Assembly (NCBI RefSeq): GCF_020177375.1
Contig: NZ_JAIWHV010000002.1
Coordinates: 1-64,000, forward strand
DNA from: Saliphagus infecundisoli
GTDB taxonomy: Archaea; Halobacteriota; Halobacteria; Halobacteriales; Natrialbaceae
Length of the DNA stretch: 64,000 nucleotides
Reading direction: 5' to 3'
Shown one piece after another: positions 1 to 64,000 of this stretch (within the stretch, counting starts at the first letter, position 1; each line of letters opens with the position of its first letter). Under the pieces are notes generated by a model. It was not told where the DNA came from and made no database searches. It saw only the letters and a list, made by a program, of their open reading frames with translations. Both the position numbers and the translations under genes were made by a program.

Positions 1-170
1 TGGCTCCTACCGACCCCGGCTTGTGCGAGGACGGCAGTATCTCACATAACGGGCGGAGACGGCCTAAGCCTTGCGGTTTCGTCCAGCTTCGCAACGCGAT
101 TCCTCTCCACCCTACTCGCTCCCGTCGGTCGCTCGTTGAGGAAGGAGGCTCCTCGCTACCGTTTGCTGAA
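1..170 (-). repeat. 170-bp direct repeat, copy 1 (solo IS200/IS605 left-end-like sequence)
   Basis: This segment recurs at 40975-41144 with a single visible mismatch (G at 128 here, A at 41102) and may extend beyond the window start. The tail with ccctactcgct and cgttgagga resembles the left end of the truncated tnpB element near 53.4 kb read on the opposite strand, and ggcctaa followed by cttgcggttt recurs in the non-autonomous element near 930. I therefore read it as a left end without a body. No protein in it is credible. Confidence 0.7.
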
Positions 171-209
171 ACGGTTCAGCGACGGAGCCCGCGACACAGC
201 GAACAGGTC

Positions 210-238
210 GTTTTCCGGACGAGCGGCGCCCGGAAAAC
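210..238. other. Inverted repeat in an otherwise featureless spacer
   Basis: A 9-bp perfect inverted repeat (gttttccgg / ccggaaaac) is separated by 11 nt. It lies in the stretch 171-418, between two pieces of transposon debris, where I see no gene. It could be a terminator-like hairpin or an old mobile-element end. Confidence 0.4.
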
Positions 239-418
239 TCGTGCCTGGCACGGTCAGATGGTGGGGGAAGACCGCGCGTTCGCCCATTGCCCGTAGTTCG
301 GATAACTATTTCGACCGTTCACGGCGAACTGGCTCCTCCCCGCGGTCGGGAGGCGACCGCCGGATCCGAGACGCTCGAGGACGAGGTCGCGCGTCCGGCG
401 TGGTCCCGGGACCGCCTT

Positions 419-560
419 TGACATCCTCCCCGCGCTAAACGCGAGGATTCCACCGTGGAGCGTCGGGTGGTCCGACATTACCCCGGCGGTAACTTCCTCC
501 CTGACGGGAGTACCGGGTTCGTGAGCACCACGTCGGGGCGGTGGGCGCATGGCGACGCCA
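419..560 (-). ncRNA. Predicted omega-RNA-like right end of the non-autonomous element
   Basis: In this transposon group the 3' end of the element is transcribed as an omega-RNA (sense-overlapping RNA) whose guide is the flanking DNA. Here the right end carries a hairpin (cgcg, ctaaa loop, cgcg) and ends in gatgtca. The adjacent flank, which would be the guide, starts aaggcggtcccggg on the minus strand. The 5' limit and any expression are inferred. Confidence 0.35.
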
Positions 561-1002
561 GTCTCTTTCGGACTCCCCCGCTTGTGGCTCCACACCCGCC
601 CGGTCGCCCGACCGCAACAGAAGCGACCGTCCGAACGGGTGCGTTCGTCCACGTCTTTTCGACGGGGCCGACACGGGCCGTGCCATCGACCGGACTCCAC
701 CGAACCGCTTCGGCGGAGTGGACAACCGCGAATGGGGTAGTCTTTGGTTGCCCGTCGGCGTCGCCAACGGGCCATACGGCACACGACGGTGGTTTCCCCC
801 GTCGCTCGTACAACCTCGCCCGACCGCATCCTCCTCCGAGACGTTTGGACACGGCGCGACTACGGGAGGGATCCCGGATCTCCCGGTTGATACTTTACGC
901 GATTGGCTTACCACCATGTACGACGCCAGAGGGCCTAATTCTTGCGGTTTTGCGGCCCTGCCTACCGCTTGACCCCGCCCTGAAGGGCGAGGCTTGCGCT
1001 CG
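419..1002 (-). mobile_element. Non-autonomous IS200/IS605 derivative, about 0.58 kb, no transposase
   Basis: Read on the minus strand, the left end (hairpin region around 970-1002) matches the left end of the intact element at 7.9 kb: both share cgagcgca, a cttcagg-containing hairpin and a gcggtaggca block. The right end finishes with cgcggggaggatgtca at 419, like the right ends at 6099 and 47683. The interior has only non-conserved reading frames and no TnpA or TnpB catalytic motifs. This looks like an internally deleted element that could be mobilised in trans by a related TnpA. Boundaries are inferred from comparison between copies. Confidence 0.65.
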
Positions 1003-1131
1003 AAATTCACGTCGTTCAGGAATCGAAAACTGTTATGGCAGTCCTGGAACGTACAGGGCATCGATGGCGAGGCGACGATCGAGCACGGACCCCACACGGC
1101 GGGAGCGGCCGACGCCGACCGACGAGGGCGG

Positions 1132-2412
1132 ATGAACCGGCGCTATCTCCTGGTCGCGGCCGCGCTCGTCCTCGCCGCGAGCTACCTGGTCGCCGGCGGG
1201 GTCGTCGATCCGGCGACCGAACCCGAGACGATCGACCGGGAACGGCTCGTCCAGCCCGCCGAAAACGGGAGCTACATCTGGCCGTACACGAGCCGGGACC
1301 GGTCGCTCGCCGAACGGACCCTCGCGATCAACATGATCGTCCACGGGCCCGACGACCGCGTCCGGCGAACCCTCGCCGACCAGGACGACCTCGAGTGGGA
1401 GGAGCTCGATCCCGACGAGGAGACCAACGAGACCGACGACGGCGAGGAGCCGATCCGCTGGAACGACGCCCACGGCTCGACGCGATACACCTACGTCGAT
1501 ACGACCCAACAGGGCGGCGGCAGCCGCTGGATCACCGAGAGCTACCAGCTCCACAGCGGAACCTACCTCGGGAGCCGACAACACATCCGCGCGTACACGA
1601 CCGACCACGACGAGTGGACGGCGATCCAGGTCCACCAGGAGTACTTCGACTTCTTCCGGCTTCGCCACACCGTCACCGACATCCAGAACTCTCGAAACGA
1701 CCTCGAGGGGGTGTTCCTCGACGAACCCTACGTCGAGGAGGTCCGCCGGGAGTACCACGCGATCCACGGGGGGTGGAACGACGGCTGGCTCTCGGTCGTC
1801 GAACTGCGGACGTTCGGCTCGCTGCTGGCCGGAAGCGCCCTCGGCGTCCTCGGGCTGGTGAGCAGGGAGACCGCCCGCGACCTCGCGGGCGGCGGGCGCT
1901 CGCTGCTTTCCTGGACCCACCGGAACCTCCGCGGGTTCGTCCTCGCCGTCGCGCTCGCGGGCCTCGTCGTCGGCGTCCGCAGCGCCGCGCTGGCCATCGA
2001 GGCGGCACTGCTCGGCTGGATTACGCCACAGGCGGCCGTCGTCGTACTCTACCCGATCCTGGCGCTTGGCCTGCCGGTTGCGACCATCGTGCTCACCCAG
2101 CCCCTAGAGCGGGCGAGTCGGTTCCTGCGCCTCCAGCGGGTCGCAAACCGGCTGGGTCGACCCCTCGAGCCCCAGCCGGCGTTCATGTTCGCCGTCGTCG
2201 GCCTGGGAGCGGGATTCGTCCTCGACTTCCTCGGGATCGGGATCACGGCGCTGCCGATCGAACTCCTGCTTCACCGGGTCGGATTGCTGATCGCGCTGGG
2301 TTCGATCGCGGCGGGCTCGGCGCGCAGCGACGGGGTGGGCCTCGCGCTGTTCGCCGTCGGCCTCCTCGGCTGGGGCGCCGGCCTCGGACTGCCGCTGCTC
2401 GGGTTGATGTGA
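1132..2412 (+). CDS. Conserved haloarchaeal polytopic membrane protein, function unknown
   Basis: This 426-residue protein has an N-terminal hydrophobic segment (residues about 4-24), then an acidic extracytoplasmic region to about residue 225 with a Glu/Asp-rich stretch near 85-105. The C-terminal half contains about six predicted membrane helices, several glycine- and leucine-rich. The ATG at 1132 was chosen because the hydrophobic signal-anchor follows immediately and the upstream in-frame extension runs into transposon sequence. The region before the start is the flank of the inserted element, so its native promoter may have been altered. I recognise no catalytic motif. A sensor or transport accessory role is possible but not shown. 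Confidence 0.75.
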   Translation: MNRRYLLVAAALVLAASYLVAGGVVDPATEPETIDRERLVQPAENGSYIWPYTSRDRSLAERTLAINMIVHGPDDRVRRTLADQDDLEWEELDPDEETNETDDGEEPIRWNDAHGSTRYTYVDTTQQGGGSRWITESYQLHSGTYLGSRQHIRAYTTDHDEWTAIQVHQEYFDFFRLRHTVTDIQNSRNDLEGVFLDEPYVEEVRREYHAIHGGWNDGWLSVVELRTFGSLLAGSALGVLGLVSRETARDLAGGGRSLLSWTHRNLRGFVLAVALAGLVVGVRSAALAIEAALLGWITPQAAVVVLYPILALGLPVATIVLTQPLERASRFLRLQRVANRLGRPLEPQPAFMFAVVGLGAGFVLDFLGIGITALPIELLLHRVGLLIALGSIAAGSARSDGVGLALFAVGLLGWGAGLGLPLLGLM

Positions 2413-2595
2413 TCCAGACGATCCGATCGGAAGACCTCAACGGGGAAACGGTCCGACCCCGGAGGCCAACCCGTCGCACCGCCCAACTGTCCGCTCTGGA
2501 AATACAACGTTTAACTGACCGTAGCGGGAGGGAGGAGACGATGACAGGCACAGCGGCGACGACCACGCTCGCACCCGGCAAGCCCGGGAGAGGCC

Positions 2596-3987
2596 ATGCC
2601 CACCGTCTCGGTCGCGGAGGTTGAGGCTCGCTCGGGGGTCGAGAAAGAGTCCGGCGAGACCCTCGCCGAGTACCTCCGCCGCGTCGGCGACCGGGCCGGC
2701 GTGCCGGCCGAGGACGTCGAGGCGGTCGTCACCGAACTCCAGCGCCAGCAGTTCGCCGGCGGGACCGTCGCCGCCGATGACGCCGACGCCCCGATCGAGA
2801 CGTTCCTCGCGGCGGCCGACGACCTCGGGGGCGACGCTGACGATCCCGGCGGCGACATCGCCGACGGAGAGGGTCCCGACGAGCCCGAAGCCGACGCCGA
2901 GGACACGGGCGACGGAGGGACCGACGCGACGGTCGGGGCGGCCGCGTCGGACTCGACGGCCGCGACCGACGGCGCCGACGAGGAGGACCCGATGGCGTTC
3001 TACCGCTCGGTAGCGGTGCTCGGCGTCGTCGTCCTCCTCGCCGGGGGCGTCATCGGCAGCGCCGTCCTCCTGGGGACCGACCTGGGACCGAGCGGCGACG
3101 GCCCCGAAGCGTCGGGCGACGCGGGTGCCCTCGACGACGCCGCCAACGAGACCGAGGGCGGGTCGGATGGGGGCGACGCCGGGAACGACTCCGACGATCC
3201 GGCCGCGAACGGGACCGAGACGAACGAGACAGCCACGAACGGGTCGGCCGCGAACGGGTCCTCGGACGAGGACGCGGCGAGCAACGGCACCCCCGACGGG
3301 AACGCGTCCGCGGACGACGCCAACGACACGACCGACACCGACGGGAACGGAACCCCCAGTGACGACGGAACCGACGACGAACCCATCGGCTTCGACGGGG
3401 AAGCGACGAACGACACGGACGCCGAAAACGGCAGCGACGGCGGAACCGGTAGCGACGAGGACGGCAACGACAGCGACGCCGGGATCGACGCCGACGGCGA
3501 CGACGAGAATGGCACCGACGAACCCGTCGGCTTCGACGAGGGCGCCGACGGCGAGGGCGACGATGAGACCGAGGACGCCGACGACGAAGACGGGGCGGAC
3601 GATCCCGGCGCCGTCGACTCCGCCCCCGAGGCGACCGGCTCGCTCGAGGTCACCGACAGGGCCGCCCCCGGCGACCAGCCCGCCGACGAGTACGTCGAAC
3701 TCACGAACGTCGGCGACGCGCCCCTCGACATGTCGGGCTGGACCGTCCGCGACCGCGAGGGCGGTGCCGTCGACACCCACGGGCTCGAACCGCTCGAGTT
3801 CCCCGACGGGTTCGTCCTCGAGCCCGGCGCGAGCGTCCGACTCGTGACCGGCGACGGGGAGGACACCGCCGAGACGATCTACTGGGGCCAGAACCGCCAG
3901 CACTGGCGCTCGGCCGGCGACGTCGTCGTCGTGCGGGACGCCGACGGCGAGACCGTCATCCGGCATCCCTACGGGGACCAGGCGTAG
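2596..3987 (+). CDS. Surface-anchored lamin-tail-domain (LTD) protein with acidic, sequon-rich linker
   Basis: The protein has 463 residues. Residues 1-75 form a small helical, apparently cytoplasmic domain. An acidic linker precedes one membrane helix near 137-160. Residues 160-345 are low-complexity Asp/Glu/Gly/Asn with many Asn-X-Ser/Thr sequons (NET, NGS, NGT, NDT). The C-terminal ~110 residues match the lamin-tail beta-sandwich pattern (YVELTNVGD, then LDMSGWTVRD, then LEPGASVRLVTG). LTD domains in prokaryotes usually sit on exported or nuclease-linked proteins, and no nuclease domain is present here. I infer a type II-like membrane-tethered surface protein, possibly heavily N-glycosylated. 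Confidence 0.75.
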   Translation: MPTVSVAEVEARSGVEKESGETLAEYLRRVGDRAGVPAEDVEAVVTELQRQQFAGGTVAADDADAPIETFLAAADDLGGDADDPGGDIADGEGPDEPEADAEDTGDGGTDATVGAAASDSTAATDGADEEDPMAFYRSVAVLGVVVLLAGGVIGSAVLLGTDLGPSGDGPEASGDAGALDDAANETEGGSDGGDAGNDSDDPAANGTETNETATNGSAANGSSDEDAASNGTPDGNASADDANDTTDTDGNGTPSDDGTDDEPIGFDGEATNDTDAENGSDGGTGSDEDGNDSDAGIDADGDDENGTDEPVGFDEGADGEGDDETEDADDEDGADDPGAVDSAPEATGSLEVTDRAAPGDQPADEYVELTNVGDAPLDMSGWTVRDREGGAVDTHGLEPLEFPDGFVLEPGASVRLVTGDGEDTAETIYWGQNRQHWRSAGDVVVVRDADGETVIRHPYGDQA

Positions 3988-4090
3988 CTACGACTTGCTC
4001 GGATCGGGGGTCGGTATTTCGCCACAAAAGAATCCCATCTCGAGCCCGGCCGAACGAAACCGAACGGGTCGGGCGTAGCTGAACGTTCTC

Positions 4091-5260
4091 TCAGTCCCAG
4101 GTGTCGCTCGCGGCGACCGAGAGGTCGAGCATGGGCTCGCTCCCGACGTAGCCGGTCGCGAACGCCGAATACGCCGTCCCCGCCTCGAGGGAGACGTCGG
4201 CCCCGATGACCGCCTCGTCGCCGCCGGCCGGGTAGATACAGAGCCGGTAGTCGCCCGCGGGGACCGCGACGGAGCCGCCCTCGCCGTAGGGGACGTCCTC
4301 GAAGAGGGCCTCGCCCGTCTCGGCGACCCGGATGTCGACGTTCGGGGCGTCCGGCGAGGCGTGGAACGCGCTGACGCGTGCTTCGCCCTCGCCGAGTTCG
4401 GAGACGTCGTCCTCGATGACGGTGACCTCGAAGGCGCTGTCGCCCTCGAGTTCGCCGATCGCGGCGATCGTGAAGGCGCCAGCGGGGACCTCGAGGTCCT
4501 GGTCGAAGACGACGGTCTCGGCGTCGCCCGCGGCCGTGATCTCGATGCCGTAGGTCCCGGCGGGAAGCTCGAGGTAGTCGGTGACGTCGCCGAACGGCAG
4601 GTCCTCGATCGTGAGCTCGCCGTCGACGTAGACGTCGACGTTCGGGGCGTCCGGCGAGAGGTGGGCGACCCTGACCGAGGCCGACCCTTCTTCCTCGTCG
4701 TCGGCCTCGACGGTGACCATCGCGTCGGCGACGACCGGATCGCCGGCGTCGTTGACGTAGGGGCCGTCGACCTCGCCCTCGCTCTCGACGAACTCGTAGG
4801 CACCGCTGTCGTTCGAGTCCATGTGGGGCATCGCGATCAGCGTCTCGTCCTCTTCGAGCATCTCCCGGTCGAAGTCGGTGCCCGGGATGTCGCCGAACAG
4901 CGGGACCTCGACGTCGCTCATCTCGCCCGCCTCCATCGCCTCGCTCACGCCGATGACGCTCCCGAGGACCTCGCCGTCGAGCAGCGAACTGTCGTGGATC
5001 GTGACGAACCCGCCCTCCGGGAGCATCGCCTCCGCGACGGTGACCCAGGTTCCATCGGTGGTCTGGTCCTCGAAGGTGACCATCGCCGTGGCCTCCATCT
5101 CGCCGTCGGACTCGTTCATCCCGCCGGACTCGTTCATCTCCCCGCTTTCGTTCCCGCCGTCCGACTCGTTGTGGTCGTCGGCTACGACGTGCCCGACGCC
5201 GCCGAGGAGCACTGCGCCACTGCCGATCTGAAGGAATCGCCGTCGTGTCTTATCTGTCAT
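4091..5260 (-). CDS. Tat-exported protein with DUF7282-like and DUF4397 domains
   Basis: The 389-residue protein begins with a twin-arginine signal (TRRRFLQIG, residues 5-13) followed by a hydrophobic stretch, so export in folded form is expected. Residues ~28-55 are an Asn/Glu/Ser-rich linker. Residues ~55-185 resemble the haloarchaeal DUF7282 domain, and ~190-389 form a DUF4397 region with two similar halves, each opening with a SPDAPNVD motif. DUF4397 domains are cell-surface beta-sandwich modules of unknown ligand. The start at 5260 puts the Tat motif at the N-terminus; an earlier in-frame start would add 15 residues. It is monocistronic. Confidence 0.85.
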   Translation of the reverse strand: MTDKTRRRFLQIGSGAVLLGGVGHVVADDHNESDGGNESGEMNESGGMNESDGEMEATAMVTFEDQTTDGTWVTVAEAMLPEGGFVTIHDSSLLDGEVLGSVIGVSEAMEAGEMSDVEVPLFGDIPGTDFDREMLEEDETLIAMPHMDSNDSGAYEFVESEGEVDGPYVNDAGDPVVADAMVTVEADDEEEGSASVRVAHLSPDAPNVDVYVDGELTIEDLPFGDVTDYLELPAGTYGIEITAAGDAETVVFDQDLEVPAGAFTIAAIGELEGDSAFEVTVIEDDVSELGEGEARVSAFHASPDAPNVDIRVAETGEALFEDVPYGEGGSVAVPAGDYRLCIYPAGGDEAVIGADVSLEAGTAYSAFATGYVGSEPMLDLSVAASDTWD

Positions 5261-5347
5261 GGTTTGCCGTGCGTGTTCCGGTACGACAGTTCGAGAGTTG
5301 AGCACCTTTCCTAACTAGTAAGGGTTGCTCGCCGCCCGCTCGTTCCG

Positions 5348-5593
5348 ATGGCCAACGGCAGCGGGTCCAGGCCGGGCCTCCCGGTGGCGGTTTCGGCCGG
5401 GAGCAGCGATACACTGAGGACGGTGGCGACCGAAAGCAGGGACGACGTGACTCGAACCGACCGGTCGGGCGACGACGCGCCGGAGACGGCACCCTGTCTC
5501 TCGTGTGGCGCGGAGACCCCGCTCCCCAAGGAAGTCCACAGCCCCGTCTGTTTCCGACCGCTCTGTGCGGACTGCGACGGCTCCGATTCCTGA
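5348..5593 (+). CDS. Small cysteine-pair (zinc-ribbon-like) protein
   Basis: Up to 81 residues, with two Cys pairs in the C-terminal half (CLSC and, after a further lone Cys, CADC), typical of the small CPxCG-type zinc-finger proteins common in haloarchaea. A GTG at 5423 is an alternative start that would give a more typical ~56-residue protein, and the first 25 residues look uncharged and atypical. It diverges from the DUF4397 gene. Its function is unknown, and protein or RNA binding is only an inference from the family. Confidence 0.5.
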   Translation: MANGSGSRPGLPVAVSAGSSDTLRTVATESRDDVTRTDRSGDDAPETAPCLSCGAETPLPKEVHSPVCFRPLCADCDGSDS

Positions 5594-5659
5594 GTTCGAC
5601 GAGAAAAAAGGACGGAGAGGTCGACGGCGCGGGGGCCGGAAGTCGTACGGCCGGCCGTC

Positions 5660-6013
5660 TCAGGAGTCGTTGAGATAGACGCCGATGCGGACGATCCGCT
5701 CGTCTGCGTCGTCGAACTCGAAGACGTCACAGAAGCCGGCCTCGACGCGCCCGTCGTCGCCGTCGCCGGTTACGACCCCCTCCGCGACCGAAGCATCCTC
5801 GCCGTGGGCCCGCAGCGTGACCTGGTGGCTCGTGTTCGAGAGCCCCCGGACCTCCTCGAGATACGTTTCGAGGCCGGCGGCGCCCTCGAGGTCGCCAGCC
5901 AGCGACTCGTAGACGAAGTCGTCGGCGAGTACGGGTCGAACGCGCTCGAGATCGGCTTCGTCCATCGCGTCGAAGTAGGCGTCGATCAGGTCGTCGCGGT
6001 CGGAGTCGGACAT
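5660..6013 (-). CDS. NTF2-like / SnoaL-type protein
   Basis: The 117-residue protein fits the cone-shaped NTF2-like fold. Its N-terminal helices (DLIDAYFDAMDEADLERVRP) are followed by alternating strands ending in a C-terminal beta strand. Members serve as small enzymes or ligand-binding domains, and no specific catalytic set can be assigned here. Its 5' end lies about 85 bp from the right end of the intact IS200/IS605 element, so upstream control could be affected by that insertion. Confidence 0.75.
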   Translation of the reverse strand: MSDSDRDDLIDAYFDAMDEADLERVRPVLADDFVYESLAGDLEGAAGLETYLEEVRGLSNTSHQVTLRAHGEDASVAEGVVTGDGDDGRVEAGFCDVFEFDDADERIVRIGVYLNDS

Positions 6014-6098
6014 GTCCGAGCGTTTGCCGCCGGCCCTATAAGAGTCCGGCGTCGTCGCCGACGATGATCCACGAGACGCCTCGATCCGAGACGGGAAT

Positions 6099-6310
6099 TG
6101 ACCTCCTCCCGCGCCTAAAGTCGCGGGAATCCCACCATGGGATTTCAGGCCGAGCGCGGCCCTAAGGTTTCAAGACGCATACGCTCCACACGTCTCTTGC
6201 TGGGTGTCAGCATCGGCTTGGCTGTCTTGCGGGCCGGTCAAACGGCCCCCTTCCTCAGCCGAGTCATCGCCATCCGTGTGTTCTCTTGAATGGCTCTCTC
6301 CGCCGAGGTA
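6099..6310 (-). ncRNA. Predicted omega-RNA overlapping the 3' end of tnpB
   Basis: TnpB proteins use an RNA transcribed from the 3' end of their own gene through the right end. Haloarchaeal IS1341-type genes are known to give sense-overlapping RNAs of this kind. The right end here folds into a cccgcg/cgcggg hairpin and stops at ggtca. The flanking sequence that would be the guide reads attcccgtctcggatcg on the minus strand. The 5' boundary and processing are guesses. Confidence 0.5.
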
Positions 6311-7405
6311 GCGGTCTGCAATATTGAGCGCGGCGTTGATGTCCGCGTGGTACTCCGAAACCCAACACTCCGAGTTGGAACACTTGAACGTCGCTTGGTC
6401 GGGGCGGTAGCCCTGTTCTCCGCAACAGTGGCACGTCTTCGAGGTGTACGCGGGATTCACCGTCTCCACACGAATCCCCTTCTCGGCGGCTTTGTAGCGG
6501 AGTTGGGCGTGCATCTTCGCAAAGCCCCATCCGTGCAAGCGCCGGTTCATGAACGCGCCGTAGTCCATGTTCTCGCGGATATGCGTCAAGTCTTCGAGGA
6601 CCAGTATGGGGTTCTCGAATTGGTCGGCGTAGGCGACGACCTCCGACGTGACCGTGTGAAGGATGTGGTCGATGTGTCGCCACAACTCGTCGCCGTAGGA
6701 TTCGGCGATACGCTCGCTTCCGCGTTGCTGCAGGCGTCGAGTCGCCGTGAAGTATGTCTCACGGAGTTGCCGTACTCGCTTCCCATCGTCGTTCCAGAGG
6801 TTGGGTGTAGCCGGGGAGCCGCGCTCGTCACGGTGACACACCGTTACCAAAGAGGCTTCCCCGATGTCTACCCCAATCGGCGTTTCGTCCGCCGAACTGG
6901 ATCGTTCCTCCACGTCCCGAGTTGCGACGACGTGCAAGTACCACTCACCGCCACGGTCGAACAGCCGACACTCGCCCATCGTCGCGTCCCCCGCGTGCAA
7001 CGCTTCCAGCCACTCTCGCTGTTCGGGGTTCGGTTGCGCGGGAAGCCACAGGTGGTAGTCGTCGTGGTGCGGGATTTTGACGTACCACTCGATGGCGTTC
7101 TGTGGTTTGTGGTCGAGCTTCGGACCTTCGTTCGTGAACCGAACCGCGTGGTCGTCGTGAAGCTCTTGCGCGTCGTAGCTTCCGCCACAGAGTTGTGGGA
7201 CGTACTTCTTGAGCGCGTTCTTCGCGTATCCGCTCAGGTCGTAGTTTACCACCACGTCATTCGCTTCGGTCTGGGTGGTACAGTTGGCGTTGAACGCGGC
7301 TTCGAGAGCGTCTTGGTACGCCCGCTTTGTCTCGCAGAGTTTGCGGTGCTTGTGGGCGTTCGGCTCCACAAGCTTGAGTTCCAGCGTCTCGGTGAGTTCG
7401 GTCAC
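6170..7405 (-). CDS. tnpB: TnpB, RNA-guided RuvC-type nuclease of IS200/IS605
   Basis: The 411-residue length is full for the family. The RuvC-like active site appears intact: Asp180 in GVDIG, Glu271 in VLEDL and Asp355 in HADINAA. The zinc ribbon is present (TCHCC around 324-328, C342, C347). TnpB is the ancestor of Cas12: it is guided by omega-RNA to cut DNA beside a short motif and so helps the element persist. It starts with GTG and overlaps the tnpA stop codon (GTGA), implying translational coupling. The C-terminal ~45 residues are acidic and polar and overlap the predicted omega-RNA. Confidence 0.93.
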   Translation of the reverse strand: MTELTETLELKLVEPNAHKHRKLCETKRAYQDALEAAFNANCTTQTEANDVVVNYDLSGYAKNALKKYVPQLCGGSYDAQELHDDHAVRFTNEGPKLDHKPQNAIEWYVKIPHHDDYHLWLPAQPNPEQREWLEALHAGDATMGECRLFDRGGEWYLHVVATRDVEERSSSADETPIGVDIGEASLVTVCHRDERGSPATPNLWNDDGKRVRQLRETYFTATRRLQQRGSERIAESYGDELWRHIDHILHTVTSEVVAYADQFENPILVLEDLTHIRENMDYGAFMNRRLHGWGFAKMHAQLRYKAAEKGIRVETVNPAYTSKTCHCCGEQGYRPDQATFKCSNSECWVSEYHADINAALNIADRYLGGESHSREHTDGDDSAEEGGRLTGPQDSQADADTQQETCGAYAS

Positions 7406-7797
7406 TGTTCGTCCTCCTCATGACGCTGGATGTAGTCTTGAACCGTTTCGCTTGAGACGTGTCCTGCTGTTCCGGCGTAGTAGCCGCGCGCCCACTTGAT
7501 TTTCTCGCCGTCGTGGTCGGCGTAGCGGTGGTTGTATTTCCGCGAACTGATGCCTTTGAACCAGTTGGCGAGAAGTGACGGGGCGTGCTTCGGTGGACTA
7601 CTTACGAACAGGTGTACGTGGTCGGATTGGACGGTGAGGTCGACGATCTCCAATCCCTTTTCATCGGAAATTTCGTGGAGTATTCGACGCACACGGCCTG
7701 CTACCTCGTTAACCAGCACCGAGTTGCGGTACTTCGGCAACCACACTATGTGGTAGTTGAGGTCGTAAGTCGCGTGCCGTGTGGTCTTCATCCGCAC
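7402..7797 (-). CDS. tnpA: TnpA, Y1 (HUH) single-strand transposase of IS200/IS605
   Basis: The 131-residue protein is typical for IS200 TnpA. The HUH motif is visible as H60-V-H62 in SDHVHLFV, and the likely nucleophile is Tyr122 in the C-terminal helix (TVQDYIQRH). These enzymes cut and join single-stranded DNA at hairpin-recognised ends. The gene precedes tnpB, overlaps it and is apparently co-transcribed from a promoter within the left end. No frameshift or missing residue is seen, so the protein should be functional. Confidence 0.93.
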   Translation of the reverse strand: MRMKTTRHATYDLNYHIVWLPKYRNSVLVNEVAGRVRRILHEISDEKGLEIVDLTVQSDHVHLFVSSPPKHAPSLLANWFKGISSRKYNHRYADHDGEKIKWARGYYAGTAGHVSSETVQDYIQRHEEDEQ

Positions 7798-7968
7798 TAC
7801 ACACTATGGTGAGAGGCGGTCTTAAAACTCCCGAGTGGCATGGGAAATCCGGCCGGTTGTAGCAACGTGGACCGGACGCACTATGCCTACCGCTCGACCC
7901 GCGCCTGAAGACGCGGGTATGCGCTCGCACTATGTATCACCGTCCCTCGAGTCGCACGGACGGCGGCG

Positions 7969-8880
7969 TCAGCGTCCGTCGGCGGCCGTCTTCGTCGGGC
8001 CGGCTGCTCCCGGCGAGGCGGATCGCTCGGTCCGCCCGCCCAGCGTCTCGAAGTCGAAGTTCTCGAACTCGTCGGGAACGACTCCCTCGACCGCGTAGAC
8101 GTACAGCGCCGTCTTCGCGATCCCCCGGATCGCCTGTCCCAGGAGAACGGTGAAGACGACCGCCCCGCCCACCAGGACGACGCCGAGGAACAGCCCCGGG
8201 CCGGCGAACGCGCTCGCGACCGGCACGGAAACCGCGAGCGCGACCCCGACGAGCACGAGACCGATCAGCCCGACGATCAGCGTGATCCCGAATCCGGCAC
8301 CGAGGGTTTCCCCCCAGGTATCCCTGAACGTCTCGCCGCTGCGTTCGAACATCGTGGTGACGGAGACGTCCTCGAAGACGATCACCGGGACGATGAAGAA
8401 GGTCAGGATCGACCAGCCGACCGCGAACAGCGAGCCCAGGAGCGCCGCGACCGGGTTGTCGGCGTCCTCCAGGGCCTTGATGACGATACTGACCGTCGCG
8501 GCGATCGCCGCCCAGGCGAGGATCGGACCGAGTCGGCCCCGTATCGCCCCGAGACTCTCCCGGAGCCCCGGTTCGCGGCCGTGGAAGGCCTCGTTGGCCG
8601 CGTAGACCAATGCGGCCGAGAAATAGGTGCTCGCGAAGGTGGTGACGAAATAGAGGACGAACAGGACGGCGTATTCGACGCCGCTCCCGAACAGGTTCGC
8701 GGCCAGCAGCGGGACCAAGAGAAGTGCGAGAAAGCAGAGGCTGGCGACGCCCGCGAGCAACGGAAACGCCAGCAGACGGGGGTGATCGCGGACTACCCCG
8801 AGGCTGTCTTTCGTCAGCGTCCACCCCGTCTTCAGCCGCTCGACGAAGCCGACCCTCCCCCGACCGATGTTCGACGACAT
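7969..8880 (-). CDS. DUF6159-like polytopic membrane protein
   Basis: This ~303-residue protein has about six predicted membrane helices in two groups (residues ~40-100 and ~130-250) and a hydrophilic, Gly/Pro/Ala-rich C-terminal tail. The layout and the conserved TLFERSGETFRDTWGE-like segment after helix four resemble the DUF6159 family of haloarchaea and bacteria, whose function is unknown. I chose the ATG at 8880 rather than one three codons upstream. It diverges from mgtE across a ~200-bp A+T-richer promoter region. Family assignment is from memory. Confidence 0.7.
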   Translation of the reverse strand: MSSNIGRGRVGFVERLKTGWTLTKDSLGVVRDHPRLLAFPLLAGVASLCFLALLLVPLLAANLFGSGVEYAVLFVLYFVTTFASTYFSAALVYAANEAFHGREPGLRESLGAIRGRLGPILAWAAIAATVSIVIKALEDADNPVAALLGSLFAVGWSILTFFIVPVIVFEDVSVTTMFERSGETFRDTWGETLGAGFGITLIVGLIGLVLVGVALAVSVPVASAFAGPGLFLGVVLVGGAVVFTVLLGQAIRGIAKTALYVYAVEGVVPDEFENFDFETLGGRTERSASPGAAGPTKTAADGR

Positions 8881-9080
8881 ACCTATCATACGCTCGCTTA
8901 TTACGTAAACGTATTGGATATTCTATTGGTTTGGCCAGGGGATCGGGTTCAGTTATGTGAATCTTGCGATAGGAACTATCGGTGTCACCGACCCGGGTGT
9001 AAACGGCAGGCCCTCTCGCTGTTGAAAGGTGGAGTTCGGTGATCGCAACGGCTTAGTCGCTCTGTGGGACCAGTCCAAAC

Positions 9081-10343
9081 ATGACGGAGGTCCTGGCCGA
9101 CGCCCAGCAGACGATCGCCGCCTCGCCGGAGCCGGCGGCGGAGTTCCGGGCCCTCTCCCGGGAGCGCCAGCGGGAGGTCTTCGTCCAGCTCCCCGACGCC
9201 GTGCGCGAGGCGGTCGTCGCGGACATGGACGAGGACCAGCTACACGGGTTCGTCCGCCGGCTGGATCCCGACGAGGCGACCGACGCCTTAGAGGTCGCCC
9301 ACGAGGAGACCCGACAGGCGGTCCTCCGGCGGTTGGACGAGGACCGCCGCGAAGCGATCGAGTACCTCCTCGAGTTCGATCCCGAGAGCGCCGCCGGGCT
9401 CATGACCCTCGATTACGTCACCGTCGACGTCCGCCGGGGCTTCGGCGAGGTCAGGAAACGCGTCCGGCGCTACGAGGAACGCACCGGCCGTTTCCCGGTC
9501 ATCTTCGTCCTCGAGAACGGACGGCTGCTCGGGGAGTTGCCCGGACCCGCACTGGCGATGACGAACGGCGACGGCGACGCGATCGACGACTACGTTCGGG
9601 AGGTACCGACCGTGGGCTACGACAGCGACGAGGAGGTGGTCTTAGAGCGCTTCCGGGAGAACCCCGAAAGCACGGTCGCAGTGGTCGACCGAGCGGACGG
9701 CGAGGACACTGTCCTCGGGGCGATCTACGCGGAGGACCTGCTTCGGCTCATCGACGAGGAGGCGAGCAGGACCCTCTACGAGTTCACCGGCCTCACCGAG
9801 GAGGAGAGCATTCTCGACGGCCCCCTCGCGAAGGTCCGCCGGCGGTACAAGTGGCTCATCGTCAACCTCGGGACAGCGTTTCTGGCCGCCGCCGTCGTCG
9901 GCCTCTTCGAGGACACGATCGCGGCGTTCACGCTGCTCGCAGTGTACATGCCGGTCGTCGCCGGGATGGGCGGCAACGCGGGCACCCAGTCGATGGCGGT
10001 CACCGTACGCGGGATCGCGTACGGACAGGTCTCCCTGCAGACCGGGGGACGGGCGGTCGTCAACGAGATCATCGCCGGAGCCGCGAACGGGGCGATCACG
10101 GGCGCGCTCGTCGCCGCCATCGCGACGGTGTTCAACCGGAGCCCGCTGCTGGGGGTCGTCCTCGGCGTCTCGATGGTCCTGAACCTCGTCATCGCGGGCT
10201 TCTTCGGGACGGTCATCCCGCTCGTGCTCGACCGGTTCGGGATCGACCCGGCGACGTCGGCGACCATCTTCATCACGACGGCGACCGACGTGCTCGGCTT
10301 CTTCATCTTCCTCGGGCTCGCACGCGCCATCCTGGGGATCTAA
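9081..10343 (+). CDS. mgtE: MgtE-type magnesium transporter
   Basis: The 420-residue protein shows the full MgtE order: an N-terminal helical superhelix (1-115), two CBS domains (about 118-235), a connecting helix, then five membrane helices (about 265-420). The signature PVVAGMGGNAGTQS lies at the pore region. MgtE channels admit Mg2+ and close when Mg2+ binds the N and CBS domains. It is slightly shorter than many bacterial homologues. Its 3' end lies 32 bp from the convergent regulator gene. I saw no Mg2+ riboswitch in the 200-bp leader region. Confidence 0.93.
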   Translation: MTEVLADAQQTIAASPEPAAEFRALSRERQREVFVQLPDAVREAVVADMDEDQLHGFVRRLDPDEATDALEVAHEETRQAVLRRLDEDRREAIEYLLEFDPESAAGLMTLDYVTVDVRRGFGEVRKRVRRYEERTGRFPVIFVLENGRLLGELPGPALAMTNGDGDAIDDYVREVPTVGYDSDEEVVLERFRENPESTVAVVDRADGEDTVLGAIYAEDLLRLIDEEASRTLYEFTGLTEEESILDGPLAKVRRRYKWLIVNLGTAFLAAAVVGLFEDTIAAFTLLAVYMPVVAGMGGNAGTQSMAVTVRGIAYGQVSLQTGGRAVVNEIIAGAANGAITGALVAAIATVFNRSPLLGVVLGVSMVLNLVIAGFFGTVIPLVLDRFGIDPATSATIFITTATDVLGFFIFLGLARAILGI

Positions 10344-10375
10344 CCGGCGATCCCTACCGCACGCTCGCCGACCGG

Positions 10376-11122
10376 CTACACTTTGTGACGGAAGGCCCGG
10401 AGCGCGTTCCGTCCGGTCTCGGTCAGCGACACCTGTTTCGATCGCCCGACGGACTCGATCCGTACGTAACCGTTCCCGACGAGCGGGTCGAGGATCCGGT
10501 TGTTCAACAGCGCGAACTTGGCCTTGTCGTTCGCCGGGTCCGTGGTCGTCAGGAAAGCGAGTTCCTCCTCCTCGGCGAAGTCGATCAGGTCGCTCTTCTT
10601 GGGCGTCGAGACGGCGTCGTCGGCCGAATCGACGTAGTCGAGCACCCGGACCTGGTCGGCCGTCGGCGTCTCGAGGGGATAAGAGGGGAGTCGTTCGGCC
10701 ATCTCCATTCCCTCCGTCCGCGGGGTCTCCGCGACCGGATGGGACGCCGACTCGGGATGGACGTGATAGCCGCTCGCGTCGGTCGCCATGCACGCGAGCG
10801 CCGCGCCGATCGCGGCCAGTTTCGGCCCGCTCGAGACGTTGACCCGCACGATGTCCTCGCCGCAGGCGTCGATGATCGTCGTCGTCCGCCCGAGCACGTC
10901 GTAGACGTCCCGGAGGTCGACGCCGTGGGTCTCGACGGCGATCCCCCCTCCTTCGAGCGTGTCCGCGATCCGGTCGTGGTACGACGCCCGTTCGGCTCCC
11001 TCGAGGAGATGGACCGTGTCGGCGCCGTACTCGATCGCCGGCTCGGTGATCCGGTCGGCCTCGTAGCCGACCGGGGCGACGTGGACCTCATCGATCGATC
11101 GAAGTTCGGGATCGCCGCTCAT
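10376..11122 (-). CDS. HFX_2341-type (DUF6293) regulator: CARF-like domain plus winged helix
   Basis: The 248-residue protein combines a Rossmann-like N-terminal domain (about 1-130) with a C-terminal winged helix (about 155-248). The N-terminal half has the (VHVAPVGYE)...(VNVSSGPKLAAIGAALA) pattern of the HFX_2341 family, which is related to CARF domains that sense cyclic nucleotides in CRISPR systems. No CRISPR array or cas gene is in the window, so this is probably a stand-alone ligand-responsive transcription factor. It is transcribed away from a small winged-helix gene, and the shared ~97-bp promoter holds several copies of an ATAGTAT element (a separate entry). Confidence 0.85.
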   Translation of the reverse strand: MSGDPELRSIDEVHVAPVGYEADRITEPAIEYGADTVHLLEGAERASYHDRIADTLEGGGIAVETHGVDLRDVYDVLGRTTTIIDACGEDIVRVNVSSGPKLAAIGAALACMATDASGYHVHPESASHPVAETPRTEGMEMAERLPSYPLETPTADQVRVLDYVDSADDAVSTPKKSDLIDFAEEEELAFLTTTDPANDKAKFALLNNRILDPLVGNGYVRIESVGRSKQVSLTETGRNALRAFRHKV

Positions 11123-11127
11123 TTTGA

Positions 11128-11179
11128 ATAGTATAGAGAGTACAGATACTATAATAGTATCTATTTTTTAGATAGTATC
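11128..11179. promoter_or_regulatory. Palindrome array in the divergent promoter of two regulators
   Basis: A perfect 17-bp palindrome, gatactataatagtatc (11145-11161), is flanked by further ATAGTAT half-sites at 11128-11134 and 11172-11178, the last inside gatagtatc. The stretch is strikingly A+T-rich in a G+C-rich chromosome and also contains the likely TATA elements of both genes. It probably binds one of the two adjacent regulators (autoregulation). The binding protein is an inference. Confidence 0.65.
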
Positions 11180-11218
11180 CGGATAGAATTGAATAGACTA
11201 CTGCCCGGATATCCGTCC

Positions 11219-11557
11219 ATGCCACGCGAGGCAAACCGATCACGGTACCGGGACGCGGGGGAGCAAGCCCCCCAGCTCCTGGATCTGGTGGGAGACGAGT
11301 ACACCCGCGAAGTGCTGTGTGCGATCGCAGAGCAACCCCGGAGTGCGACCGAGGTGGCCGCGGCGACGTCCGTGTCGAAGCCCACGGCGTTCCGGCGGCT
11401 AGATCGCTTGGAGGAGTTCGGACTCGTCGAGGGGGTGACGGTGATCGACCCCGAACACGGCCACCACCACGAGCGGTTCCGGGCGACGTTCAGGGGGGCC
11501 GTCGTGGAGTTCGGGAGCGAGGGGTTCTCGGTCGTCCTCGAGACCGACCCGGAGTGA
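11219..11557 (+). CDS. Winged-helix (ArsR-like) DNA-binding protein
   Basis: The 112-residue protein is a single winged helix. Residues ~20-75 carry the helix-turn-helix (SATEVAAATSVSKPTAFRRL) and a wing follows, ending in a His-rich turn (DPEHGHHHERF) and a C-terminal strand with GAVVEF. The ATG at 11219 was chosen over a TTG 30 nt upstream because the latter would lie in the operator region. The His cluster could bind metal, but no Cys is present for an ArsR-type site. It diverges from the CARF-like regulator. Confidence 0.8.
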   Translation: MPREANRSRYRDAGEQAPQLLDLVGDEYTREVLCAIAEQPRSATEVAAATSVSKPTAFRRLDRLEEFGLVEGVTVIDPEHGHHHERFRATFRGAVVEFGSEGFSVVLETDPE

Positions 11558-11620
11558 CCGTCGAAGAACGGGGCGGGTGCTCGCCGGGTCGAAACACGGA
11601 AAGAACCGACGGGACCGCCT

Positions 11621-11655
11621 CTCGTATCTTCACCTTGTCGCCAGAGACACTTAAA
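11621..11655 (-). promoter_or_regulatory. Duplicated promoter-like element, copy 1
   Basis: On the minus strand tttaagtg is followed by a segment shared with 12448-12483 (gcgacaaggtg, agatacgag). The TTTAAG motif is a plausible TATA box, but the gene downstream on this strand is none: it points into the 3' end of the winged-helix gene, so it would drive an antisense transcript. Confidence 0.45.
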
Positions 11656-11660
11656 GAGAG

Positions 11661-12392
11661 TCAGGCCGAGGAGCCGACCCCGAGTTCGGGCAGGCTGGGG
11701 TCCCGGTAGGGGTTCCGTCCGTAGACGGCGCCGCCGAGGTCCTGATCGTCGAGTTGCTCGCGCAGGGTCCGCCGGAGCCGGTTCAGGCTCGTCACGTCGA
11801 GGCCGTGGTCCGCACAGAGCGAGACGAACTCCTCGTCGTCGGTGATCGACTCGAACCGGTCGTACAGCGCCGCGAGCCGGTCGGGGGACTGCTCGCCGAT
11901 CCAGTCGTCGTCGTGGAGGCCGAGGTGGCGCTCGCGCTCGAGGTCGACGACGTGGCGGATCACCACCAGCGCGACCGTGGGGATCGCCCGCTGGCTGCCG
12001 AACGCGGTGAGATCGAGGTCGACCATGATCCCGATCGCGCGGTCGCGCTGCCAGGGGGTGAGCTCGAGGCGGCCACACAGCGCGTGGGTGAGTCGGAGCT
12101 TCTCCAGGCGATGGGCCCGCGCGCTGTAGCCCTCCATCGCGGGGTGGCGCTCGTCGTGGAGCCGCCGGACGTTCTCGCTTACGTCCTCGAGGGGCGAGCT
12201 CGCGCGGCCGATCCGGGTCGCACTTGGCGTGACCAGTCCCCAGCGGCGCGTGGTCTCGTCGCGCTGGAGGTCCGCACGCGCGACCGTACTGTCGCCGGGC
12301 CGCCGGCTGAGCGGGGCGTCGTCGGTCTCCCTGCGGGGCGCGTGTGCCTCGCCCGGAGTCGGCCGGGCCAGGTCGGTCTCCTCGTCGCTCAT
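11661..12392 (-). CDS. Haloarchaeal RNA polymerase subunit epsilon-like protein
   Basis: The 243-residue protein resembles the haloarchaeal family annotated as DNA-directed RNA polymerase subunit epsilon. The recognisable pattern is WGLVTPSATRIGRAS, then LRLTHALC, TPWQRDRA, DLTAFGSQRAIP and a C-terminal GRNPYRDP. The helical core reads like a cyclin fold. The first ~70 residues are polar and variable. The ATG at 12392 lies 3' of a TTTAAG promoter at 12478-12483. Family function is poorly defined, with association with RNA polymerase assumed by name. Identification is from memory of the family. Confidence 0.65.
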   Translation of the reverse strand: MSDEETDLARPTPGEAHAPRRETDDAPLSRRPGDSTVARADLQRDETTRRWGLVTPSATRIGRASSPLEDVSENVRRLHDERHPAMEGYSARAHRLEKLRLTHALCGRLELTPWQRDRAIGIMVDLDLTAFGSQRAIPTVALVVIRHVVDLERERHLGLHDDDWIGEQSPDRLAALYDRFESITDDEEFVSLCADHGLDVTSLNRLRRTLREQLDDQDLGGAVYGRNPYRDPSLPELGVGSSA

Positions 12393-12734
12393 CACGACCC
12401 CGTACCCGCTGCTCGTAGTTGAAAGTATGGCTCCCCGGAGAACGTCCCTCGTATCTCCACCTTGTCGCGAGAAGTACTTAAACGACCGCGGGGCGGAGAC
12501 CGTCAGTGGCCGACCGACGCGCCCGGATTGATCGTCGGGCGTCGCTTTCGAGGATGGCGACAAAAGCGAGAGATGAGGGTGACGTGAGTGGCGTCACGTG
12601 CCGGCTGTCTGGAGGGCCGACGTGTCGATAACCTATCCATACCACCATAACTGTTTGGATGGTGAATACGTTCGGGTCGACAACACGTTCCGGCCGACTC
12701 GAGTCGGTGTCGAGCGAGACCCACGCCACTCCGG
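12393..12734. other. Intergenic stretch without a gene
   Basis: Apart from the promoter copy at 12448-12483 it holds a 6-bp inverted repeat (caccat at 12643-12648, atggtg at 12659-12664) in a locally A+T-rich patch. I see no credible coding frame. The patch may be part of a 3' region for the convergently placed ABC exporter. Confidence 0.5.
12448..12483 (-). promoter_or_regulatory. Duplicated promoter-like element, copy 2 (drives the epsilon-like gene)
   Basis: Minus-strand tttaagtacttctcgcgaca is followed by aggtggagatacgag, nearly the same as the copy at 11621-11655. The TATA-like TTTAAG would place transcription initiation near 12453, giving a ~60-nt leader for the downstream gene. Confidence 0.55.
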
Positions 12735-14663
12735 CTATCGGCTCTCCTCGGGGAGCGCACCGCTTCGTTCGAGAAACTCCCGGGGAAGATCGTCGACGTC
12801 GCCGACCTGGACGCTCCACAGCGTCGCATAGAGCCCGTCGCGCTCGAGTAAGTCCTCGTGGGTGCCCGACTCGACGAGTTCGCCGTCGTCCAGCACGAGG
12901 ATCCGGTCGGCGTCCCGGACCGTCGAGAGTCGGTGAGCGATCGCGAACGTCGTCCGCTCGGCGATCAGCTCCTCTAGGCTGTTCTGGATCACGGCCTCGG
13001 TCTCGTTGTCGACGTGGCTCGTCGCCTCGTCGAGAATCAGGATCTCGGGGTCCTCAAGGATCGCGCGGGCGATCGATATTCGCTGGCGCTGGCCGCCCGA
13101 CAGCTTCACGCCGCGCTCGCCGACCATCGTCTCGTAGCCCTCGGGGAGGCGCCGGACGAACTCGTGGGCGCCGGCGACCCGGGCGGCCTCCCGGACCTCC
13201 CGGTCGTCGACGTTCTCCAGGCCGTAGGCGATGTTCTCCCGGACGGTGCCGTAGAAGAGGTAGGGGTCCTGGCTCACGTAGCCAATCGAGCGCCTGAGGC
13301 TCCGGGGGTCGATCTCCCGGACGTCGTGGCCGTCGATGCGGACCGAGCCGCCGTCGACGTCGTACAGCCGCATCAGGAGCTTCATCAGCGTCGACTTCCC
13401 CGCGCCCGTCGGCCCCACGAGCCCGACGTAGTCGCCGGCCCCGACCTCGAAGGAGACGTCCCGGACGACCGGCCCGTCGTCGTCGCCGGCGCGGTCGGCC
13501 TCGTAGGCAAAGGAGACGTTCCGGTACTCGACGTCGCCCTCGGCGGGTTCGAGGACGGTCGATCCCTCGTCGGCACGGATCGCGGGCTCGGAGTCGAGCA
13601 GCCCGACGATGCGCTCGCCGGCGGCCTCGGCGTACTGGTAGTCGTTGAGGATCTGGCCGAAGTTTCGCATCGGATAGATGAACCGCCGGGTGTAGGAGAG
13701 AAACATGACCAGGGTGCCGGCGGTGAGCGAGCCGGCGAAGAAGGGGTGGGGCGAGCCGAACATCACCCACCAGCCGCCGACCAGGAAGGTCGCGACGTAG
13801 CCCGCAGCCGTGATGAGCCGGATCGTCGGGAAGAACTTGATCCGGGTCGTGATCGCGTCCCAGTTCGAATCGAGATACTCCCGGGAGGCATCCGCGACCC
13901 GGTCGGTCTCGAACTCCTCGCGGTTGTAGGCCTTGACGACCGTGAGCCCGCCGACGTTGTTCTCCAGGCGGGAGTTCAGCCGGCCGACCGCCGAGCGGAC
14001 GTCCTGGTACTTGGGGTGGATCAGCGCCACGAACCGGTAGCTCACGTACGCAAGCACCGGGATCACGAGCGTCGGGATGATCCCCAGCCGCCAGTTGATC
14101 GCGAGCATCACCGCGCCCATCCCGCCGACGCGGACGACGATCCGGATCCCCTGGTTGAAGCTATCGGTGAGAAAGCCCTCGAGCTGGTTGACGTCGTTGT
14201 TCAACACGCTCATCACCTCGCCGGTCTGTTTGTCGTCGAAAAACCCCATCCCACGGCGTTGCATCGCGTCGTAGGTGTCGACCCGGACCTCGTGTTGGAA
14301 CCGCTGGGCGAAGGCGTTCCAACACCAGTCGTTGACCCAGCCCAGCCCGGCCTCGAGGACGTAGGAGGCCGCGAGCAGGGAGAGGACGAGGAGCAACTGC
14401 TCGCCGGGATCGGCCGGAAGCAGGCCGTCGGGGATCCCCCAGAGGGAGAACGCACGCTCGTCGAAGAACAGCGAGTCGATCGCGACCGCCAGGACGTACG
14501 CCGGAACGAGCTCCATCGCCCGCGAGAGCACGCTCGCGACCCCGCCGACGCCGAAGAGGAGGAGGTTGTCGCGGCCGTACGTACGGAACATCCCGGCGAT
14601 CGCGTTCGTCTCCGTGGCCCTGATCCCGTCGAGCGAGCCGTCGGCCGGGGCGTCGGCTGACAT
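12735..14663 (-). CDS. ABC exporter, fused permease and ATPase (MdlB/MsbA type)
   Basis: The 642-residue half-transporter has a membrane domain with six helices (about 35-340) followed by an ATPase domain (about 378-635). Walker A is GPTGAGKST at ~417-425, the signature LSGGQRQRIS begins at 521, Walker B with DEATS is at ~541-548, and the H-loop His is in AIAHRLS. It works as a homo- or heterodimer. The substrate (lipid, drug or peptide) cannot be read from sequence. No partner half-transporter is adjacent, suggesting a homodimer. Confidence 0.92.
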   Translation of the reverse strand: MSADAPADGSLDGIRATETNAIAGMFRTYGRDNLLLFGVGGVASVLSRAMELVPAYVLAVAIDSLFFDERAFSLWGIPDGLLPADPGEQLLLVLSLLAASYVLEAGLGWVNDWCWNAFAQRFQHEVRVDTYDAMQRRGMGFFDDKQTGEVMSVLNNDVNQLEGFLTDSFNQGIRIVVRVGGMGAVMLAINWRLGIIPTLVIPVLAYVSYRFVALIHPKYQDVRSAVGRLNSRLENNVGGLTVVKAYNREEFETDRVADASREYLDSNWDAITTRIKFFPTIRLITAAGYVATFLVGGWWVMFGSPHPFFAGSLTAGTLVMFLSYTRRFIYPMRNFGQILNDYQYAEAAGERIVGLLDSEPAIRADEGSTVLEPAEGDVEYRNVSFAYEADRAGDDDGPVVRDVSFEVGAGDYVGLVGPTGAGKSTLMKLLMRLYDVDGGSVRIDGHDVREIDPRSLRRSIGYVSQDPYLFYGTVRENIAYGLENVDDREVREAARVAGAHEFVRRLPEGYETMVGERGVKLSGGQRQRISIARAILEDPEILILDEATSHVDNETEAVIQNSLEELIAERTTFAIAHRLSTVRDADRILVLDDGELVESGTHEDLLERDGLYATLWSVQVGDVDDLPREFLERSGALPEESR

Positions 14664-14806
14664 CCGTCCCCGAGACGACTGCCGGCACCGTCAAAACGGT
14701 ATCCTTCCCGGTGGAGACGCCCGGTTGTGGCGGGTCCCGCGGCTCCGGGGCCGATCGGCGGCGTCGGCTACCGCCCTGCCGGCGGGCCGGTCGCGGTTCG
14801 GCCGCC

Positions 14807-14968
14807 TTAGTCCGCGGCGCTCCCACGAGAGGCGCTCTTCACCGTCGGCGCTCCGGCGCCCCCCTCATCCGAATCGGCGTGTCTGGCACGGATGTGGGCC
14901 TTCATCGGCCGGTAGTCGGTCTCCCCGATCTCGAACACGCGGTCACAGAACGGACACTGCTGGTACAT
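14807..14968 (-). CDS. Small C2H2 zinc-finger protein
   Basis: The 53-residue protein has one classical finger: CPFC, a 17-residue spacer, then HIRARH. Such single-finger proteins are abundant in haloarchaea and at least one (Brz in Halobacterium) regulates transcription. The ATG at 14968 immediately precedes the finger; longer upstream frames are Arg/Ser/Pro-rich and look like non-coding translation. The C-terminal ~20 residues are low complexity. Confidence 0.65.
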   Translation of the reverse strand: MYQQCPFCDRVFEIGETDYRPMKAHIRARHADSDEGGAGAPTVKSASRGSAAD

Positions 14969-15086
14969 CCTTCCCTGTGTGAACGTATGACATCCTACTA
15001 CTTCCCTCTTTTGCTCGTCGAACCGGTCGCCTCCGTCGGGAGGCGGCCGACGAGGGGACGGCGACGGACGAGGAGATGACGGTCGC

Positions 15087-15635
15087 CTACGTCGAGCGAG
15101 TGGCTCGGCGGAGGACCCGCTCGACCGTCCCCAGCCCGGGGCGTCCGTCCCGATGCCACGCGAGGAGGGCGGCCCCCGCGAGAGCGAACTCGAGGAGGAA
15201 CCACGGCTCGCCGAGCGAGCCCGCAAGCAGGTCGGCGAGCGTCGGCGCGCCCTCCTCGTACTCGGTGACGGGGACGACGGGGTACAGCAGGTAGTTCACT
15301 TCCGTCCCCGACCAGAGTGCCGGGACGGAGTCGACGAGAGGGTGCGAGACCGCACCGATCCCGAAGGCGACCCCCAGTTCCGCCCGTCCCCGTCGCCTGG
15401 CCAGCCAGTAGACCGCGAGACAGATCGGAACGACGACGAGCAGCGAGTGTCCGAGGCTCCGGCCCGTCGGGAGGACCCCGGCGTACCACGCTAGGGGCTT
15501 GTCCACGAGGTCGGGAGCCTGGGTTCCGACGAGCAGGGCGACCGTCGGGAGCGTCGCCAGACGCCCGCCAAACCGGGCGCGCGCCGACAGCGAGTAGAGC
15601 AGATAGCCGACCGCGGCGTGTCCGAGCGGCCACAT
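15087..15635 (-). CDS. YdjM/DUF457-type membrane-bound metal-dependent hydrolase-like protein
   Basis: The 182-residue protein has four to five membrane helices. It carries the family's histidine and aspartate pattern: GHAAVGYLLYS at the start, GTQAPDLVDK near 40, GHSLLVV near 62 and SHPLVDSVP near 98. These residues are thought to bind a metal at the membrane face, but the reaction is not established. A second relative lies at 54234-54743. Confidence 0.8.
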   Translation of the reverse strand: MWPLGHAAVGYLLYSLSARARFGGRLATLPTVALLVGTQAPDLVDKPLAWYAGVLPTGRSLGHSLLVVVPICLAVYWLARRRGRAELGVAFGIGAVSHPLVDSVPALWSGTEVNYLLYPVVPVTEYEEGAPTLADLLAGSLGEPWFLLEFALAGAALLAWHRDGRPGLGTVERVLRRATRST

Positions 15636-15747
15636 ACCCCTCCGTTGGCGACGGCGGGAAAGTATCTGTCCATCGGCGCCACGCCGCGGTGACCCGTTGG
15701 CGTTCGGGAACGTTTAATACGCCGACGTAGTTGGAAGCGCACGGGCA

Positions 15748-15951
15748 ATGGACTGGACTCTCGGTCGGGCTCTCGCGGCCCTCGTCGGTGGGATCGTCGT
15801 GACCACCGCGACGGTCGCCGTCGTGAGCGGAAACCCCGTCGCTTCCTACGTTCTCAACCGCAACTTCGCCCTTGGGACCGCGTGCATGCTACTTGGTGTC
15901 GTGCTCATCTGGTACCAACGCCCCGATCCCGACGAGGAGCCCTCGAGCTGA
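15748..15951 (+). CDS. Small two-helix membrane protein
   Basis: The 67-residue protein has two hydrophobic helices (about 8-28 and 40-58) with a short polar loop and an acidic C-terminus. A TTTAATAC box 30 bp upstream of the ATG fits a leaderless transcript, which supports the start. The function is unknown. It lies next to another membrane gene in the same direction. Confidence 0.65.
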   Translation: MDWTLGRALAALVGGIVVTTATVAVVSGNPVASYVLNRNFALGTACMLLGVVLIWYQRPDPDEEPSS

Positions 15952-16003
15952 ACCGGGTCCCGACCCGGACCTCGACCGGAGCAGGAACGGCGTGATAGCT
16001 ATT

Positions 16004-16018
16004 TGGTACCACGTACCA
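16004..16018. promoter_or_regulatory. 15-bp palindromic operator candidate
   Basis: The sequence tggtaccacgtacca is a perfect 6+3+6 inverted repeat lying 12 bp before the ATG of the next gene and just downstream of an A+T-rich box (atagctattt). A repressor bound here would cover the transcription start. The regulator is unknown. Confidence 0.55.
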
Positions 16019-16029
16019 TAGTGGTTCGT

Positions 16030-16545
16030 ATGGCAACCGACACTCTCCGCGAGGGCGTGTACGGGTCGATGTCGGCCACGTGGGGCGCGGGAGCAGCGGG
16101 CGGGCTCGTCGGCGGGGTCGGTATGGGGATCGTCCTCCATCTGGGCGCGAACATGATGCCCCTGATCGGGACCCTCTACGGGTGGCCGACGGTGCTCGGC
16201 GGCTGGCTCGGCCATCTGATCAACAGCGTCCTGCTCGGGCTGGTGTTCGCCGCGCTCGTTTCGCGCTGGCGGATCCACGACCGGATCTCGAACGTCGGCG
16301 AGTGGGCAATCACCGGCGTCCTCTACGCGGTCGCGATCGGACTGGTAACGGGCGGGATCATGCTCCCGATCACGGTGAACCTGATGGGGACCACCGACCT
16401 GCCGGAGCCGTTGCTCCCGGTCCCCGGTTTCGTCGGCGGGCTCCTCGTCGCCTTCTCGGCCGGTGTCGCCCACCTGGTGTACGGACTGCTGCTCGGAACG
16501 ATCTACGGACGCGTCCACACGAGGGCCGTCGCCCGCCGGCCTTAG
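16030..16545 (+). CDS. Polytopic membrane protein of unknown function
   Basis: The protein has 171 residues from the ATG at 16030, with about four glycine-rich membrane helices (residues ~20-40, 55-75, 95-120 and 135-158). The pattern is that of small haloarchaeal integral membrane proteins sometimes labelled histidine-kinase-associated, and I cannot assign a role. The start was placed after the palindrome at 16004-16018, since the longer frame would translate the likely operator. A hairpin (agatac gtca gtatct, 16544-16559) follows the stop. Confidence 0.65.
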   Translation: MATDTLREGVYGSMSATWGAGAAGGLVGGVGMGIVLHLGANMMPLIGTLYGWPTVLGGWLGHLINSVLLGLVFAALVSRWRIHDRISNVGEWAITGVLYAVAIGLVTGGIMLPITVNLMGTTDLPEPLLPVPGFVGGLLVAFSAGVAHLVYGLLLGTIYGRVHTRAVARRP

Positions 16546-16559
16546 ATACGTCAGTATCT
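16544..16559. terminator. Short inverted repeat after the membrane gene
   Basis: A perfect 6-bp stem with a 4-nt loop overlaps the stop codon of the upstream gene and abuts the transposon right end. It has no T-run, so a terminator role is uncertain. Confidence 0.35.
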
Positions 16560-16632
16560 GCAAAGCGCGTCGTTGAAACAGGAAGCCCTCCCTGCAAGCG
16601 CGAGCCGTCAGGCGAGCGATAGGGTAGTTCAC
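16558..16632 (+). mobile_element. Solo right end of an IS1341-type element (orphan omega-RNA scaffold)
   Basis: The segment from ctgcaaagcgcgt through gttgaaacaggaagcc and gcaagcgcgagcc to ttcac closely matches the right end of the truncated tnpB element near 54.1-54.24 kb, with one internal deletion. There is no tnpB in front of it. The terminal TCA at 16629-16631 is also the stop codon (TGA) of the convergent gene on the other strand. Confidence 0.75.
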
Positions 16633-16958
16633 ACGACGAACTCCGCGCGCTCCTCGACGTCTGCCTCCATCGTGTTCAGGGCCGCGACCACGGTATACGT
16701 CCCCGGCTCCGACGGGGCCCAGCTCTCCGTGTACGTGCTTGATTCCCCCGGCACGAACGTCTCGGTCCGGAGCGCCTGAGTGAACAGCCGGCCGTCGCTC
16801 CAGCGCCAGCACTCCTCCCCGTCGCGGGAAATCGAGAAATCGGCCTCGAGCCCGCTCCGGAAGGTCACTTCGCGGGGCTCGTCGCCGGTGTTCGTGACGG
16901 TGAGGGTAAGCGCGACCGGATCGCCGGACTCGACTTCGAGGTCGGCGTCGAGGGCCAT
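16629..16958 (-). CDS. BsuPI-type (intracellular proteinase inhibitor-like) domain protein
   Basis: The 109-residue all-beta protein matches the BsuPI pattern: LTLTVTNTGDEPREVTFRSG near the start, a FSISRDGEECWRWSDG turn, then FVPGESSTYTESWAPSEPGT. The family is an immunoglobulin-like fold first seen in a Bacillus protease inhibitor, and in archaea its role is unproven. No signal peptide is visible, so it is probably cytoplasmic. Its stop codon lies in the tip of a transposon right end, so its native 3' end may have been replaced. Confidence 0.8.
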   Translation of the reverse strand: MALDADLEVESGDPVALTLTVTNTGDEPREVTFRSGLEADFSISRDGEECWRWSDGRLFTQALRTETFVPGESSTYTESWAPSEPGTYTVVAALNTMEADVEERAEFVV

Positions 16959-17110
16959 GGGCCGAGAACGGGGAGACCCGGTAAAGTCCTTGGCCCGAGC
17001 GCCGCGTTCGACAGGTCCTCCGGCCGTTCACGGCCACGAAACCACACTACGGCGTCGATGGCGTGGATGCAACCCGCGGCCTTTTGGTCCGCCCCGCCCT
17101 CTATACGACA

Positions 17111-18787
17111 GTGCAATACGGGGAGTTGACGGCGGTGTACGACCGTCTCGAGGCGACCGCCTCCACCCTCGAGAAGACCGAGATCCTGGCGGAGACGTTC
17201 GCCGACGCGGGCGACCTGCTCCCGGAGCTTTCCCTGCTCGCTCGAGGACGGCTGTTCGCCGCCTGGGAGCCCGACGAACTCGGCGTCTCCTCGTCGCTGA
17301 CCGTCGAGGCGATCGCGACGGCCAGCGGTCTCCCCGACGAGCGCATCGAGGAGTGGTGGCGCGAGGAGGGCGATCTCGGCGATGCGGCTGCGCTGGCTGT
17401 CGAGAACCGGGTCCAAGCCACGCTCGTCTCCGACAGCCTCGACGTTCGCGAGGTCTACGAAACCCTCCGCGGGCTGGCCGACCACGAGGGCGCGGGGAGC
17501 CAGGACCGCCGCGTCGGCGAGATCGCGGGGCTGCTCGGCGACAGTGACCCCGACGAGGCCCGCTATATCGTCCGGACCACCGTCGGCGCGATGCGTCTCG
17601 GCGTGGGCGAAGGAACGATCCGGGACGCGCTCGCGGCGGCCTTTCTCGATGGCGAAGAGGACGCGGCCAGGGCGGTCGAACGCGCCTACGAGGTCACGAA
17701 CGACTTCCGGACGGTGAGCGAGACGGCCCGCGAGGCGGGTCGGGAGGGACTCGGCGAACTCGAGATCGAACTGTTTCGCCCGATCAAGGCGATGCTCGCG
17801 AGGAAGGCCGACGGCCTCGAGGACGCCCTCGGCGGTACCGAACGCCCCGTGGTCGAGTACAAGTACGACGGAATGCGAACGAAGATCCACGTCCGAGAGG
17901 GGGAGGTCCGGCTGTTCACCCGCCGTCTGGAGGACGTCACCGCCCAGTTTCCCGACGTCGTCGGTGCCGTCGAGAAGGAAGTCGGCAGCGACCGCGCGAT
18001 CATCGAAGCGGAGGTCGTCGGCTACGATAACGGAACGCCGATCCCCTTCCAGGAGTTCTCGAAGCGCATCAAGCGCAAGGAGGAGATCACGGAACTCGCC
18101 GAGCGGTATCCGGTGACGGTCCACGCCTTCGACCTCCTCTACGACGACGGCTCGCTTCTGGAATCACCCCTCGTCGAGCGTCTCGACCGCCTCACCGAGG
18201 TGCTCGAGCCGGAGGGAACCGTCCGGCGGGCCGAGAACGTCCGACCCGACTCCCTCGAGGCGGCGAAGACGTTCTACGAGGACGCGCTCGCGGCGGGCCA
18301 GGAGGGAGTTGTCGTCAAGAACCCCGAGGCGCCCTACCGGCCCGGATCACGAGTGGGATACATGCGGAAGGTCAAGCCGACGATGGAGCGCCTCGATCTC
18401 GTCGTCGTCGGCGCGAAGTGGAGCGAGGGAAGAAAGAGCGACTGGCTCGGCCGGCTTCGGCTCGCGTGTTTCGACGACGAGCGCGGGGAACTCCGCGAGG
18501 TCGGGCGGCTGTTCTCGGGGCTGACCGACGACGAACTCCGCGAGATCACCGCCAAGCTCGAACCCCTAGTCGAGTCCGCAGAGGGCCGAGCCGTGACCGT
18601 CCGCCCGGAGGTCGTCATCGAGGTCGAGTACGAGGAGATCCAGGCCTCCGAAACGTACGATTCGGGCTACGCGCTCAGATTTCCCCGCTTTTCGGGGTTT
18701 CGTGAGGACCTCGGGCCCGAGGACGCCGACGGCTTCGAGCGCGTCCGGGAACTCTACGACGACCAGCATCGGACGGAGGGAGCGTAG
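17111..18787 (+). CDS. lig: ATP-dependent DNA ligase
   Basis: The 558-residue protein (GTG start at 17111) has the archaeal ligase order: an N-terminal DNA-binding domain (about 1-215), an adenylation domain with the KYDGMR nucleotidyl-lysine motif (Lys near 251), and a C-terminal OB domain with the KVKPTMERLDLVVVGA region. It seals nicks in replication and repair, forming an enzyme-AMP intermediate. The start was taken at the GTG before QYGELTAVYDRLE because homologues begin there; an upstream in-frame start would add 16 unusual residues. The stop is followed directly by the ATG of a beta-CASP nuclease, suggesting one operon. Confidence 0.92.
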   Translation: MQYGELTAVYDRLEATASTLEKTEILAETFADAGDLLPELSLLARGRLFAAWEPDELGVSSSLTVEAIATASGLPDERIEEWWREEGDLGDAAALAVENRVQATLVSDSLDVREVYETLRGLADHEGAGSQDRRVGEIAGLLGDSDPDEARYIVRTTVGAMRLGVGEGTIRDALAAAFLDGEEDAARAVERAYEVTNDFRTVSETAREAGREGLGELEIELFRPIKAMLARKADGLEDALGGTERPVVEYKYDGMRTKIHVREGEVRLFTRRLEDVTAQFPDVVGAVEKEVGSDRAIIEAEVVGYDNGTPIPFQEFSKRIKRKEEITELAERYPVTVHAFDLLYDDGSLLESPLVERLDRLTEVLEPEGTVRRAENVRPDSLEAAKTFYEDALAAGQEGVVVKNPEAPYRPGSRVGYMRKVKPTMERLDLVVVGAKWSEGRKSDWLGRLRLACFDDERGELREVGRLFSGLTDDELREITAKLEPLVESAEGRAVTVRPEVVIEVEYEEIQASETYDSGYALRFPRFSGFREDLGPEDADGFERVRELYDDQHRTEGA

Positions 18788-19795
18788 ATGGTCCGGGACG
18801 GCGCGGTCAGCCTGCGGGACGGGATCCGAATCGAGCTCTCGGATGGGAAGACGGTCGTCGCCGACGCGACCGAGCCCGCGGGCGACGTCGCCGTCCTGAG
18901 CCACGCCCACGGCGATCACCTCTACTCGCAGGCTCCGAGTGAGGTGATCTGCTCGGAACTCACCGCGCGGCTCGCGGCCGCCCGCCGACGGGACGAGGGG
19001 AAACTCGTCCGGGGGAGCCACCCGACGATCGAGCAGGTGCCCGCGGGCCACGTCCCCGGCTCCTCGGCGACGATAATCGAGGACGAGGGGACGACCTACC
19101 TCTACACCGGGGATTTCTCGCCCCGGGAGCGGTTCGGGCTGGCGGGGTTCGACGCCGAGGCCGTCGCGGCCGACTACGACGTGGACGTCCTCGTTACGGA
19201 GACGACCTACGGGACGCCCGACTACGTCTTCGACGCCCAGCGCGAACTCGAAAGGCGGATCGTCGGCTGGCTCGACGACCAAGACGGCCCCGTCGTACTC
19301 TTCGGCTACACGCTCGGGCGCGCCCAGGAGATCGAACGCCTCGTCGCCCGCTCGGAGCGCGAGCGGCTGTTCGTCACGGAGGCGATCGAGCGACTGAACG
19401 GGGTGATCGCGGAGGCGTGGGGGACCGACTTCGGCGCCCGTCGCTACCGCCGCGAGACGGCCCTGAATCCCGAGGACGCGCTCGTCCTTCCCGCCCAGAC
19501 GAACAAGCTCTCGTTCGTCGATCGGATCGTCGAGGCCACCGGGGCCGTGACCGCGGGCTTCTCCGGGTGGGCGATCGAGGAGTCGTTTCTGTATCGAGGC
19601 GGGTACGACGAGACGTTCGTGCTCTCGGATCACGCCGACTTCTCGGAACTCGTCGCGACCGTCGAGACGCTGAATCCACGGCAGGTATACACCACCCACG
19701 GCTTCGCAGACGCGTTCGCGACGCACGTCGAGACGGAGCTGGGGATCGAGGCCCGATCGCTGAAGGAAAACCAAACGTCGCTCGGCGAGTTCTGA
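18788..19795 (+). CDS. Metallo-beta-lactamase/beta-CASP family nuclease, ligase-linked
   Basis: The 335-residue protein has the metal-binding HAHGDH motif at residues 39-44, a later His in AGHVPGS, Asp in GDFSPRE and HADF near 278. The arrangement is the beta-lactamase fold with a beta-CASP insert, as in SNM1/Artemis-type DNA nucleases and RNA 3'-processing factors. Direct head-to-tail linkage with DNA ligase favours a DNA end-processing role, which is an inference from context. It lacks KH domains, unlike archaeal CPSF, so it is not the RNA-cleavage factor. Confidence 0.85.
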   Translation: MVRDGAVSLRDGIRIELSDGKTVVADATEPAGDVAVLSHAHGDHLYSQAPSEVICSELTARLAAARRRDEGKLVRGSHPTIEQVPAGHVPGSSATIIEDEGTTYLYTGDFSPRERFGLAGFDAEAVAADYDVDVLVTETTYGTPDYVFDAQRELERRIVGWLDDQDGPVVLFGYTLGRAQEIERLVARSERERLFVTEAIERLNGVIAEAWGTDFGARRYRRETALNPEDALVLPAQTNKLSFVDRIVEATGAVTAGFSGWAIEESFLYRGGYDETFVLSDHADFSELVATVETLNPRQVYTTHGFADAFATHVETELGIEARSLKENQTSLGEF

Positions 19796-19883
19796 CGGCG
19801 GATGACCGGTCCGGTAATGTGATGATACTGTCGTGGGAACCGACGGAAACGAGCAGTTACCGGCGCGACACGTCTGACGTAGG

Positions 19884-19889
19884 CTTAAG
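19884..19889 (+). promoter_or_regulatory. CTTAAG box upstream of arvABC
   Basis: The box ggcttaagtg lies 57 bp before the arvA ATG and is the best TATA-like element in the 150-bp gap. It implies a leader of about 30 nt before arvA. Confidence 0.4.
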
Positions 19890-19945
19890 TGAGTCGGGGA
19901 TAGTGCTACGCGCAGCCACCTAACGGTGCGTGGAGGATCTAAAGG

Positions 19946-20584
19946 ATGGGATTGCTTACAGGACTCAGGGACAGCCTCTCTCGCGTTACGGACCGCCTGT
20001 TCTCCGAGCAGGAGCCAAAGCGGATCGGTATCTACGGCCCGCCGAACGCCGGGAAGACGACGCTCGCCAACCGCATCGCCCGCGACTGGACCGGCGACGC
20101 CGTCGGCGCCGAGAGCCACATTCCGCACGAAACCCGCCGGGCCCGCCGGAAGGAGGACGTCGAGATCGAACGCGACGGGAAGACGGTGTCGATCGACATC
20201 GTCGACACCCCCGGCGTGACGACGAAGGTGGACTACGAGGAGTTCACCGACGAGATGGACAAAGACGACGCCGTCCGGCGCTCCCGGGAGGCCACTGAGG
20301 GCGTCGCGGAGGCGATGCACTGGCTCCGCGAGGACGTCGACGGCGTCATCTACGTTCTCGACAGCGCCGAGGACCCGATCACCCAAGTGAACACGATGCT
20401 GATCGGGATCATCGAATCCCGGGATCTGCCCGTCCTGATCTTCGCGAACAAGATCGACTTAGAAGAGTCGAGCGTCAAGCGCATCGAGGACGCGTTCCCC
20501 CAACACGAGACGGTGCCGCTGTCGGCCAAAGAGGGCGAGAACATGGACGAGGTCTACGAGCAGATCGCGGAGTACTTCGGGTGA
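19946..20584 (+). CDS. arvA: ArvA (OapA), small GTPase for extracellular vesicle formation
   Basis: The 212-residue Era/Obg-like GTPase has a G1 motif GPPNAGKTT (31-39), G3 DTPG, G4 NKID and G5 SAKEG, all intact. The order GTPase, DUF2073 protein, zinc-ribbon protein identifies the archaeal vesiculation cluster ArvABC, also known as origin-associated OapABC. In Haloferax the GTPase is required to make extracellular vesicles. There is no membrane helix, so it acts on the membrane peripherally. The three genes are spaced 1-4 nt apart, a tight operon. Confidence 0.9.
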   Translation: MGLLTGLRDSLSRVTDRLFSEQEPKRIGIYGPPNAGKTTLANRIARDWTGDAVGAESHIPHETRRARRKEDVEIERDGKTVSIDIVDTPGVTTKVDYEEFTDEMDKDDAVRRSREATEGVAEAMHWLREDVDGVIYVLDSAEDPITQVNTMLIGIIESRDLPVLIFANKIDLEESSVKRIEDAFPQHETVPLSAKEGENMDEVYEQIAEYFG

Positions 20585-20588
20585 TCAG

Positions 20589-20978
20589 ATGCCGGAAGCC
20601 ACAACCGACGGCGGCGACGGGGTCCAGATCGACCTGATCAGCGGCCAGCGCATGGAGGGGAAGACGAGCATGGAGAAGGTGCGGATGATCCTCGACGGCG
20701 TCCACGAGGGCAACATCGTCATCCTAGAGGAGGGGTTGACCCCCGACGAGGAGAGCAAGCTGATCGAGGTGACGATGACCGAGATCAACCCCGAGGAGTT
20801 CAACGGGATCGAGATCGAGACCTACCCGCGGCCGAGTTCGGACAGCCCCTCGTTTTTCGGTCGGCTGATGGGCAAGGACGGCCCCGACACGAAACTGACC
20901 GTGATCGGGCCGGCCGACCGGATCGAGACGCTCCACAAGGACGAGACGCTCATCAGCGCGCTCGTCTCCCGGGACTGA
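20589..20978 (+). CDS. arvB: ArvB (OapB), DUF2073 protein
   Basis: The 129-residue protein has the DUF2073 pattern: VQIDLISGQRMEGKTSMEKV at its start, MTEINPEEFNGIEIETYPR in the middle and LTVIGPADRIETLHKDE near the end. It is the conserved middle partner of the ArvABC vesicle system. Its biochemical role is not known, and it contains no NTPase motif. It lies 4 nt after arvA and is followed at 1 nt by arvC, so translational coupling is likely. Confidence 0.88.
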   Translation: MPEATTDGGDGVQIDLISGQRMEGKTSMEKVRMILDGVHEGNIVILEEGLTPDEESKLIEVTMTEINPEEFNGIEIETYPRPSSDSPSFFGRLMGKDGPDTKLTVIGPADRIETLHKDETLISALVSRD

Positions 20979-20979
20979 G

Positions 20980-21798
20980 ATGCCCCACCAGTGTACGAAC
21001 TGCGGCCGCCGGTTTCCCGACGGGTCCAAGGAGATGCTCTCGGGCTGTCCGGACTGTGGAGGCAACCGCTTCCAGTTCACCCCCGACGCCGACGGCGAGG
21101 AAGCCGACGCGGGAACCGAGGGCGACAGCGGGGCGACCGGCGAGGGGGCCGATACCGGAGCCGACGACCCCGCCGGCGACGAGGCGGTCGGCGAGAAGTC
21201 CGGAACCGTCTCGCGGGCGGCCGCGACCGTCCGCGACTGGATGTCCGAGTCGGGGGCGGGTAAGCCGGACCCGAACGACGGAGCGGACGCCGAGCCGGAC
21301 CGACCGACCGAAACCGAGGCCGCCGAGACCGACGACAGGGACCCGTTCGCGGAGTGGCCCGAGACGGCGCGTCCGCCCGAGGACCGGAGCGAGGAGGCCG
21401 ACGACGCCGAGAGCGCGAACGCCGACCGCGAGGTCGAGGCCGACTGGCCGGACCCGCCCGGCGAGGACAGCGCCCAGGCCGACGCCCGGCGGACCGTCGT
21501 CGGGCCCGACGAGCTCCCCGAGGATGCAGAGTCGGCGACCCCGCCGGACGACCGCACGGAGGACCGGCCCGACCACGGTCGGGTCGTCAGCGAACCTGAG
21601 GACGATGACCAGCCCTCGGTGGACGAACTACGAAACGAGCTGAACGAGCAGTTCGAGAGCATCAAGATCGTCGAACCCGGCCAGTACGAGCTCAACCTGA
21701 TGGAGCTCTATGACCGCGAGGAACACATCGTCTCGCTCCAGGAGGACGGCCGGTACGTGATCGACGTCCCCGACTCCTGGGTCGACGCCGACGAGTAG
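20980..21798 (+). CDS. arvC: ArvC (OapC), zinc-ribbon protein with conserved C-terminus
   Basis: The 272-residue protein starts with a four-cysteine zinc ribbon (C5, C8, C23, C26 in CTNC and CPDC). A long acidic, disordered linker (about 35-205) leads to a conserved C-terminal block of ~55 residues ending in QYELNLMELY and YVIDVPDSW. It completes the ArvABC vesicle-forming cluster. The linker length varies among haloarchaea. It may bridge partners, but its job is not established. Confidence 0.87.
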   Translation: MPHQCTNCGRRFPDGSKEMLSGCPDCGGNRFQFTPDADGEEADAGTEGDSGATGEGADTGADDPAGDEAVGEKSGTVSRAAATVRDWMSESGAGKPDPNDGADAEPDRPTETEAAETDDRDPFAEWPETARPPEDRSEEADDAESANADREVEADWPDPPGEDSAQADARRTVVGPDELPEDAESATPPDDRTEDRPDHGRVVSEPEDDDQPSVDELRNELNEQFESIKIVEPGQYELNLMELYDREEHIVSLQEDGRYVIDVPDSWVDADE

Positions 21799-22020
21799 CG
21801 GGGCGTCCCCGCCCGCGAACCCCGCCCCACAGCACCACCCCCGTTTCTTCTCCTGTAGATCGTTCTTCAACGGCCGTTTCGAGGTTTCTCGTGCGTGGAT
21901 CGTTTGCATACGAAACGGTGGTGTGTCACGAGGAAGGAGCTCCCTCCGCGCGGTCGCCGCGGACCGCCGCCACGGGCGTCGAAGGATGGATTTATGCGAG
22001 CCCGAAGATAGGTCCCGGGC

Positions 22021-22110
22021 ATGAGCACCGCGACAAAGATCGTCCTCGCGACGGTTCTCGCTTCTGCACTGCTGTCGATCCTGCTGGTCGTCCAGATGGT
22101 CTTCGGCTGA
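22021..22110 (+). CDS. 29-residue single-helix membrane micropeptide
   Basis: This short frame encodes a 29-residue peptide made of a short polar start and one hydrophobic helix. A TTTATG box about 30 bp upstream fits a leaderless transcript starting at its ATG. Its TGA overlaps the ATG of the next gene (TGATG), so translation of the longer protein is probably coupled to it. Small size limits certainty, but promoter spacing and coupling both support it. Confidence 0.6.
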   Translation: MSTATKIVLATVLASALLSILLVVQMVFG

Positions 22111-22892
22111 TGTTCACGCCCCGGGAGCTCACCCCGGCCATCGAGGCCGTCCGGACCGAACACGCCCCCGAGACCGTCGTCCTCGACTGCGATCGAGACT
22201 TCGAGACGCTGCCGGCGGCTCGGGCGGAGGAACTCGGGCTCTTCGTCGACGGACTCGAGCCCGCGAGCCATCCCGACGACTGGCTCCCCGAGGACGCCCC
22301 CGAACTCCTCGTCCGGTACGCGGGCGAGGCGTTCACGGTCGGGCTGCCCGGCGACGGCAGCGTCGCCTGGACCCGACAGACGACGCCCCCTGCAGTGATC
22401 GTCAAGGCCCGGGTCGAGGGGACTCCCGAACCGTTCCTCGAGTTCCTGCTCGCGGAGGCCATAGTCGAGGTCGGTCTCGAGATCCCCGAGGCCTTCCTCG
22501 GGTTCTTCGGGGAGGAGTACCGCGCTCTGGATCGGGCGACGCCGCTCGATCCCGCGGGAACCTACCAGCTCGCCGCCGCGCTGTACGACGGCTGGCAGGG
22601 GCTGTTGACCCGGCCCGTCTTCGCCGGGTGGGAGACGGGCGACCACCCCGAACTCGGCGCGGCCTGGGCCGACGCGGGAAGCCGGCTCGAAGGACGAGTC
22701 GCGGGACTCCCCGGGGCAGTTGCCCGCGGCGAGACCGAGTTTCCGGAGGCGACCGAACTCGCCTGCGGGGCGATCAAACACGGCCTGGAGCTGCCGGCGC
22801 CGTTCGCGGCGCTGGACACCGCGGCCTACCGCGAACACGGCGCCTCCTACGCGGTACGGTGGGCGGAAAAGACGTTCGACGCTCTGGAGTAG
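22110..22892 (+). CDS. Conserved haloarchaeal protein, function unknown
   Basis: The 260-residue acidic protein has no membrane helix or recognisable catalytic motif. The N-terminal ~120 residues alternate short strands and helices, and the C-terminal half is helical (DGWQGLLTRPVFAGW, then a repeat of GxELPAPFAALDTAAYREHG type). The ATG at 22110 overlaps the stop of the 29-residue membrane peptide, and the longer upstream frame would ignore the promoter. The pairing with a membrane micropeptide hints at a membrane-associated role. Confidence 0.7.
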   Translation: MFTPRELTPAIEAVRTEHAPETVVLDCDRDFETLPAARAEELGLFVDGLEPASHPDDWLPEDAPELLVRYAGEAFTVGLPGDGSVAWTRQTTPPAVIVKARVEGTPEPFLEFLLAEAIVEVGLEIPEAFLGFFGEEYRALDRATPLDPAGTYQLAAALYDGWQGLLTRPVFAGWETGDHPELGAAWADAGSRLEGRVAGLPGAVARGETEFPEATELACGAIKHGLELPAPFAALDTAAYREHGASYAVRWAEKTFDALE

Positions 22893-23225
22893 CTACTCCT
22901 CGGTTTCGCTGCCGTCCTCGGCGACCCGCTCGAGGACGATCCGCTCGTCGAACCCGCCCCGTCGCTCCCGTTTCTCGCGTCTGAGCTCCGCGAGGCGCTC
23001 GGGGTCGATCCCCTCGAACGCGCGGATCGCCTCGACGACCGCGAGCACGTCGGCGAGCTCCTCGGGGTCGCCGCTCTCTTCGAACTCCGTCGCCTCCTCG
23101 ACTACCTTCTCGCGGAGCCGGCGGTCGTACTCGTCGTCATCGGCGCGGTGCGTGATCGGGGTCTCGCCGTCGGCCTCGATGATTTCGGGGATCCGGTCGC
23201 GAACGAGCTTGTCGTAGCGGGTCAC
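22893..23225 (-). CDS. MazG-like nucleotide pyrophosphohydrolase (phosphoribosyl-ATP pyrophosphohydrolase-like)
   Basis: The 110-residue protein begins TRYDKLVRDRIPEII and has VVEEATEFEES and EELADVLAVVEAI, the paired acidic helices that bind Mg2+ in the all-alpha NTP pyrophosphohydrolase superfamily. It is more like the house-cleaning (COG4997) branch than true HisE; a real hisE is at 46661. It starts with GTG, 4 nt after the stop of the upstream gene, so the two are likely co-transcribed. Confidence 0.8.
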   Translation of the reverse strand: MTRYDKLVRDRIPEIIEADGETPITHRADDDEYDRRLREKVVEEATEFEESGDPEELADVLAVVEAIRAFEGIDPERLAELRREKRERRGGFDERIVLERVAEDGSETEE

Positions 23226-23229
23226 GCCT

Positions 23230-23808
23230 CTAGAACTCGACGGTCGTCGCCCCGTCCTCCGCGAGGTCGATGACGCCGTCGAAGCGGTCGCGAAACTGTG
23301 CGACGACGTCGTCGTCGTGGACCTCCTCCGAGAGGTGAAAGAGCCCGATGGCGTCGTGGGCCGCGAGTTCCTCCATGATCCGCTCGACGGCCTCCAGGGC
23401 GGCGTCATCGCCGGCGTAGTAGGCGAGTTCGGTCACCGAGTCGAAGCTGACCCGGAGCTTCCCGTCGTGGTCGTCGAGGAAGCCGGCGACCTGTTCGACG
23501 ATGCCGTCGACGTCGTCGGGCGCAGCGACGTAGTGGACGTTCTCGCCCGACCGGCGCGAGTAGCCCCGCTCGATGCTCAGCGTGTCGAGGATGTCGGCTT
23601 TCGCCTCGTCGACGTCGTAGTGTTCGAGCTTCTGTTTGACCTCCCGGGCGGTGGTCCGGGTCGAGATCACGAGGAAGTGGTCGGTGTCGGCCTTCAGGAA
23701 CTCGGTGTCGATGCGGTCGGTTTCGCCCGTGCTCGGATGGAGGAGGAGGATCCCCGTCCCCCCGGGGACCGTCTCCGGCGTGTCGTCGATCTCGAGGGCG
23801 TACTCCAT
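23230..23808 (-). CDS. RecA/KaiC-fold-like haloarchaeal protein lacking a Walker A motif
   Basis: The ~192-residue protein has a central alternating alpha/beta fold with ILLLHPSTGETDRI where a Walker A would be expected, FLVISTRTTAREVKQKL, and KLRVSFDSVTELAYYA. This resembles the degenerate HTR-like/KaiC relatives of haloarchaea. It has no GKT/S, so ATP hydrolysis is unlikely. The ATG at 23808 lies about 28 bp from a CTTAAG box, fitting a leaderless start. It is co-directional with the MazG-like gene. Confidence 0.65.
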   Translation of the reverse strand: MEYALEIDDTPETVPGGTGILLLHPSTGETDRIDTEFLKADTDHFLVISTRTTAREVKQKLEHYDVDEAKADILDTLSIERGYSRRSGENVHYVAAPDDVDGIVEQVAGFLDDHDGKLRVSFDSVTELAYYAGDDAALEAVERIMEELAAHDAIGLFHLSEEVHDDDVVAQFRDRFDGVIDLAEDGATTVEF

Positions 23809-23817
23809 ACTGGGCAT

Positions 23818-24140
23818 ACCGACTGCCGGGATGGACTTAAGCGTGCGGATCCCCGCCAGCCTGGGCGGCGAGCCGACGCCCTACGCGACCGAGAGCCCGG
23901 GCGATCCCCCGTCCCGATCCACACCCCCGAGACCACTGACGCTCGTGTCTCCTCGAGGCGAAGCGATCGGGGGCCCTCCCCCGAGAAACGCGGAAGGCGA
24001 CGGCCGACGACGGTCTCCGTCCCGATGCCCACGGGATGTCCGGCCTCGACCCTCCACCCGATGGTTTTAGGCCAGCCTAAAGAGTTTGTCGGTCGCGCGG
24101 AAGCGAACCGCACTTGCCCCCTCGCAACCGACGCCCGGTC
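23818..24140. other. Divergent promoter region with iron box
   Basis: There is no credible gene in this stretch. Near 23836-23841 it carries a CTTAAG promoter for the leftward gene, and near its right end the DtxR-type palindrome listed separately. The middle ~200 bp is ordinary G+C-rich sequence. Confidence 0.6.
24066..24081. promoter_or_regulatory. DtxR/IdeR-type iron-box palindrome
   Basis: The site tttaggccagcctaaa is a perfect 7+2+7 palindrome. It matches the core TTAGGnnnnCCTAA of DtxR-family metal repressors (Idr/SirR/TroR-type in haloarchaea). It sits 60 bp upstream of the methyltransferase ATG, a normal operator position. Metal response of the gene is inferred. Confidence 0.7.
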
Positions 24141-24821
24141 ATGAGCGTTCGCGAGGAGTTCGACGAGTGGGCCGCAGACGGCCGGGATCGAGGAATGGAG
24201 GAGCGCCACTGGCACACCGCCAAGGGTGCACTCGCGCGGATACCGGTCGAGTCGGGCGAGACGGTCCTCGATCTGGGGTGTGGGAGCGGCTACGCCGGCC
24301 GCGCGCTCCGGGAAACCAAGGGGGCGGGACGGGTCTACGGTATAGACGGCGCCCCGGAGATGGCCCAAAACGCCGCCTCCTACACCACGGATCCGGGAGT
24401 CGGGTACGTCGTCGGTGACTTCGAGTCCCTCCCGTTCGCGACCGACTCGATCGACCACGTCTGGAGTATGGAGGCCTTCTACTACGCCGGGGACCCCCAC
24501 CGAGCGCTGTCCGAGATTTCCCGTGTCCTCCGGCCCGGCGGCACGTTCGTCTGTGCGGTCAACTACTACGAGGAAAATCACCACTCCCACGGCTGGCAGG
24601 AGTCGATCGACGTCGAGATGACCCGCTGGAGCCGCCGGGAGTATCGCGAGGCGTTCCGGGAGGCGGGACTGTACGTCGCCTCCCAGGACAACCTCCCCGA
24701 CCGCGAGGTCGAGATTCCCGACGAAGGCGAGTTCCCGACCGACGACTTCGAGAGCCGGGAAGCGATGGTCGAACGCTACCGCGAACTCGGGACCCTGCTC
24801 ACGGTCGGCGTCGCGCCCTGA
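24141..24821 (+). CDS. Class I SAM-dependent methyltransferase, probably iron-regulated
   Basis: The 226-residue protein has motif I VLDLGCGSGYAG near 41-52, an acidic motif II (YGIDGAPEM), and VVGDFESLPFATDSIDHVWS, typical of the UbiE/COQ5-like Rossmann fold. The acceptor cannot be read from sequence. The ATG at 24141 is preceded by a palindromic DtxR-type box, so expression may depend on iron or manganese. It is not clearly in an operon; the next gene is convergent. Confidence 0.85.
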   Translation: MSVREEFDEWAADGRDRGMEERHWHTAKGALARIPVESGETVLDLGCGSGYAGRALRETKGAGRVYGIDGAPEMAQNAASYTTDPGVGYVVGDFESLPFATDSIDHVWSMEAFYYAGDPHRALSEISRVLRPGGTFVCAVNYYEENHHSHGWQESIDVEMTRWSRREYREAFREAGLYVASQDNLPDREVEIPDEGEFPTDDFESREAMVERYRELGTLLTVGVAP

Positions 24822-24854
24822 CGCCGGGACTACTCCGCGACGCGGCCGAGGAGA

Positions 24855-25361
24855 TCACTCGAGGGCCCGTCGGAACACCCGTTCCGCGACTCGCTCGCCG
24901 AACAGCTCGTCCTCGCGCTCGGCGACCGGCTCGTAGCCGCGAGCACGGTAGAACGCGATCCCGACCTCGTTGTCGGCGAGCACCCGCAGCCGGACCGCGT
25001 CGTCGCCGGCCCGACGGCGCTCGCGCTCGAAGGCGGAGAGGAGGGCGGTGCCGATCCCCTCGCCCCACAGGTCGGGATCGGCGTAAATCGCGCCGAGGAC
25101 GGCCACATCCCCCTCTCCTTCGCCGTCCGGACCGCCGCTGGCGTAGCCGACGACGTCCCCGTCCTCGGCCACCAGGTACGTGACCTCGTCGCGATCGACG
25201 AACTCCCGGACCTGATCGGGGTCGTACCATTCTTCGAGGGCGCAGTCGATCGTTTCGCCGTCGAGAATCCCGTTATAGGCGGCGTTCCAGCTCCGTTCGG
25301 CGACATGGCGGATCCCCGTGACGTCCTCCGGGGTCGCGGTGCGGATCGTGGGGTCCGTCAT
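24855..25361 (-). CDS. GNAT-family N-acetyltransferase
   Basis: The 168-residue protein has the GNAT core: IRTATPEDVTGIRHVAERSW at the N-terminus, then VAVLGAIYADPDLWGEGIGTALL with the acetyl-CoA-binding loop, and NEVGIAFYRARGY. The substrate is unknown. The ATG at 25361 was chosen since the frame upstream adds only seven residues. It is convergent with the methyltransferase and lies downstream of purO in the same direction, with a ~40-bp gap. Confidence 0.85.
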   Translation of the reverse strand: MTDPTIRTATPEDVTGIRHVAERSWNAAYNGILDGETIDCALEEWYDPDQVREFVDRDEVTYLVAEDGDVVGYASGGPDGEGEGDVAVLGAIYADPDLWGEGIGTALLSAFERERRRAGDDAVRLRVLADNEVGIAFYRARGYEPVAEREDELFGERVAERVFRRALE

Positions 25362-25399
25362 GACCGGCCGAACGCGGCCCAAGAACGTAGTTCCGACGG

Positions 25400-26002
25400 T
25401 CAGTCGTTGACGATCGCCGTCTCGAACTCCCCACCGACTCGGGCGACGCCGGCCGCACAGACCGCATGCTCGAACGCGAGGTCGTAGGCTTCGCGGGCGG
25501 CCGCCTTCGCACTCTCGGCGTCGAACTCGAAGGCCTGGGGGCGGTCGTGCTCGTAGGTCGCCACCAGCGTCGGTTCGGACACTGCTTCGACGAGGAGGGC
25601 GTCCCTGCGGACGATCCCGACGTAGGCCTCGTCGCCGTTTCCGGCACTGCCCCCGCCGATCGTCGCCGCGATCCGCGGCGTGTCGTAGTCGTCTTTCTCG
25701 TAGTCGAGTGCGAGCAGGCTCGCCGCGAGCGCGTCACGGGCGGGGTAGCCCCGTTCGAGTTTCTCGGCGATCGGATCGACGTGGGAGCCGTTGCCGAACG
25801 CGGTCGTCTCCCCGTTGGGAGTCTCGACGACCCGTAGGCAGTTGTAGCCGACGTAGGGGTTGTCGGTCTCGGGAGCCTCCGCCGTGGGGCCAACGGTCAG
25901 GGCCTCCCCCCGGTCGTCGATCCGGCGGTTCGGGAACGATCGCGAGGAGACGCGGTAGGCGCCGATCTCGGGACCAACCAGCAGGAAGCGTCCGATGTAC
26001 AT
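25400..26002 (-). CDS. purO: Archaeal IMP cyclohydrolase PurO
   Basis: The 200-residue protein is the archaeal-type IMP cyclohydrolase, which closes the purine ring in the last step of IMP synthesis (FAICAR to IMP). Conserved blocks visible are [37 protein letters not shown] and [12 protein letters not shown]. Length and ends match the family. The pathway neighbours are not here, as usual for scattered archaeal pur genes. No regulatory motif is obvious upstream. Confidence 0.9.
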
Positions 26003-26101
26003 ATGCGTGGGTGCGCGAGAGCGGGGAAAAGGCGTGTCGGTTCCGGAGCGAGGCCATCATCCGGCCATAGATTTATGTCATATTGTGTGATTATCGACGG
26101 C

Positions 26102-26677
26102 ATGGTGACGGAGGTTGACTGCCTCGAGGCGTTGCAGGAGGCGGCCGAACGACTCGGCGAGTCGCCGACGAAAGCCGCTTACGAGGAATTAGAATTGACA
26201 CCGGCTTCGGCGACGATTATGAAAACGCTAGGCGGATGGAACGCGGCAAAGGAACGTGCTGGATTGGAAACCTTCGACCGAGGCGCGACCGGTGATCAGG
26301 CCATTCAAGCGAAACCGACCGAGGTTGAGCTCCCTTCCGGTGTCGAATGGGACGAACTCACAAGCCAACAGCGTTGGTACTACAAGAACCAGGAGGAACG
26401 GATCGAGCGCAAAGATCGCCGTCGAGCAGAGATACGCCGGTGGCTCTACCAATACAAAGACCAGAACTGCAAATGTACCCGATGCGATGAAGATAGGCCA
26501 CTCTGCTTGGATTTTCACCATCCAAACGAGAAAGAACGGAGCGTCGCGACGATGGTCGTGAACGGACATTCGAAAGAGAGCATCCGAGAAGAAATCGAAC
26601 GATGCGTAGTTCTCTGTGCGAACTGTCATCGTCTCAATCATCTCGACGCACCCGAAAACTCTGAAGCAAAACCGTAA
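26102..26677 (+). CDS. HNH endonuclease with homing-endonuclease-associated (HARE-type) N-domain
   Basis: The 191-residue protein has an N-terminal helical repeat (about 5-55: AAERLGESPTKAAYEEL, GGWNAAKERAGLE) of the kind found with homing nucleases. A C-terminal HNH zinc-supported domain follows: C125/C128, then DFHH (137-140), then C172/C175 with HRLNH. All HNH residues seem present. Its DNA is clearly lower in G+C than its neighbours and it stands directly before a tRNA-Gln gene, both signs of horizontal entry. A TTTATG box ~28 bp before the ATG supports a leaderless start. Confidence 0.85.
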   Translation: MVTEVDCLEALQEAAERLGESPTKAAYEELELTPASATIMKTLGGWNAAKERAGLETFDRGATGDQAIQAKPTEVELPSGVEWDELTSQQRWYYKNQEERIERKDRRRAEIRRWLYQYKDQNCKCTRCDEDRPLCLDFHHPNEKERSVATMVVNGHSKESIREEIERCVVLCANCHRLNHLDAPENSEAKP

Positions 26678-26724
26678 CCCGACAACCATAAGTAGGAATC
26701 TGCCCAACGATCGGATGCGGTTTC

Positions 26725-26797
26725 AGTCCCCTAGGGTAGTGGCCAATCCTGAAGCCTTCTGGGGGCTTCGACACAGGTTCGAATCCTGTGGGGACTA
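26725..26797 (+). tRNA. tRNA-Gln (anticodon CUG)
   Basis: Acceptor stems agtcccc/ggggact pair perfectly, the anticodon stem gaagcc/ggcttc encloses ttctggg (anticodon CTG), and the T arm reads acaggttcgaatcctgt. There is no intron and CCA is not encoded. The gene lies 47 bp downstream of the HNH nuclease gene and could have served as its integration site. Confidence 0.93.
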
Positions 26798-26922
26798 TTT
26801 CTCGCACTTCGCCTCGAACCCAACCCTTTCGCAGTCCATCGGTTTCCACCCGAAACAAAGGGGTTTGAACCGGCCGAAATCGACCAGAAGTCCTATCCTT
26901 TCCAGGGCCCAACTCGGTTTCG

Positions 26923-27633
26923 ATGAACAGGCGTACGTTTCTCGCGGTCGGCGGGGCCGCGGCGATGGGTGGCGTTGCGGGGTGTCTGGGTGGCAATGGG
27001 GGCGGCGACAACGGGACGCCAGCCAACGAGTTCGACTACGAGACCATAACGACCGATGGGACCGACGTGCCGTTGGCGCCGGTCACGGACGTCTACGAGT
27101 GGTACGAGAACGGGGAAGCGGAGTTCGCGGACGCGCGCGGCCGCGCCCAGTACGATGGAAAACGCATCGCGGGCGCGGTGTGGTCGCGTGCACCGGACGG
27201 CGTCGAGGACGACCCGGTCGAGGAGTGGGCTACGGACACGCGGATCGTCACCTACTGTGGCTGTCCCCACCACCTCTCCTCCCAGCGCGCCGCATCGCTG
27301 ATCGACGCGGGCTACGAACACGCCTACGCGATCGACGAGGGGCTGGGTGGCTGGGAGAAAAACGGCTACCCGCTCGAGGGAACGGACGTCGAGACCGAAC
27401 GTATGACCTACGAGATCCACGGGACGGCGAGCACGGAGTACGCCGGCGAGATGGTCACCATGAAGCAGGTCGGCGTCGATCGCCGCGAGGCGGCGCCGAT
27501 CGGCGACGACGGCTCCTACGCCCTCCAGCTCCACTACGCCGGCTCGACCGAGGACCGATTCCGGGTCGAGGCCCCGGAGTACACCGCCGAGGGCACGCTC
27601 GCGGAGCTGACCGACGGGGTCGTCACCGCCTGA
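26923..27633 (+). CDS. Tat-lipoprotein with rhodanese domain
   Basis: The 236-residue protein starts with a twin-arginine signal (NRRTFLAVGG) and a lipobox (GVAGC, Cys21), so it is exported and lipid-anchored outside the membrane. A rhodanese-like domain spans ~45-150 with the active-site loop YCGCPHHLS, followed by the typical AYAIDEGLGGWEKNGYP. The C-terminal ~85 residues form a beta-rich module. Sulfurtransferase or thiol-handling activity at the cell surface is likely. The gene overlaps its convergent neighbour by 11 bp. Confidence 0.87.
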   Translation: MNRRTFLAVGGAAAMGGVAGCLGGNGGGDNGTPANEFDYETITTDGTDVPLAPVTDVYEWYENGEAEFADARGRAQYDGKRIAGAVWSRAPDGVEDDPVEEWATDTRIVTYCGCPHHLSSQRAASLIDAGYEHAYAIDEGLGGWEKNGYPLEGTDVETERMTYEIHGTASTEYAGEMVTMKQVGVDRREAAPIGDDGSYALQLHYAGSTEDRFRVEAPEYTAEGTLAELTDGVVTA

Positions 27634-28999
27634 GCGACGGGTTCTCGCCGTAGGCCCCCTCCCGCTGGAGCGCCCGCCGGTCCCGGAGCACGTCCGGAGT
27701 CCGGCAGATCCCCGGCGCGCCGGTGGCCTGGGGCACCGTACAGTTATTACAGCTCTCACAGAGGACCCGCGCGTCGGGGTCGACGGCCTCGCCCGCTTTC
27801 GTCCCGTCCTTCCCCGTATCGCCATCGGCGAGCAACCGTGCCCCCAGTCGCGGCTCGGCGTAAAAGGGTCGGGCCATCCCGACGGCGTCACAGGCCGGAT
27901 CGCCCTCGGCGCCCAGCAGCCGATCGATTTCCCCGCGCCCGCGGATCCCGCCTTCCGCGAGAACGGGAATCGAAACTCGCTTGCGGACCCGTCGACAGAA
28001 CTCTCCGTTCCAGGCCGGCTCGAAGTCGTAGAGGACGGACTCCAGTCGGTTGCCCGCCGCGACGAGCCGGCGCCGCAGGGACCCTCCGAACGCCGCATCG
28101 TACCCCTCCCGAAGCGCCTCGGATTCCCACGCTCGCTCTGGATACTCGCCGCGGACGATGCTCATGTCCCAGACGACGGAGGTTCGGACGGGGACGACGG
28201 CGTCGTAGCCAATTCGCTCGAGCCGGCGGGCGATCTCGATTCCGTCCTGCAGGGAGAGCTTCCGGCGGACGGCCGGCGTCGCGGGCGTCTCCGCGGGCAC
28301 CTTCGTGACCAGCGGAATCCCTCCCGCTCGCTTTCGGATCTCGTCGTGGACGACCTCGAGAAAGCGAAGGCGTGCCTCGGGCGAGCCGCCGAACTCGTCG
28401 TCGCGGCGGTTGTAAAAGGGCGAGAGGAACTGCTGGACGATCCCCATGTTCGCGCCCGCGAGGTGGATCCCGTCGTAGCCCGCGTCGGCGGCGTACCCCG
28501 CCGCGCGGCCGAAATCGGCCGCGAGCTCGTACACCTCCCCCGTGTCGAGGACGTCGGGATCGTACTCGAGAACGCCCGCCCGATCCAGCGCCCGGAGCTG
28601 CCAGGGCGGGTCCGAGACCGCGAGCTGTTCCAGGTCGGGATGCTCGCGGCGAAAGTCGGCGTGCCAGGTCTCCATCGAGCGCAGCCCGCCGTGTTCGAGC
28701 TGGAGGAAGAGCCGCCCGCCCGCGTCGTGGATCGCCTCCGTGAGCCGCGAGAGCCGGGAGACGAACTCGGGGTCGTGGACCCGCGTCATCCCCGGCGCGG
28801 CACAGCCGCCCTCGCCCCGGACGATCGTCGCGCCCTGAAAGAGCAGGCCGACGCCCGACTCCGCGGCCGGCAGCAGCTCCTCGATCAACCGGTCTACGGC
28901 GTCGGGGCCGTTGCCGGCACACTCGAGCAGCGGCGCACGATAGAGCCGGTTGGGCACCTCACAGCCGCCGATTTCGAGGGAGTCCTCGAGCGTTGCCAT
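27623..28999 (-). CDS. Old yellow enzyme / NADH:flavin oxidoreductase family protein with C-terminal Cys motif
   Basis: The 458-residue protein has a FMN-binding TIM barrel: GGCEVPNRLYRAPLLE at the start, LFLQLEHGGLRS, DGIHLAGANMGIVQQFLSPFYNRR and the phosphate loop AEGGIRGRGEIDRLL near 360. The C-terminal tail has CESCNNC plus a further Cys in GICRTP, suggesting an Fe-S cluster like that of 2,4-dienoyl-CoA reductases. The NAD-domain of those enzymes is absent. The substrate is unknown. Confidence 0.85.
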   Translation of the reverse strand: MATLEDSLEIGGCEVPNRLYRAPLLECAGNGPDAVDRLIEELLPAAESGVGLLFQGATIVRGEGGCAAPGMTRVHDPEFVSRLSRLTEAIHDAGGRLFLQLEHGGLRSMETWHADFRREHPDLEQLAVSDPPWQLRALDRAGVLEYDPDVLDTGEVYELAADFGRAAGYAADAGYDGIHLAGANMGIVQQFLSPFYNRRDDEFGGSPEARLRFLEVVHDEIRKRAGGIPLVTKVPAETPATPAVRRKLSLQDGIEIARRLERIGYDAVVPVRTSVVWDMSIVRGEYPERAWESEALREGYDAAFGGSLRRRLVAAGNRLESVLYDFEPAWNGEFCRRVRKRVSIPVLAEGGIRGRGEIDRLLGAEGDPACDAVGMARPFYAEPRLGARLLADGDTGKDGTKAGEAVDPDARVLCESCNNCTVPQATGAPGICRTPDVLRDRRALQREGAYGENPSLRR

Positions 29000-29094
29000 G
29001 ACTCTCCTTCCGGCGACGGCTACAAGAGCGTGCCGTCCAGGAGACCACCACCGCCATCCGGAGCCCTTTCAGCCACCCCGCCGTTCAGACGACC

Positions 29095-29379
29095 ATGGCT
29101 CCGGTCACGCGGCTCGTTCTCGACGTACTGAAACCCCACGACCCCGGCGTCGTTCCCTTCACGGCCCGCCTCGGCGACGTAGAGGGGATCGACGCGGCGA
29201 CCGCGACGGTCGTCGAGGTAGACGAGCGCGTCAAGACCCTCAGGGTTACCCTCGCGGGCGAGGATCTCGACCTCGGGACGATCCGCGAGGAAGTCGAGGA
29301 CCTGAGCGCGTCGGTCCACTCGATCGATCAGGTCTCCTGTGGCTCGCGAACCGTCGAGGACCCCCTGCTGGGCGAGTGA
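29095..29379 (+). CDS. DUF211 family protein
   Basis: The 94-residue protein is a ferredoxin-like-fold DUF211 member: TRLVLDVLKPHDPGVVPFTARL, then TVVEVDERVKTLRVTL and a C-terminal SIDQVSCG. DUF211 proteins form oligomers and may bind calcium or other ions, but their function is unproven. The stop lies 2 nt from the next ATG, so it is co-transcribed with the VIT1-type transporter, which supports a link to metal handling. Confidence 0.87.
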   Translation: MAPVTRLVLDVLKPHDPGVVPFTARLGDVEGIDAATATVVEVDERVKTLRVTLAGEDLDLGTIREEVEDLSASVHSIDQVSCGSRTVEDPLLGE

Positions 29380-29381
29380 GG

Positions 29382-29963
29382 ATGTCGGACCGACTCGCGA
29401 GGGTTCGGCGCGTCATAGAGAAGGGCGAGGTCCGGTCGATCTCCCGGCGGTACTTCATCTCGAACGGGTTCGACGGCACGCTCACGAGCATCGGCGTCGT
29501 CGTCGGCGCCTACCTCTCGGGGATCGACCAGGGACTGACCGTGGTCGCTATCGGTCTCGGGGCGGCCGTCGGCCTCGGCACCTCGGGCGTCTGGAGCGTC
29601 TGGGAGATCGAACGCGCGGAGGGCCTCGCCGAGCGCGAGCGGATCGAACGCGCGATGCTGACCGAACTCGGAGACACACGCCTCCAGCGCGAACACCGAA
29701 CGGCCCGGGTCGTCCACGCCACCGCGAGCGCGGTCGGGCCAGTGCTCGCGGTCGTACTGACCCTCGTGCCGCTCGCACTCGAAGGTGTGCTTCTGACGAT
29801 GGGACAGGCCGTCCTGGCGTCGCTTCTCGTCGGGATCACGATCCTCGCTGGGTTCGGCGTCTACCTCGCCTCGATCTCCGGCCAGCAGGTGTACTGGGCG
29901 GCAATCCGGATGGCGCTGGCGGGGGTCGTCGTCGCCGCGATCAACGTCTTCCTGCCGGGGTGA
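29382..29963 (+). CDS. VIT1/CCC1-family Fe2+/Mn2+ transporter
   Basis: The 193-residue protein matches the VIT1 family: ISRRYFISNGFDGTLTSIGVVVGAY, a charged membrane-proximal helix with EREHRTARV-like sequence, and four to five predicted membrane helices. Members move iron or manganese out of the cytoplasm. It follows the DUF211 gene by 2 nt in what looks like a two-gene operon. No iron box was seen in the short upstream gap. Confidence 0.85.
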   Translation: MSDRLARVRRVIEKGEVRSISRRYFISNGFDGTLTSIGVVVGAYLSGIDQGLTVVAIGLGAAVGLGTSGVWSVWEIERAEGLAERERIERAMLTELGDTRLQREHRTARVVHATASAVGPVLAVVLTLVPLALEGVLLTMGQAVLASLLVGITILAGFGVYLASISGQQVYWAAIRMALAGVVVAAINVFLPG

Positions 29964-29968
29964 GACCG

Positions 29969-30463
29969 TCACTTCTCGACGACGAGCAACGCCACGCGCT
30001 CACGGACCAGGTCCTCGAAAACCGCGTCGGTTGCCGCCCGTTCGGCCGCCGTGATCTCGAAAAAGCGCTCGATGGTCGCCTCGTCGCCCCCCATCGCCTC
30101 CCGATCCCCGACGAACGCGTCGAGCCCCCGCAGGTCCGCGAGCGCCCCGACCTCGTCGCCGCCGTCGATCAGAACCACGGCGTCACACTCGCCCTCTCCC
30201 ACGCCCATCTCGAGGGCGCGGTCGATCTGCCTGCGTCCGGCGGCGTACAGCAGGATCTCGACCGCGCGGTCGCGGGCGATGGCCTCCTTGCGGGCGATCG
30301 CTCGGTCGGCGAGTTCGACCGCCCGCCGGAGGTGGGCCTCTCCGGCGACGTAGCGGGCGTCGAACGCCTGTATCGTCGCGCCGTGGGTGTCGCCGATCTC
30401 GCCGAGCCGGGCGACGAACCGATCGAGGTCGTCGATCGAGAGCCGACAGGGCAGTAGCTCCAT
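29969..30463 (-). CDS. cgi121: KEOPS subunit Cgi121
   Basis: The 164-residue protein resembles archaeal Cgi121: an N-terminal DDLDRFVARLGEIG segment, DARYVAGEAHLRRAVELADRAI, RAVEILLYAAGRRQIDRALEMGV and a C-terminal strand. KEOPS makes the t6A base of tRNAs with Kae1, Bud32 and Pcc1, and Cgi121 recruits tRNA. Its ATG overlaps the hel308 stop codon by one base, so both are translated from one message. Confidence 0.85.
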   Translation of the reverse strand: MELLPCRLSIDDLDRFVARLGEIGDTHGATIQAFDARYVAGEAHLRRAVELADRAIARKEAIARDRAVEILLYAAGRRQIDRALEMGVGEGECDAVVLIDGGDEVGALADLRGLDAFVGDREAMGGDEATIERFFEITAAERAATDAVFEDLVRERVALLVVEK

Positions 30464-32796
30464 CAGAAGTCACCGAGGTCCGCCTGGCTCTCAGGGAACT
30501 CCTCGTCGGCGCGGGCGTCGGAGTCGGGTGCCTCCCGCGCCGCGACGACCGGCTCGACGCCCTCCATCGAGGAGTCCTCCCGACCCGCGTTCTCGAGGAC
30601 GGTCTCGGCGGTTTTCGTCCCCTGGAGGGCCCCGAGAACGACGCCCTTGTCGGCGTTTCTGAGCGCCGCGGGGGTCTCGATCCCGGCGGCGTACAGCCGG
30701 CGGGCGCGCTTTCGCCCGACGCCCCGCACCGAGACGAGTTCGAGCAGTTCCTCGCTCACCCCGTGTTCGACTCGCGCGCGAGCCTCCCGGACGGCGATGG
30801 TCCACTCGCTTCCGATCTCGCTCGCGAGCGACTCCGCCGCGCCCAGGAGCCACTCCGCGGTGTCTACCTTCCCGCGGAGGTCGCCCGGGCCGATGCCGTA
30901 CCGATCGGTGAGTTCTCCCTCGTCGTCCTCCTTCGCCCAGTCCTCGAGGAGTCTGCCGGTCTTCAGGGCGGCGAGCCAGTCCTCGAAGCGGTCGTCCTCG
31001 AACTCGCTGGGGGCCTCCCCCAGGAGTTCGGCCTCGCGCTCGTAGTAGATCTCGCCGAACAGCTCATCTTCGCCCGACCGGAGGTAGAGCTCGTACATGT
31101 CCGGCGTTCGGGAGATGAGCTGGTAGAGCCCGAAGGCGGTCGGGCGCTCGTCGGCGTCCTCCAGGCCGTGGACGATCGTCGCGGCGCTCATCGGATCGAG
31201 GTAGAGCCGCGAGACGGTGTGGCCCAGGCTCGTGGCTCGCAACTCCTCGTCGCTGTCGAGTTCGGAGGCGGGGGTGAACGCCCCGCCAGCGTCGCTCTCG
31301 GCCTCGTCGTCCTCCCCGTTTCCGTCGCCCTCGGGTCCGCGCTCGACGAAGTCGTTCGACTCGAGGTACGCGAGGACGGTGTCGGTCACCGTCTCGAGGC
31401 GGCCCGGTTCGGCCGACTGGCTCGCATAGAGGGTCTCCTCCAGGAAGGCGAGCAGGCCCTCGCGGGTCCGGGCGAACCCGGACGCGATCGTCGCGAGCAC
31501 GTGGGTCCGCAGGGCGGGTTCGGCGGCGAGTTTCGACCTGACTGGCTCGGGATCGGCCCAGACGTAGCGGTCGAACAGCTCGTCGCGCTCGTCGTGGCCC
31601 TTCGCGAGCAGAACGGCCTCCCCATACGGATCGAGTCCCGGACGCCCGGCACGGCCCATCATCTGGTGGACCTCGAGGACGTCGAGAGGGGCCATCCCGC
31701 CCGCGGTGGGATCGTACCGGCGCCAGTCACGGACGATCACGCGCCGGGCGGGGGTGTTAACGCCCGCGGCGAGCGTCGGCGTCGCCGAGATGACCTTGAG
31801 CAGACGCTCGCGGAAGGCGTCCTCGACGGCGCTTCGCTGGGAACTCGACAGACCCGCGTGGTGGAAGGCCGCCCCGCGTTCGACGCAGTCGGCGAGATCC
31901 GCGCTGGTCTCCGTGTCGCTTCCCTCGCGGATTCCCTCGGCGAGCTCCTCTAACTCCGCGCGTTCCTCGCCGGTGAGTTCCCGGTCGGTGACCGCTCCCA
32001 GCCGGTCGGCGGCGGACTCGGCGTTGCGCCGCGAGTTGACGAAGACGAGCGAGGAACCGCCCTCGCTTACGATGTCGCCGACGAGCGCCGCCTCCTGGCT
32101 CTCGTTTCCGGAGACCGGCACCTCCCGACCGTCGCCGTCTGCGAACTCGATCGCCGACCCATAGTGGACCCCCGTCCGGAGGTCGATCGGCCGCCAGTCG
32201 GTCTCGACGAGTTCGGCGTCGAGCCAGTCGGCCATCTCGCCCGCGTTGCCAACCGTTGCAGAGAGCGCGACGACCTGGAGGGCCTCGTTCAGCCGGCGCA
32301 GTTTCGCGAGGGTCACCTCGAGGGTCGGCCCCCGACTCCCGTCGTTGATGAGGTGGACCTCGTCGCTGACGACGCAGGTCAGGTCCGTGAGCCAGGAGGC
32401 GCCGTTTCGCACGAGCGAATCGACCTTCTCGCTGGTCGCGACGATGACGTCTTTCTCTACGAGCCATTCACTAGTCGATTCGTAGTTGCCCGTCGCGACG
32501 CCCACATCGACGCCGAACGCACCGTAGGCCTCGAACTCCTCGCGTTTCTCGCTGGCGAGCGCCCGCAGCGGGACGATGTACAGTGCCGTCCCCCCGCGTT
32601 CGATCGCCGACAGCATTCCGAGGGCGGCGATCATCGTTTTCCCGCTCGCGGTCGGGACCGCGGCGACGACGTTCTCGCCATTTGTGATCCCGGCCTCGAC
32701 GGCCTCAGCCTGTGGGGGATACAGCTTCTCGATCCCCTCCCCTCGGAAGTGCTCGACCGCGCCGTCGGGCAGCCCCGACAGCTCCTCGACGTTCAT
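30463..32796 (-). CDS. hel308: DNA helicase Hel308 (HelQ-type)
   Basis: The 777-residue superfamily 2 helicase has an N-terminal Q-motif (LYPPQAEAV), Walker A PTASGKT (48-54), DEVH box (145-148), motif III LSATVGN, motif [10 protein letters not shown], and a C-terminal winged helix and ratchet domain ending with helix-hairpin-helix-like [16 protein letters not shown] near 705. It unwinds lagging-strand forks during replication restart. An acidic insertion near 480-500 is typical of halophiles. It shares an overlapping stop/start with cgi121. Confidence 0.93.
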
Positions 32797-33004
32797 CGTC
32801 CGCGATAGGGCCGTGATCGGGTTTAAACTGTCGTCTGCGTCCGCATGACTGGCCGCGGTTTCCGGCCCTGGATCGGGTCCGAAACAGCGACCGACTTGCC
32901 CGCGGTTGCGTTACATACAGAGCATGGGGTCTATCGTTCAGCTATTCAGTTGAATTATTGCCTTATCGAACGAATTTTATGTCGATAACGAATAGGATTG
33001 TGGC

Positions 33005-33202
33005 ATGCCCAGCTCAGGTGGTCTGTCTCAACGGCGATTAGCGCTCCTTACTATTGCCTCGTTCGTAGGTGGTAGTGCCCAAATATGGGAAATTATCGCC
33101 GGTGAGGGTGGCAATTCAGAGGTCATCGCAACCGTGTGCTTCACGTTTGCTTTTGCCGCCAGTGCATGGCAATATTTCCAGAACTTTCGTCAACCGTCAT
33201 AG
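33005..33202 (+). CDS. Small two-helix membrane protein of the A+T-rich island
   Basis: This 65-residue frame has two hydrophobic segments (about 10-30 and 40-58) around a polar EGGNSE turn. It has low G+C and no close recognisable family. It is supported mainly by its amphipathic layout and an A+T-rich upstream region, so it could be spurious. It shows a loose likeness to the product of 33427-33618. Confidence 0.42.
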   Translation: MPSSGGLSQRRLALLTIASFVGGSAQIWEIIAGEGGNSEVIATVCFTFAFAASAWQYFQNFRQPS

Positions 33203-33310
33203 ACTGCGACCGCAAGATAGGCGTCCGTACTAAGCACAAGAACCTGTCCGGCCACTGTCAGAACTATTCGCTTAGTCCACATGATAGACGGTAACGGGGT
33301 CCAGTGAGCG

Positions 33311-33409
33311 TTAGTCGAGCGCGTCGAGGATCTCCCGGTCTTCCTCCATCAGCTTGCGGATACGCTTCCGGTACTCCTCGCGATCGTCGTCTTGGAGGTC
33401 CTGGCTCAT
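33311..33409 (-). CDS. 32-residue charged helical peptide
   Basis: The frame from the ATG at 33409 encodes a highly charged, helix-forming peptide (DDREEYRKRIRKLMEED). Composition fits a small halophilic protein. Short length makes it uncertain. It overlaps the 5' part of the weak membrane-protein frame on the other strand. Confidence 0.35.
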   Translation of the reverse strand: MSQDLQDDDREEYRKRIRKLMEEDREILDALD

Positions 33410-33426
33410 GGTTACTTGCTCTCCGT

Positions 33427-33618
33427 TTGTGCCCGACGTGTATTCAACAGAGCTGGACCGAACGCGTCGTCCTCGCCATCTTCGGCATCGGTGCGGCCGG
33501 CGCCACATTTCTCGGATTCGAGCAAGGCGGCGACGCGCGCGTAATCCTCTCCTATGTTGCCCTTGTGGCCGGCTGCTTGGGGATCGGGTTCCTCACGCTG
33601 TCCGCTCGAGAACGATGA
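33427..33618 (+). CDS. Small two-helix membrane protein or fragment
   Basis: From a TTG start the frame gives 63 residues: a CPTC pair, then two hydrophobic helices around an EQGGDAR turn. It may be the C-terminal remnant of a longer gene, since no ATG or GTG start is available at a sensible position. It is loosely similar in layout to the 33005-33202 protein. Confidence 0.33.
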   Translation: MCPTCIQQSWTERVVLAIFGIGAAGATFLGFEQGGDARVILSYVALVAGCLGIGFLTLSARER

Positions 33619-33893
33619 CGCTGCCCGTCCAAACCGTTTTGTGGATCCCTGACCGACGAGCTATTCTCCTAATCGTCTCCGATTCGACACTCCTAACGCG
33701 TATTGATCTGTTCTTCTCTGTCCCGCTTGAAATGGTATGTTCGCACGCTCAATGTGACGATCAAATCAGTCTTAATACGCCCAACTCAAGGGGGCTATTT
33801 TTCACGGCCAGGTAGGATGATCCTCGCGTTACGTACAGGGGACGCACATACCGGTACCAACCTCGGTCTGTCCGGTTCTTGTCAGCAAGCAGC

Positions 33894-34412
33894 TTATTCG
33901 TAGAAGGGCGAAGAGTGGCATCGATCAATCCATTTCGTTTCATAGGTCGTGTGGCTCACTACTCGGCCTATGAAGTCAGAAAGGCTGGTCACACCTTCCT
34001 CCTGACACCAGCCAAAACACTCTCGGTACAACTCAAGATTCAACTCCTCCAGATCAGAGCCATCTATTTCTTGAATTCGTAATGAATCCACCCCACTGAG
34101 GTATGCAACGAAGCCACGAGTATGACCGTCTAAGAGAGTCAGATTTCCACTGAGATAATAGACTGGGAGAGCGTCGTACGCGGGGTCATCAAAGTCAAAC
34201 CACTCCATCACGTCGCGCATTTTCCGTGCACTGATGTAGAGTTGGCTTGGATGGAGGTCTTCGCACGGGACAGTTGTCACCATTTTCCGTATACTGACCC
34301 AATCTATTTCTTCTGCTACTGAAAAAGTCCGGGCATGCCCGGGGCTGTATATTTGCGTGGACAGTCCGTTACTCTTCGGACAATCGAAGAGGAGGATATC
34401 GACTTTCTTCAC
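33894..34412 (-). CDS. ParB-like-fold protein (DGHTR motif)
   Basis: Up to 172 residues. The core reads HPSQLYISARKMRDVMEW, then LPVYYLSGNLTLLDGHTRGFVAYL, the DGHTR motif resembling the ParB/sulfiredoxin-like catalytic loop, then ECFGWCQEEGV and a C-terminal RVVSHTTYETKWIDRC. I recall similar proteins in Firmicutes, also near acetyltransferase genes. The start is uncertain: the ATG at 34412 overlaps the divergent GNAT gene, whereas the ATG at 34283 would cut a conserved-looking EEIDWVSIRKM segment. Low G+C points to transfer. Function unknown. Confidence 0.7.
   Translation of the reverse strand: MKKVDILLFDCPKSNGLSTQIYSPGHARTFSVAEEIDWVSIRKMVTTVPCEDLHPSQLYISARKMRDVMEWFDFDDPAYDALPVYYLSGNLTLLDGHTRGFVAYLSGVDSLRIQEIDGSDLEELNLELYRECFGWCQEEGVTSLSDFIGRVVSHTTYETKWIDRCHSSPFYE
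34329..34342. promoter_or_regulatory. 14-bp perfect palindrome over a start codon
   Basis: The sequence ccgggcatgcccgg is a perfect palindrome and contains the ATG (34335-34337) of the GNAT gene. It lies in the overlap of two divergent genes. It could be an operator or an RNA hairpin masking the start codon. Confidence 0.5.
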
Positions 34413-34862
34413 GAGATGATTAACAACCCAGACCTATGGCAGGGATTCGGCGCTCCCGGGCCTCGGAGTAAACGAGAGGTCGAAAACCGATTTGAGGAAC
34501 AGAACTCAGGAGTTGCGTTACTCATCTGCTGTGATGAAGCAGCGCTAGGCCGAGTTCGGCTCGTAGATGTTGACAAGAATTGGGGAAATGCTGAACTCAC
34601 TTGCTATGTAGCTCCAGAATCTCAACGGCAGGGATTAGCGACCGAGGCCTGTCAGTTGGTGATTGATTACGGATTCGATCATCTACCCATCAACAAAATT
34701 ATCGCTCGAATCATTGACTCCAACCAATCCTCGCGTAGCCTGGCCGACAAACTTGGGTTTGTTCACGAAGGGACACTTCGGAACCATGTCTTCCACGAAG
34801 GCCAGTATCTTGACCTCCATTGCTACGGGATTCTAGAGGAGGACTGGCGGTTGAACGAGTAG
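34335..34862 (+). CDS. RimJ/RimL-type GNAT N-acetyltransferase
   Basis: The 175-residue protein matches the Acetyltransf_3 layout: VTLRTIEEEDIDFLHEMIN, then LGRVRLVDVDKNWGNAELTCYV, the CoA loop APESQRQGLATEACQLVI and NKIIARIIDSNQSSRSLADKLGF. Possible roles are protein or antibiotic acetylation, and no substrate is indicated. Its low G+C and codon use differ from the neighbouring core genes, and it shares its 5' region with the divergent ParB-like gene. Confidence 0.85.
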   Translation: MPGAVYLRGQSVTLRTIEEEDIDFLHEMINNPDLWQGFGAPGPRSKREVENRFEEQNSGVALLICCDEAALGRVRLVDVDKNWGNAELTCYVAPESQRQGLATEACQLVIDYGFDHLPINKIIARIIDSNQSSRSLADKLGFVHEGTLRNHVFHEGQYLDLHCYGILEEDWRLNE

Positions 34863-35069
34863 AGTTTTTACTACATGAATTACACTTCAGTTGGCAGGTA
34901 GCAGCCGGTCAGTGCGCACGCTCGATGTAACGCAGGAGCCGTCGCGTGGGTGCTCGTCTCTCCATGCTGTATCGGTCACCAGTCGGCAAAAGAGATCGGC
35001 CGGTCGTGAAGCGCAGCGATTCCGTCGGCGGGCGAGCCGTGCGTCGTGACGTGTGGGTGTTCCCGAACC

Positions 35070-36743
35070 TCACATCGCGCCGCCCATGCCACCCATACCG
35101 CCCATGCCACCCATGCCGCCGGGTGCGCCGCCGGGACCGCCCTCGTCGTCGCCCTTGTCTGTCGAGAGGTCGCCCGCGGAGATGATGTCGTCGATCTTGA
35201 GCACGAGGTTCGCGGCCTCGGTGGCACTCGAGACGGCCTGATCCTTCGCGTGGGCGGGCTCGACGACGCCGGCGTCGAAGGTGTCGACGACGTCGCCGCT
35301 GAAGACGTTCAGGCCCGCACGGACCTGGCCGTCCTCGTGGGCCGCACGCAGGTCCACGAGGGTGTCGATCGAGTCGAGACCGGCGTTCTCGGCGAGCACG
35401 CGCGGGACGAGTTCGAGGGCGTCGGCAAAGGCCTCAACGGCGAGCTGTTCGCGTCCCGAGACGGAGTCGGCGTAGTCACGGAGCCGGGAGGCGAGTTCGA
35501 CCTCGACGGCGCCGCCGCCGGCGAGCACGCGCCCGTCGGAGACCGTCTGGGCGACGACCTCCAAGGCGTCGTTGACGCCGCGTTCGAGCTCGTCGGCGAC
35601 GTGCTCGGTCGAGCCCCGAAGCAGGAGGGTGACGCCGTGGCCGCCCTCGCCCTCAACGTAGAACAGCTCGTCTTCCTCGTCGCGGGTGACCGAGCCCGAG
35701 CCGAGAACGTCCTCGGTCGCGCTCTCGAGATCGGAGACGATCGTTGCACCGAGGACCTCCGAGAGGAACTCGAGGTCGGACTTCTTCGCCCGGCGAACCG
35801 CCAGGATGCCCTCCTTGGCGAGGTAATGCTGTGCGAGGTCGTCGATCCCCTTCTGGCAGAAGACGACGTCGGCGTCCAGGTCGACGATCCGCTGGACCTT
35901 CTCCTGTAGCTGTTCTTCCTCGCGGTCGAGGAACTGCTGGAGCTGGTCGGGGTCGGTGACCGAGACTTCGGTGTCGACGTCGGCCTCCTCGACCTCGATC
36001 GGGTCGTTGAGCAGGAGGACCGACGCGTCCTCGACGGAGGTCGGCATGTCGTCGTGGACCGGGTCCTTGTCGATGATGCCGCCCTCGAGGAGTTCGCTCT
36101 CGCCGGCCGACTGGCCGGTCTGGGTCTCGATGTTGAGGAACTCGAGATCGACGACGTTTCCGCCGTCTTCTTTCTCGACGGTGACCGCCGAGACGGCGTC
36201 GACGATGAGTTCAGCGAGGTGTTCTTTGTGCTGTTCTGCCCCCTTGCCGGTCATCGAGGTCTCGGCGGTCTTGCGGATGAGCTCCTCGTCGTCGGCGTCG
36301 ATCCCCTCGGCGATGTCTCCGATCTCCTCGCGGGCCTGCTCGCTGGCCATGTGGAAGCCCTTGATGATCGCCGTCGGGTGGATGTCCTGTTCGATCAGGT
36401 CCTCGGCGTTCTTGAGGAGTTCCCCCGCGATCGAGACGGCAGTCGTCGTGCCGTCGCCGGCCTCGTCCTCCTGGGTCTGGGCGACCTCGACGATCATCTC
36501 GGCCGTCGGGTTGTCGATGTCCATCTCCTCAAGGATCGTGACGCCGTCGTTCGTGATGGTGACCGAGCCCATCGAGTCGACGAGCATCTTGTCCATCCCC
36601 TTCGGGCCGAGCGTGGAGCGAACGGACTCCGCGACCGCGCGTGCGGCGCTGATGTTGTAGTCCTGGGCGTCCTGGTCTTTGACGCGCTGGGAGTCCTCGC
36701 TCATCACGATCATCGGCTGTCCCTGTTGCATTCGCTGGCTCAT
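35070..36743 (-). CDS. thsA: Thermosome subunit (group II chaperonin)
   Basis: The 557-residue chaperonin has the signature segments: [41 protein letters not shown] at 96-101, and the usual C-terminal Gly-Met repeats (GGMGGMGG). It forms two-ring ATP-driven folding complexes. I start it at the ATG at 36743 because a TTTTTATATA box at 36771-36780 predicts transcription near 36747, giving a leaderless start, and family length agrees. Alternative upstream ATG at 36758 would lie too close to the box. Heat-shock induction is expected from family knowledge. Confidence 0.95.
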
Positions 36744-36770
36744 GGTCAGCCGACTCATTGATTGTCCTTC

Positions 36771-36780
36771 TATATAAAAA
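36771..36780 (-). promoter_or_regulatory. Strong TATA box of the thermosome gene
   Basis: On the minus strand the sequence is tttttatata, preceded by a purine-containing BRE-like stretch. It is the clearest canonical TATA box in the window and fixes the thermosome start. Confidence 0.75.
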
Positions 36781-36985
36781 TACCTAATCCGGCCCACCGG
36801 AAACGGTCGGAGATGCGATCCTTCAGGAACAGAAACCACCCGACTGCGGCCCCCCGTTCTCGGTTGTGTGTGGAGAGATAACACGATCCATGGCGAGGGG
36901 CCGGCGCCGTGCTAGCGTCGTCTTTAAGTCAACCGCGCCGTCGAGGAGGGGAACACCTATCCCGACGCCGCCGGAGGTCCCACGC

Positions 36986-37942
36986 ATGTCTCCGTCGGAT
37001 CTCCGTGCGGCGGCCGAGACGGCCATCGGCCAGTGCATGAACGTCGAGGCGGGCGAATCGTGCGTGATCGTCACCGACGACGACCGCGAGCCGATCGGCG
37101 AGGCCCTCTACGAGGTGGCGAGCGAGGTCACCGACGAGAGCGTGATCGTCCGTTACCCGCCGGGCGAGACCCACGGCGGCGAACCGCCCGAAACGGTGGC
37201 GGCGGCGATGGCCGACGCCGACGTCGTCCTCGCGCCGACGACCAAGAGCATCACCCACACGCGGGCACGGACGAACGCCACCGACGCCGGCGCCCGGGTC
37301 GCGACCCTCCCGGGAGTCACCGAGTCCGTGTTCACCACGGGACTGGACGCCGACTACGAGTCGATCGCGAGCCACTGCGAGGCCGTCCTCGAGCAGGTCG
37401 CGGGCGCAAGCGAGATCCGGGTCACGACCGAGCGGGGCACCGACATCGCGTTCGACGTCACGGGCCGTTCGTTCCTCTCGGACACCGGCATCGTCCACGA
37501 GCCCGGCTCCTCCTCGAACCTCCCCGCCGGCGAGGTGTTCGTCAGCCCCGTCTCCGCCGACGGCCGCTACGTCGTCGACGGGACGATGCGCCCCTACGAC
37601 CGCCTGGAGGGAAGAGAGCTGACCTTCGAGGTCGAGGACGGTCTCGTTACCTCGATCTCGGACGACGAGATCCGCGAGACGGTCGAGAACGCCGCCGAGG
37701 CGGTCGGTGACGCGGCCTACAACCTCGCCGAGCTTGGCATCGGCACCAACATCGCGGTCACCGAGCTGGTCGGCAGCGTCCTCTTAGACGAGAAGGCGGC
37801 GGGCACGGTCCACATCGCGCTCGGCGACGACGCCGGGATCGGCGGCGACGTCGAAGCCCCGATCCACTTGGACGGCATTATCCGTGACCCCACGGTGTAC
37901 GCCGACGGCGAGAAGATCGACCTCCCCCGACCGAACCCGTAA
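36986..37942 (+). CDS. M29-family (aminopeptidase T-like) leucyl aminopeptidase
   Basis: The 318-residue protein carries the M29 family pattern: [84 protein letters not shown] and a final [15 protein letters not shown]. These provide the two metal ligands of aminopeptidase T. It probably trims peptides in the cytoplasm. A TTTAAG box lies ~60 bp upstream. The start at 36986 matches family ends. Confidence 0.85.
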
Positions 37943-38027
37943 ATCGTCCCGAACCGTCCGGGCACGAGGCGGGAGCCGGCGAACGAGAGTCGATACCCCC
38001 TTGGTGGTCGCCCCCGACGATCCCGGC

Positions 38028-38915
38028 ATGACCACGGACGCAGCCGTCGATGCGGTCGTCCTCGACGTCGACGGCGTCGTCGTCGACGTCGCCGACTCCT
38101 ACCGGCGGGCGATCGTCGAGAGCGTCGAGGCCCGCCACGGGCGAACGATCCGGAAAGGCGATATACAGGAATTCAAGGACGCGGGCGGGTTCAACAACGA
38201 CTGGGACCTCGCGAGCGCCGCCGCCCTCTACGTGCTCGCGACCGAGGAAGGCTATCGCGACTCGATCGACGACTATACGGACCGGATTTCCGGGGCGGGC
38301 GGCGGACTCGAGGCCGCCGAATCGGTCGTCCGGGAGTCACTCGGCGCGCGGGCGTTCCGGCGGATCGAAGGCCGGTGGGACCGGGCCGCGCTGCGTGACG
38401 TCTTCCAGCAACTGTATCTCGGCCAGGAGCTCTACCGGGGCCTCGAGGGCGGCGAGCCCGATCCCGACCTCGCGGGTCGGGGGTTCATTCACGACGAGCC
38501 GGTGATCCTCGAACCCGAAACCCTGGAGGCCCTCGCGTCCTACGATGTCGGGGTCCTCACGGGCCGACCGGCCGCCGAGGCCGAGATCGCGCTCGATCGG
38601 GCGGGACTCTCCGTCCCCGAGGATCGACGGTTCACGATGGATGACTGGGAGGAGGGGAAACCACACCCCCGGGCGCTACTCGCTCTCGCCGAACGGTTCG
38701 GCGCCGACCGGACGGTGTTCGTCGGCGACACCTTAGACGACGTCCGGACCGCGGTCAACGCGACCGAGGCCGACTCCGGGAGGACCTACGAGGGGATCGG
38801 CGTCCTCACCGGCGGGCTGGCCGGCGAGGCGGGCCGAGAGGCCTTCGAGAGCGCGGGCGCGGCGGCCGTCCTCGCGTCGGTCAACGACCTCCCCGAGTTC
38901 CTCGAGGGCTACTGA
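38028..38915 (+). CDS. HAD-superfamily hydrolase (TIGR01548-like)
   Basis: The 295-residue protein has HAD motif [11 protein letters not shown] (Asp near 14), a Thr in VLTGRPA, a Lys in [12 protein letters not shown] and motif [15 protein letters not shown]. The long helical cap with [18 protein letters not shown] matches the TIGR01548 group, which is linked with histidine or phosphonate metabolism in some organisms. The actual phosphate ester is unknown. The ATG at 38028 overlaps nothing upstream. Its 3' end overlaps the convergent ATP-grasp gene by 7 bp. Confidence 0.87.
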
Positions 38916-40210
38916 CGCGCGGAGGGGGGCTCGGTGGCCGCCGGCGGCTCCGACGACCGGGAGAGGTCGTAGGCGTTCCACAGGTCCCGGAAGAAGGGGC
39001 GGGGGTCGTCGGCGACGAGGTAGTCGAAGCGGGGGGCGGCGAGGATCGAGCCCGCGACCTCCCGGAGGGCGGCCGGGAACGACGGCCTCTCGACGAGTTC
39101 GAACTCGTCTCTGAGCACCGACCGGAGGTAGAGCAGTTCCCCCCGGAGCAGGTGGCCGCCGATCCCGACCTCGTAGTCGGGTTGGGAGACGGCCTCGCCG
39201 CGGGCGAGGCGCCAGTAGTCGGCGGGGAAGTCCGCACCCGCCCGGACGGTAAACGGCAGCGACGACCAGAAGCGGGGGTTGACCTCCATCAACCTGAACC
39301 CGCCGTCCTCGTCCCGGAGGAACTCGACCATCGCGAGCCCGTGCCACTCGAGGGCGTCGAGCAGCGTCCGGCCCGCCTCCTCTAAAGCGGGGATCCGGAC
39401 GGACTCGCGGTAGGCGCTTGGGCCGCCGGCGTAGGTCCAGCCCCGGCGCTGGCGGTGCTGGAAGGTCGCGACCGCCTCCCCCTCGTCGTACAGTGCGAAG
39501 AAGCCGTACTCGTCGCCGGGGACGTACTCCTGGAGCAGGGGGACGTGGTGCATCTCCGCCGTGATCGCCGCGGCGTCGGGCGGGCGCCCCGAGGAGAGAT
39601 ACGACGTCGAACACGAGGAGAGACAGCGCGCGGGGTCGAGCCCGTCGATGTAGGCGCCGGTAAGGATCGAATACCGGGGTTTGACGATCCACTCGCGGTC
39701 CCAGTCGATTCCCTGTTGGACGCCCGCCACGGCGGCCCCGCCGTCGGGTCGCCCGCCGCCGTCGGTCGCGGCTCCCTCCTCGAGGAGTCGGGTCTCGGGG
39801 AAGGCGACGCCGTTCTCGGCCGCGACCTCGAACAGTCGCCGGCGATCCTGAACGCGCGAAAGCGTCTCGAGGTCGGGCCAGGGGGTGGCGACGTGGGGGG
39901 CGAACTCCTCACGGTGGGCCGCGAGGACGTAGACATCCTCCTCGCGGACGGGGACGATCGTGGCGACGTCGGGGCGGGTCGAAAGCTCCAGCAGAGCGTC
40001 CTTGTAGGCGAGCAGGTCCTCGTGGGGCGAGGGGACCACGACGGTCTCGTCGCAGTACGCAGAGTAAAACGACGGCGTCCCCTCGTCTTCGGAGACGGCG
40101 ATCGTGTGGACGCCGCGGCCCCCCAGCGAGCGCAGACAGGCGACCGAGCTCGGCGCGGAGATCGCGGGAACGACGACGGCTCGGCGCTCGGTCCGGACGG
40201 TCGAACTCAT
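38909..40210 (-). CDS. ATP-grasp carboxylate-amine ligase
   Basis: The 433-residue protein shows the carbamoyl-phosphate-synthase-type ATP-grasp: an N-terminal Rossmann-like domain ([19 protein letters not shown]), ATP-binding segments WIVKPRYS and [13 protein letters not shown], and metal ligands [16 protein letters not shown]. It joins a carboxylate to an amine with ATP, but the substrate is unknown. The longer frame upstream runs into a damaged gene, so the ATG at 40210 is preferred. Its 3' end overlaps the HAD gene. Confidence 0.85.
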
Positions 40211-40239
40211 CGCCGAACGTGCGCCGCCCTCCGGTAATG

Positions 40240-40640
40240 TTAAGCCGTGTCTAACGCGAGCCGGGCCAGCGACCAGCCGGCGATCGGCCTCCCTTCGACC
40301 GCCCCGGCCCCGAGATCCCTGGCGTAGAGGGTTCGGGTCGTCGACCGGATCAGCGCGGACAGCGGCGGTCGCGTGTCGGGGAGAAACCAGTAGCGCAGCG
40401 GCTCGTCGAGAACGTCCCCGAAGGCGGTGACGTACGGACGGTCGGCGTACTCCCGAGGGATCGCGGCCACAGCTCCCGGCGGGCGTCGAGGGCCCGCTCG
40501 TGGGGAACCGCATCGACGGTCCGGACGTGATCGGGCGCCGGCGAGACGACCGTCGCGGCGACCGCCTCGCCCCCGCGGGCGGCGACGTCGGCGTGGGACC
40601 GCCGCTCGGGTTCGCGAGGCACCACCGGTAGAACATCGCT
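40240..40640 (-). pseudogene. Damaged gene: 5'-truncated and frameshifted
   Basis: Two frames combine into one protein-like C-terminal part. The first gives VVPREPERRSHADVAAR through ALDARREL, and the second gives AAIPREYADRPYVTAFGD through GWSLARLALDTA. The shift lies near 40475. The 5' end stops at a transposon left-end fragment (40640-40710), which probably removed the start. I do not recognise the family. Confidence 0.55.
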
Positions 40641-40710
40641 CGTAAACTACCCCGCCCTACTCGCTCCCTCCCGCCTTGCGGCGGTCGGTCACTCCTTGAG
40701 GGCGGGGCTT
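40640..40710 (-). mobile_element. Left-end fragment of an IS1341-type element
   Basis: The stretch accccgccctactcgctccc through actccttgagggcggggctt resembles both 40975-41144 and the reverse complement of the left end near 53.36-53.46 kb. No body or right end accompanies it here. Confidence 0.5.
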
Positions 40711-40879
40711 TACCGCAACGACATTGTACCCCGCGACCCCATGCAAGGGCGCGGCCCGGCTTCCTCTTACCGTCCACGGGCGGACGGCGGGTCGGAGTTG
40801 TTGCTGCGACCCGCCTACCGGATCCGTTCCGTGGATTGTCCCGCCGATTTAATTCCCGGTGTTCTCTCACTCTACCCCA

Positions 40880-40972
40880 ACACTGGGGACGGGGATCGAA
40901 CCCGTTCGCGGTCGTCGTTCCCGAGTATAGGGTGCGACGGCCACGCCGTCACACCACGGGAGCCAGTTTACT
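40880..40972 (-). other. tRNA-like or structured RNA-like segment
   Basis: On the minus strand there is a T-arm-like acgggttcgatccccgt followed by ccccagt. The putative acceptor start actggct pairs with it at only five of seven positions. Upstream lies an 11-bp hairpin (ggtgtgacggc gtg gccgtcgcacc) not compatible with a normal D arm, and no anticodon loop with U33 can be drawn. It may be a decayed tRNA or part of a mobile element. Confidence 0.3.
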
Positions 40973-40974
40973 CG

Positions 40975-41144
40975 TGGCTCCTACCGACCCCGGCTTGTGC
41001 GAGGACGGCAGTATCTCACATAACGGGCGGAGACGGCCTAAGCCTTGCGGTTTCGTCCAGCTTCGCAACGCGATTCCTCTCCACCCTACTCGCTCCCGTC
41101 GATCGCTCGTTGAGGAAGGAGGCTCCTCGCTACCGTTTGCTGAA
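40975..41144 (-). repeat. 170-bp direct repeat, copy 2
   Basis: Identical to 1-170 except for one base (A at 41102). It lies immediately upstream of the FAD-Rieske gene, so it may carry or disturb that gene's promoter. See copy 1 for the relation to IS left ends. Confidence 0.75.
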
Positions 41145-41207
41145 GACGCAACCGCCCGGCGCTGGCGCCCCGGCTACTTTTGGCCGTCCCGGGCGTACGC
41201 GTGGGTC

Positions 41208-42785
41208 ATGGCCAGAGACCCGCCGGCCCGCGCCGACCTCTCCGGCGAACCGACCTCGCCGTGGCTCGCGACGACGAGATCGCCGGGCTACGATCCCCTC
41301 GAGAGCGACGTCCGGGTCGAGGTCGCCGTTGTCGGCGGCGGCATCGCCGGGCTCTCGACGGCCCACGAACTCCGCGACCGGGGCCACGCGGTCGCCGTCA
41401 TCGAACGCGACGAGCTCGCGGCCGGAATCACCGGGAAGACGACCGCGAAGCTGACGAGCCACCACGGCCTGAAGTACGACCGCCTGCGCCGCGAGTTCGG
41501 CCCGGACACTGCCCGGACGTACGCCGCGGTCAACGAGCGCGCGATCGACACGGTCGAGGAGCGCGTCACCGACTGGGACGGCGACTTCGGCTTCCGGCGG
41601 CTCCCGAACTACGTCTACGGCGACGGCCGGGACGCGATCGAACGCGAGGTCGCGGCCGCGAGCGAGGCCGGCCTCGACGCGTCGTTCGTCACCAGCGTTC
41701 CCCCGTTCGACCGGGCGGCGTGTGGCGTCCGGGTCGACGACCAGGCCTGTTTCCACCCCCGGCGATACCTGCTCGAACTCGCCGACCGCCTCGCCGGACG
41801 AAGCGGCACGGAGCTGTTCGAACACACTCGAGTCACGGGGATCGAGCCGGGATCGCCGTGTCGGATCGAGACGACCGTCTCGCCGGAATCGCGGGCCGAC
41901 GGCGACGGGCCGGGGGAGCCCCACACGGTCCTCGCCGACCGGGTCGTCGTCGCGACCGGCGCGCCGATCCTCGATCGGGCGGGCTACTTCGCGCGGCTCC
42001 ACCCGAAGCGCTCCTACGTCCTGGGGATCCGCCTCGACGGCAGGTACCCGGAGGGGATGTACTACGACGCGGGCGAGCCCTACCGGTCGGTCCGGCCCCA
42101 CCGCGACGGCGAGGGCGACCTCCTGTTGGTCGGCGGCGAGAACCACAAGACCGGTCAGGGCGGCTCGACGGCGGAGCGCTATCGCCGGCTCGCGGCATGG
42201 GCCCGCGAGCACTTCCCCGTCGAATCGATCGACTACCGGTGGTCGACCCAGGATTACGTCCCCGCCGACGGCCTCCCGTTTATCGGTCGGCTTGGCGTCG
42301 GCGCGAGCGAGATCTCGGTGATCACCGGCTTCGGCGGCTGGGGGATGACGACCGGCGTCGCCGCCGGGGAGTTACTCGCCCGCGAGATCGACGGCGAGGA
42401 GGTTCGAGAGCTCAAGCCCTTCGACCCGCTCCGGGCGACACCGAAGGCGTCGCTCCCCACGGTTCTCACCGAGGGCGCCGACAGCGCGGGTCAGTTCGCG
42501 ACCGACTGGGCGCGGGCGCTGCTCGCGGACGACGGCGAGCCGATCGAGCCCGGTGAGGGCCGGGTCGTCCGCCGGGGCTCGAAACCGATCGCCGTCTCCC
42601 GGAGCGAGGACGGCGATCTCAGGGCGGTGTCGGCGGTCTGTACCCACATGGACTGTCTCGTCGACTGGAACGATGGTGAGAACAGCTGGGACTGTCCCTG
42701 TCACGGTTCGCGATTTTCCCCCGACGGGCGGGTACTCGAGGGGCCGGCGAGCGATGACCTCCCCCCGCGGAAGCCCGACGGCTAA
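41208..42785 (+). CDS. FAD-dependent oxidoreductase fused to a Rieske [2Fe-2S] domain
   Basis: The 525-residue protein has a DadA-like FAD domain with the dinucleotide motif VAVVGGGIAGLSTAHEL near 38-54, a GITGKTTAKLTSHHGL segment and GLPFIGRL plus GFGGWGMTTGVAAGELLA at the end of the flavin domain. A C-terminal Rieske domain (about 440-525) has CTHMDC and CPCHGSRF, giving the Cys-His pairs. This fusion is common in bacteria and archaea and is thought to pass electrons internally. It lies 63 bp after the 170-bp repeat. The substrate is unknown. Confidence 0.9.
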   Translation: MARDPPARADLSGEPTSPWLATTRSPGYDPLESDVRVEVAVVGGGIAGLSTAHELRDRGHAVAVIERDELAAGITGKTTAKLTSHHGLKYDRLRREFGPDTARTYAAVNERAIDTVEERVTDWDGDFGFRRLPNYVYGDGRDAIEREVAAASEAGLDASFVTSVPPFDRAACGVRVDDQACFHPRRYLLELADRLAGRSGTELFEHTRVTGIEPGSPCRIETTVSPESRADGDGPGEPHTVLADRVVVATGAPILDRAGYFARLHPKRSYVLGIRLDGRYPEGMYYDAGEPYRSVRPHRDGEGDLLLVGGENHKTGQGGSTAERYRRLAAWAREHFPVESIDYRWSTQDYVPADGLPFIGRLGVGASEISVITGFGGWGMTTGVAAGELLAREIDGEEVRELKPFDPLRATPKASLPTVLTEGADSAGQFATDWARALLADDGEPIEPGEGRVVRRGSKPIAVSRSEDGDLRAVSAVCTHMDCLVDWNDGENSWDCPCHGSRFSPDGRVLEGPASDDLPPRKPDG

Positions 42786-43573
42786 CTCCAGCCGCCGAGC
42801 CCCGGATACTCCGCGATGACGCCGTCGACGCCCGCCCGCTCGAGGTCGTCGAACTGGAGCCAGCTCGTCGCGGCCCAGGCGTTTACCGCCCGCCCCTCCT
42901 CGCGGGCGACGGCGACGAGATCGACCCCGGGATCGGCCGCCGAGGGCGTTCCGACGACCGCGGCGATCGGCGGATGGATCGCCTCGCAGTCGTAGCGGCG
43001 AGCGATCTCCAGTCCCGCCTCGAGATCGGGACCGGGGAGGACGGCCGCCTCTCCGCCGCCGGCCGCCCGCAGCGCCGCGAGCGCGCCCTCACAGAACGAC
43101 GAAAACAGGAGGTCGCCCTCGAACCCACGGCAGTCGGCGAGGACGCGCTCGACGAACGGCGCCCACAGCCGGCGGCGCTCGCCGCGGTCGCCCGCCGACA
43201 GGGCCTCGCCCGGTCGCCGATCGGGGGTTCCGGGACTTTTCAGTTCGACGTTGACCCCCGCAGTCGAGGGGAGCGCCTCGAGGACCTCCACGAGCGTGGG
43301 GACGGTCCGGCCGCTCTCCAGAACCTCCGCGCCCCGGATCCTCTCAAGGGGCTGGTCGCAAACGAGCCCCTCGCGATCTGTCAGCGGACGGCCGTCGCGG
43401 GGCTCGTCGCCCTCGAGGCGGTCGTCGTGGAAGACGACTGGCGTCCCGCAGGCGGCGGGCCGGACGTCGAGTTCGACCGCATCGGCGCCGGCCTCGATCG
43501 CGCCCGCGAGGGCGGCGACGGTGTTCTCGGGCGCGCTCCCGGCGAACCCGCGGTGAGCGATGACGGCAGCCAT
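42782..43573 (-). CDS. Glycerophosphodiester phosphodiesterase
   Basis: The 263-residue TIM-barrel protein has the GDPD signature: IAHRGFAGSAPENTVAAL near the start, EAGADAVELDVRP and VVFHDDRL with the metal ligands and general base, then VNVELKSPG. It hydrolyses glycerophosphodiesters to glycerol phosphate and alcohol. No signal peptide is seen, so it acts in the cytoplasm. The 3' end overlaps the FAD-Rieske gene by 4 bp on the opposite strand. Confidence 0.9.
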   Translation of the reverse strand: MAAVIAHRGFAGSAPENTVAALAGAIEAGADAVELDVRPAACGTPVVFHDDRLEGDEPRDGRPLTDREGLVCDQPLERIRGAEVLESGRTVPTLVEVLEALPSTAGVNVELKSPGTPDRRPGEALSAGDRGERRRLWAPFVERVLADCRGFEGDLLFSSFCEGALAALRAAGGGEAAVLPGPDLEAGLEIARRYDCEAIHPPIAAVVGTPSAADPGVDLVAVAREEGRAVNAWAATSWLQFDDLERAGVDGVIAEYPGLGGWS

Positions 43574-43667
43574 GAGAGGGGGAACGCGTCCGGAGGGTTT
43601 GTGGTCACCGTTCGGGACCGGATCTTCGGGGCCGAGGGTTGATGGCGGTGGCCGCGGTAGCCTCCGT

Positions 43668-43958
43668 ATGGACGACTCCGTCAGCGACGAGGGCGACGGC
43701 GCCGAGGACGTCGACCTCGACTCGATCGAGGCGGACCTGGATCGGGCCACTGACCTCGAGGCGGCGGAGGCGATCGAGGTGCTCCGGGAGGCGAAGGGCG
43801 ACCTCGAGGCGGTCCGCGGGGATCCCGCGGTCGACACGGGGCGCCGCGAGGAACTCGAGAACCGCCTCGACCAGCGCATCCGTGAGATCGACGAACGCGA
43901 CGCCTACGACGGCGGTCTGGGTGCCTCGATGAACCCCGAGGACGACGAAGCGCCGTAG
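43668..43958 (+). CDS. Small acidic haloarchaeal helical protein
   Basis: The 96-residue protein is extremely acidic and mostly helical (SIEADLDRATDLEAAEAIEVL, then EELENRLDQRIREIDERDAY). It may form a coiled coil. No domain is recognised. It is divergent from the GDPD gene, so the ~95-bp gap between them carries both promoters. It is likely a real gene because halophilic composition is restricted to this frame. Confidence 0.65.
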   Translation: MDDSVSDEGDGAEDVDLDSIEADLDRATDLEAAEAIEVLREAKGDLEAVRGDPAVDTGRREELENRLDQRIREIDERDAYDGGLGASMNPEDDEAP

Positions 43959-43999
43959 CTCCTCGAAATGAGGCGAACGGAGGAACCGGCCGCGAGGAG

Positions 44000-44269
44000 T
44001 TAGGCGCCGGCCGACTCGAGGGCGTCCTCGATGTTCTCTCGCTGGGTGACGCCGACGAAGCGCTCGACGACGCCGTCGTCGTTCTCGATGATCAGCGTCG
44101 GCAGCGACCGGACCTGGTACTCGTTCGCGACGTCCTGTTTCTCGTCGACGTTTACCTTCTCGACTTCGAACCGGCCGTCCCAGTCTTCCTCTAGCTCCTC
44201 GAGGATCGGGTCCTGGGTCTTGCAGGGGCCACACCAGTCCGCGTAGAAGTCCTTGAGCGTAACGGTCAT
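44000..44269 (-). CDS. Thioredoxin-family protein
   Basis: The 89-residue thioredoxin has the redox site WCGPCK near 11-16 and the cis-Pro loop VRSLPTLIIEND. It starts only about ten residues before the active site, so it lacks the first strand of longer thioredoxins, as in several haloarchaeal paralogues. It likely acts as a cytoplasmic thiol-disulfide reductant. The ATG at 44269 was chosen; another lies three codons upstream. Confidence 0.87.
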   Translation of the reverse strand: MTVTLKDFYADWCGPCKTQDPILEELEEDWDGRFEVEKVNVDEKQDVANEYQVRSLPTLIIENDDGVVERFVGVTQRENIEDALESAGA

Positions 44270-44367
44270 GCAGTGCATCGCTACTTCCCACGCGTCGCGC
44301 ATAAGGGTTTCCCACCGGCGTGAGACCGTTGCGAAAGGTTTAGTGGAGCACGGCCGGTAGGGACGGT

Positions 44368-44529
44368 ATGGACAGAGGACAGAACAGCGGCGGACTGATG
44401 TCCAGTGCCGGACTCGTCCGCTACTTCGACAGCGAGGACTCGAACGCGATCCGGATCGACCCCAAATCGGTGATCGCCTTCGGCGTCCTGATCGGTCTGC
44501 TCGTCCAGCTTCTGACGTTCGTCTCCTGA
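44368..44529 (+). CDS. Preprotein translocase subunit Sec61-beta
   Basis: The 53-residue protein matches archaeal Sec61-beta: [21 protein letters not shown], then [12 protein letters not shown], and one C-terminal membrane helix (about 35-52). It is the small third subunit of the SecYE channel. A TTTAG box 30 bp upstream of the ATG fits a leaderless transcript. It sits between the thioredoxin and VOC genes and is easy to miss because of its size. Confidence 0.92.
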
Positions 44530-44620
44530 TCCGGCCGGCTTCCGCGCCGGTTTCGTCCCGTCGGAGCACCGGACCTACTGCGGCCGTCGCCCATATGTCG
44601 TTCCCCGACGTACCCTCCGT

Positions 44621-45490
44621 ATGACCGACGCCGACGGACGGCTTCCGGAATCGACCCGTCCGGGCCGGAGCGTCCTGACCGTCGCCGACGAGGCGTCGAC
44701 GATAGCGTTCTACCGCGACGTGATCGGCTTCGACGTTCTCGCCCGCGAGCCCACAGTACTCGGCGCCGGCGGGACGCCGCTGCTGGAGGTGCGCCACGAC
44801 GCGGACGCTCGACCGCGCCCGCGGGCGGCCGCCGGCCTCTTTCACAACGCGTTCGTGCTCCCCGATCGGGCGGCACTCGGCGACGCGCTCGCCCGGATCC
44901 GCGACCGGGGCGCGCTCTCCGGGGCGTCCGACCACGGCGTCAGCGAGGCGCTGTACTGCCGGGATCCCGAGGGAAACGGCGTCGAACTCTACCGGGACCG
45001 TCCCCGCGAGGAGTGGCCCCGCGACGACGACGGGATCCGGATCGGCTCCTGGCCCCTCGACGTCGAGGCGCTCGCCGCCGACGCCGACGGAGAGGCGTCC
45101 GACCGGGTTCCGGCCAGAACCCGGCTGGGCCACGTCCACCTCGAGGTGACCGCGATCGACCGAGCCCGGGAGTTCTACGCGGAGACGCTGGGGTTTTCGG
45201 TCGTGGACTCCTCCCCGTCGGCGGTGTTTCTCGCCGCCGGCGACTACCACCACCATCTGGGGCTGAACGCCTGGAACGGCCGGTCGGGGCCGGCCGAAAG
45301 CGGTGCCCGCGGCCTCGCGTGGTTCGAACTGGTCGTCCCGGACGGCGCCGTCGAGGGGGTTCGACGCCGTCTCGACGCCGCCGGCGCCGCGACCTCGACC
45401 CGCGGGGACGGGTTCGAGGTCGTCGATCCCGACGGCATCCGGCTCCGAATCGTCGCCGAGTCGGAGGCGGGCGACCCCGGGAAGCCGTGA
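44621..45490 (+). CDS. Two-domain VOC (glyoxalase/extradiol dioxygenase-like) protein
   Basis: The 289-residue protein has two consecutive vicinal-oxygen-chelate domains (about 15-125 and 165-285). The second contains LGHVHLEVTAIDRAREFYAETLGF and AGDYHHHLGLNAW, giving His ligands for a metal. It resembles the CatE/ring-cleaving type, but the substrate is not readable. It is followed by pdxT after 36 bp and may be in the same transcription unit. Confidence 0.85.
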   Translation: MTDADGRLPESTRPGRSVLTVADEASTIAFYRDVIGFDVLAREPTVLGAGGTPLLEVRHDADARPRPRAAAGLFHNAFVLPDRAALGDALARIRDRGALSGASDHGVSEALYCRDPEGNGVELYRDRPREEWPRDDDGIRIGSWPLDVEALAADADGEASDRVPARTRLGHVHLEVTAIDRAREFYAETLGFSVVDSSPSAVFLAAGDYHHHLGLNAWNGRSGPAESGARGLAWFELVVPDGAVEGVRRRLDAAGAATSTRGDGFEVVDPDGIRLRIVAESEAGDPGKP

Positions 45491-45526
45491 CGCGACGCTT
45501 TTGACGTCCCGATCCGTACCCGGACC

Positions 45527-46138
45527 ATGACCCCGACCGCCGGCGTCGTCGCCGTCCAGGGCAACGTCGCGGAGCACGTCCGCGCGATCGAGCGCGCGGG
45601 AGCGGCAAACGGGGTCGACGTGACGGTCCACGAGATCCGCGGGTCGGGGACCGTCCCCGACTGCGATCTCCTCGCCCTTCCCGGCGGGGAGTCGACGACC
45701 ATCTCGCGGCTGATCCACGAGGCGGGCATCGCCCCCGAGATCCGGGCCCACGTCGAGGCCGGGAAACCGTTGCTCGCGACCTGTGCCGGCCTGATCGTCG
45801 CCTCGCGGGACGCCGCCGACCCGCGCGTCGAGACCCTCGACCTCCTCGACGTCCGCGTCGAACGCAACGCCTTCGGCCGCCAGCGCGACAGCTTCGAGGC
45901 CGATCTCGACGTTGCCGGGCTCGACGAGTCGTTCCCCGCGGTGTTCATCCGTGCGCCCGCGATCGGCGAGGGTGAAACGGATGGCGAGGGCGACGGAGAC
46001 GCCGGCGGGCCCGAGACCCTGGCGCGGTGGGACGGCCGGCCCGTCGCCGTCCGCCAGGGGCCGATCGTCGCCACCGCCTTCCACCCCGAACTCACGGGCG
46101 ATCCACGGCTCCACGCGCTCGCCTTCTTCGAGTCGTAG
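45527..46138 (+). CDS. pdxT: PdxT, glutaminase subunit of pyridoxal 5'-phosphate synthase
   Basis: The 203-residue class I glutamine amidotransferase has VVAVQGNVAEHVRAI at the start, the oxyanion strand LPGGESTTIS, the nucleophile Cys86 in LLATCAGLI and the His-Glu pair in ATAFHPELTGD. It supplies ammonia to PdxS for vitamin B6 synthesis. PdxS is not in the window. An acidic insert near 145-160 is a halophile feature. Confidence 0.93.
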   Translation: MTPTAGVVAVQGNVAEHVRAIERAGAANGVDVTVHEIRGSGTVPDCDLLALPGGESTTISRLIHEAGIAPEIRAHVEAGKPLLATCAGLIVASRDAADPRVETLDLLDVRVERNAFGRQRDSFEADLDVAGLDESFPAVFIRAPAIGEGETDGEGDGDAGGPETLARWDGRPVAVRQGPIVATAFHPELTGDPRLHALAFFES

Positions 46139-46174
46139 GGAGGGTTTTTCCCCCTCGCCCCCGTCGGTCGCCGT

Positions 46175-46660
46175 ATGAACGCATCAATCGACGCCGTCCG
46201 GGTCGCCGGGACCCCCCAGGGGCCGGTTCCGGTGCTCGTCCTCGCGGTCGACGGCGAGGAGGACGTGGTCCCCATCTTCATCGGTCCCGAGGAGGCGACG
46301 AGCATCGCCCGGGGGTTGGAGGCCGAGGACATCGGCCGGCCGCTGACCCACGACCTCCTTCTGGACGTAATGGAGGAGATGGGCGGCCGGATCGACCGGA
46401 TCGTCGTCAGCGAGATCAAGGAGGGCGAGGAGGGCGGGACCTACATCGCCGACCTCCACGTCGACACGCCGCGGGACTCGGTGGTGATCGACGCCCGCCC
46501 CAGCGACTCGATGGCGCTTGCCGCCCGGACGAACGCGCCGATCGAGGTCGCCGAGCCGGTCTTCGAGAGCGGCCGGGAGGACAGAGAGAAGTTCGACGAA
46601 CTCGACGACATCCGGGACGTTCAGGGCGGACCCGCGGGAGCAGGAGCGGGTGAGCCGTAG
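46175..46660 (+). CDS. Bifunctional nuclease domain (DUF151) protein
   Basis: The 161-residue protein matches DUF151: GPVPVLVLAVDGEEDVVPIFIGPEEATSIA, then TYIADLHV and VVIDARPSDSMALAARTNAPIEVAEPVF. Plant and bacterial members show RNase and DNase activity. The stop codon is followed directly by hisE, so the two form an operon with pdxT likely upstream. Confidence 0.9.
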   Translation: MNASIDAVRVAGTPQGPVPVLVLAVDGEEDVVPIFIGPEEATSIARGLEAEDIGRPLTHDLLLDVMEEMGGRIDRIVVSEIKEGEEGGTYIADLHVDTPRDSVVIDARPSDSMALAARTNAPIEVAEPVFESGREDREKFDELDDIRDVQGGPAGAGAGEP

Positions 46661-46945
46661 ATGGACCGGACGATCGAGGAGCTGTTCGCGGTCATCGAGG
46701 ACCGACGAGAGACCCTTCCCGATGACTCCTACACCGCCTCGCTGCTGACCCACGAGAAAGGCGAGAACGCCGTCCTCGAGAAGCTCGGCGAGGAGACCAC
46801 CGAACTCGTCCTCGCGGCCAAAGACGACGACGAGGGCGAGATCGCCGCCGAGTCCGCCGACATCGTCTACCACCTGCTCGTCCTGCTGGCGATGAAGGGG
46901 ATGGATCTCGAGGCGCTGGAGGCCGAACTCGAGGCTCGGCGTTAG
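46661..46945 (+). CDS. hisE: Phosphoribosyl-ATP pyrophosphatase HisE
   Basis: The 94-residue protein is a standard HisE: TIEELFAVIEDRRE, the cation-binding EKLGEETTELVLAAK and ESADIVYHLLVLLAMKGM. It catalyses the second step of histidine synthesis. It lies immediately after the DUF151 gene with no gap. Length and motifs are complete. Confidence 0.93.
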   Translation: MDRTIEELFAVIEDRRETLPDDSYTASLLTHEKGENAVLEKLGEETTELVLAAKDDDEGEIAAESADIVYHLLVLLAMKGMDLEALEAELEARR

Positions 46946-46947
46946 GG

Positions 46948-48000
46948 TCAGGAATCGAAGCCGCTGATCAGCGTGACGAGCCACTGGGCCGGGTCCTCGC
47001 GGTCGCGGACCTCGACGCGGACGACCCACTTGACCCACTGGAACCCCCGTCGGCCGGGTGCGACGAGCCGGACGGGCGCGCCGTGGCCGTGGCTCAGGGC
47101 CTCGCCGCCGACGCGGGTCGCGAGCAGGGCGTCGCGGGCCTCCCCGATCGGGAGCGTCCAGCGATAGCCGGTGACCGAGACGAACCGGACGTGGGAGGCC
47201 CCCTCGAGCGCCCCCGCGTCATCGAGCAGGTCGCCGACGCGGACCCCCTGCCACTCCTGGACGGTGTACCAGCCGCTCGTACAGTCGAGGAGCGCGTGCC
47301 GGGTCGCGTCGGGCTCGACCGACTCGAGCTCGAGAGGGTCGGCGACGAGACCGGACACGGCGAGGCTCCAGGCCTCGGGATCGATCGGATCGGGGTCGTC
47401 GGCGACCCACGAGGTGACCGGAAAACTCCCGTTGCCCTCGCCGTCGGCGGGTCGAGAGCCCGTAAAGCGGCGCTCGTCGCCGCCAGTTCCGAGAACGGCG
47501 TTTGCCGTCTCCTGGAGCCGGTAGACCACCGCGCCGCCGACGAACAGGCCGGCGAACTCGAGTGCGATCCGGCGTTCGCGGAAGTCCTTCGCCGGGGAAG
47601 TCGAAACCGCGTTGCGAGGTGGGCGACCACGAGCGGAACCAGGGCAAGGCCGAAGCCGACGTGGACCGACAGCAGGGTCCAATGACATCCTCCCCGGCGT
47701 TCACGCCGGGGTTTCCTCGCGCTGGGAGTCTCGGCTATGCCGAGTCCACGGAGGCAACTTGCGGGTTCGTGTGCTCCTCGTTGGGACGGGGAGAGCGTGG
47801 TGACTCCAGCCAGTCGTGGCTGTCCCACTTGAGGCACACGGGCCGTGCCATCGGACGTACCAGCGGTCGGGCGTGCCGACGGTAAACGAGAGCAGTCCCG
47901 TCCCCGCTTCGAATGAGACGCAGACGAGAAGCGACCAGTCGACGAGCCGGGGCGGGGGCTGGACGCTCGCGAACGCGCGCTCGAGACGCCCTCGAACCAT
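46948..48000 (-). pseudogene. Molybdopterin oxidoreductase (sulfite-oxidase-like), interrupted and frameshifted
   Basis: The 5' part (48000 to about 47850) encodes a first membrane helix beginning [13 protein letters not shown] and ending at RWYVRW-like sequence. Then an IS right-end remnant (47683-47860) intervenes. The next helix (LLSVHVGFGLALVPLVVAHLATRF) follows in frame until near 47590, where a one-base change shifts to the frame of the sulfite-oxidase-like domain (SGLVADPLELESV, LDCTSGWYTVQEWQGVRVGDLL, GHGAPVRLVAPGRRGFQWVKWV). Intact relatives join a b561-like membrane part to this molybdenum domain. Roughly 100 residues between helices are missing. The Mo domain might still be translated alone. 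Confidence 0.8.
47683..47860 (-). mobile_element. IS200/IS605 right-end remnant (3' end of tnpB plus omega-RNA scaffold)
   Basis: On the minus strand it starts near gatggcacggcccgtgt, also found in the non-autonomous copy near 690. It carries a TnpB-like C-terminal tail frame ([18 protein letters not shown]) ending at 47735, and closes with a ccccggcg/cgccgggg hairpin and gaggatgtca at 47683. It has no left end. Confidence 0.75.
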
Positions 48001-48140
48001 CGTCACGTCTTGGCACGACGGCGGGAAGTAGTCGTCGCCGTTAGGGTGTCATAATCGATCTCTCATTCTCCTCTACTGCGCGATACTGAGTAGTGGCGGA
48101 CGGAGTGTGTGAACCGTTGTACGACACTCTCGTCACCGCG

Positions 48141-48512
48141 TCAGGTCGAGAGGGCCGCGCCCACCGCACCGGCGATCGCACTCTCGAGGGCCATGACGAG
48201 GGCAACGACGACCGCGACGACGAATATTCCGGCGCCGGCGGCGGTGCCGACCGCGCCGCCGACGGGCCCGAGCGCGAGCCCGAGCAGGCTCACGGCGACC
48301 CAGATCAGCAGGCCGCCGATCAGCCCGCCGAGGGCGCCCGCGAGCAGGCCGTGCCAGAAACCGCTTGCGAGCCCGCCGCGGGCCATATAGCCCGCGACGA
48401 ACCCGCCGACCAGACCCGCGGTGAGCTGTCCGAGTCCGGGGATGGCGAGCCCGACGATCCCGATCACTGTCGTGACGACGAAGCCGACGACGACCGCACG
48501 CCAGTTTGTCAT
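48141..48512 (-). CDS. DUF5518-like glycine-rich membrane protein
   Basis: The 123-residue protein has four small-residue-rich membrane helices (AVVVGFVVTTVIGIVGL, LTAGLVGGFVAGYMARGG, LLAGALGGLIGGLLIW and a C-terminal one). This layout fits the haloarchaeal DUF5518 family of unknown function. It diverges from the NOG1-like GTPase gene with an 80-bp gap. Family assignment is from memory. Confidence 0.75.
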   Translation of the reverse strand: MTNWRAVVVGFVVTTVIGIVGLAIPGLGQLTAGLVGGFVAGYMARGGLASGFWHGLLAGALGGLIGGLLIWVAVSLLGLALGPVGGAVGTAAGAGIFVVAVVVALVMALESAIAGAVGAALST

Positions 48513-48592
48513 ACTCCATCGAGGCGCCCGACGGGCAAAAGAAGTCGGCACGTAACGGACGCCCTTTTATGACCCGCTCGCGTACTCGGGGT

Positions 48593-49588
48593 ATGATTTT
48601 CGAGAACCTTCCGACGACGCCCACGTCGGAGGAGCTGATCGACAAGGCCTTCTCCCGGGCCGCACGCGCGGGACGGGCCAAGGGGGGCGTGGAGGCCCAG
48701 CAGTCGATGCTCCAGACGGCAGCGAACATCACGTCGGACAACCTCGCGAACGTCGTCACCGCCTGGCCCGACTTCGAGTACGAGGGCGAGGTCCACCCCT
48801 TCTACTACGAGCTCGCCGACGCGATCCTCGCCGGAGAGGGCGAAGCGAACGCCGACGGCGTCGACGACCTCCGCCAGAGCCTCTCAGAGGTGATGTGGGC
48901 GAGCCGAAAGGCCCGCGAGATCCACGGGGAGTACCAGTCGAAACTGCGGAAGACCGACGTCGACACCGCCCGGAAACACCGCAAACAGGCATTCGCCCGG
49001 CTGGCCGACATCGTCGAGCAGGTCGAGGAGGACCTCCTGGCGATCAACGAGGCCAGAAACGCCCTCCGGGACCTCCCCGAGATCGACCCCGAGGAGCCGA
49101 CCATCGTCGTCGCGGGCTACCCCAACGTCGGCAAGTCCTCGTTCGTCAACGGCGTCACGAACGCCAGAGGCGAGACCGCGAGCTATCCCTTCACGACGAC
49201 CGGGATCGGTGTCGGCCACTTAGAGCGTGACCACGTCCGCTACCAGCTCGTCGACACGCCGGGACTCCTGGATCGCCCGGCCGAGGAACGAAACGAGATC
49301 GAATCCCAGGCCGCAAGCGCCGTCGAACACGTCGCCGACTGCGTGCTCGTCCTCGTCGATCCCAGCGAGGCGTGTGGCTATCCCCTCGCCGACCAGCTCG
49401 AGCTCCGGGACGCGATCGAGGCCCGGTTCGAGGACGCGCCGGTGCTCACGATTTGTAACAAGGCCGACCGCTCGCGGGCGGTCGAGGCCGACCGCTACAT
49501 GAGCGTCGAGACCGGCGAGGGCGTCGAGGAGGTCCTCGAGGCGGCGGTCGCGGCGATCGACTACGAGCCCGAACTCCCCTCTCGTTAG
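48593..49588 (+). CDS. NOG1-family GTP-binding protein
   Basis: The 331-residue GTPase has an N-terminal helical domain (1-165) and a G domain with GYPNVGKSS (175-183), the DTPGLLD G3 motif and NKAD as G4. Nog1 proteins assist large ribosomal subunit assembly. The C-terminal eukaryotic extension is absent, as in archaea. A TTTTATG box at about 48566 places the start 26 nt downstream, supporting the ATG at 48593. Its 3' end overlaps the DUF389 gene. Confidence 0.92.
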   Translation: MIFENLPTTPTSEELIDKAFSRAARAGRAKGGVEAQQSMLQTAANITSDNLANVVTAWPDFEYEGEVHPFYYELADAILAGEGEANADGVDDLRQSLSEVMWASRKAREIHGEYQSKLRKTDVDTARKHRKQAFARLADIVEQVEEDLLAINEARNALRDLPEIDPEEPTIVVAGYPNVGKSSFVNGVTNARGETASYPFTTTGIGVGHLERDHVRYQLVDTPGLLDRPAEERNEIESQAASAVEHVADCVLVLVDPSEACGYPLADQLELRDAIEARFEDAPVLTICNKADRSRAVEADRYMSVETGEGVEEVLEAAVAAIDYEPELPSR

Positions 49589-50874
49589 TTCTCGACGACC
49601 TCGACGTAGCGCACCTCGACCGCGACCGAGCCGTCGGCGTGGCTGTTGATCCGCTCGTGGAGCAGGTCGGCGAGTTCCGGATAGCTCTCTCCGGGGGGGC
49701 CGCCGACGGTCACGACCACCCGCTGGGGGTCCCGGAACGGGTAGTCGTCGCCGAGGGAGACCTCGAGCTCGATCAACTGGAGTTCCTCGTACTCCTCGTC
49801 TAAGGCGAGTTCGACCTCGTCGCGGGCGTCCTGTTCGAAGCTACCGGTCTGGAAGGAGCTGTAGGTGATCCCGCCCAGAAACGCGGAGAAGACGAGGACG
49901 ATCAGCGCGAGGCCGGCGATCTCCCGGCGGACCCGCTTTTGGGTCGGCTCGACGGCAAAGAGGCTTTCGGGGCGGTAGCCGGTGTACCAGAGGGTGACCA
50001 GCCCGGCCAGGTTCACCGAGAGCACGTTGACGAAGACGAGGACGGTCGAGCCCAGAGCTGCGCCGGGATGGCCGAACGCCAGCGAGATACCCGCGGCCGC
50101 CGCCGGCGGGATGAGGGCGGCGGCGATCATGACGCCGACGAGGGCGACGGAGACCCCCGTCGAGACGCTCAACACGCCCGCGACGCCGGCACCCAGCGCG
50201 ATCACCAGCGAGAGCAGGTCCGGCGCGAGCCGTTCGGAGATCTCGCCGACCTCGGCGATGTCCATCCCGGGCGGGACGACGTGTGTGACCCGGACGAACC
50301 ACGCCATCGCCGCCGCGGACCCGATCGCGAGGACGACACCGAGGGCCTGGTACTTCGCCCCGTCGATCAGCAGTTCGGGTTCGTCGATGACGGTCCCGAT
50401 GCTGGCGCCCAGGGCGGGACCGATCAGGGGCGCGATCACCATCGAGCCGACGACGACCGCCGGCGAGTCCAGAAGCAAGCCGGCCGTCGCCACGAGCGCG
50501 CTGATCACCGTCATCACCACGTAGACCGGGAACGACGGCGTCAGCTCCTCGGCTTCGGTCCGGAGCTCCTGGCGGGAGATCCGGTCGTCCTCGACGTCGC
50601 CGTTCTCGTAGCGGTCCTGGAGGGCGTCGAACTTCCGTGCGATGACGGTCTCGGCGTCGACGACGACCGTGTAGGCGTCGTCCTCGATCCCCGCTTCCTG
50701 GAGCGAGTCGAGGACGGGCTCGACGGCCTGGGAGGGCAGCGGGAAGTAGACGACCGCCGTGTACTCCCGACCGCTGGTCTCGTCAGTCACGGCGTAGTCG
50801 ACCTCCTCGTCGTCGAGCACTCCGAGGATCGTCTCGCGGGCCCCGGTCGGAACCATCAGCTGTACGAGCCGCAC
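49585..50874 (-). CDS. DUF389 (TIGR00341) membrane protein
   Basis: The 429-residue protein has an N-terminal ACT-like cytoplasmic domain (about 1-90), then about six to eight membrane helices with the DUF389 hallmark SPAVVVGSMVIAPLIGPALG and VALVGVMIAAALIPPAAAAG, and a C-terminal beta-rich domain. The function is unproven. It starts with GTG. It overlaps the NOG1-like gene by 4 bp at its 3' end. Confidence 0.88.
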   Translation of the reverse strand: MRLVQLMVPTGARETILGVLDDEEVDYAVTDETSGREYTAVVYFPLPSQAVEPVLDSLQEAGIEDDAYTVVVDAETVIARKFDALQDRYENGDVEDDRISRQELRTEAEELTPSFPVYVVMTVISALVATAGLLLDSPAVVVGSMVIAPLIGPALGASIGTVIDEPELLIDGAKYQALGVVLAIGSAAAMAWFVRVTHVVPPGMDIAEVGEISERLAPDLLSLVIALGAGVAGVLSVSTGVSVALVGVMIAAALIPPAAAAGISLAFGHPGAALGSTVLVFVNVLSVNLAGLVTLWYTGYRPESLFAVEPTQKRVRREIAGLALIVLVFSAFLGGITYSSFQTGSFEQDARDEVELALDEEYEELQLIELEVSLGDDYPFRDPQRVVVTVGGPPGESYPELADLLHERINSHADGSVAVEVRYVEVVEN

Positions 50875-50967
50875 TGTCGCCGACGAGGGGGGCGGGGGTC
50901 ATAATTCCAGGGATCCCGTCCGGTCTCCGGAACGTATTTAGCACGGTGAACTGTACGATGCGGTGTC

Positions 50968-51231
50968 ATGTCCGTACTGTCGACGGAGGACGAGGGGAAG
51001 TTCCTGATGGACGTCCGGGGCGAACAGATCGGGATCGTCACCGAGGTCGATCCCGTAGAGCAGGTCGCCTACGTCGATCCCGACCCCGGCCTGGCCAACG
51101 CCTGGATCCAGAGTCTGGGCATGGGCGACGCCGGCGAGGACGACATCGCGGTCCCCGCCGACAACGTCGTCACCGTCACCGACTCCGAGCTCCGGGTCGA
51201 CGCCGACCTGAGCAGCGACACGGCGGCGTAA
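50968..51231 (+). CDS. PRC-barrel-like small protein
   Basis: The 87-residue protein has short strands typical of a PRC barrel (VRGEQIGIVTEVDPVEQVAYVDPD) and an acidic C-terminus. PRC-barrel proteins in archaea act in cell division (CdpB family) or RNA processing. This one lacks features to decide. It diverges from DUF389 and its stop touches the 3' end of the dehydrogenase gene. Confidence 0.7.
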   Translation: MSVLSTEDEGKFLMDVRGEQIGIVTEVDPVEQVAYVDPDPGLANAWIQSLGMGDAGEDDIAVPADNVVTVTDSELRVDADLSSDTAA

Positions 51232-52212
51232 TCAGACCCACGGCGAGTCGGCGTCGACCTCGTGTTCGGGCTCCTCGCCCGCGAGCACGCGGCCGACGTC
51301 GGCGGCGATCTCGCGGCTGAGCTGTGCCCGGGAGTCCTCGGAGTACCAGCCGACGTGGGGCGTGACGACGGCGTTCTCGAGGTCGTACAGCGCGTGGTCG
51401 TCAGGGAGGGGCTCGGGCTCGGTGACGTCGAGGCCGGCGAAACCGATCTCGTCGGTCTCGAGTGCGGCCACGAGCGCGTCGGTATCGATCACGGGTCCGC
51501 GGGCGGTGTTGACGACGACTGCCTCGTCCGACAGCCTCTCGAACTCGTCTTCGCCGAGCATGCCCTCGGTTTCCTCGGTCAGCGGCGTGTGGATCGAGAG
51601 GAGGTCGGCCCGAGAGAGGAGGTCGTCGAACTCGACGGGTTCGACGTTGTGGAGCTTTATTTCGTCGTCCGCGAGGTGGGGGTCCGCAGCGAGCACCTCA
51701 CAGCCGAATCCCCCGATCATCGTCGCCAGCCGCTTGGGGATCTTTCCGAAGCCGAGCAGGCCGATCGTCGAGCCCTGGAGGCGGGGGATCGGCGCGCCCG
51801 CGGACCACTCCCACTCCCCCGACCGGGTCGAGCGGTCGTAGACGGGAAGCCGACGCAGCGAGGCGAGCAGCAGGGACAGCGCGTGAGTCGCGACCTCATC
51901 CAGAGAGTAGGTGGGGTGGTTGACGACGGTGATCCCTTCCTCTCGAGCGGCCTCCAGATCGACGTTGTCGACGCCGATCCCCGCGCGGCCGACGACCTCG
52001 AGGGCCTCGGCGCGTTCGAGAACCTCGCGGGTCACCGGGACGCCGGCGTCGACGATCAGCCCCTCGGCGCCGTCGAGTTCGGCAAGCAGTTCGTCCTCGG
52101 TCTCGGTGATCGTCGACCGGACGGTCGCGTCGTAGTCGGCGAGGACCTCCCCCTGGAGCTCGTCGTCGACGACCGCGGACTTGGTGTCGCTGATCAGGAC
52201 GTCATGTGGCAT
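51232..52212 (-). CDS. D-isomer 2-hydroxyacid dehydrogenase (C-terminal-binding-protein-like)
   Basis: The 326-residue protein has the split catalytic domain and an inserted Rossmann fold with LLGFGKIPKRLA near 152-163, the substrate Arg in NTARGPVID (Arg238), a Glu in TEPEPLP and the catalytic His286 in TPHVGWYS. The expected final Gly of the NAD loop is replaced by Pro (GFGKIP), a mild oddity. The substrate is unknown. The ATG at 52212 was chosen. Confidence 0.87.
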   Translation of the reverse strand: MPHDVLISDTKSAVVDDELQGEVLADYDATVRSTITETEDELLAELDGAEGLIVDAGVPVTREVLERAEALEVVGRAGIGVDNVDLEAAREEGITVVNHPTYSLDEVATHALSLLLASLRRLPVYDRSTRSGEWEWSAGAPIPRLQGSTIGLLGFGKIPKRLATMIGGFGCEVLAADPHLADDEIKLHNVEPVEFDDLLSRADLLSIHTPLTEETEGMLGEDEFERLSDEAVVVNTARGPVIDTDALVAALETDEIGFAGLDVTEPEPLPDDHALYDLENAVVTPHVGWYSEDSRAQLSREIAADVGRVLAGEEPEHEVDADSPWV

Positions 52213-52317
52213 GAGAGAAGGCTGTCGGGCCCGAACTAAATCGTTGCCCGTTTCTGTTCCGTTCTTCACATTTTTACACGCCATATCGGGTGGACGTATC
52301 GTCAGACATATATGGTA

Positions 52318-52345
52318 TGATAATATTGTTGCTTGCAACCCGTTC
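52318..52345. promoter_or_regulatory. A+T-rich divergent promoter with GTTGC-TT-GCAAC palindrome
   Basis: Between the dehydrogenase and deacylase genes, an A+T-rich stretch (tatgataatattg) runs into gttgcttgcaac, a perfect 5-bp inverted repeat with a 2-nt centre. It could be an operator shared by the two divergent genes. Confidence 0.4.
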
Positions 52346-52391
52346 TGCGGGCGCGGAAACGTCGCCTTAACCGGGCGAGAGATGAGGAGAC

Positions 52392-53309
52392 ATGACAGAG
52401 GCTGACGACACGACCGACGGACGAACCGACGCATCGAACTCGAGACGATCCTTCCTCGGACGCACCGCCGGCGTCGCCGTCGGCGCGGTGGCCGGGCTCT
52501 CGGCGGCCGGCAACGCCGCCGCCGCGGGCGAGGCCTGTCCCACCGAGGAGATTGAAACCATAGACGAGGACGAAGAGGAGGAAGTCGAGCGAAGCGAGGA
52601 CGAGGAGGAAGTCGAGACCGGAAGCGGCCACGGTCACGATCGCTTCACGATCATGGGGGGAACCCCCTACGAGACGCCTGTCCACGTCGTCGACGCCCCC
52701 GAGGCGGGCCCGACCGCGGTCGTCACCGGCGGCGTCCACGGCAACGAGTACGCCGGCATGGAGGCCGCCCGCGAGATCGCCGGGTGGGAACTCCAGTCCG
52801 GACGCCTCGTCGTCATCCCCGAATCGAACGCGGTCGCGGCGGCCCAGGGAACCTACGTCAGCCCCGCCGGCGACCTGAACCAGGACTTCCCGACCGGCAG
52901 GGAGCCCACGAGCGCCCACGCGCGGGCGATCTGGGGGGTCATCACCGACTACGACGCCGACGTCGTCATCGACCTCCACACCTCCCGGGGCATCTACGGC
53001 GCCGGCGGCCCCTCCGGGGTCGGCCAGGCGATCTTCCCGACGCCGGCCGGCCGGCCGGTCGCAAGCGGGGTCCGGAACACGGTCAACGCCGCCCACTTCG
53101 AGGGTACGTGGGCGCCGAGCTACGCCTACACCGTCGGCAACACGATGACCGGGATCCGCCCCCGGCTCATCCACAAGGTCGGCGGCGATCTGGGCGTCCC
53201 CGGCTTCCTGATCGAGGCCACCCGCCACGGCACCGACCTCGACCAGCGCGTCGAGTGGCTCGGCGCGAACGTCGCGGCGATCCTCGAGCGCACCGGCTTC
53301 GAACTGTAA
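52392..53309 (+). CDS. Tat-exported AspA/AstE-type zinc deacylase
   Basis: The 305-residue protein has a Tat signal (SRRSFLGRTAG near 17-27), an acidic linker (about 50-78) and an AstE/AspA zinc-peptidase-like domain. Zinc ligands are H115 and E119 in GGVHGNEYAG and H196 in DLHTSRG, and the catalytic acid lies near EATRHG at the end. Secreted members hydrolyse acyl-amino acids or peptides. Export is expected to be folded via Tat. Confidence 0.85.
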   Translation: MTEADDTTDGRTDASNSRRSFLGRTAGVAVGAVAGLSAAGNAAAAGEACPTEEIETIDEDEEEEVERSEDEEEVETGSGHGHDRFTIMGGTPYETPVHVVDAPEAGPTAVVTGGVHGNEYAGMEAAREIAGWELQSGRLVVIPESNAVAAAQGTYVSPAGDLNQDFPTGREPTSAHARAIWGVITDYDADVVIDLHTSRGIYGAGGPSGVGQAIFPTPAGRPVASGVRNTVNAAHFEGTWAPSYAYTVGNTMTGIRPRLIHKVGGDLGVPGFLIEATRHGTDLDQRVEWLGANVAAILERTGFEL

Positions 53310-53489
53310 CGCCGCTCTTCCCCGCTTCCCGTGTTCGACCCCGAAGAGCTCTTGCCTGAACCAAGGCGCTAATGCCCCTTCCTCAAGGAGTCCAGGGCTT
53401 CCGACACGCTGTCGGAAGCACAAGCGAGTAGGGAGGGGATACAGCGTCCCCAGAAATCGAAGATGTCTGGTGTGCGAATGAGACGCAAT

Positions 53490-54162
53490 GCGTCTCGTCA
53501 ACGCCGCACGGTTCTCAAACATGTTCAGTAGCAAACTCGCAGGCCCACGTTCCGTATGCTCACTCGACCTCTCGGACGAACGCGAACGGTTGGAACGCGC
53601 CCAACGCGACCTCTCGCGGAAAGAACACGGGTCGAACAACTGGGAGAACCAGCGCAAGACAGTCGCCAAGCGCCACGCGGACTTGAAGAACAAGCGCCGG
53701 GACTTCTTGCACAAGCTCTCGAACCACTACGCTCAGGAGTACGACCTCGTGGCCGTCGAGGACTTGGACGCGAAGGGGTTGATGGGACTCCCGTCGAACA
53801 GCCGCAACCGCGTCGGAGCGGCGTGGGGAACGTTCCTCCGAATGCTCGAATACAAGTACGAACGCGAAGGGACGCACTTTGTCGCTGTCGATCCACGGGG
53901 AACGACCAAAGAGCGTGCGGCCTGCGGCGTCGAAACCAAGAAACCGTTGTGGGTCCGCGAACATTCCTGTCCGTCATGCGGCTTTTCTGCCGACAGGGAC
54001 TGGAAGGCGGCCTACAACATCTTGGTACGCGGTCTGAAGCACGTAGGGACGGGCTGTCCCGGATCAACGCCTGTGGAGACTGCGCTCCCTACGGGAACCG
54101 ATTCGGTTCCTGCAAAGCGCGTTCGCCAGACTCCGTCTGGCGGGCTGTCAGACCCAGTCTGA
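53490..54162 (+). pseudogene. tnpB: Truncated, degenerate tnpB
   Basis: About 224 codons remain. The second RuvC acidic residue is present (VAVEDLDAKGL) and the final Asp (SADRDWKAAYN) too, but the N-terminal half with the first Asp is gone. The zinc ribbon has lost its first Cys (KERAACG instead of the usual Cys-x-x-Cys). The product cannot cut DNA. The right end downstream still has the omega-RNA form. Confidence 0.85.
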
Positions 54163-54236
54163 CAACGTCGTGGAAACAGGAAGCCCCACCCGCAAGCGCG
54201 AGCCGAAAGGCGAGCGGTAGGGCGGGGTGGAAGTCA
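54150..54236 (+). ncRNA. Predicted omega-RNA-like right end of the decayed element
   Basis: The segment folds with a cccc...gggg outer stem and the conserved gcaagcgcgagcc and ggcgagcggtaggg blocks, ending at gaagtca. The flank that would be the guide begins ctggcccctcgagtc. Expression is not shown. Confidence 0.4.
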
Positions 54237-54743
54237 CTGGCCCCTCGAGTCGCGGCCCTCGAGCCACCGATACCGGAGGACCCAGGTGGCCGCCGCGAGA
54301 GCGCCCGCGACGAGCGCCGGCCAGGCGTCGCTGCTCAGGTAGAGCCCGCCCGAGGGCGGCTGGACGGCGGTGAGCGGCCAGAAGACCGCGTAGGCGTGGC
54401 CCGTGACCGTCAGCAGGGAGACGTCGAGGACGTGGTGGGTCAGGGCGCCGGCGGCGAGCAGGGAGAAGGCCCGACGGCGCTCCCCGGGGGAGACACACAG
54501 CGTTCCGAGGAGGAGGACGAGCAGGTTCCCACCCAGCGTGTGAACCGGGTCCCACGAGAAAGGGGCCCCGACGAGGGCGGCGACCAGCCCGTCCGGAAAA
54601 AGCAGGTAGATCTTCACGAAGTCGGGCGAGAGCGCACCGATCATCACCAGCGTGACGTGGGCCGGGCGCAGCCACGCGTAGCGAACCGAGAGGACGGTCC
54701 CCAGAACGTAGCCCACGAGGACGTGGGTGAGGACGTCAGCCAT
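54234..54743 (-). CDS. DUF457/YdjM-like membrane protein
   Basis: The 169-residue protein has four to five membrane helices and the family's motif residues: ADVLTHVLVGYVLGTVL at the start, SPDFVKIYLL near 42, DPVHTLGGNLL and THHVLDVSLL. It is related to the protein at 15087-15635. Its stop codon TGA is the complement of the TCA tip of the neighbouring transposon right end, so its original 3' end may be lost. It overlaps the upstream gene by 8 bp, suggesting an operon. Confidence 0.75.
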   Translation of the reverse strand: MADVLTHVLVGYVLGTVLSVRYAWLRPAHVTLVMIGALSPDFVKIYLLFPDGLVAALVGAPFSWDPVHTLGGNLLVLLLGTLCVSPGERRRAFSLLAAGALTHHVLDVSLLTVTGHAYAVFWPLTAVQPPSGGLYLSSDAWPALVAGALAAATWVLRYRWLEGRDSRGQ

Positions 54744-55242
54744 CCCCACCCCGCGGGACGAACGAAAGCGTGGCGAGGTCGAAGCGCCACCCCCACAGGA
54801 ACCGGCCGGCGACCCAGAGTCCGCCGACCGCGGAGACGACGAACATGTAGGCCTGGGACCGGGCCGTCCCGGTGACGAGCCGTTCGGTCTCGATGGTCGA
54901 CTCGTCGGTTATCGTGCCGAAGGCGGTGACGCGGTCGCCCGTTTCCAGGGAGTCGACGTTCCCCTCGGCCGCCATGGCGCCCTCGAGCGTGAACCGGCTG
55001 GGCCCCGAGTAGCCGCTCTCGATGACGACCGGATCGGTCCCGACGACGTAGCCGCCGACGGAGGCCCGTTCGCCGACGTGGGAGCCAGGGTTCGGCATGA
55101 CGTCTTCCTCCTCCGGATACCGGTTTGCCGCCGGATCCGGCGAGAGGGTTCCCGACCAGACGAGGAGGGCGGCGAGGGCGACGAGGAGGAGGGCGGCGGC
55201 GAGCAGCCGGCCGGCCTGGCCGGCGGGTTCACGCGCGGACAT
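54736..55242 (-). CDS. Membrane protein with an OB-like extracytoplasmic domain, unknown function
   Basis: The 168-residue protein has N-terminal (about 12-30) and C-terminal (about 130-150) membrane helices. Between them is a beta-rich domain (VGERASVGGYVVGTDPVVIES, GDRVTAFGTITDE) that looks OB-like, as in nucleic-acid or cytochrome-maturation proteins, but I cannot assign it. It is coupled by overlap to the DUF457-like gene downstream. Confidence 0.65.
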   Translation of the reverse strand: MSAREPAGQAGRLLAAALLLVALAALLVWSGTLSPDPAANRYPEEEDVMPNPGSHVGERASVGGYVVGTDPVVIESGYSGPSRFTLEGAMAAEGNVDSLETGDRVTAFGTITDESTIETERLVTGTARSQAYMFVVSAVGGLWVAGRFLWGWRFDLATLSFVPRGGDG

Positions 55243-55315
55243 TCGAGAGAGGTGTTCGCCGCCCGTCCCATAGTGGTTCCCGTTTCCCGATCGAGAAAAG
55301 GAATCGTCCCGGCCG

Positions 55316-55702
55316 TCAGCGGGCGACCGATTCCGTGAGCACCGAGCCGAGCGCCGACGCCAGTTCCTCGAAGCGCTCGACCGAGAGCGTGTCGGTCGTC
55401 ACCCAGACGCCGACGCCCTCGACGACGACCCGTGTCAGGTAGCCGTGTTCGAACATTCGGATCGTCGCCCGGTAATCGCCGAGCTGGGTACCCTCGTATA
55501 GCGACTGGGACTGGAAGCCGTAGCGTTCGTGTTCGGCAAACCCGACGAGGTCAGCGCTTCGCTCCAGGTCGTCCCGGAGGTAGAGCTGGTCGACCTCCTC
55601 CTCGGTGAAGCGGGTGATGCTTCGCAGTTCGTCGCCGACCGTCGTCCGGCAGGCCCCGATCAGCTCCTCCTCCAGCGTGGCTCCCGTGTCGTCGTCTCCC
55701 AT
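55316..55702 (-). CDS. Haloarchaeal protein of unknown function
   Basis: The 128-residue acidic protein is alpha/beta. It has FTEEEVDQLYLRDDLERSADLVGFAEHERYGF and ends in VGVWVTTDTLSVERFEELASALG. It may belong to a haloarchaeal domain family (DUF7522-like), but I am unsure. The ATG at 55702 removes a basic stretch of the longer frame that does not look halophilic. Confidence 0.6.
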   Translation of the reverse strand: MGDDDTGATLEEELIGACRTTVGDELRSITRFTEEEVDQLYLRDDLERSADLVGFAEHERYGFQSQSLYEGTQLGDYRATIRMFEHGYLTRVVVEGVGVWVTTDTLSVERFEELASALGSVLTESVAR

Positions 55703-55769
55703 ACACCCCCCTTCGGCTCCAGCAGTGTATCGTTTGTGCCGGCGGAGAGGCGTGAGGGCCACGCAGTCA

Positions 55770-56438
55770 TTAGTCGAAGTCCCGTATCGAGAACGACGAC
55801 GTTCGGTCGGCGACGGCGTACCCCTGGGCGGCGAGCGCGTCGGCGTAGTAGCGGCCGGCGACGAGCCCCTGGGGCAGTCGTCGGAGCCCGAACCGACGGC
55901 TCGAAACGACCGCCATCTCGACGACCGAGCCCTCCCCGGAGTCCCAAACGGAGACCGCGTATCGCGCCCAGGGCATCCCGCCTGCGGAGACCTCTAGCTC
56001 GAGAGCTTCGTCGGCGTCGCCGTCCGGGTCCCGCGATCGCACCTCGACCGTCATCGAGACCGACCGGAGCCCGAACAGATACGAGAACTCGTAGGTCGCG
56101 ACCCCACCCGTCGAGCGGATCTCGTCGGCGACCCCCCACTGGAAGACAAGGGGCGGCGGGGTCGGTCCCGCGAACTCGGCCGCGACGGCGGCCGGGTCGG
56201 CGTCCGTCGTCAGCCGAGCGGTACCCCGACGTCGAACGACCGGAAACCGGAGCGCCGCCAGGACGACCGCCGCGACGAGGACTCCGGGCCCGAGCGGGAG
56301 CGCGAGGATCGCGACGACGGCGACGACCGCGGCGCCGATCGCGAGCGCCCAACCGGAGGCGCGTTCGAGACGGCGATATCGCCGGACGACCGGTCCGACG
56401 GCCGGCGAGACCTCGCGGCGGTCGTCGGTCGGCGACAT
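55770..56438 (-). CDS. Membrane-anchored haloarchaeal protein of unknown function
   Basis: The 222-residue protein has two adjacent hydrophobic helices (about 29-65) followed by a soluble beta-rich domain (residues 80-222) with PPPLVFQWGVADEIRS and VEMAVVSSRRFGLRRLPQGLVAGRYY. No known domain is recognised. It is monocistronic and lies between an unknown gene and RimI. Confidence 0.65.
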   Translation of the reverse strand: MSPTDDRREVSPAVGPVVRRYRRLERASGWALAIGAAVVAVVAILALPLGPGVLVAAVVLAALRFPVVRRRGTARLTTDADPAAVAAEFAGPTPPPLVFQWGVADEIRSTGGVATYEFSYLFGLRSVSMTVEVRSRDPDGDADEALELEVSAGGMPWARYAVSVWDSGEGSVVEMAVVSSRRFGLRRLPQGLVAGRYYADALAAQGYAVADRTSSFSIRDFD

Positions 56439-56489
56439 GGCCGACCCATTACCTGTCCGGAAAGTAATCGTTTCGGTCCGCCAGCACGA

Positions 56490-56966
56490 TCAGATCGGGT
56501 CCCGGACCATCACGAGCGCGTCCTCGCCGTCGTCGTAGTAGCGAGGGACTCGCCGGGTCGCCTCGAACCCCGACTCGGCGTAGAGGCGTCTTGCCCCCTC
56601 GTTCGACGCCCTGACCTCGAGTTTCACCGAGGTCGCCCCGCGGGCCTCGAGGACGCCGATCGACCGGGCGAGCAGCGCCGAGCCGATCCCCCGGTCCCGG
56701 CGGTCGGGGTGGACGGCGATGTCCTTGACGTGGCCGATCCCCCGGCCGTGGTTGGGCGTCACGTCGGAGACGACGTAGCCCGCGACGCCGCCCCCGGCGG
56801 TCGCGACCAGAAATCCCGGCCGGCCGAGAAAGCCCTCGAAGGCGTGGTAGGGCCAGGGCTGGGGAAAGGAGAGGTCCTCGATCTCGACGACAGCGAGGAG
56901 GTCCGCGCGATCGGCCCGCCGGATCGAGAGCTCCCCGTCGCCGGCCGTCGGCCCGGTGATCGTCAT
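56490..56966 (-). CDS. rimI: RimI-type protein N-alpha-acetyltransferase
   Basis: The 158-residue GNAT protein has the RimI pattern: IRRADRADLLAVVEIEDLSFPQPWP near 15-40, VKDIAVHPDRRDRGIGSALL with the CoA loop, and KLEVRASNEGARRLYAESGF. Archaeal RimI acetylates the N-termini of many proteins. The gene is complete and single. Confidence 0.87.
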   Translation of the reverse strand: MTITGPTAGDGELSIRRADRADLLAVVEIEDLSFPQPWPYHAFEGFLGRPGFLVATAGGGVAGYVVSDVTPNHGRGIGHVKDIAVHPDRRDRGIGSALLARSIGVLEARGATSVKLEVRASNEGARRLYAESGFEATRRVPRYYDDGEDALVMVRDPI

Positions 56967-57036
56967 CGAACGGATCGTGGTCGCCGACGGACAAAAACGT
57001 ATTCACCCGCCGACCGCGACTGCGGCGAATCCGGTC

Positions 57037-57528
57037 TCAGGCCGGGATCGCGCCGGTGTCGAACTCCTCGGTGAGTTCCGTGAGCTTCTCGAGGGCCTCC
57101 TGTTCCTCCCGGAGGTTCTCCTCTAGGAGGTCCGCGGCGTCGTCGAGGCCGAGTTCGTCGGCGAGGGGAATCAGGTTGCCGTAGGCGGCGATCTCGTAGT
57201 GTTCGGTCTTCTCGGCGGCCGCCATGTTGTGGTAGTCCATGACGTCCTGGTCGGGATCCTCGTCGACGAACCCCTCGTACTCCTCGAGCAGGCCCTTGAC
57301 GCCGTCACAGGGCTCTTTCTCGGGAGGCTCGCCGAACGCGTCGAAGACCTCCTCCAAGCGCTCGATCTGGCCCTCGGTCTCCTCGCGGTGGTCGGCGAAA
57401 GCCTGGGCGATCTCCTCGCGCTCGGTGTTTTCCTCCAAGTCCTCCAAGGCGTCGAGCAGCTCGTGTTCGGCGTGGTAGATGTCCTCGATGCCGTGCTCGA
57501 ACAGGTCCTGCAGACTGTCGATTGCCAT
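57037..57528 (-). CDS. DUF892 (YciE/YciF-type) ferritin-like protein
   Basis: The 163-residue four-helix protein matches DUF892: SLQDLFEHGIEDIYHAEHELLDAL, then REETEGQIERLEEVFDAFGE, AEKTEHYEIAAYGNLIPLAD and LREEQEALEKLTEL. The Glu and His residues of a diiron site are visible in HAEHE, ETEGQ and EHYE. Bacterial members respond to stress. Function in archaea is unproven. Confidence 0.87.
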   Translation of the reverse strand: MAIDSLQDLFEHGIEDIYHAEHELLDALEDLEENTEREEIAQAFADHREETEGQIERLEEVFDAFGEPPEKEPCDGVKGLLEEYEGFVDEDPDQDVMDYHNMAAAEKTEHYEIAAYGNLIPLADELGLDDAADLLEENLREEQEALEKLTELTEEFDTGAIPA

Positions 57529-57615
57529 GGTGAATCCGTTCGGACGGTCGCCCGAGAGGGAGAAAAGCCGCCGCCCTGCGACGGCAGGTGCTCGCTCGGG
57601 ATCGTCGGGGCGAGC

Positions 57616-57888
57616 TCAGTCACCACCCTCGACGCGGTCGGCGTGCTCGATCAGATCGGCCGCGAGCGCGCGGGCCTGGTCGGGCGTCAAGCGAAGCTCC
57701 TCCATGTGGTCGGGCAGCTCTCCGGGATCGTCGAGTTCCACCTGAAGGCGTACGCAGTCGGGGTCGGTCCGGTCGGCGGTCGCGTCGACGACGGCGACCG
57801 ACTCGGCCTCGAGGCCGTGGCCGCGCGCGACCGCGTCGGCGTGGTCGACGCTCGTGTGGGCGGTGACGCTCATCAGCCGGCGGGACAT
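57616..57888 (-). CDS. Small haloarchaeal protein (DUF6360-like)
   Basis: The 90-residue protein has a short strand-rich N-terminus (MSVTAHTSVDHADAVARG), a central EVDATADRTDPDCVRLQVELD-like stretch and a helical C-terminus LTPDQARALAADLIEHAD. It resembles the haloarchaeal DUF6360 group from memory. It could be a stress- or hormone-like small protein, but nothing supports a role. An ATG seven codons upstream is an alternative. Confidence 0.6.
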   Translation of the reverse strand: MSRRLMSVTAHTSVDHADAVARGHGLEAESVAVVDATADRTDPDCVRLQVELDDPGELPDHMEELRLTPDQARALAADLIEHADRVEGGD

Positions 57889-57957
57889 GGTGGCGTATGG
57901 GCCGGACACGCACTTAGCCTGCCCCCTCGACCCAGAACTCGCCGCAATCCCGACGGG

Positions 57958-58578
57958 CTACACGAGCAGGTCGGAAACGACGTGCTCGCGGACCGACTCG
58001 TGGGTCCCGAGGGGCGCATCGTCCGTGCCGAGCGTAGCCTGGCGGGTCCGGGCGCCCTCCAGGGCGTCGAGGATCAGGTCGGCGGTCGCGCGCGAATCGA
58101 CCTCCCGGAAGGCGCCGTCGTCGATCCCCTCGGCGATGATCTCCGTCAGGGCCTCCCGGATCGCCTCGTTGTTCGCCTCGAGTTGGTCGCGGAACTCCTC
58201 GTCGTGGGCGGCCCGGAGCCGGAGCTCGAGGAGCGCACGCCAGAACGACTGGCGCTCGTCCTCGTCGGGGTCGACGACGAACCGATCGAGGAAGGCGACG
58301 AGGCGGGCCTCGTGGTCGTCGGTCTCGGCCTGGATCTCGGCGAGGAACTTGTCGAGACGGTCGATGAACCGATCGAGGAAGGCGAGCAACAGGTCGTCTT
58401 TCGTGTCGTAGTGGTAGTGGATCAGCGACTTGCTCGTCCCGGCCTCGGTCGCGATCGCACGCATCGTTAGCCCGGCGTACCCCTCCGCACAGAGGATGTG
58501 GTAGGTCGCCCGCATGATCTCCTCGCGGGCGTCCGGCTGCTCGGAACCCTCGGCTGGGTCCGTCGACGACCCGTTCAT
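57958..58578 (-). CDS. TetR/AcrR-family transcriptional regulator
   Basis: The 206-residue protein has an N-terminal TetR helix-turn-helix (about 18-65: REEIMRATYHILCAEGYAGL, TEAGTSKSLIHYHYDTKDDLL) and a large helical ligand-binding domain. TetR proteins are repressors released by small ligands. No adjacent transporter points to its target, and the operator is not obvious. The 3' neighbour is the DUF6360-like gene. Confidence 0.88.
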   Translation of the reverse strand: MNGSSTDPAEGSEQPDAREEIMRATYHILCAEGYAGLTMRAIATEAGTSKSLIHYHYDTKDDLLLAFLDRFIDRLDKFLAEIQAETDDHEARLVAFLDRFVVDPDEDERQSFWRALLELRLRAAHDEEFRDQLEANNEAIREALTEIIAEGIDDGAFREVDSRATADLILDALEGARTRQATLGTDDAPLGTHESVREHVVSDLLV

Positions 58579-58963
58579 GCCCGATCATTCGCCCCCGGGG
58601 ACGTAACCCTAGCGGAAGCCCCGAATCGACGGTCGCTCGCGCGACGCTCGTCTATTCCGGCCGTTCTTGCCAGTAGTTTCCGGCAATCGCCGCTCGCCTC
58701 GAGGGCGGCAGGGCCGACGGTCGCGCTCCGGTCCCGACGGCCGGCGGGGAGCGGACGGGAAAGCGGCGACGGCGTGCCCGTCCGGCGCTCCGGCGCTCGA
58801 ACCGGGGGTCCGACTCCCCGCACGACGGGTCACGGACCGATCGGTCGGGATCGTCCTCGTCCCTCGAGACCGAGATAGCGGTGACCGTTTCCGGTAGACG
58901 AAAGCCCGGGTATCGCTTGCTCCCGAGGCGGTCCTTATAGGTCTCTCCGCCCAACGGGGTTCC
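58579..58963. other. Gene-free intergenic stretch
   Basis: About 385 bp with no credible gene on either strand: all frames give Arg/Ser/Pro-rich translations typical of random G+C-rich DNA. Near its right end a cttatagg TATA-like box (about 58934) serves the next small genes. The region may also hold the TetR gene's own promoter and operator. Confidence 0.5.
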
Positions 58964-59026
58964 ATGAACCGATACGTGCGCATCGACGGCCGATCGACGA
59001 CGATCCCGACGGAGAACCCCCGATGA
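58964..59026 (+). CDS. 20-residue leader-type ORF
   Basis: An ATG lies ~30 bp after a TTATAGG box, just where a leaderless transcript should begin, and the frame ends with a TGA that overlaps the next ATG (ATGA). It could be a translated leader controlling the 50-residue gene, or chance. It has no known motif. Confidence 0.4.
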   Translation: MNRYVRIDGRSTTIPTENPR

Positions 59027-59175
59027 GCGACGTTACCTGCCGCCCGGAGGGTCCCGAGGGGCGCGAGGACGACGCGAGAGACGAGGAGCGCGACGACGCC
59101 CACCTCGACGGCGTCGAGGTCGGCGCCGGCTGTACGGAGATCTGGGAGCACCTCGCCGACGAGCGCGAGGAGTAG
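59023..59175 (+). CDS. 50-residue acidic small protein
   Basis: The frame encodes a very acidic 50-residue peptide with two Cys (VTCRPEGPEG and VGAGCTEIWEHL). The composition is halophilic. It overlaps the 20-residue frame by ATGA. It is too short to classify and could be a zinc-binding or regulatory microprotein. Confidence 0.5.
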   Translation: MSDVTCRPEGPEGREDDARDEERDDAHLDGVEVGAGCTEIWEHLADEREE

Positions 59176-59294
59176 AGCGATACCGTTCTCGACATCGTGG
59201 GAGTAGTTCGATCGCGGAGCGGACGACCCGCCCGCCGGGGAGTTCGTGGGCCGGGTGGAACCCTTTTTGAGCGCCAGGTTCCAACGGTACGGAC

Positions 59295-60023
59295 ATGAGC
59301 GAGGACCCGCCCGACCAGTCGCGGCCGGAGGCGACGGCCCGGTCCGACCGGGCGGAGAGGCGGACAGGGCCGATCCCGACCGACCGCGAGTCGCCCGTCG
59401 GCGCGCCGGTGATCCGGGGCGACGAGTCGGTGACCGGCGAGCACGCCCGCCGAGCAGTCCAGTTCGATCCCGACGACCCCGAGAGCGTCGCGGAGGCCGC
59501 CGAGACCGTCCGCCGGTTCGCCGACGGCACCGAGGCCAGCGAGGACAACCTCGTCATGCTCCGGGGCGCGGCGGCCTGTGCCGCCCTCGTCCGGGGGGAG
59601 GGGTCGTACAAGGCCGCCGCCGCCCGCGCGGGCGAGGGCTCGGAGAACACCTCCGTCGCGTTCATCCGCAAGTGGGCCCGCGTCCACGACCTCCCCCAGT
59701 CGGTCCGCCGCCAGGTCGCACTGGGCACCATCGCCCCGACCGCGGCCAAACACATCGCCCGCGTCGCCGGCGAGGCCCGCCTCCTGCTCGCCTGGGCGAC
59801 CCTCGACGGCGACCTCACGGTCCGGGAGGTCCGGACCGTCGCCAGCGCCGTCAACGACGGCACCCCGATCGAGGCGGCCCTGGCCGACCACGGAATCGAC
59901 CTCGGGCGTCTCGAGATCCGCCTCCCCGTCGAGACCTACCGGGACCTCCGCCGGCAGGCCTCCAACGAGGGCCGCGAGCCCGACGACCTCGTCGCCGAGG
60001 CCCTCGAGGCGTACCTCGAGTAG
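59295..60023 (+). CDS. DUF7119-like protein with ParB-type helix-turn-helix
   Basis: The 242-residue protein has a disordered N-terminus (1-50), a helical domain whose ENTSVAFIRKWARVHDLPQSVRRQVALGTI looks like a ParB-type helix-turn-helix, and a C-terminal ribbon-helix-helix-like LEIRLPVETYRDLRRQASNEG. It fits the haloarchaeal DUF7119 family as I recall it. DNA binding is likely. It ends ~50 bp before tRNA-Lys. Confidence 0.75.
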   Translation: MSEDPPDQSRPEATARSDRAERRTGPIPTDRESPVGAPVIRGDESVTGEHARRAVQFDPDDPESVAEAAETVRRFADGTEASEDNLVMLRGAAACAALVRGEGSYKAAAARAGEGSENTSVAFIRKWARVHDLPQSVRRQVALGTIAPTAAKHIARVAGEARLLLAWATLDGDLTVREVRTVASAVNDGTPIEAALADHGIDLGRLEIRLPVETYRDLRRQASNEGREPDDLVAEALEAYLE

Positions 60024-60037
60024 GCGACGGAGAGAAA

Positions 60038-60044
60038 CGTTTAA
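60038..60044 (+). promoter_or_regulatory. Box A of tRNA-Lys
   Basis: The sequence cgtttaac lies about 30 bp before the tRNA and is a standard archaeal TATA-like box for a tRNA gene. Confidence 0.55.
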
Positions 60045-60070
60045 CCACGGCTCGCCGGAAAGGGGAGACA

Positions 60071-60125
<55 letters not shown>

Positions 60126-60144
<19 letters not shown>

Positions 60145-60341
60145 CTATTCCGCTGCGAACGAACTCGTGAGCAGCAGGTCGCGGATCCGGCGGGATCTAA
60201 AATCCGATTATGACGAAGACGATAATATAGGCGATTGATCCCAATGAGAGCAGTAAGAAGCATCCAGAAGCCGATGAAGATGGCTGCTTGTCGACCGGTC
60301 AGTTCGTCACCGTCCAGAACGGCGCCAGCCCCATCCACCAT
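60126..60341 (-). CDS. Small single-helix membrane protein overlapping tRNA-Lys
   Basis: The 71-residue protein has one helix (AAIFIGFWMLLTALIG) and a basic C-terminus. The ATG at 60341 lies ~25 bp from a TTTATATAT box (minus strand, about 60357-60366), so a leaderless start is likely; the more upstream ATG is inside the box. The reading frame ends inside the convergent tRNA gene, so the last ~15 residues may be read-through and the true end uncertain. Confidence 0.5.
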
Positions 60342-60570
60342 CTCTCTGAAGCCCATATATAAACAACAGACGGAGTGATGTTAACAAGCTTTGGTGACTT
60401 TTCCTCACCGTCTGAGGCGTACGCAGGCGCGCGATGCAACACGAGATTCAGCCTACGAGTAGCGCTTCGAGGAGCGACCGGACGATCCTCGAAAGGTGTG
60501 ATTGTTGGGCGGCACGCCCGGAACGATCGGAGAACGGGAGAATCGACGGAGCCGAGCAGCGATCCGACGA

Positions 60571-61566
60571 TCAGCCCCGGACGGGCATGAACGCCAGCCC
60601 GGCGGTCACGACCATCGCCAGGATCGAGAGGACGACGACCCACCAGAGACCGCTGATCCGCTGGTTGAACTCGTCGACGGCGGTCTGCTGGCTCTCCAAG
60701 CCCTCGACGTTGCTCGAGAGGATCGCCGTCTCGCCGTCGAAGTAGACGGCGAACTCCTGGCCGTTCAGGGTGACGGTGTCGGCGTGGGCGAGTTCGTTCT
60801 CGGTGACCTCCTCACCCTCGTACTCGACGGTGACGGCCTCTTCGGAGACGCTCGTCACTTGTCCCTCGACGACCTGTCCGCTCTCCTCCTCGTAGAACGA
60901 GATGGAGTCGTTGACCTCGTAGCGTTCGCTGTCTATCTCCTCGAACTCCTCCAAGGGAACGGCCGTCCGCTCGCCGCCCTCGCCGGTGATCACGTACGGT
61001 CGGTCGTCCTCCTCGGAGAACTCCTCGATCTGGTATTCGTCCTCGTCGTACTCGCCGATCAGCGAGAACGCCTGGGGCCCGCTTTCGCCGCCAGCACTCG
61101 CATTGCCGCCACTCTCGTTGCCGGCGCTTTCATTGCCGGCGCTTTCATTGCCGCCGGCGCTCTCGTTACCCGCTCCGCCCGCGGTTTCGTTACCGGCGCT
61201 CGCATTTCCGCCGCTTTCGTTGCCGGCGCTCGCGTTACCTGCTCCGTCCCCCCCGGAGGGGGAGATCATTACCTCGTACTCCTGGCCGCCCTCCTCCGTG
61301 AGGACGGTGTCCCCGTTGGACCACTCGACTTCGAGGATCGCGGACTCGTTTACGTACTCGACGGTCCCCGACCCCTCGCTGAGCGTGGAGACGTTGAACG
61401 TCTGGCCGTCGACCTCGAGGTCCTGACCTTCCTCCTCTAAGGTGTAGTCGGCCTCGACGTCGTCGGCCGTCACCGACGGCGACGATGCGGTCGCGATGAC
61501 GCCGTAGGCACCCGCGGCGACCACCACGAAGAGAACGGCGTAGAGGATCCCTGCTCGGAACTGCAT
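60571..61566 (-). CDS. Membrane protein with a tandem Gly-Asn-x-Ser sequon repeat domain
   Basis: The 331-residue protein is anchored by helices at both ends (about 5-25 and 305-328). Residues ~108-165 are a run of short G-N-(E/A)-S-(A/G)-G repeats containing about ten N-x-S/T sequons. On each side lie beta-rich domains (VEADYTLEEEGQDLEVDGQ and VPLEEFEEIDSERYEVNDSIS). Haloarchaea N-glycosylate such sequons on the cell surface, so a densely glycosylated linker between two small domains is likely. Related two-helix proteins exist in haloarchaea; function unknown. Confidence 0.8.
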   Translation of the reverse strand: MQFRAGILYAVLFVVVAAGAYGVIATASSPSVTADDVEADYTLEEEGQDLEVDGQTFNVSTLSEGSGTVEYVNESAILEVEWSNGDTVLTEEGGQEYEVMISPSGGDGAGNASAGNESGGNASAGNETAGGAGNESAGGNESAGNESAGNESGGNASAGGESGPQAFSLIGEYDEDEYQIEEFSEEDDRPYVITGEGGERTAVPLEEFEEIDSERYEVNDSISFYEEESGQVVEGQVTSVSEEAVTVEYEGEEVTENELAHADTVTLNGQEFAVYFDGETAILSSNVEGLESQQTAVDEFNQRISGLWWVVVLSILAMVVTAGLAFMPVRG

Positions 61567-61640
61567 GTCTAAGCCGTAGCCCGCCCCTCGTATAACGGTT
61601 ACTAACTCCCGAGGCGCCCCCGCCGGAAGCGAGAACCGGC

Positions 61641-62579
61641 TCAGCTCCGCTCGGCCAGAAACGTCCGGATCCGGTCGTCGTCGACCATCCCGCCGCGGGC
61701 GCTTTGCTCGGTGCAGTTGAACGCGCCCGCCGCGGCCCCAAAACGGCCGGCCTCGGCGGCAGATTCGCCGGCCAGCAGCCACTCGTGGATCAGCCCGCAG
61801 ACGAACGCGTCGCCCGCGCCCGTCGTGTCGACGACGTCGACGTCGAAGGCGGACACCTCGACGACTCCTTCGGCGTCCCACAGCAGGGCGCCCTCCTCGC
61901 CGCTCGTGAGCGCCCCGCGGGAGACCCCTCGCTTTCTGAGCGCCTCGATGGCTTCCTCGCCGCGAACCCCTAGGTAGGAGTCGATCGAGACCTCGTTGGC
62001 GACGAACAGCGCGAGATGGGGGAGGAGGTCGTCGATCGTCTCGCGTTCGGTCGCCCGGTCGGCGAGTTCGTCCAACGTGCTCGCGAGGTCGAAGACGAGC
62101 CGGATCTCCCCGTCGGCGGCGAGCTCGGCGAGTCGACGGCTCACCCGGTCGGGACAGAAGCCGTTGGCGAAGACGACCTCGGCCGACCGGAGGGCCGCCT
62201 CGTCCGCCTCGGTGAGTTCGAGGTTCTTCGCGGCGCCGCCGCCGGTGACGATGGTTCGCTCGCCGTCGGGATCGCGAAACACCATGCAGTACGTCGAGCG
62301 CTCCTCGTCGTCGTAGCGGACTCTCGCCGTCGAGACGCCCTCCTCGCGGAGGTTCGCCTCGACCAGGTCGGCGTTGTCGTCGTTGCCCAGTTGGACGACG
62401 ACGCCCGTGTCGTGACCGAGCCGGGAGAGCCCGACCGCGCCGTTTGCGGCGACCCCGCCGAAGCCGACCGACTCCTCGTGGACGTAGGCGCCCGCGTCGG
62501 GCTCGGGCAGGTTCGAGACCAGGTACTCCTCGTCTACTAACGCGCTGCCGACCGAGACGACCTCGAGGGGCTCCTCCAT
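61641..62579 (-). CDS. PfkB-family carbohydrate/nucleoside kinase
   Basis: The 312-residue ribokinase-fold protein has a glycine-rich lid region GFGGVAANGAVGLSRLGHD near 38-56, VVQLGNDDNADLV, GGGAAKNLELT and the C-terminal PfkB signature DVVDTTGAGDAFVCGLIHEW with the catalytic Asp. The sugar is not defined. It lies near the sequon-rich membrane gene in the same direction, but the gap of ~75 bp suggests separate control. Confidence 0.88.
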   Translation of the reverse strand: MEEPLEVVSVGSALVDEEYLVSNLPEPDAGAYVHEESVGFGGVAANGAVGLSRLGHDTGVVVQLGNDDNADLVEANLREEGVSTARVRYDDEERSTYCMVFRDPDGERTIVTGGGAAKNLELTEADEAALRSAEVVFANGFCPDRVSRRLAELAADGEIRLVFDLASTLDELADRATERETIDDLLPHLALFVANEVSIDSYLGVRGEEAIEALRKRGVSRGALTSGEEGALLWDAEGVVEVSAFDVDVVDTTGAGDAFVCGLIHEWLLAGESAAEAGRFGAAAGAFNCTEQSARGGMVDDDRIRTFLAERS

Positions 62580-62736
62580 ACCGACACTGGGGACGTCGGG
62601 AACGTAAGTGTGGCCGGTTTCGGATCGGGGACACGGGTGAGGCTCCGCGACGAGCCGCGCCGATCAGCGCGGTCAATGGCGGAAATTCCGCGTGTCAGGC
62701 CCCAACACTTTTGTGACCGCTGCCTAGTCACTACAC

Positions 62737-63669
62737 ATGGACCGACGAGACCTGTTACGGGGCGGCGCAGCCGTGGCCGCGATGGCGGTCGCCGGCTGCT
62801 CGGAGAGTGGAAACGGCAACGGGAACGGCGGCAACGGTAATGGTAACGGCGGTAACGGCGGCAACGGTGGGGACGAAACGGACGACGGCGAAAACGCGAC
62901 CGACGACGGAAACGAGACGACCGACGACGAAACCGACGAGTCCGGCGGCGCTGACGACAACGAGACCAGAGACGGCAACGAAACCGGGGGCGAGGATACG
63001 ACCGACAACGAAACCAACGGGTCCGACGGCGCGATGGACGGCGGGGAGAACGAAACCGACGACTCCGCCAACGACACCACGGACGAGGAGGAAACCGAGT
63101 CCGACGGCACGGACGGCAACGAGAGCGGGGGCGACAGCGCGCTGTTCGCGGACACCGTCGAGGCCGAGAGCTCCTACGCGTTCGAAACCGAGGGCGGCGA
63201 GGGGGCCGAAGCGGCCGTCTCGAGCGGCCGGGTCGACGGGGAGAACATGTACGTGACGATCGAGGAGAGTGGCGAGACCGTCGAGATGTACGTCGTCGAC
63301 GGTGAGACGTACTTCGTCGAGGGCGAGCAGTGTATGACCCTCCCTGGGATGGGCGAGCAGGAGTTCGATCAGGAAGCAGTCGAGGATCCGGAGGCCGAGG
63401 CGGAGGCCCAGCCGGAGCTAGAGGCCAGCGGCCGGGACACCATCGACGGCGAGGAGGTCCGGGTCTTCGAACTCAGCGGCGACGAAGCGGCCGAATACGA
63501 CCAGGACGTGACCTACTACGTCAGCGTCGAGACCGGCTACGTCCGCCGGATCGAGACCGGCGAGTCGGTCACCGACTTCCACTCGTGGGGCGACGTCGAC
63601 CCCGTCGAAGCCCCCGAAATGGAGTGTATGGACATGGGAGAGTTCAACGAAAGCGACGTTCCGATGTAG
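62737..63669 (+). CDS. Lipoprotein with Asn/Glu/Gly-rich linker and beta-rich domain
   Basis: The 310-residue protein has a Tat-type start (DRRDLLRGG) and lipobox VAGC (Cys20), so it is exported and lipidated. Residues ~22-130 are low-complexity GNGN, DDGE and NET/NES with many sequons. The C-terminal ~170 residues (ESSYAFETEGGEGAEAAV, YVVDGETYFVEGEQCM, YYVSVETGYVRRIE) are beta-rich and LolA/LppX-like. A TTTTGTG box and a gtgac...gtcac inverted repeat (62713-62731) lie just before the start. Confidence 0.75.
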   Translation: MDRRDLLRGGAAVAAMAVAGCSESGNGNGNGGNGNGNGGNGGNGGDETDDGENATDDGNETTDDETDESGGADDNETRDGNETGGEDTTDNETNGSDGAMDGGENETDDSANDTTDEEETESDGTDGNESGGDSALFADTVEAESSYAFETEGGEGAEAAVSSGRVDGENMYVTIEESGETVEMYVVDGETYFVEGEQCMTLPGMGEQEFDQEAVEDPEAEAEAQPELEASGRDTIDGEEVRVFELSGDEAAEYDQDVTYYVSVETGYVRRIETGESVTDFHSWGDVDPVEAPEMECMDMGEFNESDVPM

Positions 63670-63738
63670 CCACGAGAACGCGACGCTCCCGGGTCGTCGA
63701 AAATTCGGAGACCGGGGCCGAAAAAACGGAGTCGCCGA

Positions 63739-64000
63739 TCAGATGACGCGGTTCTGGAGGTAGTCGAGGTGTTTGGCGTTGTAGACGATCCGGACCTCCT
63801 CGGCGGCGGGCGAGCCGATGCAGGTCAGGCGGACGTTTTTCTCCTCGACTTCCTCGTCGGAGAGGATCTGTTGCATGTCCATGTCGATCTCGCCCTCCCG
63901 GACGATGGCGGCGCAGTTCGCACACGCGCCGGCCCGACACGAAAAGGGCCAGTCGTAGCCCTGGGCCTCGGCGGCCTCGAGGATGTACTCGCCCTCGTTG
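63739..64000 (-). CDS. Plant-type [2Fe-2S] ferredoxin, 5' end outside the window
   Basis: The 87 visible residues include CRAGACANC and a later Cys in VRLTCIGSP, the four ligands of a [2Fe-2S] cluster, and the [20 protein letters not shown] segment of halophilic ferredoxins. It ends [13 protein letters not shown]. The N-terminal acidic extension typical of halophilic ferredoxin lies beyond the window. It transfers electrons to 2-oxoacid oxidoreductases in haloarchaea. Confidence 0.9.

What the first reader, a model, noticed from the sequence alone, without database searches (positions are those of the whole stretch)
6099..7927. Apparently active IS200/IS605 element with intact TnpA, TnpB and a readable omega-RNA guide
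All TnpA (HUH, Tyr122) and TnpB (D180, E271, D355, zinc ribbon) catalytic residues are present, tnpA and tnpB overlap by GTGA, and both ends are complete. The flank at the right end (attcccgtctcggatcg on the minus strand) would be the guide. Haloarchaeal TnpB proteins at high salt are little characterised.
Basis: partly seen in the sequence, partly recalled or inferred. Interest (0 to 1): 0.6.

Follow-up and report, generated by a model that had tools for sequence, protein, structure and literature searches.

The report
Intact haloarchaeal jumping gene with RNA-guided nuclease
This is a complete but ordinary small jumping gene of salt-loving archaea that carries an RNA-guided DNA-cutting enzyme; comparing its guide RNA with others shows that a long-unexplained archaeal RNA family, HgcC, is very probably the same kind of guide RNA.

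Summary
The element is a structurally intact IS200/IS605 insertion, 1,838 bp, at window 6098-7935 on the minus strand, with a Y1 TnpA and a TnpB overlapping by GTGA. More than 35 relatives in different sites fix both ends, and two empty sites in other genomes confirm them to the base: target motif TGAT at 7939-7936, right end GGTCAA, guide from 6097 (TTCCCGTCTCGGATCG). Catalytic residues are invariant in relatives, both genes are under purifying selection, and the omega-RNA scaffold is supported by covariation (28 of 47 pairs with two-sided changes). 'Active' is not shown for this copy: nearest relative 93%, no empty allele of this site held. By itself it is a new copy of a known kind (relatives of ISH35, ISNma12, ISHla21). 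Its omega-RNA led further: Rfam HgcC (RF00062), an archaeal RNA of unresolved function, ends at the same kind of transposon right end, obeys the same terminal pairing code (88 of 89 ends, pooled) and has the same end-to-loop pseudoknot with compensatory changes. HgcC is very probably the guide RNA of archaeal TnpB elements. No held paper says so.

The parts
7936..7939 (-). target / TAM tetranucleotide TGAT (left cleavage site CL); host sequence kept on excision
   Evidence: Conserved across relatives with unrelated flanks; present next to the guide match in the empty sites of L033 and L041.
7898..7935 (-). left end: spacer, guide tetranucleotide CATA (7921-7918, GL) and hairpin CCCGCG...CGCGGG
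   Evidence: Alignment of left ends; TGAT pairs with CATA by the IS608 rule (rule from own knowledge), 21 of 25 copies, with a TGAC/CATG class elsewhere in the same genome.
7402..7797 (-). tnpA, HUH/Y1 single-strand transposase, 131 aa, H60/H62/Y122
6170..7405 (-). tnpB, RNA-guided endonuclease, 411 aa, GTG start overlapping the tnpA stop (GTGA); D180, E271, D355; Cys4 zinc ribbon 325/328/342/347
6098..6250 (-). omega-RNA scaffold: core helices overlapping the tnpB 3' end and running to the right end; further covarying helices extend upstream to about 6308
   Evidence: Covariation in 41 sequences, 28 of 47 pairs with two-sided changes, 0 of 500 shuffles; Rfam HgcC match at 6088-6250, E 3.9e-4, below the gathering score.
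6236..6241 (-). hairpin loop TTGACC that pairs with the terminal GGTCAA (pseudoknot)
   Evidence: 99.2% of cells paired in A1; covaries with the terminal hexamer across families.
6098..6131 (-). right end: guide tetranucleotide GATT (6131-6128, GR), hairpin CCCGCG...CGCGGG, terminal cleavage site TCAA (6101-6098, CR)
   Evidence: CR/GR complementarity at position 4 in 88 of 89 right ends.
6082..6097 (-). predicted 16-nt guide TTCCCGTCTCGGATCG (host flank)
   Evidence: First base after the right end by alignment. TGAT + guide does not occur elsewhere in the genome; the donor site itself reads TCAA + guide, and the only other match has 3 mismatches.

Best explanation
A structurally intact IS200/IS605 (IS605 group) element of haloarchaea. 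Inferred from its relatives' known biology: TnpA excises a single-stranded circle by cutting after TGAT on the left and after TCAA on the right, each cut site being recognised by a tetranucleotide at the foot of a hairpin (CATA left, GATT right), and reinserts it 3' of another TGAT. The 3' part of the tnpB transcript folds into an omega-RNA whose last 16-20 nt, copied from the right flank, guide TnpB to cut the vacated TGAT + guide site, so that repair from a sister chromosome restores the element. Shown here: the anatomy, exact ends, target motif, empty sites of relatives, the pairing code at both ends, RNA structure and pseudoknot, intact catalytic residues, and purifying selection. Not shown: expression, cleavage, or movement of this particular copy.
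For: Both genes and domains. Invariant catalytic and zinc residues. Predicted fold matches Cas12f and TnpB structures including ISDra2 TnpB 8h1j, E 2e-10 (mean pLDDT only 70). Precise ends in more than 35 relatives. Empty sites without gap at the joint: L033 joined flanks in 12 fetched loci of other genomes, with the 20-nt guide matching perfectly next to TGAT in L120; L041 in 3 loci. RNA covariation. Terminal code 88/89. dN/dS 0.10-0.21 for tnpB and 0.05-0.27 for tnpA. L034/L065 99.9% identical at two places of one plasmid.
Against: No near-identical sister copy (best 92.7% among aligned relatives). No same-genus genome is held, so the empty allele of this site could not be looked for; in other genera the flanking DUF6159 gene lies in a different context. 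Single-sequence folding of the RNA is only mildly better than shuffles (z -1.9). No expression data.
Confidence: 0.94

Rival explanations
1. A fossil copy: structurally complete but no longer moving in this host, kept by chance or recently silenced.
For: No sister copy above about 94% in the genome; the second full-length copy has tnpA broken by another IS with a 10-bp target duplication; contigs ending in other transposon ends limit what can be seen.
Against: No stop or frameshift; both genes under strong purifying selection against every relative; both ends match the pairing code exactly.
Confidence: 0.3
2. TnpB has been domesticated for a host function (defence or regulation) and is retained apart from transposition.
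For: Many archaeal genomes keep tnpB without tnpA (own knowledge); the genome holds about 16 other TnpB-related loci.
Against: Here tnpA, both ends and the target motif are intact and co-conserved; copies sit at unrelated sites in different genera; the RuvC triad is intact, unlike nuclease-dead TnpB-derived repressors (own knowledge).
Confidence: 0.04
3. The right-end RNA structure is only the DNA hairpin needed by TnpA, with no guide RNA function.
For: The terminal hairpin and TCAA are needed by TnpA on DNA anyway.
Against: Covarying helices and the loop-to-end pseudoknot lie up to 210 nt from the end, inside tnpB, where TnpA is not known to need anything; the same architecture is known in ISDra2 omega-RNA (PMC10097598), and sotRNAs of the same kind are expressed in H. 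salinarum (PMC8303175).
Confidence: 0.03

Closest known systems
ISH35, ISNma12, ISHla21, ISNpe10 (ISfinder-named haloarchaeal IS200/IS605 elements)
   Same: Same gene order, about the same length (about 1.83-1.92 kb), about 77-78% DNA identity over the whole element, same GGTCAA end.
   Different: About 22% DNA divergence; different insertion sites and guides.
ISDra2 (Deinococcus) TnpA/TnpB/omega-RNA
   Same: Y1 TnpA; RuvC D-E-D TnpB (D191/E278/D361 there); guide from the right flank; pseudoknot between the end of the scaffold and an upstream hairpin loop (PMC10097598).
   Different: Target motif TGAT (four bases seen conserved) instead of TTGAT; pseudoknot loop at -144 instead of about -103; low sequence identity.
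Halobacterium sotRNAs, Rfam sot0042 / sot2652
   Same: Omega-RNAs processed from the 3' end of tnpB in haloarchaea (PMC8303175, PMC12558985). Three TnpB relatives in this same genome score above the sot0042 cut-off.
   Different: The window's RNA matches neither model; it belongs to a different scaffold type.
HgcC RNA (RF00062)
   Same: Terminal hairpin, GGAGGAGGTCA end, terminal pairing code, end-to-loop pseudoknot, variable sequence after the end; reciprocal model matches.
   Different: The window scores below the Rfam gathering score (28.5 vs 50). Thermophile HgcC elements encode the RNA divergently from tnpB or without tnpB, with probable target motif TCAC and end TCAG.

Membership tests
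IS200/IS605 (IS605 group) | Y1 HUH TnpA | tested here: met
   Y1_Tnp E 1.3e-36; HVH 60-62, Y122.
IS200/IS605 (IS605 group) | subterminal hairpins and cleavage sites read by foot tetranucleotides | tested here: met
   Right: 88/89 ends complementary at position 4. Left: TGAT/CATA in 21 of 25 copies.
IS200/IS605 (IS605 group) | insertion 3' of a fixed tetranucleotide, without target duplication | tested here: met
   Empty sites of L033 and L041: TGAT^guide, no gap or duplication at the joint. Shown for relatives, not for the window copy.
IS200/IS605 (IS605 group) | single-strand circle excision and re-insertion | not testable with these tools
   Needs an experiment.
OMEGA TnpB nuclease | RuvC D-E-D and Cys4 zinc ribbon | tested here: met
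   Invariant in 21 relatives.
OMEGA TnpB nuclease | structured omega-RNA at the right end with terminal pseudoknot | tested here: met
OMEGA TnpB nuclease | RNA-guided cleavage next to a TAM | not testable with these tools
   The motif TGAT is inferred from insertion sites only.
Rfam HgcC (RF00062) | gathering score of 50 bits | tested here: not met
   Window RNA 28.5 bits, E 3.9e-4, full model length. It works like HgcC but is not filed as a member.
HgcC as an omega-RNA | 3' boundary is an IS200/IS605 right end with the terminal code | tested here: met
   12 of 12 HgcC ends at or above the cut-off: TCAG/GAAC or TCAC/GAAG.
HgcC as an omega-RNA | end-to-loop pseudoknot | tested here: met
   GGTCAG/CTGACC 12 of 12 (11 HgcC hits plus L183), GGTCAC/GTGACC in L181; haloarchaeal GGTCAA/TTGACC 51 of 55, no cross-matches between the GGTCAA and GGTCAG classes.
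HgcC as an omega-RNA | binds TnpB and guides cleavage | not testable with these tools
   Needs an experiment.

The most novel reading that the evidence does not exclude
The orphan archaeal RNA family HgcC (RF00062) is the omega (guide) RNA of archaeal IS200/IS605 TnpB. In thermophilic archaea it is encoded in an unusual layout: a roughly 1.3-kb element with tnpB on one strand and the guide RNA transcribed divergently from its own promoter, plus tnpB-less copies of roughly 210 bp that could supply guides in trans. The last base of such elements is held by two codes at once: DNA pairing with the transposase's guide tetranucleotide and an RNA pseudoknot with the nuclease's scaffold.
Probability: 0.8. 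Interest if true: 0.62.

Novelty: new member of a known kind. Interest (0 to 1): 0.45.

Why it matters
The element itself is a clean, complete haloarchaeal TnpB system with exact ends, target motif and guide, ready for a test of RNA-guided cutting at high salt. The wider gain is that comparing its guide RNA offers a function for HgcC, an archaeal RNA first found by computation and Northern blot and still described as unresolved in 2017 (PMC4247193, PMC5732400). It explains why HgcC is transcribed from transposase genes (PMC4247193) and why its last bases vary (they are the guide), and it predicts that solo HgcC copies program TnpB in trans. All of these are directly testable in Thermococcus or Methanocaldococcus.

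Tried and rejected
Empty allele of the window site: no same-genus genome is held, and DUF6159 orthologues in other genera lack the SnoaL neighbour within about 1.5 kb. Rfam at gathering score finds no RNA here. Single-sequence folding is weak evidence (z -1.9). The two contig-end fragments C74/C2 looked like two partial copies but are best read as one element split by another IS. The sotRNA paper of Gomes-Filho 2015 is not held. An empty site for a solo HgcC could only be shown approximately (L189 vs L199). An off-target search of the guide in the own genome gave only a 3-mismatch site without TGAT. TnpB in haloviruses is at most 43% identical, so there is no sign of a recent viral vehicle.

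Full report
WHAT IS THERE. On the minus strand, tnpA (7797-7402, 131 aa) and tnpB (7405-6170, 411 aa) overlap by GTGA. TnpA is a Y1 transposase (Pfam Y1_Tnp, E 1.3e-36; close to the solved proteins 2f4f and 2ec2, E about 1e-36) with HVH at 60-62 and Tyr122. TnpB carries the Cas12f1-like TNB domain, matches Cas12f and TnpB structures by sequence and by predicted fold (AlphaFold mean pLDDT 70; ISFba1 8iaz, ISDra2 8h1j and many Cas12f). D180, E271, D355 and C325, C328, C342, C347 are invariant in 21 relatives.

EXACT ENDS. One scan gave 68 loci of relatives. Aligned in unrelated flanks, similarity begins at TGAT and ends at GGTCAA. Joining the flanks of relatives and searching haloarchaeal genomes found contiguous empty sites for two insertions: the L033 site in 12 fetched loci from other genomes and the L041 site in three loci, each without a gap at the joint, reading TGAT^guide (the TGAT reads TGGT in some of the more distant alleles). 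In L120 the 20-nt guide of L033 is matched perfectly next to TGAT. In the window this puts the target motif at 7939-7936, the element at 7935-6098 and the guide from 6097 (TTCCCGTCTCGGATCG).

THE PAIRING CODE. In IS608 (own knowledge) a tetranucleotide at the foot of each end hairpin reads the cleavage site: positions 1-2 pair crosswise and position 4 with position 4. Here the left site TGAT faces CATA, and the right site TCAA faces GATT. For 89 right ends of haloarchaeal and thermophile elements, position 4 is complementary in 88: TCAA/GATT 53, TCAA/GAAT 5, TCAG/GAAC 15, TCAC/GAAG 14, TCAT/GAAA 1. On the left, 21 of 25 copies have TGAT/CATA, and a further class in the same genome has TGAC/CATG.

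THE GUIDE RNA. Forty-one right-end regions were aligned. For a named structure of 47 pairs, 96.4% of cells pair, 28 pairs have two-sided changes and the covariation score is 0.286 against 0.127 in shuffles (0 of 500 reach it) and at most 0.067 when slid. Helices lie up to 210 nt from the end, inside tnpB. The six end bases GGTCAA are the complement of a hairpin loop TTGACC at -144, with 99.2% of cells paired. This is the pseudoknot known in ISDra2 omega-RNA, where -5 to -3 pair with -103 to -105 (PMC10097598), and reported for H. salinarum omega-RNAs (PMC12558985).

HOW INTACT, HOW ACTIVE. dN/dS against relatives is 0.10-0.21 (tnpB) and 0.05-0.27 (tnpA). Family-level mobility is clear: L034 and L065 are 99.9% identical at two places in one plasmid, and L036 and L038, in two genera, are 98.9% identical. 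For the window copy itself the nearest aligned relative is 92.7% (L032), and the other full-length copy in the genome (about 94% over tnpB) is split by another IS with a 10-bp duplication GCGGAAGTAC in tnpA. No empty allele of this site could be found, because no same-genus genome is held. 'Intact' is shown; 'active' is not.

THE HgcC LEAD. Rfam at a relaxed threshold matched the window RNA (6088-6250) to HgcC over the full model, E 3.9e-4, below the gathering score, and did the same in other elements of this type. Ten of 20 such haloarchaeal matches sit at the 3' end of a tnpB on the same strand and none is antisense to one; the other ten have no tnpB found beside them. Genomes with HgcC above the cut-off were then fetched. 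All 12 of those HgcC hits end in an IS200/IS605 right end that obeys the code; the sequence after the end differs from locus to locus; and the end pairs with the HgcC 5' hairpin loop with compensatory change: GGTCAG/CTGACC 12 of 12, against GGTCAA/TTGACC 51 of 55 in haloarchaea, GGTCAC/GTGACC 2 of 3 and TGTCAC/GTGACA 7 of 11. Nine of the HgcC hits come from one genus, so they are not all independent, but three other genera (L168; L169 and L181; L183) show the same. A covariance model made only from the haloarchaeal 3' parts finds 11 of the 12 HgcC hits back at E 6e-7 to 1e-3; L166 is missed.

Two complete HgcC elements in one genome (L180, L184) share 1.3 kb that starts at TGCGG and stops exactly at GGTCAG: left end, tnpB in antisense, divergent promoter region, HgcC. 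Solo HgcC copies of 202-212 bp keep the left end, a promoter-like sequence and the RNA without tnpB; one interrupts a tnpB gene (L167), and one (L189) is absent, approximately, from the matching place of a same-genus genome. Their left flank has TCAC at a fixed spacing in 7 of 9 cases, facing GAAG, as the code predicts. In the literature, T. kodakarensis HgcC RNAs are transcribed from transposase genes and the P. furiosus one is antisense to its transposase gene (PMC4247193), which fits the divergent layout; HgcC function was 'still unresolved' in 2017 (PMC5732400); and no held paper contains both HgcC and TnpB. The Rfam 15 paper lists HgcC and IS605-orfB RNA in one table without linking them. 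Papers outside the library could have made the link.

VERDICT. The finding itself is an ordinary, well-preserved member of a known kind. The comparison it enabled gives a probable function for a long-standing orphan RNA family and shows that the last base of these elements is constrained by both the DNA and the RNA pairing.

Noticed in passing
own genome, contigs C74:159622-160026 and C2:97359-98804 (L101, L100): Second full-length copy, split across two contig ends: its tnpA is interrupted by another IS (10-bp duplication GCGGAAGTAC, terminal repeats TTCTAGTTTA/TAAACTAGAA), while tnpB and the right end are intact with a different guide.
   Followed up: yes
own genome C75:29364-29708 (L103): 345-bp non-autonomous copy with TGAT target, left end, omega-RNA scaffold and GGTCAA right end but no tnpA or tnpB: a likely trans-supplied guide RNA that the window's TnpA and TnpB could use.
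   Followed up: partly
L086:1322-1373: A minimal remnant of about 48 bp: left-end hairpin half fused to right-end hairpin half between TGAT and TCAA (Halorubrum laminariae).
   Followed up: no
L180, L184, L168 (thermophile genomes): HgcC is encoded divergently from tnpB, with tnpB antisense between the left end and HgcC: a guide RNA with its own promoter instead of a processed tnpB 3' end.
   Followed up: partly
own genome, L019, L022, L023: Three further TnpB loci carry sot0042-type omega-RNAs above the Rfam cut-off, so the genome holds at least two different omega-RNA scaffold types.
   Followed up: no
tnpB 3' end, window 6170-6300: The low-confidence C-terminal tail of TnpB (residues about 372-411) is encoded by the omega-RNA scaffold region; the covarying helices there suggest the tail sequence is dictated by RNA structure.
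   Followed up: partly
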